This document shows positions 1 to 33,810 of a stretch of DNA of 33,810 nucleotides, piece by piece; positions within the stretch are counted from its first letter, which is position 1, and each line of letters begins with the position of its first letter. Where the stretch lies: NCBI GenBank assembly GCA_937889595.1, contig CALAOR010000009.1:1-33810 (forward strand), given 5' to 3'. The translations under genes were made by a program, and so were the position numbers. This DNA is from an uncultured bacterium (GTDB taxonomy: Bacteria > Oederibacteriota > PGYV01 > Palsa-1178). The notes beneath the pieces are model-generated. The model saw only the letters and a program-made list of their open reading frames with translations. It ran no database searches and had not been told where the DNA came from.

Positions 1-18
1 CGTGTGCTCTTCCGATCT
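1..18 (-). other. Illumina adapter remnant (artefact)
   Basis: Read on the minus strand these bases are AGATCGGAAGAGCACACG, the start of the Illumina TruSeq adapter. It is joined directly to genuine coding sequence at base 19, so it is untrimmed library adapter at a contig end and not genomic DNA. The true sequence beyond base 19 is unknown. Confidence 0.97.
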
Positions 19-156
19 TACCGCGTTTGATGACTTATTGGCCTTTTGCCCGCCCTTGTTGCCCGAGGTCATGAATTTTTCAATAATATCGGAAGGCAGT
101 ATGTTTAACGCCTTAAATTTTGCATCCAATGCCTGTATTTTTTCCGGTGATACCAA
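19..156 (-). CDS. Peptide chain release factor-like protein, GGQ domain (3'-truncated)
   Basis: Forty-six codons are readable before the adapter cuts the gene. The predicted start is TTG at 156-154, with a strong Shine-Dalgarno GGAGGGG five bases upstream; the only nearby ATG (170) is in another frame. The peptide contains SGNKGGQKANKSSNAV (residues 31-46), which carries the GGQ tripeptide that enters the peptidyl transferase centre in class-I release factors and their stand-alone relatives. The preceding segment (SPEKIQAL...LPSDIIEKF) fits the short N-terminus of the stand-alone 'release factor-like' family better than RF1 or RF2, which have codon-recognition domains before GGQ. The family hydrolyses peptidyl-tRNA on ribosomes; the exact role of this member (rescue or otherwise) cannot be judged from the fragment. 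Confidence 0.85.
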
Positions 157-217
157 ATTTTCCCCTCCATAATATATTTTGTCTTCCTGTTTAATTAATC
201 CTTCCTTGTCCGCCCAA

Positions 218-360
218 CCCGGTTTAGAGGGGGCGACTTGTCCGTCGGAGCTTTAGCGGAGACGGAAGCCCCCTCTCTACAAGTTCTAAAGCGGTAAAGA
301 CGGCAGGGCTAAAAAAAACAAAACCTGTAGAGAGGGGGCTTGCCCCCTCTCACAGCCGGG
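218..360. repeat. 143-bp nested palindromic element
   Basis: The outer ends are complementary (CCCGG, then AGAGGGGGC at 226-234, against GCCCCCTCT at 342-350 and CCGGG at 356-360). Inside, 266-285 and 322-341 form a 20-bp inverted repeat with one mismatch, 331-350 is a perfect 20-bp palindrome, and 241-266 is a separate hairpin (TCCGTC/GACGGA arms). There is no ORF. It looks like a non-autonomous, MITE-like or REP-like palindromic unit lying downstream of the operon that ends at 434. It may act as a transcription stop or mRNA 3' end protector, but no clear U-tract is present. Apart from it and the half-arm at 412-429, the interval 157-433 holds nothing recognisable. Confidence 0.75.
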
Positions 361-411
361 TTTTATAACTAACCGCTCATATTATTTTGAATTCGATGGT
401 CAGGCAAAGCG

Positions 412-429
412 ACACCTTAATTTTTAATT
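412..429. repeat. Possible half copy of the lipA-end AT-rich inverted-repeat arm
   Basis: The minus strand here reads AATTAAAAATTAAGGTGT. It matches, with one difference, the plus-strand stretch at 21712-21729, which belongs to the perfect inverted repeat at the end of lipA. It lies directly downstream of the stop codon of the 434-1087 gene, the same position relative to a gene end as the full element. Only one arm is present, so it could be a decayed copy or chance AT-rich similarity. Confidence 0.35.
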
Positions 430-433
430 GCCC

Positions 434-1087
434 TTAGTTTATCTCCTGCCTTACGCTTGCTTCCCACTCATATCCCGGTTTGTACTCCTTCACCAGTTCC
501 GTGAATATCCTGACAGACACGGCTTTCAGCTTTTCCATATCGGCTTTCGGGTCCAGAACCACTATCTCAAACCTGCCCTGCTTTTTCCCGGAATTCAACT
601 CAAAAAGTGTTATTGTAGGCAGGCCCGGTTCAAAATCATACATTATAAGGGCCCATGGCATTTTTGCCGTGTAGAAATCCTTTGACACACCTGCAAGACA
701 GCAGACGTTTATGGAGTATACGGGGTCTTTGCCCGCAAATACTGGTTCATCGGACATTATGAATTTCAGGTCGTTTACAACCGGCAGTTTTTTTTCAAAA
801 GTCCCGCCTTGGGGCAGGTTTTTCATCTTTTCAAACCCGGGATCAGTATAAGGCAACGCGACTGCCCCGGCAATTACCCTGCCGCTCTCCCCCTGCTTTT
901 CCCAGCTTAAACCCTTCCTGCTGAAAAATATGATGGTAAAAAAATCCGCCAGTATAAAAATGGCAAGGAATAGGACCGTGTAAATCAGAAAATTGTTTGT
1001 TTCATGTTTATTAATTACGGCTGCATGGAAAACTTTATTATCTTTTCTTTTTGACATCTTGGCTTTGCGCTTTTTTTTATTCTTCAT
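434..1087 (-). CDS. Hypothetical membrane-anchored protein
   Basis: I do not recognise this 217-residue protein. It has a very basic N-terminus (Lys/Arg-rich residues 1-17), one clear membrane segment at about residues 33-55 (FLIYTVLFLAIFILADFFTI), and then a soluble domain of about 160 residues, presumably outside the membrane. Two adjacent cysteines (VCCLAG, near residues 128-129) could be structural. The start overlaps the end of the upstream GT-C/TPR gene by 11 bases, so the two are probably translationally coupled; a second Met at residue 11 is an alternative start. It is the last gene of the operon that begins at 6619. Its position behind membrane glycosyltransferases suggests an envelope role, but that is only inference from context. 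Confidence 0.7.
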   Translation of the reverse strand: MKNKKKRKAKMSKRKDNKVFHAAVINKHETNNFLIYTVLFLAIFILADFFTIIFFSRKGLSWEKQGESGRVIAGAVALPYTDPGFEKMKNLPQGGTFEKKLPVVNDLKFIMSDEPVFAGKDPVYSINVCCLAGVSKDFYTAKMPWALIMYDFEPGLPTITLFELNSGKKQGRFEIVVLDPKADMEKLKAVSVRIFTELVKEYKPGYEWEASVRQEIN

Positions 1088-2903
1088 TCTTTTTCAGTCT
1101 TGCGGCCGCTGTCTTCATGAGGAGTTTTGTAGCTGTGTCCGGTTCCTTTGACTGTTCCCATATATCCACGGCTGAATTAAGTTCGCCTTCCTCATAGTAC
1201 AGCCTGCCCAGAGTGTTATACAGGGGATATTCTCCCGGAAAATCCGATATCGTGTTTTCCAGGTAATCCCTGGCTTGTTTTCTGCTGCGCTCCATTATCA
1301 TGCGGGCTATCAATTCATGGGCCTTTACCGTCGGATATTTCACGGCAAAATCCTCCAGTTCAGCCAGGGACCTGTCATAATTTGTCCTGTCGTAAAAATC
1401 AACTGCCTTGTCCGGGTTTATATATTTCAGGTAGTTCTGCGTCGCGGCCGGGTTCACCAGGATTATGGTATTATTGTCAAAATATGCGGGCTTGTAACCC
1501 ATGGCATTGAGCCTTGTTTCAAGGTCAGTGCCGGCAGGAAGGAGAAAACTGTTAATACCGCGCCTTTCAATTATGGGCGCTATGTCAAGCGTGCCCTTAA
1601 AAAATATGTCATATTCCCTTTTTATATCCTGGTCCCTTAATGCATTGCCGTCCCACATGGACTTGTACGCGGGAAGATAATATCCCGTATATCCTGTCCA
1701 GTTAATCAGCGTGAACAGGTTTTTTGGCGGCTTGGCGTTCATTATGTAAGCTATGGCGCTGTCAGGATATATCTTTTTTTTCGGCTCCATGAACTTGTAA
1801 ACGCCATACGCCAGTACCAGCGGTATCATGATAAGGTAAAGAAAATTCTTTATGCGCACCAAATTTGTCTCGGTCCATTGTTTCGGCCACACAAAACCCC
1901 ACCTGAAGATAAGATAAGCGTAGTACATGACTATGGGAAGTGTTATTATTATGAAAACCGGTACATAAGAAATATCGGCTGCGCAGGCAGCCGCAAATAT
2001 AATCCCGGTCAGTACGTCACGCACCAGTTCCGACTTTCTTCCCACGTCGGAACCGCGTTCATTTACCGCGAGTACGAATAGAAATACGGCAAGGTAAAGC
2101 CCTAGCAGCAGCGCCTGTATTTTTTCAGCGGGCCCGCCTTTTATAAATTCGAGCCAGGAAGCCTGGCCCGAGGCAAAATTTTGCACAAGCGAAGTGTACG
2201 GGGAAATATACGACGGGGAAAGTATTGAAGCCGCAGCCGCCCCCGCAAAGGCTATCAGGATAGCGGGTGAATTATACTTTTCCCTTTTCTCGGGCATCTC
2301 GGCCATGTCCACTATGTAGTACATAATGTAAATGAATATCAGGCCCGTGCCGGCCGTGACAGTACGGTCTATATTTGCCCAGAAAAGCGATATAAAAGGA
2401 AGCGTATAATATAGGAACGCGTTTCTTTTGGACGGCTCCTGCTCCAGAACATATAAAAAATAAGCGGCAAAGATCATTGAAAAAGCCTGTGGCGCGAATT
2501 TCAGGTAGTAATTGACCAGCACCAGCCCCAAAAGGCCTATGGGTATGGTTATTGAAATGTATTTTCCCCGCTGTTTCCTGTACGCGATAAGGAACAGCAT
2601 GAAGGCGATCAGCAGGAAAAACAGGAACTTGGCGTAACCCAGATGGTTCATCCCGGCGGCGTACGCCGAACAATAGGTAAAGACATCGAAAAGCCATGAA
2701 CTTTTATCCCACTTTGAGTCCCCCGTGTATGACAGGGTGTCTGCCCTGGGAAAACTCATATCTTTCATGAATTCCTTTCCCAAAAGCGCGTGGCGCCAGG
2801 TTGAAGGGTCGGTAAAAGAGCTTAAAGACGCGGTAAAGATCGCCCCGGCCAGTACCAAGGCAAATACTACTTTTAATACGGTTACGAACGTTTTTGAATT
2901 CAT
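1077..2903 (-). CDS. GT-C-type polytopic membrane protein with C-terminal TPR-like region
   Basis: The protein has 608 residues. About ten to twelve hydrophobic segments fill residues 8-375, followed by a soluble part of about 230 residues. The first outer loop has a 'PRADTLSYTG...WLFDVF' stretch, resembling the first-loop motif of PMT-like GT-C proteins with appended TPRs, although the usual catalytic Asp-Glu pair is not obvious. Residues 510-600 (helical pairs such as YPLYNTLGRLYYEEGELNSAVDIWEQ) read as one or two TPR units. GT-C enzymes transfer sugars from polyprenyl-phosphate donors outside the cytoplasmic membrane. Substrate and activity are unknown here. The start ATG overlaps the upstream cupin stop as ATGA, so the two are tightly coupled. 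Confidence 0.7.
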   Translation of the reverse strand: MNSKTFVTVLKVVFALVLAGAIFTASLSSFTDPSTWRHALLGKEFMKDMSFPRADTLSYTGDSKWDKSSWLFDVFTYCSAYAAGMNHLGYAKFLFFLLIAFMLFLIAYRKQRGKYISITIPIGLLGLVLVNYYLKFAPQAFSMIFAAYFLYVLEQEPSKRNAFLYYTLPFISLFWANIDRTVTAGTGLIFIYIMYYIVDMAEMPEKREKYNSPAILIAFAGAAAASILSPSYISPYTSLVQNFASGQASWLEFIKGGPAEKIQALLLGLYLAVFLFVLAVNERGSDVGRKSELVRDVLTGIIFAAACAADISYVPVFIIITLPIVMYYAYLIFRWGFVWPKQWTETNLVRIKNFLYLIMIPLVLAYGVYKFMEPKKKIYPDSAIAYIMNAKPPKNLFTLINWTGYTGYYLPAYKSMWDGNALRDQDIKREYDIFFKGTLDIAPIIERRGINSFLLPAGTDLETRLNAMGYKPAYFDNNTIILVNPAATQNYLKYINPDKAVDFYDRTNYDRSLAELEDFAVKYPTVKAHELIARMIMERSRKQARDYLENTISDFPGEYPLYNTLGRLYYEEGELNSAVDIWEQSKEPDTATKLLMKTAAARLKKNEE

Positions 2904-3223
2904 CCTTTTGCCTCTTTTAACTTGATAAAATTCAGGTGTACGGTGGTGCCTGTGTCATTTTTTATATAATGTTTTTCCTTTGCGTTTACCCTGAAAGCAT
3001 CGCCTTCTTTTACCCTGAACTCGGCCCCTTCACAGATGAAAACAGGCGCGCCCGAGATAAAGTAAAAGAGCTCGGCCTCGTCAACATGGAAATGTTCCTT
3101 TATCTCATCCCCGGGCCGCAGGTAAGCCGTGCCAAAAGCATATTTGTTTTCCGCAATGAACAGGTACTTGGAACCCGAGACTTTATTCTTGAATTCCAGC
3201 TCTTTGTCGTTGACTTTTTCCAC
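2900..3223 (-). CDS. Small cupin-domain protein
   Basis: This is a single-domain cupin of 107 residues. The first cupin motif is visible as G38-x5-H44-x-H46-x4-E51-x6-G58 and the second ends in H85...N89, so a complete His/His/Glu/His metal site is predicted. Small cupins of this kind include sugar isomerases, dioxygenases and sensors, and sequence alone does not decide between them. The start is GTG at 3223-3221, six bases behind the ribosome-binding site AAGGGGG. The gene starts 11 bases after the upstream GT39 stop and overlaps the next gene by four bases. Lying between two membrane glycosyltransferase-type genes, it may act on an activated or lipid-linked sugar, which is inference only. 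Confidence 0.85.
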   Translation of the reverse strand: MEKVNDKELEFKNKVSGSKYLFIAENKYAFGTAYLRPGDEIKEHFHVDEAELFYFISGAPVFICEGAEFRVKEGDAFRVNAKEKHYIKNDTGTTVHLNFIKLKEAKG

Positions 3224-3234
3224 TTAAAACCCCC

Positions 3235-4707
3235 TTACTGGAAATGCAGGTTCCTGTACAATACCAGGTTCTTTGATTCGGCTGTTTTGCCGTAGTAATC
3301 ATTGAGAAAATTCATATAATCCCCGTACCTGTCCTTCTGCACGATAACCCACGGGGCCCTGTCCTGGACCATGGCGTCCGTCGCTTTTTGCCTGTCCTTG
3401 GTAAAGTAACCTAATGGATAAGCGTAAGCATACCTTGACGCGGACTTTAAGCCGGCGTAATAATACACCCCCGGCATATCGGGATAGGCGAAAATATAGT
3501 TGTCTTTTTTTGCCGGGCCTGCTCCGTATGACATCACGGCCTGCGCCATGGCCCGTTCCTCGTAAAATATCTCTTCCGTATAAATGTTATTCCTGAGAAA
3601 ATCCCCGATCCTGTTTATCTTTGCCAGCACGGCTGTGTTCAATACCAGGAACATGGCGAGTATTATCCAGGCATATTTTCTTATTTCCATATCCCTGGAA
3701 AGGAGCACGTACATATCCCTTACCAAAACCGCGGATAAAAATGCCGCTAAAGGTGCCAAAACAAGAAAGTAGTGCGGATTAACTGTCTTTGAAAATAAAA
3801 TTCCAAGGCATAAAGACGCCGCCCCGCTAAAAAGTAAAAAATTAATCCCGTCTTTTTTCCTTAAGAAAAGCATCACAGCCGAATAAATAACCGCGATGAA
3901 GGGTATTATATTGGCCTGAAATATCACGGGCATCCAGTTAAACGGCGCCACCGGCATGGCTCCGGCCGCGTATCTTTTCAGGAGCGCGAGGTTGTAGACC
4001 ACCACGCCCGTATACATGTCAATAAAACTTTTGTTAAACAGCGCCCAGAGAGCAGTGGCCGCCAATACGGCAGCGTACCCTGTCAGGAACCACAGCATGT
4101 TTTTCAGCCTGTGTTTTTCAGTGTAAAAGAGGATATACGCCGCCGGCACAAAAACAAAGAAAAATGCCGCCAGGTGGGTAAGCAGCGCGGTCGCGGCGAA
4201 AAAACCCGACACGCAGAAATTGACCGGAGCGTATTTTACGTCCCGGTCGGCCGCGAATAAAAGCGATGCCACGATCGGCAGCTGCGCGTATATTGCGGTA
4301 TTTGCGCTTAATCCCTGGAATATGAAACTATGCTGGTAGCACACGTAAAAAAATGCCGCGAGCATCGCGGTGAAAGCGCAGCGCCAGACGGTCCTGGCAA
4401 AAATATATATCAGGAGCATGGATGCTATACAATAAAACGTGGTAAACAGCCTGAGCGACTCGACAGAATTTCCCAATAATGAAAAAGCTGTCTTGTAAAC
4501 ATACAGGATAATGGGCGGCCTGTGCTCAAAAAAATCCTTATAGGGCACAACCCCGTGCTGCATTTGCGTGGCCCCGTACGCAAAAGCGCCCTCGCTTAGG
4601 TCCAGCGGAATGTGTGTGGACTGCATGCGGAAAATTGCCGTGAAAACCATTAAGATGAAAAGAAATACTATTTCAATTGGTTTTATCAAATCTTTTTTTT
4701 CAGCCAT
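3235..4707 (-). CDS. GT39 (ArnT/PMT-like) membrane glycosyltransferase
   Basis: About 490 residues with roughly a dozen membrane segments. The N-terminal outer loop reads DLSEGAFAYGATQMQHGVVP followed by YKDFFEHRPP. That is the hallmark of bacterial GT39-like proteins: an acidic catalytic position in the first loop, then a conserved 'DhfeH(R/K)PP' segment. Such enzymes move a sugar from a polyprenyl phosphate to lipid A, another glycan or protein at the outer face of the inner membrane. A short soluble C-terminal domain (about residues 400-490) follows. I chose ATG at 4707, which overlaps the preceding dehydrogenase stop as TGATG and lies behind an AGGGG ribosome-binding site; an in-frame TTG one codon upstream is the alternative. 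The acceptor is unknown. Confidence 0.85.
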   Translation of the reverse strand: MAEKKDLIKPIEIVFLFILMVFTAIFRMQSTHIPLDLSEGAFAYGATQMQHGVVPYKDFFEHRPPIILYVYKTAFSLLGNSVESLRLFTTFYCIASMLLIYIFARTVWRCAFTAMLAAFFYVCYQHSFIFQGLSANTAIYAQLPIVASLLFAADRDVKYAPVNFCVSGFFAATALLTHLAAFFFVFVPAAYILFYTEKHRLKNMLWFLTGYAAVLAATALWALFNKSFIDMYTGVVVYNLALLKRYAAGAMPVAPFNWMPVIFQANIIPFIAVIYSAVMLFLRKKDGINFLLFSGAASLCLGILFSKTVNPHYFLVLAPLAAFLSAVLVRDMYVLLSRDMEIRKYAWIILAMFLVLNTAVLAKINRIGDFLRNNIYTEEIFYEERAMAQAVMSYGAGPAKKDNYIFAYPDMPGVYYYAGLKSASRYAYAYPLGYFTKDRQKATDAMVQDRAPWVIVQKDRYGDYMNFLNDYYGKTAESKNLVLYRNLHFQ

Positions 4708-5825
4708 CAAAGCGCCCCTTTCAGTATTTGCCTTACCTTGACAGCGTCCATTATTACCGGATTATACGACATGGAAGCCGAGTATTCAACCCTTTCAATT
4801 ATTTCTTCGATCTTTTTCGCAGCACCCTTGCATGCGCCGGATAATTTTCCCGGTATGCCCATGCTTTTATTAAGCGCCCTTATCTTTTTTATCATGTCAA
4901 TACCCGTCGCTTTCTTGAACTGTATAAGCCGGGCGCCTATTGCGCTTAAGTTAAATTCCAGCACGTGCGGCAGGAGGACGGCATTAACCAGCCCGTGCGG
5001 CAGTTTAAGCACAGCACCCGCCGGGTGCCCTATGCCGTGCACGGCGCCCAGGCCCGCGTTGGCGAAAGCAAGCCCCGCAGTAAAACTCCCGAGCATCATG
5101 TTGTACCTGGCCGTCTTTTCAGACGGTTTTTTGTAGGCTGCCGACATGCTGCCTAAAATCAGCGTAATGGCCTTAAACGACAGTATTTCCGTGATCTCGT
5201 TCGCGTTTGAAGAAAAATACGACTCTACAGCGTGGGTAAGCGCGTCCATTCCCGTATATGCCGTGATTTTTTTCGGCATTGAGTATGTAAGCTCCGGGTC
5301 CATGACGGCGATCGACGGCACCATGGAATCACCGCGCAGGCTTGTTTTTTTCTGTTTTTCCGTATATGTCAGGACCGCGTTCCTGGTCGACTCGGAACCG
5401 GTGCCGGCGGTAGTGGGTATGGCGATCAAAAAACCAGTGTCGCGCCTCACCGGGATGTTTGAATCAAAATAATCCTTCACGCTTAACCTGTCCCTGTATA
5501 TCCCCGATACTGCCTTGGCGCAGTCTATGGCGGATCCGCCGCCCAGGCCGGCAAAAAAATCGGCCCTGTACCGCCTGGCAAGTTCAGCGGCTTTATCGAC
5601 GGTCTCCACAGACACTTCAGGCTCAACATCATCAAAAACAAAAATCTCCCTTCCTGTATTTTTCAGTATTTTCTTCACCCTGTCCAGCAATCCTGATTTT
5701 TTTGACGAGTGTTTGCCTGTGATTATCAGACCGCGCCTTCCCCTTATGGGGGCGTCTTTAAGTTTTTCAAGGCAGCCGTTCCCGAAGTACACCCTGCCGG
5801 GAAAAAGCATTGAAAAATTCTTCAT
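4707..5825 (-). CDS. Iron-containing (type III) alcohol dehydrogenase
   Basis: The protein has 372 residues from ATG 5825. An N-terminal Rossmann-like NAD(P)-binding half contains GGGS (residues 96-99) and AGTGSE (140-145), and a helical metal-binding half has the expected ligands D194, H198 (GMDALTHAVES), H263 (HGIGHPAGA) and H277 (PHGLVNAVLLPH). All family signatures are intact, so it should be an active NAD(P)-dependent alcohol/aldehyde oxidoreductase in the cytoplasm. Substrates in this family range from ethanol and 1,3-propanediol to lactaldehyde and phosphonate aldehydes, and none can be assigned. The open frame continues upstream to 5969, but that part lies inside the MEMO gene; the real start overlaps the MEMO stop as ATGA. 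Confidence 0.93.
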   Translation of the reverse strand: MKNFSMLFPGRVYFGNGCLEKLKDAPIRGRRGLIITGKHSSKKSGLLDRVKKILKNTGREIFVFDDVEPEVSVETVDKAAELARRYRADFFAGLGGGSAIDCAKAVSGIYRDRLSVKDYFDSNIPVRRDTGFLIAIPTTAGTGSESTRNAVLTYTEKQKKTSLRGDSMVPSIAVMDPELTYSMPKKITAYTGMDALTHAVESYFSSNANEITEILSFKAITLILGSMSAAYKKPSEKTARYNMMLGSFTAGLAFANAGLGAVHGIGHPAGAVLKLPHGLVNAVLLPHVLEFNLSAIGARLIQFKKATGIDMIKKIRALNKSMGIPGKLSGACKGAAKKIEEIIERVEYSASMSYNPVIMDAVKVRQILKGAL

Positions 5826-6619
5826 AGTATAACAGCCCCTCCGTATCCCACAACCTCGCTGTAATCCCCGCTCGTATCGCCTGAATTCATATACTTGATT
5901 ATCCTGCCTTCCTTCGCTCCCAGCAAATTGCAGGCGTGCAAAAGCGTATAAACCGGCATCCATCCGCACATGGATATGTCGTTTTCTTTTATTTCTTCAT
6001 ACATTTTATCAGGGTCGAGTTTTTCTATGGCAGAGAGCACAAGCGCGTCTTTTGCCCGCGCGGCTTGAGCTTCTTCATAATGCGTAAGGTCTGTTGATGC
6101 AATAATAAGGATATCTTTGCCTTTCACGCACGCGGCCAGGGCATCGGCAAGGTCCTTTAGGTGTTTTAAGTCATAATCGCCGAGCACGATAGGCACAAAA
6201 TCAAAGCTTTTTTTATGGTACTGCAGGAATGGAAGCTGGACTTCTATGGAATGTTCCCTTGAGTGCGCTGCAGTGTCTTTTATTGAAAATTTGCATTTCT
6301 TTATTATGTCTTCGGCCAGGGGTTTGTTAATTAGCACCTCTCCCAGGGGCGTAACCCATGAACCTTCGGCAAATACGGATATGGGCGCGCCAAGACCTGT
6401 GTGATTTGGCCCCAGGATTATTACAGTTTGGGGGATTTCAACGTGAGAGTAAACCAAAGCCGCCACTTTACCCGAGTAAATATAACCCGCGTGCGGCGCG
6501 ATAAGCCCGAGAGCCTTTGTTTTTTTGATCGGCTCTCCTGTCAACTCAGCTATATGTTTATTCAGGGCTTTAGGGTTTACGTCGTAAAAAGCCCCTGCAA
6601 CCACAGGTTCTCTTCTCAT
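5822..6619 (-). CDS. amrB: MEMO1-family protein (AmmeMemoRadiSam system protein B)
   Basis: A protein of about 265 residues that matches the MEMO family over its full length. It starts REPVVAGAFYDVNP and has IAPHAGYIYSG, LGPNHTG, HSREHSIEVQLPFLQY, STDLTHYEEA and a late CGWMPVY segment. These His and Cys positions form the metal-binding pocket of MEMO/class III dioxygenase-fold proteins. In many prokaryotes the gene is linked to AMMECR1 and radical-SAM partners; here neither is in the window. I prefer ATG at 6619, which has GAGGGTGG just upstream; the ATG at 6631 lacks a ribosome-binding site. It is the first gene of a six-gene overlapping cluster. Its biochemical role is unsettled in the family. 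Confidence 0.92.
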   Translation of the reverse strand: MRREPVVAGAFYDVNPKALNKHIAELTGEPIKKTKALGLIAPHAGYIYSGKVAALVYSHVEIPQTVIILGPNHTGLGAPISVFAEGSWVTPLGEVLINKPLAEDIIKKCKFSIKDTAAHSREHSIEVQLPFLQYHKKSFDFVPIVLGDYDLKHLKDLADALAACVKGKDILIIASTDLTHYEEAQAARAKDALVLSAIEKLDPDKMYEEIKENDISMCGWMPVYTLLHACNLLGAKEGRIIKYMNSGDTSGDYSEVVGYGGAVIL

Positions 6620-6695
6620 ATCCACCCTCATTGTACGGATTCAGTTTGCGTCATTAGGATTAACACGGAATGTAAAATTCAGCATGCCTGTGATA

Positions 6696-7100
6696 CTATT
6701 TATTATTAATAAACTTTCCCAGTTTCCTGTCTGTCCTGTCTATGTGCATGACAAACCAATCTGTCACTTTTTCCTTGATTTCCGAGGCAAATTTTGGGCC
6801 TGATTCTCCTGCCACGGCCTTTTTCCTGATTATATTCACTTCATCCATAAAAACCGCATGCAGTTTTATATGCCCGTCTGTTTCAGGGTATTTGCTTTTT
6901 TCCATGATTTCCTTTTCTGCGGCAAAATGCACCTTTGCGTAGTCTTCAAGGGATTTCATGTCGGAGAGTATGTCGTTTTTGGCTTTGCCTTTATTGACCG
7001 ACTGGTCAAGGTTGTCGCATAATTCAAGGAACATTTTATGCTGTTTATCCATGATTTCCACACCTGTGGCAAGCTCTTTTGTCCATTTTACTTTTTCCAT
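6696..7100 (-). CDS. Bacteriohemerythrin
   Basis: A 134-residue single-domain hemerythrin with all expected di-iron ligands: H21 (DKQHKMF), H58 and E62 (HFAAEKE), H77 and H81 (HIKLHAVF), H119 and D124 (HIDRTD). The protein reversibly binds O2 at a non-heme di-iron site. Free-standing bacterial versions are linked to oxygen scavenging, delivery or sensing in microaerobic or anaerobic bacteria. ATG 7100 follows a strong AAGGAGG ribosome-binding site, and a consensus promoter lies 29-56 bases upstream, so it is probably transcribed separately from the helicase. The next gene in the same direction (MEMO) begins 76 bases after its stop with no clear promoter, so some readthrough is possible. Confidence 0.96.
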   Translation of the reverse strand: MEKVKWTKELATGVEIMDKQHKMFLELCDNLDQSVNKGKAKNDILSDMKSLEDYAKVHFAAEKEIMEKSKYPETDGHIKLHAVFMDEVNIIRKKAVAGESGPKFASEIKEKVTDWFVMHIDRTDRKLGKFINNK

Positions 7101-7128
7101 GTAAAACCTCCTTGGATTTTATAAAAAG

Positions 7129-7156
7129 ATTATACCATTTATGAGGAATAATTCAA
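7129..7156 (-). promoter_or_regulatory. Sigma-70-type promoter for bacteriohemerythrin
   Basis: On the minus strand, TTGAAT (7156-7151) and TATAAT (7134-7129) are separated by 16 bases. Transcription would start near 7122, giving a leader of about 20 bases with the AAGGAGG site. Confidence 0.7.
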
Positions 7157-7231
7157 TTTTGATTTTTGAGCGGGACCCGCATGCGCGCCCCGATGGGACG
7201 AAGGGGGTGCGGCTGCAAAATAACCGATCTG

Positions 7232-9172
7232 TTAAAACTGGTTATGCTTTAATACCCGTGTTTCAAAGAATTTCTCTATGTCATTGACGTCTGACGTGAT
7301 CCTTGCCTCAGGCAGCGACTTCACGAATAATTTCCCATATGTTTTCCCCGTTATCCTGCTGTCAAGTATGGCGACAACGCCATAGTCGTCTTTTGAGCGT
7401 ATCAGCCTTCCAAACCCCTGCTTTAGCATGAATATGGCGCGCGGGAGCGCTATCTCGGCAAAATCATTCCCGCCTTCGTCCGTCACGTGGTTATAAATGG
7501 CTTTTTGCATTGGGTGCTCGGGTACTTCAAAAGGCAGCCTCGTTATGATAACGCACTTTAATGCTTCGCCTTTTATGTCTATGCCCTGCCAGAATGTGGA
7601 CGTGGCAAAAAGGACCGAAGGCTCTTTTTTGAATTCACGCACAAGTTCCATGGGCGAGGCCTGGCCCTGTATGAGCATGGGCATTTTATGGGCCTTTTCC
7701 GATATTTCCCTGTGGAGCTTTTTCATGAGGTCCAGTGAGGTAAAAAGCACAAAAACGCCTCCCCCTGTCATTTCTATGATCTGTTCCACGCGTTCGGTCA
7801 GGCGTTCCCTGAAATCCGGGGATTGCGGTACGGGCAGCGTCTTTTCCAGGTATAAAAGCGAATTGTTTTTATAATCAAAAGGCGACTTTAAAAGCCCGGT
7901 GGCCGCGTCTTCGAGGCCGAACTGCTTTACCACGTAATTGAAATTCTCGCCTGCGGAGAGCGTGGCGGAGGTAAATACCACGCACTCGTAATTAAAACGC
8001 ACGTGTTCCTCAAAATCTTTTTTAAGCTCATACGGGGTCACATACAGGACAGTATCCTTATCACCCTTGATTTCCGCCCAGTAAAAATACGCTTGGCTGT
8101 TTTTTTTAAGCCACATGTCCATCACGTCCGCCTGTTCATTTACCGACAGCAGCAGGTATTCCGTATACTTTTTCCTTCCTTTGTCATCTTCTTCCCTTAT
8201 TGTATCATTGAGTTCATATATGAGCCCCGACAAGCCCGCCCTGATGTCAATATAGGCGTTCACACCCGCCGAAGAGTGGGTTAAAAGCGCCGTGCCGGTT
8301 TTTATCAGCGATAATTCCTGCTGTATGCCGGCCATGAATTGCTCAAACTCGTGTTTGGCCGCCTTTATCTGAGCGCGTCTTTCCCTGTAGTCATTTTTTG
8401 TGGTTTTCTTTTTGTACTTTAAGAATTCCTCAAGTTCGTGCAGGAGTTCCATGTATCCGGAAAATGAGATCTGCCGGGAAAACATGCCCCTCATGGTGTC
8501 TTCAAGCCTGTGCGCCTCGTCAAAGACAACGGCCGAGGATTCGGGCAGGAGTTTTTTATTTACCATAAGGTCGGAAAAGAAAAGATGGTGGTTTACAACT
8601 ATGATATGGGCCTTGCGCAGTTTGCGGCGCATGGACCAGTAGTAGCATTTGTTGAAATGAACGCACGATTCTTCCTGGCACAAAGGTTTCTGCCTGTTTA
8701 TGTTCTGCCACACCTCGTTTGGTATGTGGAACTTCGTATTCTCGCGCAGGCCCTCGCCTTCTTTTATGAAGTGCATCATGTCCGTCACATCAAGGGCATT
8801 GATGAAAAGCGACCCTTTACTTTTAAATTCCTTCATGCGCCTCGCGCAGACATAGTTGCCCGCGCCGAATATAATTTCATATTTTAATTCAGGGAATATT
8901 TGATTTACTAATGGCAGGTCTTTTTTAAATATCTGGCTCTGCAAAGCTTTTGAATACGTGGATATTATGACCCTTTTTTTATTGTCCAGGGCGTATTCCG
9001 CCATAGGAATAAGGTAAGCCAGTGTTTTGCCAACGCCAGTACCTGCTTCCACTATGAGGCAATCGCTGTTTTTCAGGGCCAATTTGACAGCCTCTGCCAT
9101 TTCAACCTGTTCGGGCCGGTCCTCGTAATTGTCTATCAGGCCGGGTATGTCTTCGGTGAAATATTTTTTCAC
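7232..9172 (-). CDS. ATP-dependent DNA helicase, DinG/XPD-like (Fe-S)
   Basis: A 646-residue superfamily-2 helicase. Walker A is AGTGVGKT (43-50) after the Q-motif-like DNYEDRPEQVEMA, and the DEAH box is at 218-221. Four cysteines (C109, C165, C170, C176) are spaced as in the 4Fe-4S domain of DinG/XPD helicases. The late motif QGFGRLIRSKDDYG (near residue 600) is motif VI. These enzymes unwind DNA 5' to 3', including forked, D-loop and R-loop substrates. There is no N-terminal exonuclease domain, unlike Gram-positive DinG. Translation starts with GTG at 9172, overlapping the TGA of the upstream TPR gene by four bases, with AAGGA in the upstream coding sequence, so it is translationally coupled to that gene. 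Confidence 0.93.
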   Translation of the reverse strand: MKKYFTEDIPGLIDNYEDRPEQVEMAEAVKLALKNSDCLIVEAGTGVGKTLAYLIPMAEYALDNKKRVIISTYSKALQSQIFKKDLPLVNQIFPELKYEIIFGAGNYVCARRMKEFKSKGSLFINALDVTDMMHFIKEGEGLRENTKFHIPNEVWQNINRQKPLCQEESCVHFNKCYYWSMRRKLRKAHIIVVNHHLFFSDLMVNKKLLPESSAVVFDEAHRLEDTMRGMFSRQISFSGYMELLHELEEFLKYKKKTTKNDYRERRAQIKAAKHEFEQFMAGIQQELSLIKTGTALLTHSSAGVNAYIDIRAGLSGLIYELNDTIREEDDKGRKKYTEYLLLSVNEQADVMDMWLKKNSQAYFYWAEIKGDKDTVLYVTPYELKKDFEEHVRFNYECVVFTSATLSAGENFNYVVKQFGLEDAATGLLKSPFDYKNNSLLYLEKTLPVPQSPDFRERLTERVEQIIEMTGGGVFVLFTSLDLMKKLHREISEKAHKMPMLIQGQASPMELVREFKKEPSVLFATSTFWQGIDIKGEALKCVIITRLPFEVPEHPMQKAIYNHVTDEGGNDFAEIALPRAIFMLKQGFGRLIRSKDDYGVVAILDSRITGKTYGKLFVKSLPEARITSDVNDIEKFFETRVLKHNQF

Positions 9173-9975
9173 CAGTCCTTTTCCTTGCTGTTGCCTTTTG
9201 GCGGCGCCTGCTGCATATTATCCGGTTCCATACTCTGCCGCATCATATAATTGCGTATTTCCTCGGGGGACATGTTGAAAACATTCGGAAAATCATTCTC
9301 GTTCTGCTTGTGCCTGTATTGTTTTCCAAAATAATTTTTATAATCCTTTTCCGATTTCTGCGTCATATTCATCAGAGCCTGCACTTCATCAGCGGACATA
9401 CCGAGTTCTTTTTGCGGGTCGGGTTTATTCCCGGCTTTTTGTTGCCCCTGTCCCGCACCGCTGTTCTGGCCGCTTTTACCGGCCTGGGAGCCCTTGCCCT
9501 GTTGTCCTTTTTGTTCCTGCCCTTTGCCGTCTTTCCCTTTATTATCCTGATTCTTTCCCTGTTGCCCCTGCTGATTTTGTTTGTCTTTGCCGTCTTTCCC
9601 TTTATCCTGTTTATTATCTTTGCCGCCCTTTTTGTCTTTCTTGTCCTTATTTTCCTCCTGCTTTTTTATCTTATCCTGCGTGACCAGTATGTTTGTTTTT
9701 GTATCCTCGTCTTTGGGGTTTAATTCCAGAGCTTTATTGTACATTTTAAGCGCGTCTTCATACTGTTCCTGCCTGTATAGGGAATTTCCAGCGTTGTAAT
9801 ACCCTTCAAAAAAACCGGGTTTGTCCTTGATGAATTTGGAATAACCCTCCAGGGCTTTTGCGTAATCGCCGTCCAAATAACTTTTATTGCCTTCTTTAAA
9901 AGTATTGGCGCCGAGGACACAAGCCGGCAGCAGGCATAAAAGTACGGCAGCTGTGATAAATTTCATAATTTTCAT
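9169..9975 (-). CDS. TPR protein with low-complexity K/Q/G/D region (BatC-like), exported
   Basis: A 268-residue protein in four parts. There is a signal sequence with a possible lipobox (LPAC, Cys19; Pro at -2 is unusual) or ordinary cleavage after VLGA. Two to three TPR units follow (residues 25-100, with NAGNSLYRQEQYEDALKMYN and similar). Then comes a highly charged low-complexity linker (about 105-190) rich in Lys, Gln, Gly and Asp, and a conserved-looking C-terminal segment (MSADEVQALMNMTQKSEKDY). This layout resembles BatC-type TPR proteins of the aerotolerance (Bat) operons, but no BatA, BatB, BatD or MoxR gene is in the window. It shares an operon with the DinG-like helicase. Calling it BatC-like rests on architecture; another periplasmic TPR scaffold is possible. 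Confidence 0.75.
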   Translation of the reverse strand: MKIMKFITAAVLLCLLPACVLGANTFKEGNKSYLDGDYAKALEGYSKFIKDKPGFFEGYYNAGNSLYRQEQYEDALKMYNKALELNPKDEDTKTNILVTQDKIKKQEENKDKKDKKGGKDNKQDKGKDGKDKQNQQGQQGKNQDNKGKDGKGQEQKGQQGKGSQAGKSGQNSGAGQGQQKAGNKPDPQKELGMSADEVQALMNMTQKSEKDYKNYFGKQYRHKQNENDFPNVFNMSPEEIRNYMMRQSMEPDNMQQAPPKGNSKEKDW

Positions 9976-10009
9976 AACATCACCGGTCTATAGGATTTTG
10001 TATACAGTA

Positions 10010-10038
10010 ATTATAATTGATAATTTCATCATTTTCAA
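10010..10038 (-). promoter_or_regulatory. Sigma-70-type promoter for the TPR-helicase operon
   Basis: On the minus strand TTGAAA (10038-10033), a 17-base spacer and TATAAT (10015-10010) form a near-consensus promoter. The predicted start is near 10003, about 28 bases before ATG 9975. It separates this operon from the ABC operon that ends at 10089. Confidence 0.8.
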
Positions 10039-10088
10039 GGGGATAAAAACACATTGTGCCCGTAGTTATATACTGAATTATGTTTAAT

Positions 10089-11234
10089 TTACCCGACGGT
10101 TTTCTTAAACTGCTTCACAGCTATGGTAAAAACTATCACGCCATAAAGGAATAGCGCCCCGCTCTGTGGGAGCAGTTCCATGAACCCCAGGTCCTTTAGG
10201 AATATCCCCCTGACTATGACCAGGTAATACCTCATTGGTATCAGGTAAGTGAACCACTGAAGGATTATTGGCATGTTCTTTATCGGGAATATGAACCCTG
10301 ACAACAGTATATTCGGCATCATGAAAAATATCGAGGTAAGCATGGCCTGCTGCTGCGTGGCTGAAATGGTTGAGATAAGGATCCCTATTCCCAGGTTGGT
10401 TATTATCATTATAAGGGAAAGTCCCAAAAGCAGGAAATAATTCCCGGCAAAATCTATCTGAAAAACGATCAGGGATACTATTATTATCAGGATTATATCC
10501 ACCAGCGCGAGAAATATATACGGTATTATCTTTCCCATTATTATCTGCCACGGCTTGACCGGGGTGACAAGCATCTGCTCTATGTTCCCGGATTCTTTTT
10601 CCCTTACAAGCGACAAAGCAGTGATAACAAGTGTTACTATGGTCACGATCATGGCTATGACCCCGGGCACCATTGTGTTCGCGCTTTTTAATTCAGGATT
10701 ATACCAGACCCTGTCTTCCATCACCACAGACGGCAAAGCACCCACTATATTCCTCATCTGCGTCATTTTTTTCGCGAATATTTCCGATGAGAACCCGTTA
10801 ATTATGAGCACTGCCCTGGTCATGGATATTCCCGCGCTGTTGGAGTCGGACCCGTCAACTATGAGCTGCACCTGCGTTTTTTTTCCTTTTTTAATGTTCT
10901 CAGAGAATTTTTCCGGTATGCGCACGCATATCTTTGCCCTGTTCGTCCCGAACTCGGGTTTTATGTCTTCCGGGGTCCTTGAATAATTCACGACCCTGAA
11001 ATATTCGCTGTTATAAAATTTTTCCCCCAGGGAACGGCTCAGGACAGATCCGTCCTCGTCGCATATCATGGTCTTTACATGGGTAATATCGGTCACGGCC
11101 ACGAAACCGAAAACTATGGCCTGCAAAATGGGAGCTATTATAAGGAAACGGCCCACGCCGGAACGCTGTATCTCTATTATCTCTTTTTTCATGACATGCA
11201 GCATCTGGCTTATGAAAACAGGCACTTTACGCAT
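10089..11234 (-). CDS. ABC-2 type permease (YbhR-like)
   Basis: A 381-residue ABC-2 permease. One membrane segment lies near residues 25-45, a large extracytoplasmic loop spans about 50-185, and five membrane segments fill 190-375. The amphipathic EKESGNIEQMLVTPVKPWQIIMGK motif region (around residue 215), where the ATPase docks in ABC2_membrane_3 proteins, is present. It is the last gene of the TetR-HlyD-ATPase-ATPase-permease-permease operon, matching YbhR of the E. coli ybhGFSR efflux locus. The two permeases are paralogous and likely form a heterodimer. ATG 11234 follows GAAGG. No terminator is obvious after its stop; the next promoter begins within 50 bases. Confidence 0.92.
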   Translation of the reverse strand: MRKVPVFISQMLHVMKKEIIEIQRSGVGRFLIIAPILQAIVFGFVAVTDITHVKTMICDEDGSVLSRSLGEKFYNSEYFRVVNYSRTPEDIKPEFGTNRAKICVRIPEKFSENIKKGKKTQVQLIVDGSDSNSAGISMTRAVLIINGFSSEIFAKKMTQMRNIVGALPSVVMEDRVWYNPELKSANTMVPGVIAMIVTIVTLVITALSLVREKESGNIEQMLVTPVKPWQIIMGKIIPYIFLALVDIILIIIVSLIVFQIDFAGNYFLLLGLSLIMIITNLGIGILISTISATQQQAMLTSIFFMMPNILLSGFIFPIKNMPIILQWFTYLIPMRYYLVIVRGIFLKDLGFMELLPQSGALFLYGVIVFTIAVKQFKKTVG

Positions 11235-11264
11235 TTGAACCTTCTTTCCAATATCTCATTTTTT

Positions 11265-12428
11265 TTATCCCAGGTCTTTCCTGAATTTGTTCGCCGAAAT
11301 CAGCAGGAATATCATGCCGAATAAGAACAGGAACCACGCCTCGCCCCAAAGCGCGGATATGCCCGTGTCGGCCTTCAAAAATATGGTCCGCAGCGCCGTT
11401 ATAAAATACCTGGCGGGGAATACATAGGTAATCATCCTTATTATCCACGGCATGGAATCTATAGGGAACATAAACCCCGACAATAATATGGACGGGAGCA
11501 GCGTTGAAAAGGCCGTGGCTATGACAGCCATCTGCTGGGTTGAAGCAAGGCTTGATATGAAAAGGCCCAGGCCCAGGGCGCAGAAAAGGAACAACAATGA
11601 AAATATAACAAGCGTAAAATAATTGCCCTGAAACGGCACCTTGAACCACAATATGCCCACAATCACGATTTCAGCCACATCTATCAGGCATATCAGTATA
11701 TAAGGCGTTAATTTTCCTATCATAAGTTCAAGCGGTTTGATCGGCGTGGATATAAGCTGCTCAAAGGTCCCTTTTTCCTTTTCACCCACTATGGTAAGCG
11801 AAGTGAGAAGCGCGGCTATGAGCATCATGATTATGGCGATAAGGCCGGGAATAATAAAATTTGAGCTTTTGAGTTCCTGATTGTACCAGACCCTGGGCAC
11901 GGTTTCCACCATGGGTATGGTCTTCGGGTTAAACCCCCTGCTCTTTACCTCTTCAAGCAGTATGCCCCGGGACACGCTCGCGATGATCATATTCGCGTAA
12001 CCCAGGGCCGTATTGGTGGTAGTCGGGTCGGACCCGTCGCCTATAACCTGTATCTTTGCCGTCTGGTTCTTTTTAACTGCTTTTTCCAGGCCCAGGGGCA
12101 GGGTCACTATGGCCTTTATCCTGTTTATCCTTATGGCTTCGACGCTTTTCGCCATATTATTTTCTGCCGGTTTATACATCTCAAAATACCCGGACGATGT
12201 GAATTTCGCCGCAATGAGCCTGCTTAACGCGGACCTGTCATAATCCACCACGGAAAAATCCAGCTTATTTATGTCAAACGTCACTGCATAGGAATACAGC
12301 ACCAGGAGCAGCACGGGTGCGACAAGCACTATGGCCAGCGACCTTGCATCCCTTACTATATGCAGGAACTCTTTTTTAAACACCGGTATTATCCTTTTAA
12401 AGTTTAAAGTGCCCCTGTCATTTGCCAC
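11265..12428 (-). CDS. ABC-2 type permease (YbhS-like)
   Basis: A protein of about 387 residues with the same layout as its downstream paralogue: a first membrane segment (AIVLVAPVLLLVLYSYAV), a large outer loop, the GEKEKGTFEQLISTPIKPLE coupling-helix region, and five further membrane segments. I chose GTG at 12428, because GGGAG lies about eight bases upstream within the end of the ATPase gene; the frame stays open to a TTG at 12449. The start overlaps the upstream ATPase stop by 11 bases, which suggests coupled synthesis of ATPase and permease. With its paralogue it would form the membrane channel of an exporter working with the HlyD adaptor. The substrate (drug, cation or lipid-like compound) is unknown. 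Confidence 0.92.
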   Translation of the reverse strand: MANDRGTLNFKRIIPVFKKEFLHIVRDARSLAIVLVAPVLLLVLYSYAVTFDINKLDFSVVDYDRSALSRLIAAKFTSSGYFEMYKPAENNMAKSVEAIRINRIKAIVTLPLGLEKAVKKNQTAKIQVIGDGSDPTTTNTALGYANMIIASVSRGILLEEVKSRGFNPKTIPMVETVPRVWYNQELKSSNFIIPGLIAIIMMLIAALLTSLTIVGEKEKGTFEQLISTPIKPLELMIGKLTPYILICLIDVAEIVIVGILWFKVPFQGNYFTLVIFSLLFLFCALGLGLFISSLASTQQMAVIATAFSTLLPSILLSGFMFPIDSMPWIIRMITYVFPARYFITALRTIFLKADTGISALWGEAWFLFLFGMIFLLISANKFRKDLG

Positions 12429-13362
12429 TTGACTCGCTCCCTTTGACAAGATTTACAAAAACATCCTCCATAGTGGGTTCCACGTTCTCCGGTTTGGAGA
12501 ATTTTATCCCGGCTCCGTTTAGCACTTCCCTTATGACCGCGTCCGCCTGTTCCATGCCGGACAGCGGTATAAGGTGTATGAGCGCGCCATGTATTGAAAT
12601 TTCTCCAAGTTCATCCTTTTTCGCGCTGAGTAATTTATAAGCCTCGACCGGCGCTTCTGATTCTATTTCCATTATCGGCTTTTTAAATACCGCGGATTTT
12701 ATGTCATGTATGGTACCTTCCTTTATTATACGCCCGTTATTCATGAGCGCTATCCTGTGGCAGTGTTCCACCTCGTCCATATAATGTGTTGTCACAAATA
12801 CCGTGATGCCTGATTTTGAAAGCATGTCTATTATCTCCCAGAACCTGCGACGCAGAAGCGGGTCCACGCCCGCAGTCGGTTCGTCTAAGAACACTATCTC
12901 GGGTTTGTGCGCGATGGCGCAGGCCAGTGCCACCCTTTGTTTTAACCCGCCGGGCATGTCTCCGACTATATTCTTTTCCAAACCGTCAAGTTCGGTGTAT
13001 TTTAAGACTTCGGGCATGCGTTGCTTTATAAATTCATCGTCTTTCCCGTAAAGGCCCGCGTAAAAATCGATATTTTCCGCCACTGTCAGGCTGGGATAAA
13101 GAGAAAATTTCTGCGACATATAGCCGAGCCGCTTTTTTACCTCTTCAGGGTCGTTCTTTATGGAGAACCCGGCAACAATCGCATCCCCGGAAGTGGGCTC
13201 CAGCAGCCCGCAAAGCATGCGTATAGTGGTGGTTTTTCCAGCGCCGTTTGCGCCTAAAAACCCGTATATCTCGCCCTTTTCAACCTCAAAAGATATGGAA
13301 TCCACGGCGACAAAATCGCCGAAGGTTTTCTGTAGGTTCTTTGCGCTTACGCTTTGTTGCAT
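12418..13362 (-). CDS. ABC transporter ATP-binding protein (C-terminal half of YbhF equivalent)
   Basis: A protein of about 314 residues with Walker A GANGAGKT (37-44), a signature degenerate at its start (MPGGLKQR rather than LSGGQ), Walker B plus Glu (IVFLDEPTAGVDP) and a switch His (TTHYMDEVEHC). The C-terminal DUF4162-like extension is typical of drug-export ATPases. I chose ATG 13362, behind AAGGAG. The frame is also open further upstream to 13479, but that part is translated heptamer repeat (ENREQRT units), not a plausible domain. In E. coli YbhF two such domains are fused; here they are separate genes with a repeat hairpin between them. It overlaps the next permease gene. Confidence 0.94.
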   Translation of the reverse strand: MQQSVSAKNLQKTFGDFVAVDSISFEVEKGEIYGFLGANGAGKTTTIRMLCGLLEPTSGDAIVAGFSIKNDPEEVKKRLGYMSQKFSLYPSLTVAENIDFYAGLYGKDDEFIKQRMPEVLKYTELDGLEKNIVGDMPGGLKQRVALACAIAHKPEIVFLDEPTAGVDPLLRRRFWEIIDMLSKSGITVFVTTHYMDEVEHCHRIALMNNGRIIKEGTIHDIKSAVFKKPIMEIESEAPVEAYKLLSAKKDELGEISIHGALIHLIPLSGMEQADAVIREVLNGAGIKFSKPENVEPTMEDVFVNLVKGSESSGK

Positions 13363-13372
13363 GGAGCTCCTT

Positions 13373-13486
13373 GTTCTCTGTTCTCTGTTCTCTGTTCTCT
13401 GTTCTCTGTTCTCTGTTCTCTGTTCTCTGTTCGAAACCAAACAAAGAACAAAGAACACAGAACAAAGAACACAGAACATAGAACAA
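13373..13486. repeat. Heptamer-repeat hairpin element 1
   Basis: Eight perfect tandem copies of GTTCTCT (13373-13428), plus GTTC, face five divergent copies of the complementary heptamer GAACANA (13446-13480) plus GAAC, across a short spacer. On the minus-strand mRNA this gives a long imperfect hairpin directly between the stop of ATPase 1 (13490) and the ribosome-binding site of ATPase 2. Because the unit is seven bases long and has no stop in any phase, all six frames stay open and read ENREQRT or SVLCSLF. In this copy the arms do not match at the variable base of each unit, so the stem has regular mismatches. Confidence 0.9.
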
Positions 13487-13489
13487 TCT

Positions 13490-14392
13490 TTACGCCTTTA
13501 TCCTCTCCACAAAAACATCCTCCACGCTCGCCGCTATGCGCCTCACCGTAACCTCGCCGCATATCCTGCCGCAAAAATCGTCAGCTGCGGCATTGTCGGT
13601 AAGTATCACATGGAACCGCTCTCCCAGCTGCTGCCAGTCCTTAATATATTTGCTGTTTTTTATGGCTTCCAGTACCAAATGTTCTTTGCCTTCGCCTGTC
13701 ACTTCAACAACCACCCCGTTTAAGTTCCTTCTCAGATTTTTTGGGGTGTCGGTAAGCACTATCTGGCCCCTGAACATGAGGCCTATTCGCGAGCACTGCT
13801 CTGCCTCGTCCATGTACGGGGTGCTCACCACTATTGTGACGCCTTCCGAATGTATCCCCTGCAGTATTTCCCAAAATTCCCTCCGGGATACCGGATCCAC
13901 TCCCGTGGTAGGCTCGTCCAAAAAGAGTATCTCCGGCCTGTGTATAAGCGTGCATATCAGCGCAAGTTTCTGCTTCATTCCGCCTGAAAGTTTACCCGCC
14001 AGCCTGTCTTTAAAAGGTTCCAACCTTGTCATTTTTAAAAGCGGCGCAAGCCTTTCATAGAGCGTTTTCCTGTCAATGCCGTAAACATCCGCGAAAAATG
14101 CTATGTTTTCATTTATAGTAAGGTCGGTGTAAAGGCTGAACCTCTGGCACATGTACCCTATTTTCTCCTTAACCGCCTCGGCAGCATCGGGAAGTTTTTT
14201 ATCAAGCACCATTACCTGTCCGCTTCCCGGAAGCATTATGCCGGCCAGTATGCGCAGCGTGGTTGTTTTTCCGGCGCCGTCCGGCCCGATCAGCCCGAAT
14301 ATTTCCCCGCGTTCCACGGAAAAATTCAGGCCGTTAACCGCTGTAACATCCTTGAATTTTTTTGTCAGGCCTTTTACGTCGATTACGTTCAT
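13490..14392 (-). CDS. ABC transporter ATP-binding protein (N-terminal half of YbhF equivalent)
   Basis: A 300-residue ATPase with Walker A GPDGAGKT (36-43), canonical signature LSGGMKQK, Walker B/Glu ILFLDEPTTGVDP and the family's C-terminal extension. The normal switch His position reads STPYMDEAEQC, with Pro where the sister ATPase has His. That could mean the pair has one consensus and one degenerate nucleotide site, as in many heterodimeric ABC transporters. ATG 14392 follows AAAGGA. The open frame to 14536 is only heptamer repeat. Stop TAA (13492-13490) abuts repeat element 1. It powers export together with the second ATPase and the two permeases. Confidence 0.94.
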   Translation of the reverse strand: MNVIDVKGLTKKFKDVTAVNGLNFSVERGEIFGLIGPDGAGKTTTLRILAGIMLPGSGQVMVLDKKLPDAAEAVKEKIGYMCQRFSLYTDLTINENIAFFADVYGIDRKTLYERLAPLLKMTRLEPFKDRLAGKLSGGMKQKLALICTLIHRPEILFLDEPTTGVDPVSRREFWEILQGIHSEGVTIVVSTPYMDEAEQCSRIGLMFRGQIVLTDTPKNLRRNLNGVVVEVTGEGKEHLVLEAIKNSKYIKDWQQLGERFHVILTDNAAADDFCGRICGEVTVRRIAASVEDVFVERIKA

Positions 14393-14406
14393 GGGGGTCC
14401 TTTGTT

Positions 14407-14543
14407 GTTCTTTGTTCTCTGTTCTTTGTTCTTTGTTCTCTGTTCTTTGTTCTCTGTTCTTTGTTCTCTGTTCTTTGTTCTCTGTTCTCTGTTCTGTGTT
14501 CTGGCCTTTGAACAAAGAACAGAGAACAGAGAACAAAGAACAA
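14407..14543. repeat. Heptamer-repeat hairpin element 2
   Basis: Fourteen tandem GTTCTNN units (14407-14504; mostly TTT or TCT endings), a five-base spacer, then almost five inverted units (14510-14543). The stretches 14470-14501 and 14510-14541 are inverted repeats matching at 31 of 32 positions, including the variable unit-specific bases, so a very stable hairpin is expected in DNA or RNA. It fills the gap between the HlyD gene stop and the ribosome-binding site of ATPase 1. Like element 1 it is open in all six frames. Confidence 0.92.
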
Positions 14544-14546
14544 TCT

Positions 14547-15341
14547 TTACATCTTTATCTCCACATCCGCCGGTATTCCCGGTTTTAAGATATGCTCCGG
14601 ATTTGGGACCGTTACCTGGATTTCAAATACTTCTTTTATCCTTTCATCTTTTGTCTGCACGTTCTTGGGTGTGAACTCAGCCTGGCTTGATATGAATGTT
14701 ACTTTCCCCGTGAACTCTTTCTTATCCAACGCGTCTATTTTGACTTTTACATCGTCCCCGTATTTTATCATTTCCATTTCCTTTAACGGCACATATATGG
14801 TTACTTTTGCGGTTCCCAGGTCACCCAGGGTAAATAACGGCGAACTGGGCGAAACAAGTTCTCCTACTTCCACATATTTTTTAAGTATCACGCCGTCCCA
14901 GGGGGCCGTAACAGATGCTTCCTGTGTCATTACCTCTGCCTGTTTAAGCTGTGACGCGGCGCTGATGAAATTGGCGCGTGACAGGTCAAACTGCTGCTGG
15001 GATATCGAGCTTGCCTCGAACATGTTCTTTGACCTGTTATATATATCCTGGGAATTTTTAAACATGGCCGCAGCCGCGTCCTTCTGCGCCGCAACTATGG
15101 AGTCATCGAGCGCGGCTAAAAGCTGTCCTTTTATAACTGATGCGCCTTCATCAACCGAAAGCGAAGTAACCCTGCTTGATATACGGGACGCGACATCCAC
15201 TTCCCTCACTTCAACCGTTCCGGAGGCTAAAATACCTTTTTCCTTATTAAACATCTTCGGCACCAGCCAGATACCCAGGACCGTAAGGATCACCATTGCC
15301 GCTATTATCGGCCTTGCTTTTTTTACTTTTTCCATATCCAT
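14547..15341 (-). CDS. HlyD/RND-type membrane fusion (adaptor) protein, YbhG-like
   Basis: A 264-residue periplasmic adaptor. A single N-terminal membrane anchor covers about residues 9-30 (PIIAAMVILTVLGIWLVPKM). A lipoyl/barrel-sandwich half follows (VEVREVDVASRISSRVTSLS), then an alpha-helical coiled coil of about 60 residues (80-140), then the second half (VTAPWDGVILKKYVEVGELV) and a beta-barrel. It bridges an inner-membrane ABC exporter to the outer membrane or periplasm, which is the main argument for a diderm host. Gene order (TetR, adaptor, ATPases, permeases) equals E. coli cecR-ybhGFSR. ATG 15341 has AGGAGG six bases upstream. Its stop is followed immediately by repeat element 2. Confidence 0.92.
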   Translation of the reverse strand: MDMEKVKKARPIIAAMVILTVLGIWLVPKMFNKEKGILASGTVEVREVDVASRISSRVTSLSVDEGASVIKGQLLAALDDSIVAAQKDAAAAMFKNSQDIYNRSKNMFEASSISQQQFDLSRANFISAASQLKQAEVMTQEASVTAPWDGVILKKYVEVGELVSPSSPLFTLGDLGTAKVTIYVPLKEMEMIKYGDDVKVKIDALDKKEFTGKVTFISSQAEFTPKNVQTKDERIKEVFEIQVTVPNPEHILKPGIPADVEIKM

Positions 15342-15425
15342 GCATTACCTCCTGCGGTAAATATAATTTTTAATCCAATTACCGGCTGAACTTCACGGTT
15401 TTTATTCCGCATCCGCCATCCGGCA

Positions 15426-16061
15426 TTATTTTTTCCTTATCCCGTCCATGGTCAGGTCTATTACGAACTTTTTCCTGTCTTTTATGAATCTATTGAACAC
15501 GTATTTATCAAAACCAACACCGCCTACTATCTTTTCTATGACGCCTTTTGCAAAGTATACCGGCGCTATCTGGGATATTATGCTAATTACAAGGTGAAAC
15601 ACGTTTACTTTCTTTATGTTCCCCTTTTTCATCTGCTCCTTGAAATACCTGTACAGGGACCCGTTTATTGGGTTAAAAGGTATCTCCTTTATCCTTGGCA
15701 CCAATATTTTCTTTAACTTATCCCCGCCCCTTAAGACCTCGGACAGCACAAACCTGAAATACCCGCTGTAATCCGTAAAGAGGCTTATGTAGACATCCAT
15801 TATCTGTTCCATTTTCTTTTCTATTTCCACAGGCTCGTCGCTTATGGCGTTCAGTTTTTCTATAAGAAGCCCGATCACCTTGGCCAGGGCCTCCTCATAG
15901 ATCCTTTCCTTGCCGCTGAAATAGTAATGAAGCAGCGCCTTATTTACCTTTGCCTTGTCCGCGATGCGCTGCGTGCGCGCCCCGTAAAACCCAAACTCCA
16001 CGAATTCATCCATGGCAGATTCCAGTATCCTGCCCTTGGTTTTGTTGTCATCGGCTTTCAA
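15426..16061 (-). CDS. TetR/AcrR family transcriptional repressor (CecR-like position)
   Basis: A protein of about 211 residues. The N-terminal TetR helix-turn-helix is clear (GRILESAMDEFVEFGFYGAR, then IADKAKVNKALLHYYFSGKE, within residues 10-55 of this start). The helical C-terminal ligand domain is unremarkable. It is the first large gene of the efflux operon and probably represses it by binding the palindromic operator at 16192-16220, with a transported compound as inducer. The start is uncertain. TTG at 16061 has AGGTGA eight bases upstream that overlaps the stop of a small ORF, so coupled translation is likely; an in-frame TTG at 16088 lacks a ribosome-binding site. Confidence 0.92.
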   Translation of the reverse strand: MKADDNKTKGRILESAMDEFVEFGFYGARTQRIADKAKVNKALLHYYFSGKERIYEEALAKVIGLLIEKLNAISDEPVEIEKKMEQIMDVYISLFTDYSGYFRFVLSEVLRGGDKLKKILVPRIKEIPFNPINGSLYRYFKEQMKKGNIKKVNVFHLVISIISQIAPVYFAKGVIEKIVGGVGFDKYVFNRFIKDRKKFVIDLTMDGIRKK

Positions 16062-16068
16062 TATTTTT

Positions 16069-16182
16069 TCACCTGTTGTCCCCTCCAAAAACAGCGATCC
16101 ATACGGCGATAGCCGCTGAAATGCGCTTTAAAGGAATTTTTTTCATCCTGTTGACGGCTGATTTGATTTTCTTTTGTTTCAT
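16069..16182 (-). CDS. Putative 37-residue leader peptide upstream of tetR
   Basis: A small ORF runs from ATG 16182 to TGA 16071-16069. It has AAGGAA five bases upstream and lies directly after the operator and promoter. The peptide is Lys/Arg-rich in its first 20 residues (MKQKKIKSAVNRMKK...) and then hydrophobic (ISAAIAVWIAVF). Its stop lies within the probable tetR ribosome-binding site (AGGTGA), the geometry of translational coupling. It may be a regulatory leader peptide or a small membrane peptide, or just an untranslated leader that happens to be open. Confidence 0.45.
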   Translation of the reverse strand: MKQKKIKSAVNRMKKIPLKRISAAIAVWIAVFGGDNR

Positions 16183-16191
16183 ATTGTTTCC

Positions 16192-16220
16192 TTAACCAAT
16201 TGGTTTAACCATTTGGTTAA
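16192..16220. promoter_or_regulatory. Palindromic TetR-type operator
   Basis: This 29-bp near-perfect palindrome starts TTAACCAATTGG and ends CATTTGGTTAA. It is made of two overlapping half-palindromes (AACCAATTGGTT and AACCATTTGGTT). It begins at the -10 box of the tetR promoter and covers the predicted transcription start, where bound repressor would block RNA polymerase. Family knowledge: TetR repressors usually bind their own control region. Confidence 0.8.
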
Positions 16221-16248
16221 ATATAACATGACATTTTTATTTTGTCAA
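16220..16248 (-). promoter_or_regulatory. Sigma-70-type promoter of the tetR-efflux operon
   Basis: TTGACA (16248-16243), a 17-base spacer and TATATT (16225-16220) on the minus strand. The -10 box adjoins the palindromic operator, which fits autorepression. The interval 16249-16329 behind it has no other recognisable signal. Confidence 0.85.
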
Positions 16249-16329
16249 ATAGTTTTTACGGTTATAGTTTGAAACTTAGGGATTTGTCTTTTGGCTTAAT
16301 AACTTTAATATTGGGCTTTCAACCGGCTT

Positions 16330-17037
16330 TTAACTGATATACCCATGCTCTTTCATCCTTGCCAGCAGCCTTTGCACCCTTTTCTTCTGGAACCCGTCCT
16401 TATCCTGTGCCAGCAGGGCCTGGCCCCTCGCTTTTGGTTTGGGTAAAGTGACAGCGAGCATGGCGGCTTCCCGGGGGGTCAGTTCTTCAGGCGTCTTATT
16501 GAAATAATATTCCGAAGCCTGCCCTATCCCGTATATCCCGCTGCCAAATTCCGCGATATTGATGTAATAGTCAAGTATCTGTTTTTTACTGAGTTTTTTT
16601 TCGAGCCGCAGGGCGGTGATTGCCTCTATGATTTTTCTGGAGAACTTCCTCTCCCCTGACAAATATACATTTTTTACCACCTGCTGGGTTATGGTGCTTC
16701 CCCCGTGCTTTAATGTACGGTATTTGATGTCGAACTGGACCGCCTGTAATATTTCATCCATACTTATGCCGTTATGGGAATAAAAATCCTCGTCTTCTGA
16801 AACTATTATAGCGCCGGTCACGTGTCTGGGTAGTTTGCTTGAAAAGACAAAGTCACCGGACAAAGGGGAAACAAATCTTTCAATTTTATTTTTCCCCTTG
16901 CCCTGTACCTGTATCATTACGCCTTTTTCAACACCCCTTATGTCGGGCAAAAAGTTCAGAAATATCCCGCATGCAATTAAGGATATGCCGAGTATGAGAA
17001 GCAGATATTGTCTTGCCCTGAAATATATAAAACGCAT
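16330..17037 (-). CDS. mtgA: Monofunctional peptidoglycan transglycosylase (GT51)
   Basis: About 235 residues from ATG 17037, behind GAGG; an upstream in-frame GTG (17079) is less likely. One membrane anchor (YLLLILGISLIACGIFLNFL) is followed by a single GT51 domain. The catalytic Glu motif is SEDEDFYSHNGI and the second motif GGSTITQQVVKN, followed by KIIEAITALRLEKKLSKKQI, then LDYYINIAEFGSGIYGIGQA. There is no transpeptidase domain, so this is MtgA-like and not a class-A PBP. It polymerises lipid II glycan strands at the outer face of the inner membrane. It is transcribed alone from a promoter back-to-back with that of the O-antigen ligase gene. The roughly 100-base leader holds no clear structure. 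Confidence 0.94.
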   Translation of the reverse strand: MRFIYFRARQYLLLILGISLIACGIFLNFLPDIRGVEKGVMIQVQGKGKNKIERFVSPLSGDFVFSSKLPRHVTGAIIVSEDEDFYSHNGISMDEILQAVQFDIKYRTLKHGGSTITQQVVKNVYLSGERKFSRKIIEAITALRLEKKLSKKQILDYYINIAEFGSGIYGIGQASEYYFNKTPEELTPREAAMLAVTLPKPKARGQALLAQDKDGFQKKRVQRLLARMKEHGYIS

Positions 17038-17151
17038 TGTAAAAAACCTCTTTTTTAGCGCAATGGAAAGATAAGTCACTTTCTAATCGCACAAGAATCG
17101 TCCGGCCGCATAAGTTTTTGGCAAAACCATACGGATACGTGTTACCCACAG

Positions 17152-17180
17152 ATTATACCCGATAGATTATGGATAGTCAA
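17152..17180 (-). promoter_or_regulatory. Sigma-70-type promoter for mtgA
   Basis: TTGACT (17180-17175), 17 bases, TATAAT (17157-17152) on the minus strand. The start is predicted near 17145. It faces away from the promoter at 17218-17246. Confidence 0.82.
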
Positions 17181-17191
17181 GCCTTGGGGTC

Positions 17192-17217
17192 CCCCCTTAC
17201 GTTCCCCCCTTACGTTC
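17192..17217. repeat. Two perfect tandem 13-bp repeats between divergent promoters
   Basis: CCCCCTTACGTTC occurs at 17192-17204 and 17205-17217, directly abutting the -35 box of the rightward promoter and 11 bases from the leftward -35 box. Tandem sites in this position are typical binding sites of response-regulator-type activators or repressors. No regulator gene is adjacent. Confidence 0.75.
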
Positions 17218-17246
17218 TTGACATTTTCCCGTCTTTAAAATACAAT
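17218..17246 (+). promoter_or_regulatory. Sigma-70-type promoter for the O-antigen ligase gene
   Basis: TTGACA (17218-17223), a 17-base spacer and TACAAT (17241-17246). The start is near 17253, about 23 bases before the TTG start codon, with GGAGG at 17265-17269. Confidence 0.85.
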
Positions 17247-17275
17247 CCTTATGATCTCAAAACCGGAGGGTTATT

Positions 17276-19282
17276 TTGGCTTCTGAAAAGCTTAAAGGCT
17301 ACATAGACAAACTGCTGCACCTTTCCTTATATATGATACTTTTCATTGTGCCGCTTTCTTTCTGGCTTCCGGCAAATGAAAGTTTTGAAACACCTAAAAC
17401 CGTCAATTTTTATGTGCTTTTGGCCTTTGCCCTGGCGCTTTTCCTGTCACGGCAGGCCGTATCAGGCAGGTTTTTTATCAAAAGAACCTCTTTTTCCATA
17501 CCGCTGGCCGGCATTACCGCTGTTGCTTTCCTTTCCTTTCTCAAAGGGATTTTTTTGAATCAAAATGCTTTCCCCATGCACTGGCAGTTCTTTAAGTTCA
17601 TACTCGCCAACGCGCTCATGTACTTCCTCATGATAAACGTATTTTCAAAAAAGGACATCCCGAAACTTTTATTCTTCATCCTGGGGTCGCACTTTTTAGT
17701 CACAACATACGGACTGCTCCAGTACCTTGGCGTGGATTTCATAAAGTGGGTGTCTTTCGGCGAGGGCAGAGTTTACTCCACCATGGGCAACCCGGACTAC
17801 ATGGCCACCCAGTTTTCTGTCCTGATCCCGGTCATGATAGCGCTGATAATTTCCCCGATAAAAAGGATAACCAAATTTTTGGTAACCTTATACCTTTGCT
17901 TCATGTTCATACTCATCATAGTTTCCCACGGCCGCGGGGCCTGGCTCGGCTTTTTGGGTTCTTTGATCTACATGTTCATCATACTCGGGGCGTCATATGG
18001 GAAAGTTTTTTTTGCGCGCAACAGGATCTTTGCAATTGGTATAGCCTTATTTGTTGTTTTTCTGGCCGTAATCTTTTCATTTCCAAATCCCATAAATAAA
18101 AACAGCCAGACCATAGTGGACAGGTTAAAATCTGGTTTCTCCCTTACAAATAATTCCGTGGCTGTCAGGCTTTTTTACTGGGAATCAGCCCTGCAGATGG
18201 CCATGAAAAACCCGTTATTGGGCGCGGGCATAGGGGGCTTTTCGCTAAATACATCCTTTTTCCAGAGGAAGGTCCTGGACAGGTGGGAAAAAGTATCGCC
18301 TTCCATGGCGGCGCAGGTCGAGCCCCATGTGGAACTTTACACGCATAACGATTATTTGCAGACTCTAGCGGAAACCGGTTTTACAGGGCTGGGCATATAC
18401 CTATGGCTGTTTATTTCCATACTTGCAATGTCCTTAAAAAACGCGGCCGCGGAAAATAACCCGGTATTGAAGAACATACTGCTGGGCATATCCGGCGCAA
18501 TTGTGGCCTTCCTTATAAACAGCCTTCTTAATTTCCCATGGCGCGTCGCGCCCACGCTTATACTCCTGTGGACCTTGTTCGCGGTTTTTTCCCTGTCCGA
18601 GACAAAAATAACGGTTGAAATATCCTCGGATAAACCTAAATCATGGGTGCCGACTCTTGTTTTTGTCCTTGCCGCCATATTCTCGGCGCTGCAGGTCGAT
18701 TTTTTGCTCGCCAATACCTGCATACGCGCCGGCCAGGCTGCTTTTATGAATAAAAATTATGAGGCCTCACGCGAAATATTTGAACGCGCCTTAAAATCAA
18801 ACCCCCGCGGCACCGACATAATAGAACTCCTGCTGTACTCGGGCAATGCATATAACGCCATGGGAAATAACGATAAGTCGGTGAAATACTACGACCGCGG
18901 TCTTTTGATGTTCCCGAACTTCATAGAATCGCATTATAATGTCGCCAATGTTTATATGAACAACAACAGGACGGATAAGGCAGTTGAAGAATACAACAAG
19001 GTCCTTGACTTAAATCCCAAATTCACAAGCGCCATAAACAATCTCGCTAACATATATTTTAACAGGGGTGATTTTGAAAAAGCCGAGGAAATGTACCTGC
19101 GGGCGCTGAAAATAAAGCCTGAAAGCACGGAGGCCCGCTACAACCTGGGAGCGGCTTACTTCAGGATGAAAAAATATAAGGAAGCCTACGATGAACTTAC
19201 AACAGTACTGAAATACGACCCAAATTATACACTGGCCTTAGACTGGATTAAGAAGATGAAAGCGGCAGGGCTTGCTAAATAA
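17276..19282 (+). CDS. O-antigen ligase/polymerase (Wzy/WaaL-like) with C-terminal TPR domain
   Basis: A 668-residue protein, the only clear plus-strand gene. Residues 15-475 hold about twelve membrane segments. The large outer loop and flanks show Wzy_C signatures: HGRGAWLGFLGSLI (near 220), GAGIGGFSLN (near 320) and HNDYLQTLAETGFTGLGIYL (near 360). Residues 490-665 are four TPR units (for example IESHYNVANVYMNNNRTDKA), a fusion known from bacterial glycan ligases and protein O-oligosaccharyltransferases. The enzyme would join or polymerise glycans from undecaprenyl-PP carriers at the outer face of the inner membrane. TTG 17276, behind GGAGG, is the start. No polysaccharide operon surrounds it, so a general or glycoprotein ligase is possible. 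Confidence 0.9.
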   Translation: MASEKLKGYIDKLLHLSLYMILFIVPLSFWLPANESFETPKTVNFYVLLAFALALFLSRQAVSGRFFIKRTSFSIPLAGITAVAFLSFLKGIFLNQNAFPMHWQFFKFILANALMYFLMINVFSKKDIPKLLFFILGSHFLVTTYGLLQYLGVDFIKWVSFGEGRVYSTMGNPDYMATQFSVLIPVMIALIISPIKRITKFLVTLYLCFMFILIIVSHGRGAWLGFLGSLIYMFIILGASYGKVFFARNRIFAIGIALFVVFLAVIFSFPNPINKNSQTIVDRLKSGFSLTNNSVAVRLFYWESALQMAMKNPLLGAGIGGFSLNTSFFQRKVLDRWEKVSPSMAAQVEPHVELYTHNDYLQTLAETGFTGLGIYLWLFISILAMSLKNAAAENNPVLKNILLGISGAIVAFLINSLLNFPWRVAPTLILLWTLFAVFSLSETKITVEISSDKPKSWVPTLVFVLAAIFSALQVDFLLANTCIRAGQAAFMNKNYEASREIFERALKSNPRGTDIIELLLYSGNAYNAMGNNDKSVKYYDRGLLMFPNFIESHYNVANVYMNNNRTDKAVEEYNKVLDLNPKFTSAINNLANIYFNRGDFEKAEEMYLRALKIKPESTEARYNLGAAYFRMKKYKEAYDELTTVLKYDPNYTLALDWIKKMKAAGLAK

Positions 19283-19374
19283 CTGACAAGACCATGTCCT
19301 GCGTCCGGATATTCACCGTTTTCCTACCTCCTCACACTGACTCCTCATCCTCCAAAAATTTTCTTCAGAAAATT

Positions 19375-20661
19375 TTAACCCCAGTTCAATGCCTCGGCAA
19401 TTATTTCCGAATACGACGGATGTATGAACATACACTCCTTCAGGGCGGCTATTTTTATCTTTGATTGTATTATTACCGTCAGTTCGTTAAATATATCCGC
19501 CATCTCATTGCCAACTCCCGCAGCTCCTATGATTGTTCCTTCATTTACATCGGCGATAAGCTTTAAAAAACCAGCGTCCCTGCCTTCCACGACCGCTTTT
19601 CCGATCGCCTTAAAAAAGTATTTATAAACCCTGAAATCTATCCCTTTTTTTTTCGCTTTTTCCACGCTCACGCCGACGCTCCCCAACTGGGGGCATGAAA
19701 AAACCAGTTTGGGCATCATATCATAATCTATGTTTCCCTGCCAACTTTTCGTAATATGGGAAATAACTGTGGAAGCTTCCCTTGCCGCAGCATAGGCAAG
19801 CATGGGGCCGGCTATGCAGTCGCCTGCGGCATAGATATTGGGCGCGCTTGTCTGCATATTATTGTTTACTTCTATGAAACCTTTTTCATCCACCTTGACG
19901 CCGGCAATATCGAGCCCTATCCTGCCTGTATTTGGCCGCCTTCCTGTGGCCTCAAATATCATGTCGTACTTTTCCATAATAATTGTGTCCCCGGACCTTA
20001 TCTGTACTTCCCGGTCCGTGCTTATCCCCATAACCTCGCTTTTTTCAAATAACTTTATATTTTTTTTCTTGAATTCGCGCGCCACTGTCCTGACCGATTC
20101 CATGTCCTCGCCAAAAAGGATTGAATCCATAAGTTCAACTATGTCCACGCTTACGCCTATATTATTAAGGAAAGATGCGTACTCGCAGCCAATGACCCCT
20201 CCGCCTATAATAAGCGCTTTTTTAGGCACCTCGCCCAGCTCAAATATTTTCTCGGGTGCGTACACTGCCGGGTTGTTGAATATTTTTTTCGAAGATGAAC
20301 CCACGGCAATGATCATATTCCCGAAGGTTATTGTTTTACCCGCCACTTCTATCTCATGCGGGGATTTGAACCTGGCTTCCCCGTTGATTATATCTATCCC
20401 GGCGTTTTCCATCCTGTTCCTTAATCCGTCGCGTATAAACCCGACCCTTTGCATTACATTACCGCGTATATAATGGTAATCAGTTTCATGCATGGAGTAA
20501 TGAAGAAGCCCCTTGAGCGGTATGCATCCTTCATTTAAGCAGACCCCTCCGATTTTTTCCGGCTCTCGTTCTATTATCGCGGTCTTCAGTTTGCATTTTG
20601 CCGCTTCCAAGGCGGCTGTGTGCCCTGCCGGGCCGGAGCCTATTATTACGATATCGTACAT
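19375..20661 (-). CDS. lpdA: Dihydrolipoyl dehydrogenase (E3/L protein)
   Basis: A 428-residue flavoprotein disulfide reductase. It has the N-terminal FAD motif GSGPAG (8-13), the redox-active disulfide GGVCLNEGCIP (C41/C46), the NAD-binding GGGVIGCEYASFL, the second FAD motif YAAGDCIAGPMLAYAAAREA, and the C-terminal His-Glu dyad region HPSYSE. All E3 features are intact. In this locus it should reoxidise the lipoylated GcvH protein of the glycine cleavage system, and perhaps other 2-oxoacid complexes. Codon 1 is ATG 20661 behind AGGAGG; the open frame extends six codons upstream. It starts 48 bases after the aldo/keto reductase stop, so it is probably co-transcribed. Its stop lies in an AT-rich palindrome at 19355-19376. 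Confidence 0.95.
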   Translation of the reverse strand: MYDIVIIGSGPAGHTAALEAAKCKLKTAIIEREPEKIGGVCLNEGCIPLKGLLHYSMHETDYHYIRGNVMQRVGFIRDGLRNRMENAGIDIINGEARFKSPHEIEVAGKTITFGNMIIAVGSSSKKIFNNPAVYAPEKIFELGEVPKKALIIGGGVIGCEYASFLNNIGVSVDIVELMDSILFGEDMESVRTVAREFKKKNIKLFEKSEVMGISTDREVQIRSGDTIIMEKYDMIFEATGRRPNTGRIGLDIAGVKVDEKGFIEVNNNMQTSAPNIYAAGDCIAGPMLAYAAAREASTVISHITKSWQGNIDYDMMPKLVFSCPQLGSVGVSVEKAKKKGIDFRVYKYFFKAIGKAVVEGRDAGFLKLIADVNEGTIIGAAGVGNEMADIFNELTVIIQSKIKIAALKECMFIHPSYSEIIAEALNWG

Positions 20662-20708
20662 GAAATCCTCCTGGTGCAAACCTTTGTTTTAAATTCTATT
20701 TCCGGTGA

Positions 20709-21680
20709 CTACGACGCAAAAACATCCTTTATATATTTAACCTCTTCCACCGATAAAGGTCTGTCCGCGGCCTGAAGGTTCATCTCAACCTGTTTTTTAT
20801 TCCTGAAACCCGGGATAACGCAGCCGGTAATATCATAACTTAAAATATACTGCAGCGCAACCCTTGAGAGATCCTTGATTTCTGATCCGAATTTTTGCTT
20901 TAATTTATCAACCTTTGGTTCAAGCTTCGCAATTTCCGCCGGTGTGAAACGCTGGTCGTTTTTCCTGTGATCGCCGTCGGCAAATACGGTCGGATTTTTT
21001 GACGAAAATTTTCCCAGCAGCAGGCCCTGCGCAAGTGGAGAAAAAGCCACAAAGGAAAGACCGTCTTTTTTCATCAGTTCCGCCACAGGCTTGCCGCTCC
21101 TGACAAACTGATCGTCCGTTATATTTCCCCAGCTCTGCAGCACATTGGGTTTGATTTTCGGGGTGAGCCTTAAAAAATCATTTTCCGAATAAGTGGACAG
21201 CCCCAGCCATCTTATCTTTCCCTCTTTTTTAAGCTTGTTCATCATGTCCACTGCCCCGTCAACATAAATATCATCGGGCCCGAAATCGCCGTGGTGGAAG
21301 TAGTAAAGGTCTATGTAATCACGTTTTAAATTAATAAGCGACTGCTCGCACTGGTGCCTTATATGGGCGGGTTCGTAAGCGTGTTCCGCTGTCCCTTTTA
21401 CATGGCCGATCTTCGTGGCTATGATTATTTGTTTCGACTTTGTCCCGAGCGCCTTTGCCAGCATCCTCTCTGCTTTGCCGTTGCCGTAAGTATCGGCATT
21501 GTCAAAGTGGTTCACGCCTTTTTCCATGCCGTAATTGATGGCTTCTATGGCTTCTTTCTCGTCAACATCCGCCCATCCGGCCGACTTTCCCTTATCCCAG
21601 CTGACTCCGCCCAAAGTCCAGCAGCCAAGGCTTATTTCAGACACATTTAAATCCGTCTTACCGAGCTTTCTGTACTTCAT
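20709..21680 (-). CDS. Aldo/keto reductase
   Basis: A 323-residue AKR of the (beta/alpha)8-barrel family. It starts MKYRKLGKTDLNVSEISLGC, and the catalytic tetrad is visible as D60, Y65 (FDNADTYGNGKAE), K90 (IIATKIGH) and a His at 129/130 (LYYFHHGD). The C-terminal NADPH-binding region (CVIPGFRNKKQVEMNLQA) is typical. It reduces aldehydes or ketones with NADPH; the substrate is unknown. ATG 21680 follows AGGAGG-like sequence just outside the 30-bp inverted repeat that separates it from lipA. It lies within the lipoate/glycine-cleavage transcription unit, though a functional link is not established. Confidence 0.94.
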   Translation of the reverse strand: MKYRKLGKTDLNVSEISLGCWTLGGVSWDKGKSAGWADVDEKEAIEAINYGMEKGVNHFDNADTYGNGKAERMLAKALGTKSKQIIIATKIGHVKGTAEHAYEPAHIRHQCEQSLINLKRDYIDLYYFHHGDFGPDDIYVDGAVDMMNKLKKEGKIRWLGLSTYSENDFLRLTPKIKPNVLQSWGNITDDQFVRSGKPVAELMKKDGLSFVAFSPLAQGLLLGKFSSKNPTVFADGDHRKNDQRFTPAEIAKLEPKVDKLKQKFGSEIKDLSRVALQYILSYDITGCVIPGFRNKKQVEMNLQAADRPLSVEEVKYIKDVFAS

Positions 21681-21697
21681 TTTTAAACCTCCGGTTG

Positions 21698-21795
21698 AAT
21701 TTAAAATTCAAAATTGAAAATTAAGGTGTGCTTTGCACCTTTATTATAATAGCACATTACAAAATACCTTAATTTTCAATTTTGAATTTTAAATT
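21698..21795. repeat. 98-bp element with perfect 30-bp inverted repeats at the lipA end
   Basis: 21698-21727 and 21766-21795 are exact reverse complements (arm beginning AATTTAAAATTC and ending AATTAAGGT). The 38-base centre contains a small GGTG...CACC hairpin. The right arm is inside lipA: it encodes the last residues NLKFKIEN and the stop codon. The left arm ends a few bases from the ribosome-binding site of the next gene. It looks like a mobile or regulatory palindromic unit; in RNA it would form a long A/U-rich stem. Confidence 0.92.
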
Positions 21796-22623
21796 ATAAG
21801 TCTCCGCCATATACGAACTTCTAACCCACACTCCGCTTTCAACATGCTTAAAACCCGCGTCATATGCTTTCTGCTTATACCAATCAAATTTTTCCGGTTT
21901 TATATATTCTACCACACTTGCGTGTTCTTTATCCGGTTGTAAATACTGGCCTATGCTTATATAATCGCACCCTGTTGCCACCAGATCGTCAAACACTTCC
22001 AGCACTTCATCTTCACTTTCTCCGAACCCCAAAAGCACGGCTGATTTTGTGGTCATACGCGGATTAATTTCCTTTGCAATTGCAAGCACATGCAGGCTTC
22101 TTTTATAATCCGCGCCCTTCCTGACATGGTAAAACGACGGCACTGTCTCAACATTGTGCGCAAAAACTTCAGGGTTTGCATCAATTACTTTCTTTATTGA
22201 GGATTCCAAAGCCTGAAAATCCGGCACTAAGACCTCTACTTTAGTCTCCATGCTCCTGCCTCTTATCTCATTTATTACCTCAGCGAAAGCGCCGGCCCCG
22301 CCGTCTTCCATATCATCCCTTGTAACGGATGTAATTACTGCGTACTTAAGTTTTAACCTGACCACAGCCTCAGCTACTTTTTCGGGTTCACTTTCATCAT
22401 AAATTTCCGGTTTCCCTTTTTTCACATTGCAGAAGCTGCAGTTTCTCGTACATGTATCGCCGAGTATCAGGAACGTTGCGGTTCCTCTGGCAAAACATTC
22501 CGATATGTTGGGGCAGCGCGCCTGGTGGCACACTGTGTGAAGATTCAGGCCGGATAACAGGCTTTCCGTGCCCTGCATGGCCTTAAAATCTATTTTTTTG
22601 ACCGCGTATCCGGGTTTTTTCAT
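21769..22623 (-). CDS. lipA: Lipoyl synthase
   Basis: A 284-residue radical SAM enzyme that inserts two sulfurs into protein-bound octanoyl groups. The auxiliary cluster motif CHQARCPNISEC (C32, C37, C43), the radical-SAM motif CTRNCSFC (C58, C62, C65) and the C-terminal RSSY serine ligand are all present. Substrates would be the octanoyl-GcvH made by the neighbouring transferase. The start ATG overlaps the stop of that gene as ATGA. After RSSYMAETY the protein continues NLKFKIEN, which comes from the inverted-repeat element and is not conserved family sequence. Confidence 0.97.
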   Translation of the reverse strand: MKKPGYAVKKIDFKAMQGTESLLSGLNLHTVCHQARCPNISECFARGTATFLILGDTCTRNCSFCNVKKGKPEIYDESEPEKVAEAVVRLKLKYAVITSVTRDDMEDGGAGAFAEVINEIRGRSMETKVEVLVPDFQALESSIKKVIDANPEVFAHNVETVPSFYHVRKGADYKRSLHVLAIAKEINPRMTTKSAVLLGFGESEDEVLEVFDDLVATGCDYISIGQYLQPDKEHASVVEYIKPEKFDWYKQKAYDAGFKHVESGVWVRSSYMAETYNLKFKIEN

Positions 22624-23417
22624 TGTTTCAGGTTCCAGTTATTGACGGCATACCTTGAGGTTAAAAGCGCGACAACTTCCCGCTTTTCCGCCGTATTCAG
22701 CGGTTTTATCTCAAGATCGCAGTTGAAAGTTTCAGTATAAGACGACACCATATTCGCGCATACTTCGACTTCACCCATATCCCTGCCTGTCAAAGTGCTT
22801 AAGTCCGAATAATTGCCGCTGTCCTCTTTTTTATTGAAATAATCCATGGCCTGGGGGGCGCTTGACAACGGTATGGAGCCGTGCTGGAATATCAGTTCTT
22901 TTTTTCTTGACTGCGCGTTGCCGCCGATCTTTTTGCCTTTTATCACCAGGTCATACTCTTCATTTGAGGCAAAACAAAAAGCCGATATGCCGCCTATTTT
23001 TGTGCCTGCAGTATTAAGGTCCTTAGCGTAAGCGGCTGCAAGGCCGCATTTTAAGTACATTTTGATCATAAATTCATTGAGTTTTTCAAAAGATTCTTTT
23101 ACAGTCAGGTCATTTTTTGAAAGGTCTTTCCCGGAGCATACTATCGAATAGGTGACTTCATTATTGTGGTATATAGCGCCTCCTCCCGTGATTCTCCTGA
23201 CAACAGGCACTGCGTCACGCCTGCACTTTTCCAGATCTATATCCTTGAGCACTTCCTGGTTTTTTCCCGCTGAAATCCCGGCCGGACTCCAGGCATACAG
23301 CCTGAAAACAGGCTGAAGCGTCCTTTCATAGTAGGATATCAGGTATTCGTCAATGGCCATGTTTTCATAAGGCGAGAAATAACCGAAAGGTATGAACCTG
23401 CTTGTCTTTAAAAACAT
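22620..23417 (-). CDS. LipM/LplA-family octanoyl/lipoyl transferase
   Basis: A 265-residue BPL/LplA-fold enzyme with RRITGGGAIYHNNEVTYS (74-91), the invariant Lys region IKGKKIGGNAQSRKKE, and HGSIPL. A Cys (C148, in SAFCFASNEEYDLV) lies where LipM octanoyltransferases have their nucleophile. Being next to lipA also favours an octanoyltransferase role (octanoyl-ACP to GcvH) over free-lipoate ligation by LplA; LplA activity remains possible. It overlaps gcvPB by 10 bases upstream and lipA by 4 bases downstream, so the operon makes its own lipoyl cofactor for GcvH. Confidence 0.92.
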   Translation of the reverse strand: MFLKTSRFIPFGYFSPYENMAIDEYLISYYERTLQPVFRLYAWSPAGISAGKNQEVLKDIDLEKCRRDAVPVVRRITGGGAIYHNNEVTYSIVCSGKDLSKNDLTVKESFEKLNEFMIKMYLKCGLAAAYAKDLNTAGTKIGGISAFCFASNEEYDLVIKGKKIGGNAQSRKKELIFQHGSIPLSSAPQAMDYFNKKEDSGNYSDLSTLTGRDMGEVEVCANMVSSYTETFNCDLEIKPLNTAEKREVVALLTSRYAVNNWNLKQ

Positions 23418-24847
23418 GTAAGTTTAAGTTCCCTCGCCGCTTTTGTTTCGTCGGGCCTTGAAATCCGCGTTGTTGAAGGCGCATTTTTTATTTTTTCAGG
23501 GTCGCTTATTGCCAAAGCCGCGATGTCTTTCATGGCTTCTATGAATAGATCGATTTCCTGCTTTGATTCTGTTTCCGTGGGCTCTATCATGATGGCTTCC
23601 TCCACCACCTGCGGAAAATATATGGTCGGAGGGTGATAACCGCGGTCAATTAACGCTTTTGCTATGTCCAAAGCGTGCACGCCGTTCTTGATCTGATTTT
23701 TGGCCGTGAATACGCATTCGTGCATGCATATCCTATCATACGGCAGGTCGTAAAAGGGTTTGAGTTTTACCATTATATAGTTTGCGTTTAGTACCGCCAT
23801 TTCAGACACATCTATAAGGCCTTCCTTCCCAAGCATCATTATATAGGTATAAGCCTTAAGTATGACCCCGAAGTTCCCGAAAAACGAGGCAACCTTTCCT
23901 ATTGAATCCCTGCTGCCCGCGGCTATGCAAAATTTCCCAGTCTTGTTCTTTTCCACGTATGGCTCGGGTAAAAAAGGCGCTATACGCTTTGATACGCCGA
24001 CTACGCCCGAACCGGGCCCGCCCCCGCCGTGCGGGGTTGAAAATGTCTTGTGCAGGTTTATGTGAACTATGTCAAAACCCATATCACCGGGCCTTACTTT
24101 GCCGAGTATGGCGTTTAAGTTCGCACCGTCATAATACATGACCGCGTCATGCTGCCCTGCTATTTCAACTATTTCCTTTATCTTTTTTTCAAAGACCCCC
24201 AGTGTGCTCGGCATGGTCATCATAACCCCGGCCACTTCATCGTTCATCTTTTCCCTGAAAATATCCACGTCCATGCCGCCCTCCGCATCCACGGGAACGG
24301 TAATTATGGAGTAGCCCGCGACCGCGGCTGAAGCCGGATTAGTGCCGTGCGCCGACTCGGGGACCACTATGTATTTTTTCTTATTGCCTTTTTTCCTGTG
24401 ATAGGCGGCCGTAAGCAGCATTCCCAAAAGTTCCCCGTGCGCGCCCGCATAGGGCTGCGTTGTGAATTTTTTCATGCCTGTTATTTCGCACAACAAGGAG
24501 GAAATATTGTATATGACTTCCATGGCGCCCTGCGCCGCGGACTCATCTATCATGGCCATGTAAGGGTGAAGCGCGGCAAAGCCCGGTATCACGCCTGCGG
24601 CTTCATTGACCTTGGGGTTGTATTTCATGGTGCAGGAACCCAAGGGATAAAATTCGGTATCCACGGAAAAATTCAGTTTTGACAATTTCGTATAATGCCT
24701 GACCACGTCAAGTTCGGACAGTTCGGGAAGGCTGCTCTCTGTGGAGCGCCTTAAAGACGCCGGTATTTTATTGATCGACTTTTCATCGGGAGTCCCCGCG
24801 CCCACCCCGTGCCTGCCTGATACGCTTTTTTCAAATATGTTTTCCAT
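23408..24847 (-). CDS. gcvPB: Glycine dehydrogenase (decarboxylating) subunit 2
   Basis: A 479-residue P-protein beta subunit of the two-subunit type. The PLP lysine is in HINLHKTFSTPHGGGGPGSG (about K267). Other family blocks include SCTMKYNPKVNE, AHGTNPASA and the late EPTETESKQEIDLF. With subunit 1 it decarboxylates glycine and passes the aminomethyl group to lipoyl-GcvH. ATG 24847 has GAGGGG five bases upstream; an in-frame start at 24859 would overlap gcvPA but lacks a site. It sits directly behind gcvPA in the usual order. Confidence 0.97.
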   Translation of the reverse strand: MENIFEKSVSGRHGVGAGTPDEKSINKIPASLRRSTESSLPELSELDVVRHYTKLSKLNFSVDTEFYPLGSCTMKYNPKVNEAAGVIPGFAALHPYMAMIDESAAQGAMEVIYNISSLLCEITGMKKFTTQPYAGAHGELLGMLLTAAYHRKKGNKKKYIVVPESAHGTNPASAAVAGYSIITVPVDAEGGMDVDIFREKMNDEVAGVMMTMPSTLGVFEKKIKEIVEIAGQHDAVMYYDGANLNAILGKVRPGDMGFDIVHINLHKTFSTPHGGGGPGSGVVGVSKRIAPFLPEPYVEKNKTGKFCIAAGSRDSIGKVASFFGNFGVILKAYTYIMMLGKEGLIDVSEMAVLNANYIMVKLKPFYDLPYDRICMHECVFTAKNQIKNGVHALDIAKALIDRGYHPPTIYFPQVVEEAIMIEPTETESKQEIDLFIEAMKDIAALAISDPEKIKNAPSTTRISRPDETKAARELKLTCF

Positions 24848-24855
24848 ATGTCCCC

Positions 24856-26181
24856 TCACAGTGCTGATTTAAAGGCAACAGCAAAGTCATCCATTTCTTT
24901 TTTCGTCCTTTTTTCCGTGGCCGCTATGATAAGATAGTTCTTTTTATCGGGATAATAAAGCGATGCGGGTATGCCGGCGGCGAACCCTTTTGCCAGCATT
25001 TTTTTAGCGAAAACAGCCGCGCCGCAATCAAGCTTAACCGTAAATTCATTGAACGTGGTTCCTTTTTTTATTTCCGCCAGTTTCTTTAATTTTGATTTTA
25101 AATATTCCGCTTTTTCAAAATTAACAAGGGATGCTTTCCTGAAGCCTTCCCTGCCCAAAAGCGCGAGGTACACGACGGCCCTTAATGCGCAAAGCGCCTG
25201 GTTTGAACATATGTTTGAAGTCGCTTTTTCCCTTCTTATATGCTGCTCCCTTGCCTGCAAAGTGAGCACGTAGCATTTTGTGCCGTTTTTATCCACGGTC
25301 TCTCCCACTATTCTTCCCGGCATTTTCCTTACGTATCCTTTTGACGCGGCCATGATCCCCAGATAAGGCCCTCCAAATGAAAGCGGCAGGCCCAAAGACT
25401 GTCCGTCAGCCACGGCAATATCAGCGTTCATTTCCCCGGGCGTCTTGAGGATCCCCAACGACATGGGGTAAAACACCGCTATCTTGGTAATTCCTTTTTC
25501 CTGCGCCGACTTGTATATATCCGAAAAATCATCGACTATACCGAAATAATTCGGGGTCTGCATGACCACGGCTGAAATACTTTCATCAAGCATTGATTTT
25601 ATCTTTTCCCTGTCCGTGTATATATCCTTCAGGTCAACTTCCATAATCTCTATTTTCTGGTTGGCGGCATAAGTTTTTACTATCTGCCTGTATATTGGGT
25701 TGACTCCTTTGTCTATTATCACCTTTGAGCGGTTATTGGTCCTGATGGCCATGGCGATCGCCTCGTATAAAGCAGTGCCTCCGTCATAAAGCGAGGCATT
25801 TGAAACTTCCAGGCCCGATAATTTCGCCATCATGGTCTGGTATTCAAAAATAGCCTGCAGCGTTCCCTGTGAAGCTTCAGGCTGGTACGGCGTATACGCG
25901 GTGTAAAATTCCGCGCGCGATGATATGGCGTCAACCGCTGCGGGTATAAAGTGGTCATAGTAACCGCCTCCCATGAAAACTGCGGCTGAAGTATTGTTTT
26001 TGGCGGCCATGGAATTTAAAACGCTTAGCGCTTCGTATTCAGTCATGCCTGCCGGGATTTTGAATGATTTTGGGGCCAAATCCGCCGGAATGTCCGCAAA
26101 TAATTCCTTGATGCCTGTCAGACCCGCGGCGCCGAGCATTTCCTTTACTTCGGCAGGTGTGTGCGGCGTGAATCCGGCCAT
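24856..26181 (-). CDS. gcvPA: Glycine dehydrogenase (decarboxylating) subunit 1
   Basis: A 441-residue P-protein alpha subunit. It starts with the family's FTPHTPAEVKEMLGAAG and contains FMGGGYYDHFIPA, EFYTAYTPYQPEASQGTLQA, NASLYDGGTALYEA and GRIVGETVDKNG, then REQHIRREKATSNICSNQAL. Length and motifs are complete. It forms the heteromeric P-protein with GcvPB. The start ATG shares its first base with the last base of the gcvH stop (TAATG), indicating coupled translation. Confidence 0.97.
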   Translation of the reverse strand: MAGFTPHTPAEVKEMLGAAGLTGIKELFADIPADLAPKSFKIPAGMTEYEALSVLNSMAAKNNTSAAVFMGGGYYDHFIPAAVDAISSRAEFYTAYTPYQPEASQGTLQAIFEYQTMMAKLSGLEVSNASLYDGGTALYEAIAMAIRTNNRSKVIIDKGVNPIYRQIVKTYAANQKIEIMEVDLKDIYTDREKIKSMLDESISAVVMQTPNYFGIVDDFSDIYKSAQEKGITKIAVFYPMSLGILKTPGEMNADIAVADGQSLGLPLSFGGPYLGIMAASKGYVRKMPGRIVGETVDKNGTKCYVLTLQAREQHIRREKATSNICSNQALCALRAVVYLALLGREGFRKASLVNFEKAEYLKSKLKKLAEIKKGTTFNEFTVKLDCGAAVFAKKMLAKGFAAGIPASLYYPDKKNYLIIAATEKRTKKEMDDFAVAFKSAL

Positions 26182-26570
26182 TATTCTTCCAGCCCGGATA
26201 AAAATGTTTTATAAGCCGCCGCGTTCATGAGGTTGGAGGTCTCGGACAAGTTTGATATTTCCATCTCAACGATCCAGCCTTCTTCATAAGGCGATTTATT
26301 CACGAGTTCAGGCGCATTTTCCAGCTTTGAATTTACAACAACAACTTTTCCCGTCATAGGCGAGTATATGTCGCTTGCCGCCTTTACCGATTCTATACCT
26401 GTCAATACCTCAAACTGTTTTACTGCTTTGCCCGCAACAGGCAGGTCCACGTAAGTTATGTCCCCGAGCTTATGCTGGGCATAGTCGGATATCCCGGCCT
26501 TTGCCTTATTACCTTCTATTTTAACCCACTCGTGCTCTTTGCTGTAAAAATATCCGTCTTTTACGTTCAT
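26181..26570 (-). CDS. gcvH: Glycine cleavage system H protein
   Basis: A 129-residue lipoyl carrier. It starts YFYSKEHEWVKIEG, and the lipoylated lysine is K63 in GIESVKAASDIYSP; the C-terminal helix region SPYEEGWIVEMEI is present. It shuttles the aminomethyl/dihydrolipoyl arm between P, T and L proteins. It is preceded by AGGAGG inside the end of gcvT and followed immediately by gcvPA. Confidence 0.98.
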   Translation of the reverse strand: MNVKDGYFYSKEHEWVKIEGNKAKAGISDYAQHKLGDITYVDLPVAGKAVKQFEVLTGIESVKAASDIYSPMTGKVVVVNSKLENAPELVNKSPYEEGWIVEMEISNLSETSNLMNAAAYKTFLSGLEE

Positions 26571-26571
26571 C

Positions 26572-27669
26572 TCATGCCTCCTGATATTTTATGGATGTGT
26601 TTTTTATGAAAGGCGGGGTGGTGATCCTGCCTGAAGTCTCTCCCTTATCAAGTTTTATAAGCACTTCATTTCCTTCTATGACTTTATCCGTGTCCAGGTA
26701 CATAAATCCAATCCCCTTGTTTAAGTGCGGTGAAAAAACCCCGCTGGTCACAAAACCACAGTCTGAGTTGTTAATGTGAACGCGGTTTGTGTGCCTTGGC
26801 GTCCTGCGCCCTTCTATGGCCACGCCCGTGAGTTTTTTTGTTATACCCGTCCTTTTTTGCTTGAGCAACGCTTCCCTGCCTATGAATTCTTTTTCAAAAT
26901 CCAGGAATTTTTCCATGCCTGCCTCAAGCGGGGTCACGCTCTCTGTTAATTCGTCCCCGTAAAGCGGCAGTCCCGCTTCCAGCCTTAATATGTCGCGCGC
27001 TCCCAAACCTGCGGGTTTAACCAGCGGGTCTGCCAGAAGTTTTTTCCACAGCTCCACGCCCTTGTCCGCGCTTATGTACAGTTCATAACCGAGTTCCCCG
27101 GTATATCCTGTCCTGCTTATGATATGGCGTCCGCCAAGCAGGTCAAAGGTATCAAACTGGAAATATTTAAGTTTTTTAATCGAATCGCCGACAAGTTTTT
27201 TCATGACTTCCATTGACTTCGGGCCCTGCAAATCTATCTTGACCGAGGCGCCTGATATGTCCTCAAATCCGGCTTCCTTGGAAAGGTTTGCTTTTATTTT
27301 TTTCGCGTCATGTTCTATGTTTGAAGCATTGACCACTATCATCCACTTGTCTTCTTTCATCCGGTACACTATGAGGTCGTCAATAGGCGTGCCATTGTCA
27401 TTTAATAAAAATCCGTAGCGGCAGGTTAAGGGCTTCATCTTGACTACCGGATTTGTGATGGTCTCATCCAGGGTTGATTTAGCCGGGTCCTCGGTTACGA
27501 TAAACTCGCCCATGTGGCATATGTCAAAAGCAGCCGCGGCAGTCCTGGTATATTTTGTTTCTTCGATTATGCTGCCGTAGTGTATGGGCATGTTCCAGCC
27601 CGCGAACGGAGCCATGAGAGCCTTTAGTTTGATGTGTTCATCATAGAGAACTGTATTTTTGTGATCCAT
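26572..27669 (-). CDS. gcvT: Glycine cleavage system T protein (aminomethyltransferase)
   Basis: A 365-residue tetrahydrofolate-dependent enzyme with FAGWNMPIHYGSIIEE near the N-terminus, FDICHMGEF, the folate-site region DDLIVYRM and SRTGYTGELGYEL, the acid region RDILRLEAGLPLYGDEL, and a C-terminal barrel. It releases ammonia and makes 5,10-methylene-THF from the GcvH-bound intermediate. ATG 27669 follows AAGGAT. It is the first gene of the operon, with a consensus-like promoter about 40 bases upstream. Confidence 0.97.
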   Translation of the reverse strand: MDHKNTVLYDEHIKLKALMAPFAGWNMPIHYGSIIEETKYTRTAAAAFDICHMGEFIVTEDPAKSTLDETITNPVVKMKPLTCRYGFLLNDNGTPIDDLIVYRMKEDKWMIVVNASNIEHDAKKIKANLSKEAGFEDISGASVKIDLQGPKSMEVMKKLVGDSIKKLKYFQFDTFDLLGGRHIISRTGYTGELGYELYISADKGVELWKKLLADPLVKPAGLGARDILRLEAGLPLYGDELTESVTPLEAGMEKFLDFEKEFIGREALLKQKRTGITKKLTGVAIEGRRTPRHTNRVHINNSDCGFVTSGVFSPHLNKGIGFMYLDTDKVIEGNEVLIKLDKGETSGRITTPPFIKNTSIKYQEA

Positions 27670-27708
27670 ATTATATCCTTGGGGGAAAATGTATTTTGAA
27701 CTGTTTTT

Positions 27709-27736
27709 AGTATATCAAATAACCCAAATGCGTCAA
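27709..27736 (-). promoter_or_regulatory. Sigma-70-type promoter of the gcv-lip operon
   Basis: TTGACG (27736-27731), 16 bases, TATACT (27714-27709) on the minus strand. The leader is only about 33 bases, too short for a glycine riboswitch, so none is present here. Confidence 0.75.
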
Positions 27737-27772
27737 GACGAAAAAAAAACAAAAACGCGGCCATGGCCTCCT

Positions 27773-28885
27773 TTAATTCACCCAAAAATTCATTACCCAC
27801 CGGAAATTCATATAGGCCTGCCATGTCATCATGTATGCAAGCACAATACCAAAAACCAGCTTTTCTTTTTTTTGTTTTGCTATCCATAGCGCAAACAGCA
27901 CCCACAGCGGATAAACCGCGCTTAAGTACCTCGCTATGGATTCGGAACTGTTTATGATGGAAAAAAACAACACGATAAAAAAGGCGTACGCCGCCTCATT
28001 CAGCTTCAAAAGTTTGCGCCCAAAATACAGTAAAAGGAGCGTCACTGTCATATAAATAAAGGACATGTTCACCCTAGTGTCGGTCACTTTAAGCTGGAGT
28101 TCAACCGTGAAATTCTTCAATGATTTCAAATAAGCCAAAAACGGGATAAAACTAATGCGGCCGCCTTTATACCACTGCGACTGGCCGTGCAGGAACGCAA
28201 TATAATCGTTATGAATGTGCTTCGAATAGAACATGTAAGCGGCTAATCCGGAAAAAATGGCCAAAAGATACAGGGCCAATTTATAGAACTCCTTTTTGAA
28301 ATCCTTGTATGCTCCATAATAACCGACAACGAACGGGATCATGATCAAAATACCGGCATTTCTTGTTGCCGCGGAAAGCATGCCGAAAAAAACCGCAGCA
28401 AGCCAGTTTTTTTCATTGATGTAATAAAAACCCATGATTGTAAGCATAAAAAACATGGATTCCGTGTAACTGGTTATGTAAAAAAGCGCTGTCGGAGCGC
28501 ACATGAAAAGCATTACCGACATTGACGCGATTTTTTTACCGTAATTTTTGTCTACCAGGTTGTAAAAATATACGATAGCGGCCAAAAGGCATGAATTTGA
28601 TACGGCAACACCGGCCCATAGGGTGTCTTTTATCAGGAACGTCATGGCTTTAACCGCCAAAGGGTATAACGGAAAAAAAACCATCCTCCAGGAAAGATCA
28701 TAGCCATGCTCGATTATGGCCCTGTAATGCCCGCTGTCCCAACATTCAAGGGAATCAGCCAGCATACTGCCGAATGGTATTGCCCTTGCGCGGAATATGT
28801 ACAACATAAATGTTATCAGGATAAACGTCAGCCACGTAAATGCTTTCGTGGCCAGGAATATCGCAACAGGCCTTTTAATCTGCAA
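27773..28885 (-). CDS. PIG-V/Gpi18-like membrane mannosyltransferase (GT-C)
   Basis: A protein of about 370 residues with about ten membrane segments. The first outer loop has WDSGHYRAIIEHGY, followed by FFPLYPLAVKAM, the signature of the PIG-V (GT76) family whose eukaryotic members add mannose to GPI from dolichol-P-mannose; bacterial homologues probably use polyprenyl-phosphate sugars. I favour TTG 28885, because AAAGGGG lies eight bases upstream; a TTG at 28924 extends the frame by 13 residues without a site. It lies downstream of a GT39 gene in the same direction. After its stop comes GGCCATGGCC and a T-rich run (27759-27722) that may end transcription weakly. Confidence 0.88.
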   Translation of the reverse strand: MQIKRPVAIFLATKAFTWLTFILITFMLYIFRARAIPFGSMLADSLECWDSGHYRAIIEHGYDLSWRMVFFPLYPLAVKAMTFLIKDTLWAGVAVSNSCLLAAIVYFYNLVDKNYGKKIASMSVMLFMCAPTALFYITSYTESMFFMLTIMGFYYINEKNWLAAVFFGMLSAATRNAGILIMIPFVVGYYGAYKDFKKEFYKLALYLLAIFSGLAAYMFYSKHIHNDYIAFLHGQSQWYKGGRISFIPFLAYLKSLKNFTVELQLKVTDTRVNMSFIYMTVTLLLLYFGRKLLKLNEAAYAFFIVLFFSIINSSESIARYLSAVYPLWVLFALWIAKQKKEKLVFGIVLAYMMTWQAYMNFRWVMNFWVN

Positions 28886-28970
28886 TTGCCGATCCCCTTT
28901 ATCAGGATTTTTAAAAAGTATCAATTTTTTATGCGGCAGCCGGGGTCGAACAGGCTTTTCCGGAAATATC

Positions 28971-31088
28971 TCAATAAATCTTCAGCACGCCCTTTTGGGC
29001 GTAAATGCCGTTGTAATAAAGTTTCACGGGCGATTTGGACCTGTTTAACAGCGGATTATAATCCTTTATAAGGAAATTTGCCAGGCCGGCAGGTATGTTG
29101 ACGAAACCCGCTTTTAACCTGATTATCTTCACGCTTATGTCCGGGCTTTCCTTTGAAGGGTTATATAATTCTACGGCAGCCTCAAAGTTGATCCCGGAAT
29201 ACACGGCGGAAAAAGTTATAATGCCGTTATCGATTTTTACTTTCAGGTCCTTTGCTTTTTTAGCATATATGGCCGCGAAAGCAGCCAGGTCTGTTTCATT
29301 GACCTCGAGTGAGTGCAGGTATACCCCCCCTATCGATAGTATGGAAAGGTTCCCGGCGTTAAGTTCCTCCGGATTTAAAAGAAGGTCCTTTATTTCAATA
29401 TCGGCGTTTTTTATTTTAAGCCCCGCGTCCCTGTGCTTAAAATCGCCGGCAAACCCTTCGGCAAAACCTACCCGTATGCTTTTTACCAGCGCGGTATCAG
29501 GCGCCACCTCTGTTTTGAACCTGAATTTCTTCGCGTCTTTTAAGTAAAACCCGAGCAGCTGCATGCTGCTTTTGTTCAGCCCGCTTTCAAACCGGTCCGG
29601 GTCCACGCTGATTTTGTCTTTCCTTTTATATAACATGGCGCGCGACCCGTCAGGCAGCGCGGTTTCATAAATTTTTCCATAGAACCCCGAAGCAGGCCCC
29701 TTGTTTTCCAAGACGTCTTTTGTTATCTGTTCCCTTTTATCCGAAGCTGTGAACACCGGCCCCTGCGCGCCGGTTTTTATGAGAAAATAATCCGCGAACA
29801 TGGGAAAGTTAAATATGCCCGATACCTGCAGATTCGGATAATAATTTTTTATATAAAAACCATAATTAATATTATTCATGGCCGGGATATCGGGAACCAG
29901 AACAAACACCCCCGGGCTTTTTGCCTTATCCAGTATTTCCATGATTTTCCAGTCGGCTTTAACCGGCCTTGCGGCCTGGGGCCAGGCAAAACCAAAAGGA
30001 TAGACCGCGAACGTATAACTTAAGACCGCGATTGCGGATACTGCAGCGGCAAAGGCCTTCGCGTTTTTTATCCAGTGCCTTATCATATATACCAGGTATG
30101 ACCCCGCGATTGCGGCAAAAGGAAGAGCCGGCATGATATACCTGTCTTTTTTATTCTGGAGCAATGTCATGAACAAAACCGGGACGAAAAAAAACAAAAG
30201 TATATCCATAAATTTCTTTTCTTTTTTGGCTATAATGAGTATGGCGCCGGCTGAACATATAAGCGCGGGTACGGGGCTTAAAAGCCCGGGCAGCATTTTG
30301 AAATAATAAATAAGCGATCCAATGGAGAATACCGAAGGAAGCCCTTCAACCCTGCCGCGGTCAAAAGAATACATTAATAGTTTGGAGACTACGGGGATTG
30401 CATGCCAGAGATACCACGGGCCGGCTGTTAAAAATATAATGCCAAAAAGTAAAAACAAATCCTGTTTCCTTATTTTTTCAGGTGTCTTTGCCTCATCAAC
30501 AAGCCTGAAAATAAACGGCATAGCGATATAAATCCAGTAGGTCCACTTCACGAGCATGGCAGCACCCATTGTCACACCCAGCAGTATAAGGGAGCGTTTT
30601 TGCCTGAACAAATCCGGGCCGGACAAAAGATAAACAGTAAACATCACAAGCGCGGTCAATGGCAGGTCAAGCATTAGGAAATGCCCCTGAGAATAAATCA
30701 GCGGGAACGCCATGGTCAGGCAGGACGCCGCGCACGCGGACAAAAAATCAAACCTGCGGCGCGTATACGCGAATACAGAGAATATGAGCAGAGCATGGAA
30801 CAGAACCATGGAATAAGTAAAGGAATCCATGTCATTGTTATGCAGCCCGAAAAAAGCCGCGATAAAAGGAACAAGCGGCGGGTAATAATTTTCCCGGGTC
30901 ACAAAATCTGGAATAACCTTTAAGGGATCGTGCTTTATGGTTTCGGCAAAAGCAGATGCCGCCTGCAGATGCACAGATTCATCCCAGGCCTGGGGCACAG
31001 TGTCAATACGCAGCCATATAAAGTTGGAAACCACGCAAAACAAAGCCAGCAAAGCCGGAAAAATCAGTTCCTTTTTATCCACAAACAC
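28971..31088 (-). CDS. GT39-like glycosyltransferase fused to a C-terminal DUF2993/LmeA-like domain
   Basis: A 705-residue protein. Residues 10-370 form a GT-C membrane domain with the catalytic-loop motif AWDESVHLQAASAFAE and the downstream YYPPLVPFIAAFFG, as in PMT_2/ArnT-like enzymes. A soluble region follows. From about residue 495 to the end is a beta-rich domain with FESGLNKSSMQLLGF, repeated 'ADIEIKDLLLNPEEL'-type strands and a final VKLYYNGIYAQKGVLKIY, whose pattern resembles DUF2993/LmeA lipid-binding domains. The fusion is inference from pattern. The start is probably GTG 31088, with a second GTG two codons later; no strong ribosome-binding site is visible. It lies just after a terminator, so expression may depend on readthrough. 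Confidence 0.82.
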   Translation of the reverse strand: MFVDKKELIFPALLALFCVVSNFIWLRIDTVPQAWDESVHLQAASAFAETIKHDPLKVIPDFVTRENYYPPLVPFIAAFFGLHNNDMDSFTYSMVLFHALLIFSVFAYTRRRFDFLSACAASCLTMAFPLIYSQGHFLMLDLPLTALVMFTVYLLSGPDLFRQKRSLILLGVTMGAAMLVKWTYWIYIAMPFIFRLVDEAKTPEKIRKQDLFLLFGIIFLTAGPWYLWHAIPVVSKLLMYSFDRGRVEGLPSVFSIGSLIYYFKMLPGLLSPVPALICSAGAILIIAKKEKKFMDILLFFFVPVLFMTLLQNKKDRYIMPALPFAAIAGSYLVYMIRHWIKNAKAFAAAVSAIAVLSYTFAVYPFGFAWPQAARPVKADWKIMEILDKAKSPGVFVLVPDIPAMNNINYGFYIKNYYPNLQVSGIFNFPMFADYFLIKTGAQGPVFTASDKREQITKDVLENKGPASGFYGKIYETALPDGSRAMLYKRKDKISVDPDRFESGLNKSSMQLLGFYLKDAKKFRFKTEVAPDTALVKSIRVGFAEGFAGDFKHRDAGLKIKNADIEIKDLLLNPEELNAGNLSILSIGGVYLHSLEVNETDLAAFAAIYAKKAKDLKVKIDNGIITFSAVYSGINFEAAVELYNPSKESPDISVKIIRLKAGFVNIPAGLANFLIKDYNPLLNRSKSPVKLYYNGIYAQKGVLKIY

Positions 31089-31140
31089 CGCCCGAAAAAA
31101 TTTTCTTTATTATACCACAAATCCGCAAAAAAAAATAAAA

Positions 31141-31165
31141 GCGCCGCAACTTAAAATTGCGGCGC
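31141..31165 (-). terminator. Strong Rho-independent terminator
   Basis: A perfect 9-bp stem (GCGCCGCAA/TTGCGGCGC) with a 7-base loop, followed on the minus strand by TTTTATTTTTTTTT. It lies between the 31343 promoter and the GT39-like gene. A short T-run on the other side may make it weakly bidirectional. Confidence 0.92.
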
Positions 31166-31225
31166 TTTTAGCCGGGTTGAACCTTCCCCGTGCTCGTGAA
31201 GCCCCTCTATAAGGCCTATGTTCAT
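31151..31225 (-). CDS. Possible 24-residue leader peptide ending in the terminator loop
   Basis: ATG 31225 opens a frame reading MNIGLIEGLHEHGEGSTRLK and four more residues, with its TAA inside the loop of the 31141-31165 terminator. There is no good ribosome-binding site. If translated, a ribosome would cover the 5' arm of the terminator, which could allow readthrough. It may equally be a chance frame in a structured RNA. Confidence 0.25.
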   Translation of the reverse strand: MNIGLIEGLHEHGEGSTRLKAPQF

Positions 31226-31342
31226 CTGTTGAATAAATATCAGCTAAAACTGCCTCTTTGCGGTGTTATGTAATCGAATATCAATACAGTTAAATGATTT
31301 AAATTCCCGTATTTGCCGATACTCAAACCCTTTATAGATAGG

Positions 31343-31371
31343 ATAATATTATTATTTAAAGGAATTGTCAA
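31343..31371 (-). promoter_or_regulatory. Sigma-70-type promoter of the 31131-31336 transcript
   Basis: TTGACA (31371-31366), a 17-base spacer and TATTAT (31348-31343) on the minus strand; the predicted start is near 31336. Confidence 0.82.
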
Positions 31372-31420
31372 TAGTTATTTTTTAGTTGGCTTATGGGTGT
31401 TACAAATATAAACTCCCGGT

Positions 31421-31837
31421 TTATCCTGTGATACGTTCCTCAAAAAAACTACGCACTTTCGCCGCAATTTGATGGTCCGTCAGCTTATCTGCGGTTTCCA
31501 CAGCCGCCACCCTGTCCTGATTGCCGGTTTTTTCCATGAATTTTTTCATTTCGTCCTTTGCCTCGCCCGGACCTAAAAGCAGGACTGATTCAGCATCCTT
31601 TACTGATTCTAAAACCTCTTTATAAAAAACATCGAGGTGCCCGCTGAAGTCCCTCAATTGCTTGTCATCCGAGGATACCAGAAGGGATTCATACGGCTGG
31701 ACAGAACGTACCCCGTCCAGGCGGCCATTTTGTTTTTCAACCTTAGACAATATTTGTTTCGTTACTTCCCCTTCATCCGACAAAATAACAACTGTAGCTT
31801 TCCTGTGATCGATCCACAAACCCGCAACTGGTTTCAT
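31421..31837 (-). CDS. Bacterial eRF1/pelota-like (baeRF-type) protein
   Basis: A 138-residue single-domain protein. It starts GLWIDHRKATVVIL and contains VLLLGPGEAKDEMKKFMEKT and a C-terminal KLTDHQIAAKVRSFFEE. The 'WIDH.kA' strand and GPGEAK motif are those of small bacterial proteins related to the middle domain of archaeo-eukaryotic eRF1/pelota, described as baeRF families and thought to act on stalled ribosomes or hibernation factors. It has no GGQ motif, so peptide release by the usual route is unlikely. ATG 31837 follows GGAGG. It is probably co-transcribed with the membrane protein 17 bases upstream. Confidence 0.8.
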   Translation of the reverse strand: MKPVAGLWIDHRKATVVILSDEGEVTKQILSKVEKQNGRLDGVRSVQPYESLLVSSDDKQLRDFSGHLDVFYKEVLESVKDAESVLLLGPGEAKDEMKKFMEKTGNQDRVAAVETADKLTDHQIAAKVRSFFEERITG

Positions 31838-31854
31838 AAAGCCTCCATTTATTT

Positions 31855-32262
31855 TTAGAACCGGATTAAAAACGCGGCCACAGCCGCAACTGCGCCTATT
31901 AATACGGATAATAACAGTATGAATAGGGCTTTTTGCCTGTCCTTTTTCCTGAATTCAGCCTGCATCACCGTGTCAGTCTTTCCAACTTCAGGCCCGAAAT
32001 TAAACACACCCTTCATCCCGAAACCCGCGCAAAAATGAAAAGCAGCCTGTAGAAAACCGCTGGCGCCCAGCATTGCAGGCAAAAAAACAAAAAGCCTCCA
32101 TCCCGGTAAAGTGTGGGTCAGCGCAAGCACGGACCAGAGCACGATAGTCACGCCAAGACCCATCCAGCCGCTTGCGGCGCGCATGCGTATCTCGGCGCGC
32201 CCTATGTTGCATACTCCGGGAATATATTCATTTCCCGGTTTTGCAGAACCTTCTTTTTCCAT
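31855..32262 (-). CDS. Small membrane protein with CNIG-EI-R motif (unknown function)
   Basis: About 135 residues with a conserved N-terminal segment YIPGVCNIGRAEIRMRAASG, then two membrane segments (GLGVTIVLWSVLAL; LFVFLPAMLGASGFLQ) and a third at the C-terminus (ALFILLLSVLIGAVAAVAAF). The 'CNIG..EI..R' motif recurs in small bacterial membrane proteins of unknown role, related to the YgaP-like transmembrane family. I prefer ATG 32262, with AAGGAG seven bases upstream, over ATG 32283. Its pairing with the baeRF-like gene suggests a shared stress-related role, which is only inference. Confidence 0.78.
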   Translation of the reverse strand: MEKEGSAKPGNEYIPGVCNIGRAEIRMRAASGWMGLGVTIVLWSVLALTHTLPGWRLFVFLPAMLGASGFLQAAFHFCAGFGMKGVFNFGPEVGKTDTVMQAEFRKKDRQKALFILLLSVLIGAVAAVAAFLIRF

Positions 32263-32305
32263 GATATGCTCCTTAATGCTCATTTATGCATTGAATTCAA
32301 CTATC

Positions 32306-32340
32306 ATTATAAATAATATAATAATTTGAAACGCTTGTAA
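32306..32340 (-). promoter_or_regulatory. Possible promoter for the membrane protein-baeRF operon
   Basis: The stretch is AT-rich with overlapping candidates on the minus strand: TTACAA (32340-32335), 16 bases, TATTAT (32318-32313), or a TATAAT at 32311-32306 with a poor -35. The 12-bp palindrome CGCTTGTAAGCG (32332-32343) overlaps the -35 and could be an operator. Confidence 0.4.
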
Positions 32341-32406
32341 GCGGGATTTTTCGGCTTTTTGTTGACTTTTATCCTTTTGGAAAGTCAGGCATAGTACTGG
32401 CTTGCT

Positions 32407-32739
32407 TTAAACCATAAACTTTATAAACTGCGCCAACGTTAATATTTTTATTGCCTTATATTCGTTTAAGTCAAGCAAATGTTTATCACCAGTTATTATA
32501 TACCCTGACTTAGCCTCTAAAGCGCATTCTATTATCCTGTCATCGTCAGGATCCTGCTTTACCACCCTGACCCTGACAGCCGGGTTTACCACGGTACAAA
32601 GCTGCCTTAAAATACCTTCTGCCGCTGTGCTTTTCTCCGGGCCCCACCCAAACTGTATTTTTGCAACCCTCATAAACTCCCTTATAATATCCTTTGAAAC
32701 CGCAATCTCACACAGGCCTTCTTCCGCAAAGTCAATCAC
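32407..32739 (-). pseudogene. PIN-domain toxin-like protein, N-terminally truncated
   Basis: The 110 readable residues match the C-terminal four-fifths of the PIN family grouped as COG1569. GLCEIAVSKDIIREFMRVAK carries the second acidic position, DPDDDRIIECALEAKSGYIITGDKHLL the third and fourth, and the end is ILTLAQFIKFM. The N-terminal strand with the first catalytic Asp ('vvlDTNvl') is missing: in-frame TGA stops the frame at about 32763, and 20 bases further out begins the palindromic repeat at 32784. A GTG at 32739 could start a shortened protein, but it would lack a nuclease-site residue. I therefore treat it as a remnant cut by the repeat cluster. No antitoxin gene is adjacent. Confidence 0.7.
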
Positions 32740-32783
32740 CTTAACCGCGACAGCAGAAACTCAAATCAGGAAGGATATGAACA

Positions 32784-32814
32784 GGCTCGCCAGCCGAAGC
32801 TTCAGCGAAGGCTG
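32784..32814. repeat. 31-bp direct repeat, copy 1 (contains hairpin)
   Basis: Identical over 31 bases to 32931-32961. Its 26-base core (32790-32815) has CAGCC/GGCTG arms around AAGCTTCAGCG. It sits 45 bases upstream of the truncated PIN frame. Confidence 0.92.
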
Positions 32815-32848
32815 ACTAAAATAAAAACCACAACGTTAAGACCACAGC

Positions 32849-32877
32849 GCCCGCCGTCGCCGAAGGCTTTGGCGGGC
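32849..32877. repeat. G/C-rich hairpin within the repeat cluster
   Basis: Perfect 7-bp arms GCCCGCC/GGCGGGC flank a centre containing CCGAAGG, which can alternatively pair with GCCTTCG just downstream (32880-32886). Confidence 0.8.
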
Positions 32878-32930
32878 AGCCTTCGCGAGACAGAGCTATA
32901 GTGGGCGTGCTTACTAAATCATCGCTGAAG

Positions 32931-32961
32931 GGCTCGCCAGCCGAAGCTTCAGCGAAGGCTG
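32931..32961. repeat. 31-bp direct repeat, copy 2 (contains hairpin)
   Basis: Exact copy of 32784-32814, 147 bases away. In this copy the hairpin arm is one pair longer (CCAGCC/GGCTGG, 32937-32962). Confidence 0.92.
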
Positions 32962-33160
32962 GTGGACAAGTAGGGAAAAGACACTGAACTGGATGGAACG
33001 CCTTAAACCGTGGCTTTGTTCGGAGGAGGTGATTGTGTTATACAACAATATACTAAAGTTGTCAAAAAAAGAGTAACTAACTCAACTTTGGAAAATTTAC
33101 CTGAACGGATAAAGTCCAGCAATCCTAATTCTCATTATATTATTTTAAATCAAAAAAAAT

Positions 33161-33196
33161 GCCCTGCGGGCTTTGCCTTCGGCAGCCACGCAGGGC
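33161..33196 (-). terminator. Rho-independent terminator of the FGE-fold gene
   Basis: A 36-base G/C-rich stem-loop (GCCCTGCG/CGCAGGGC outer arms, GGCT/AGCC inner pairing) is followed on the minus strand by ATTTTTTTT (33160-33152). It lies about 70 bases after the stop codon at 33264. Confidence 0.9.
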
Positions 33197-33263
33197 AAGA
33201 TAAACATGCAAACAAACACACAAAAAATACATTGCAAAATGTAAAAGGTAAAAATCCAAAATG

Positions 33264-33810
33264 TTAATTGGTCCTCGCAAAGCGGAAGCCGTAGCTGTAG
33301 CTCGTGACATACGGGCTGAGGCTGTTGCGGTAGCCCACCTGCATGCCGCCCGCGCCGACGCCGAAGCCCCCGCCCCGTACCACGCGGAGGGAACCGCTTG
33401 CAGGTCCTCTATAGTCTGTAGATGTGCCGGGATACGTTCCATACCAGTCCCAACACCATTCCCACACATTCCCCGACATATCATAAATTCCCAGCGCATT
33501 TGCTGTTTTACCGCCTACTGCCTGTGCACTACTAAAATTTGCACCATACCACGCTACAAGTCCGGTTGCCGCTGCGTTGGTATAGTCCGCTGTTGCTCCG
33601 CTGGCATAGTTATACGGCGTCCAGCTTGACCCGTTTATATAACTTGCCGCGTATTGATATTCACCTTCTGAAGGCAATCTGTATCCATTATTTGTCCATG
33701 CACAAGCCGCATTATCACAAGCTGTTGCACTGGTTGAATCCTTTATCACTGCACTTGCGTAGGTATAGCAAGGTGTCAACCCTGCCTCCTGACTATATGC
33801 ATTACACCAC
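33264..33810 (-). CDS. FGE-sulfatase/SUMF1-fold protein (5' part missing)
   Basis: The gene runs off the right edge; about 181 C-terminal residues are visible, beginning WCNAYSQEAGLTPCYTYA. Typical family blocks follow: NGYRLPSEGEYQYAA, GIYDMSGNVWEWCWDWYG, RVVRGGGFG and YRNSLSPYV...YGFRFART. The fold is that of formylglycine-generating enzyme (C-type-lectin-like). The two cysteines that bind copper in true FGE, located after RGGS(W/F), are absent, so sulfatase activation is unlikely. Such catalytically dead FGE-fold domains occur in extracellular and ligand-binding proteins, including diversity-generating retroelement targets. In the window it stands alone, with its own terminator. Confidence 0.92.
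   Translation of the reverse strand, partial: WCNAYSQEAGLTPCYTYASAVIKDSTSATACDNAACAWTNNGYRLPSEGEYQYAASYINGSSWTPYNYASGATADYTNAAATGLVAWYGANFSSAQAVGGKTANALGIYDMSGNVWEWCWDWYGTYPGTSTDYRGPASGSLRVVRGGGFGVGAGGMQVGYRNSLSPYVTSYSYGFRFARTN

Follow-up and report, generated by a model that had tools for sequence, protein, structure and literature searches.

Inverted GTTCTNT arrays in the operon gaps of an FCPU426 soil bacterium form a dispersed, insertion-like family

The window analysed here, a stretch of 33,810 nucleotides, is contig C9 of G000, the 3.42 Mb genome of a soil bacterium from candidate division FCPU426. It carries an efflux/transporter operon in which two elements built of GTTCTNT arrays occupy the gaps on either side of the gene for ABC ATPase 1, and a member of a second heptamer-hairpin family lies elsewhere in the window. 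The features are as follows.

12418..13362, minus strand: ABC ATPase 2, assigned from Pfam ABC_tran, the gene model and homologues; the true start is the ATG at 13362, outside element 1.
13371-13486: element 1, a GTTCTNT array plus an inverted AGAACAN arm, between ATPase 1 and ATPase 2.
13371..13432, plus strand: GTTCTCT array of element 1, eight units; on the mRNA, which follows the minus strand, this is the 3' AGAACAG arm abutting the ribosome-binding site of ATPase 2.
13433..13439, no strand assigned: loop of element 1.
13440..13486, minus strand: inverted arm of element 1, six GTTCTNT units, starting 3 nt past the ATPase 1 stop codon.
13490..14392, minus strand: ABC ATPase 1, Pfam ABC_tran; the true start is the ATG at 14392.
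14405-14543: element 2, a GTTCTNT array plus an inverted AGAACAN arm, between the HlyD-type adaptor gene and ATPase 1.
14405..14502, plus strand: GTTCTNT array of element 2, 14 units; the 3' arm on the mRNA, exceeding its partner arm and stopping before the ribosome-binding site of ATPase 1.
14503..14509, no strand assigned: loop of element 2.
14510..14543, minus strand: inverted arm of element 2, four units, starting 3 nt past the stop codon of the HlyD-type adaptor gene.
14547..15341, minus strand: HlyD-type membrane-fusion adaptor, Pfam HlyD_D23, the first gene upstream of element 2.
21698..21799, no strand assigned: second heptamer-hairpin family, AATTCAA/AATTTTA type with a longer loop, between two minus-strand genes.

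Both elements extend from 3 nt past the upstream stop codon to the ribosome-binding site of the next gene. Read along the mRNA, the adaptor stop codon and 3 nt are followed in element 2 by four GTTCTNT units, after which a short loop and 14 AGAACAN units lead up to the ribosome-binding site of ATPase 1; the layout of element 1 is the same, with six and then eight units leading from ATPase 1 to ATPase 2. RNA folding of the two window elements gives -68.1 and -52.2 kcal/mol, with z-scores of -11.4 and -9.7 relative to shuffled sequence, far outside chance expectation. The description in a first-pass annotation of tandem arrays with inverted arms in the two gaps around ATPase 1 is confirmed, and its suggestion of an intercistronic RNA stem is supported. 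In the predicted fold of element 2, most of the longer 3' arm is single-stranded immediately 5' of the ribosome-binding site. A search of Rfam with the elements gave no match above the gathering score.

Mechanically called reading frames run into both arrays (12418-13479 and 13490-14536), and gene callers are liable to place starts inside such arrays. The first-pass annotation was right to treat the upstream extensions of both ATPase genes as false, as homologues begin at the ATGs at 13362 and 14392 and the ATPase 1 homologue of the same-genus species G044, 93% identical, aligns from residue 1. The open frames could instead be taken at face value, with the repeats translated as ENREQRT-type N-termini of the ATPases. 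This is hardly credible in view of the downstream starts of the homologues, the unrelated, stop-containing sequence in the corresponding G044 gaps and the presence of the elements in gaps of many unrelated genes. The accompanying statement that the repeats are open in all six frames applies to the minus strand; on the plus strand, element 1 is interrupted by a TAG and element 2 by a TGA.

The two elements belong to a family. A three-unit pattern matches 209 times across the whole of G000 and not once in the reversed control. The DNA sampled from G000 (1.39 Mb) yielded 27 GTTCTNT elements, and that from G044 (0.37 Mb) yielded 19. Among the other 43 genomes of the phylum that were searched with a four-unit GTTCTNN pattern, one matched, with a single lone array of another unit. 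Period 7 predominates more generally: when hairpin arrays of any unit length from 5 to 14 were sought in about 0.6 Mb, 47 of 49 had this period, and simulated sequence with matching dinucleotide composition contained no heptamer hairpins. Further heptamer-hairpin families in G000 are of the AATTACT, CCGAACT and AATTCAA types; copies of the last on contigs C75 and C79 have a common internal ATGGTCTATTGCTGCGGGC-like middle, and this AATTCAA/AATTTTA family looks like a true MITE. Separately, a perfect tandem array of a 16-letter unit, TCGAATGCTCGACTGT, is present in 7.7 copies at 2225-2347 of locus L014 (contig C52 of G000).

The GTTCT core of the unit is nearly invariant, with three deviating interior units beside 299 regular ones in a count that covers interior units only and in which units were found by their core. 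T occupies position 7 in 291 of the 299. Position 6 varies freely (C 121, G 77, T 51, A 50). The 50 units with A give TAG on one strand, which makes the earlier claim that copy-number change never creates a stop false for the family. Neighbouring units share the free base in 135 of 296 cases, against 81.5 +/- 7.4 expected from pooled units and 120.4 +/- 6.4 within arms. This likeness is a mark of local unit duplication and, together with differences in unit number between species, supports the annotation's suggestion of copy-number change by slippage within arms. Its proposal that the inverted arm was copied from the left arm fails: arm-to-arm identity at the variable base is 0.428, against 0.457 +/- 0.046 for permuted arms (24 elements). 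In element 2 itself the arms match at 33 of 34 positions in the best register, yet at 32 of 34 in four other registers, so that the match cannot identify a copied arm. Loops of different elements are of unrelated sequence and widely differing length, whereas the outer 5' end tends toward GATTGTTCT. A helix of at least 20 bp, single mismatches allowed, is predicted for 24 of 30 two-armed elements, the folded elements comprising 42-231 nt of tandem heptamers; some other elements have one arm. Two contigs of G000 break inside GTTCTNT arrays (C60 at its end, C73 at its start), and assembly is therefore limited by the arrays, in which unit numbers may be collapsed.

Several of these properties would be expected of plain microsatellites, that is, slippage hot spots with neither family history nor function: the excess of identical adjacent units, the differing unit numbers in gaps shared between species and the occurrence of lone arrays in unrelated viral contigs. 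A microsatellite origin leaves unaccounted for the presence of one unit at dozens of unrelated gaps, the inverted build, the preferred type of gap and the recurring outer end; it is already disfavoured by this inverted, dispersed, gap-specific pattern and we regard it as improbable. The viral arrays are found in 15 contigs of IMG/VR (L142-L156), mostly without inverted arms, and a phage origin was rejected on the ground that these matches are mostly lone and armless. Copying by a reverse transcriptase was likewise set aside, with no RVT_1 match in seven genomes.

Placement in G000 is strongly non-random, the opposite of the random scatter that the first-pass annotation had named as speaking against it. 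Genes were called for this purpose by a simple codon-usage script, and several of the tests here and below were designed after the data had been seen. Coding sequence makes up 88% of the DNA yet holds none of the elements. Three things speak against frame-neutrality as a selected property: this absence from coding DNA, the lack of a stop in any of the six frames for 50.4% of all heptamers, and the presence of stops in sister repeat families of the same genome. The idea of a selfish repeat tolerated for being frame-neutral survives as one of a selfish repeat tolerated in gaps, without that reason. Taking the element out would leave 12 of the 23 element-bearing codirectional gaps with at most 40 bp; gaps this short account for 3.6% of all gap bases (p = 5e-12) and for 33% of the gaps by number (p = 0.046). 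An apparent preference for codirectional gene pairs was rejected, as 91% of all neighbouring G000 pairs are codirectional, and absence from divergent gaps is not strict, since three of 19 G044 elements lie there. Seventeen of 24 G000 elements start 0-8 nt past a stop codon; the other seven are not near one. Beyond the transporter operon, the same element is found between leuC and leuD, between the fumarase subunit genes, at argG/argF, hypE/hypD and metX, and at other sites. Occurrence in so many unrelated operons means that it is not special to the transporter, and leaves an ATPase-specific role in setting dosage unsupported.

Comparison between species indicates how the gaps came to be filled. 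The other genome of G000's genus is the palsa_1178 MAG; G044 is the same-genus species compared with G000, and both G000 and G044 are metagenome assemblies. Across 115 orthologous codirectional gene pairs, the G044 gap exceeds 60 bp in 13 of 13 cases where the detector finds an element in the G000 gap, compared with 10 of 62 control gaps of at most 40 bp (p = 9e-9); the G044 contigs were picked partly for holding these genes, a choice that does not affect gap contents. The G044 gaps orthologous to element gaps usually hold another inverted element, namely AAGCCAA arrays, GTTTTAA arrays, a nine-letter hairpin or a GTCATTGCGAGG-type repeat. The counterpart of element 1's gap, between the two ATPases at 2404-2497 of the G044 locus L081, contains a hairpin of the nine-letter unit GACTCANNT. 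GTTCTNT itself is clearly common to both species at the serA/aminotransferase gap, where unit numbers differ. It is also visibly shared at rpsG/fusA, and a remnant is left between adaptor and ATPase 1. Most elements are at different sites in the two species, and one G044 element sits where the G000 genes overlap by 4 nt. Among more distant relatives, the outgroups G042, G039 and G034 mostly have short gaps without a stem at the corresponding operon sites, and in G043 and G032 these sites carry hairpins built of other heptamers. Neither the element flanks nor a G044 insertion absent from G000 showed a target-site duplication, with flanks too diverged to make this firm. GTTCTNT is a dispersed, insertion-like family, its dispersal and its placement being matters of direct observation. 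Also present in G044 operon gaps (L050, L065, L104, L118), and once adjoining a GTTTTAA array, is an inverted element of the form GTCATTGCGAGGAGC...GCGACGAAGCAATCTC, for which three copies (L050, L065, L104) had no Rfam match and a search of the open-access literature by sequence returned no relevant paper.

These observations bear on whether the stems are kept for what they do to the gene upstream. A REP-like regulatory hairpin within 15 nt of a stop codon could stall terminating ribosomes or protect mRNA ends, and would be retained for tuning that gene. The position of 17 of the 24 elements directly past stop codons suits this view, as does the finding in E. coli that translation is lowered by REPs with fewer than 16 nt between them and the stop codon (PMC12306157), and selection for a stem would predict that gaps stay filled by different hairpin families across relatives. 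Against it, the host genes have no function in common, most elements are not common to the two same-genus species and the outgroups manage without any stem. A short gap with an untouchable ribosome-binding site moreover leaves little room, so that closeness to the stop codon is expected in any case. Taken together, we consider such a regulatory role unlikely.

A somewhat smaller probability attaches to the arrays being binding sites for a global RNA- or DNA-binding regulator, with the purine-rich AGAACAN arm before the ribosome-binding site as the active part. Four-fold synonymous sites are only 45% identical between G000 and G044 and hence nearly saturated, and over the same distance the GTTCT-T core has not changed while N is free. 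The unchanged core must therefore reflect constraint or continued spread and not recent common descent of each copy. There is also a strand bias. On the sense strand, AGAAC makes up the longer arm of 16 among 21 unequal G000 elements and of 12 among 15 in G044, giving 28 of 36 together (counts that are not fully independent, at least one gap being common to both species), and every one of the 11 one-armed arrays is AGAAC when read in sense. The two arms and the lineage-specific sites suit a mobile family better, relatives carry wholly different units in corresponding gaps, and no candidate binder was identified.

Arrays of this kind have an unexpected association with genes for S23, a widespread protein family named for the intervening sequences of 23S rRNA. 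An S23 gene of G000, on contig C75, is bracketed by GTTCTNT hairpins; its 130-aa product matches PF05635 (E = 2.6e-34) and is a relative of XCC0516 (PDB 2gsc), for which a pentamer of four-helix bundles has been reported. S23 genes are present in eight of ten FCPU426 genomes searched. Of 29 S23 domains examined in FCPU426, 17 have a short-unit array no more than 450 bp away; the figure for small genes is 101 of 592 (17%; p = 1.3e-6). The flanks pair with each other at 7 of the 29 domains against 3 of 155 controls (p = 1e-4). A search by S23 similarity brought up 17 plasmid records of Cyanobacteria and Riemerella, and in 15 of them arrays lie within 300 bp of the S23 gene; 24 of 27 such arrays have period 7, the unit differs at most sites, and the flanks are mutually inverted (pairing score at least 14) in 11 of 17 cases compared with 0 of 90 control genes (p = 4e-11). 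Insertion sites include those between cas6 and cas4 and between cas10 and cmr3. A further ten records, including Gemmatimonadota and Alphaproteobacteria, are the sole replication among the tests: arrays with periods of 7-9 are near eight of the ten S23 genes, and inverted flanks occur in five of ten, set against seven control genes only. Altogether, FCPU426 and plasmids from four further phyla have S23 genes flanked by inverted arrays of 7-9-nt units.

The AAGCCAA family of G044 likewise flanks an S23 gene, and gene-less arrays of the S23-adjacent unit occur elsewhere in the same genome for the GTTCTNT, AAGCCAA, GGTCCAN and GTTACAG types, a pattern like that of transposon/MITE pairs. Counting against the link, only one of the many GTTCTNT elements adjoins S23, and G042 possesses S23 genes while its sampled DNA is free of such hairpins; the genes and the repeats may do no more than occupy one niche. 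The S23 protein matches no defence family in PADLOC, and relatives numbered none in the phage collection and one in IMG/VR. A tRNA or tmRNA gene is near 10 of the 29 FCPU426 S23 loci, often with a short-unit hairpin between (L224, L225, L228, L230, L231, L232, L236, L242, L247, L250).

Of known systems, the closest are the intervening sequences (IVS) of 23S rRNA with an S23 ORF, as in Coxiella and Leptospira; in Coxiella, the IVS has a 28-bp stem cut by RNase III and the S23 ORF in its loop (PMC4990558). Common to both are a long stem formed by terminal inverted repeats inside a transcript and an S23 gene in some copies, flanked in FCPU426 and cyanobacterial plasmids by inverted short-unit arrays. 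They differ in that GTTCTNT stems consist of tandem heptamers, lie between protein genes and not in the 23S rRNA gene, mostly lack a gene (the window elements hold no S23 ORF) and would be cut by RNase III only on our reading. REP/BIME sequences are also dispersed intergenic palindromes, often just past operon stop codons, but are single palindromes of 20-40 bp and not tandem heptamers. A RAYT/REP origin was rejected: Y1_Tnp genes are present but unlinked to arrays, none of which lies within 1.5 kb of the four Y1_Tnp loci examined, and G042 has five Y1_Tnp matches and no such hairpins in its sampled DNA.

MITEs are likewise short, non-coding, intergenic and multicopy with terminal inverted repeats; one example is Chunjie, which sits in an operon of Geobacter uraniireducens and leaves it undisturbed, as cited in PMC10969869. 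The sister families AAGCCAA and AATTCAA come close to this type, unlike GTTCTNT, whose copies have no common internal sequence and vary at their ends in unit number, and in whose much-diverged flanks no target-site duplication was seen. No transposase with GTTCTNT-like ends was found in the genome, where an S23 gene with the same ends was. Cyanobacterial STRRs are tandem heptamers that occupy intergenic sites in many unrelated operons and often immediately precede a start codon; GTTCTNT is not a known STRR unit, and its arms are inverted. The same description fits the TAACTGA repeats of Beggiatoaceae, Cyanobacteria and Bacteroidetes, proposed as binding sites of a global regulator (PMC4679880), which are direct (one inverted among 170), unlike the inverted, stem-forming GTTCTNT arrays, in which every unit has one free position. 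Geobacter metallireducens has tandem heptanucleotide sites with another unit (MTYCTGA, class 3); they are multicopy, intergenic, mostly paired and drawn as inverted pairs, and are read in PMC2700814 as IHF/HU-type sites, with no sign of a link to S23 seen there.

On balance, the two GTTCTNT hairpins of the window are copies of a dispersed non-coding element, inverted GTTCTNT arrays around a short unrelated loop, set into short operon gaps directly past the stop codon. Each copy on the mRNA would fold into a stem of about 20-45 bp, and a double-strand-specific nuclease, probably RNase III, would cut this stem as it does in the 23S rRNA IVS. Cutting would separate the neighbouring cistrons and leave both readable, so that the insertion would be tolerated. 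The cutting of operon stems and the mode by which the family spreads or moves are both things that we infer. We hold with moderate confidence to this account as a whole, in which the GTTCTNT hairpins are gene-less, IVS-like elements with an RNA stem cut between cistrons. The link to IVS rests on association, and common descent with S23 elements would be the best reading of it.

A wider proposal is more tentative, possible though short of probable. S23 genes and inverted arrays of 7-9-nt units may together make up a single class of mobile elements, spanning phyla, that reside in transcripts (in rRNA, beside tRNA and tmRNA genes and in operon gaps) and survive by RNase III cutting, with the GTTCTNT elements as gene-less derivatives and each S23 lineage recognising its own unit. 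In the open-access literature searched, intergenic tandem heptamers without a known role and the S23 protein have been described apart; the present account ties the two to each other. If it is right, intervening elements acting at the RNA level are spread through the operons of several phyla, where they quietly part one cistron from the next, and the S23 family can be tested as the protein that recognises or spreads them. Such a cross-phylum class, if real, would give this uncharacterised four-helix-bundle family a function.
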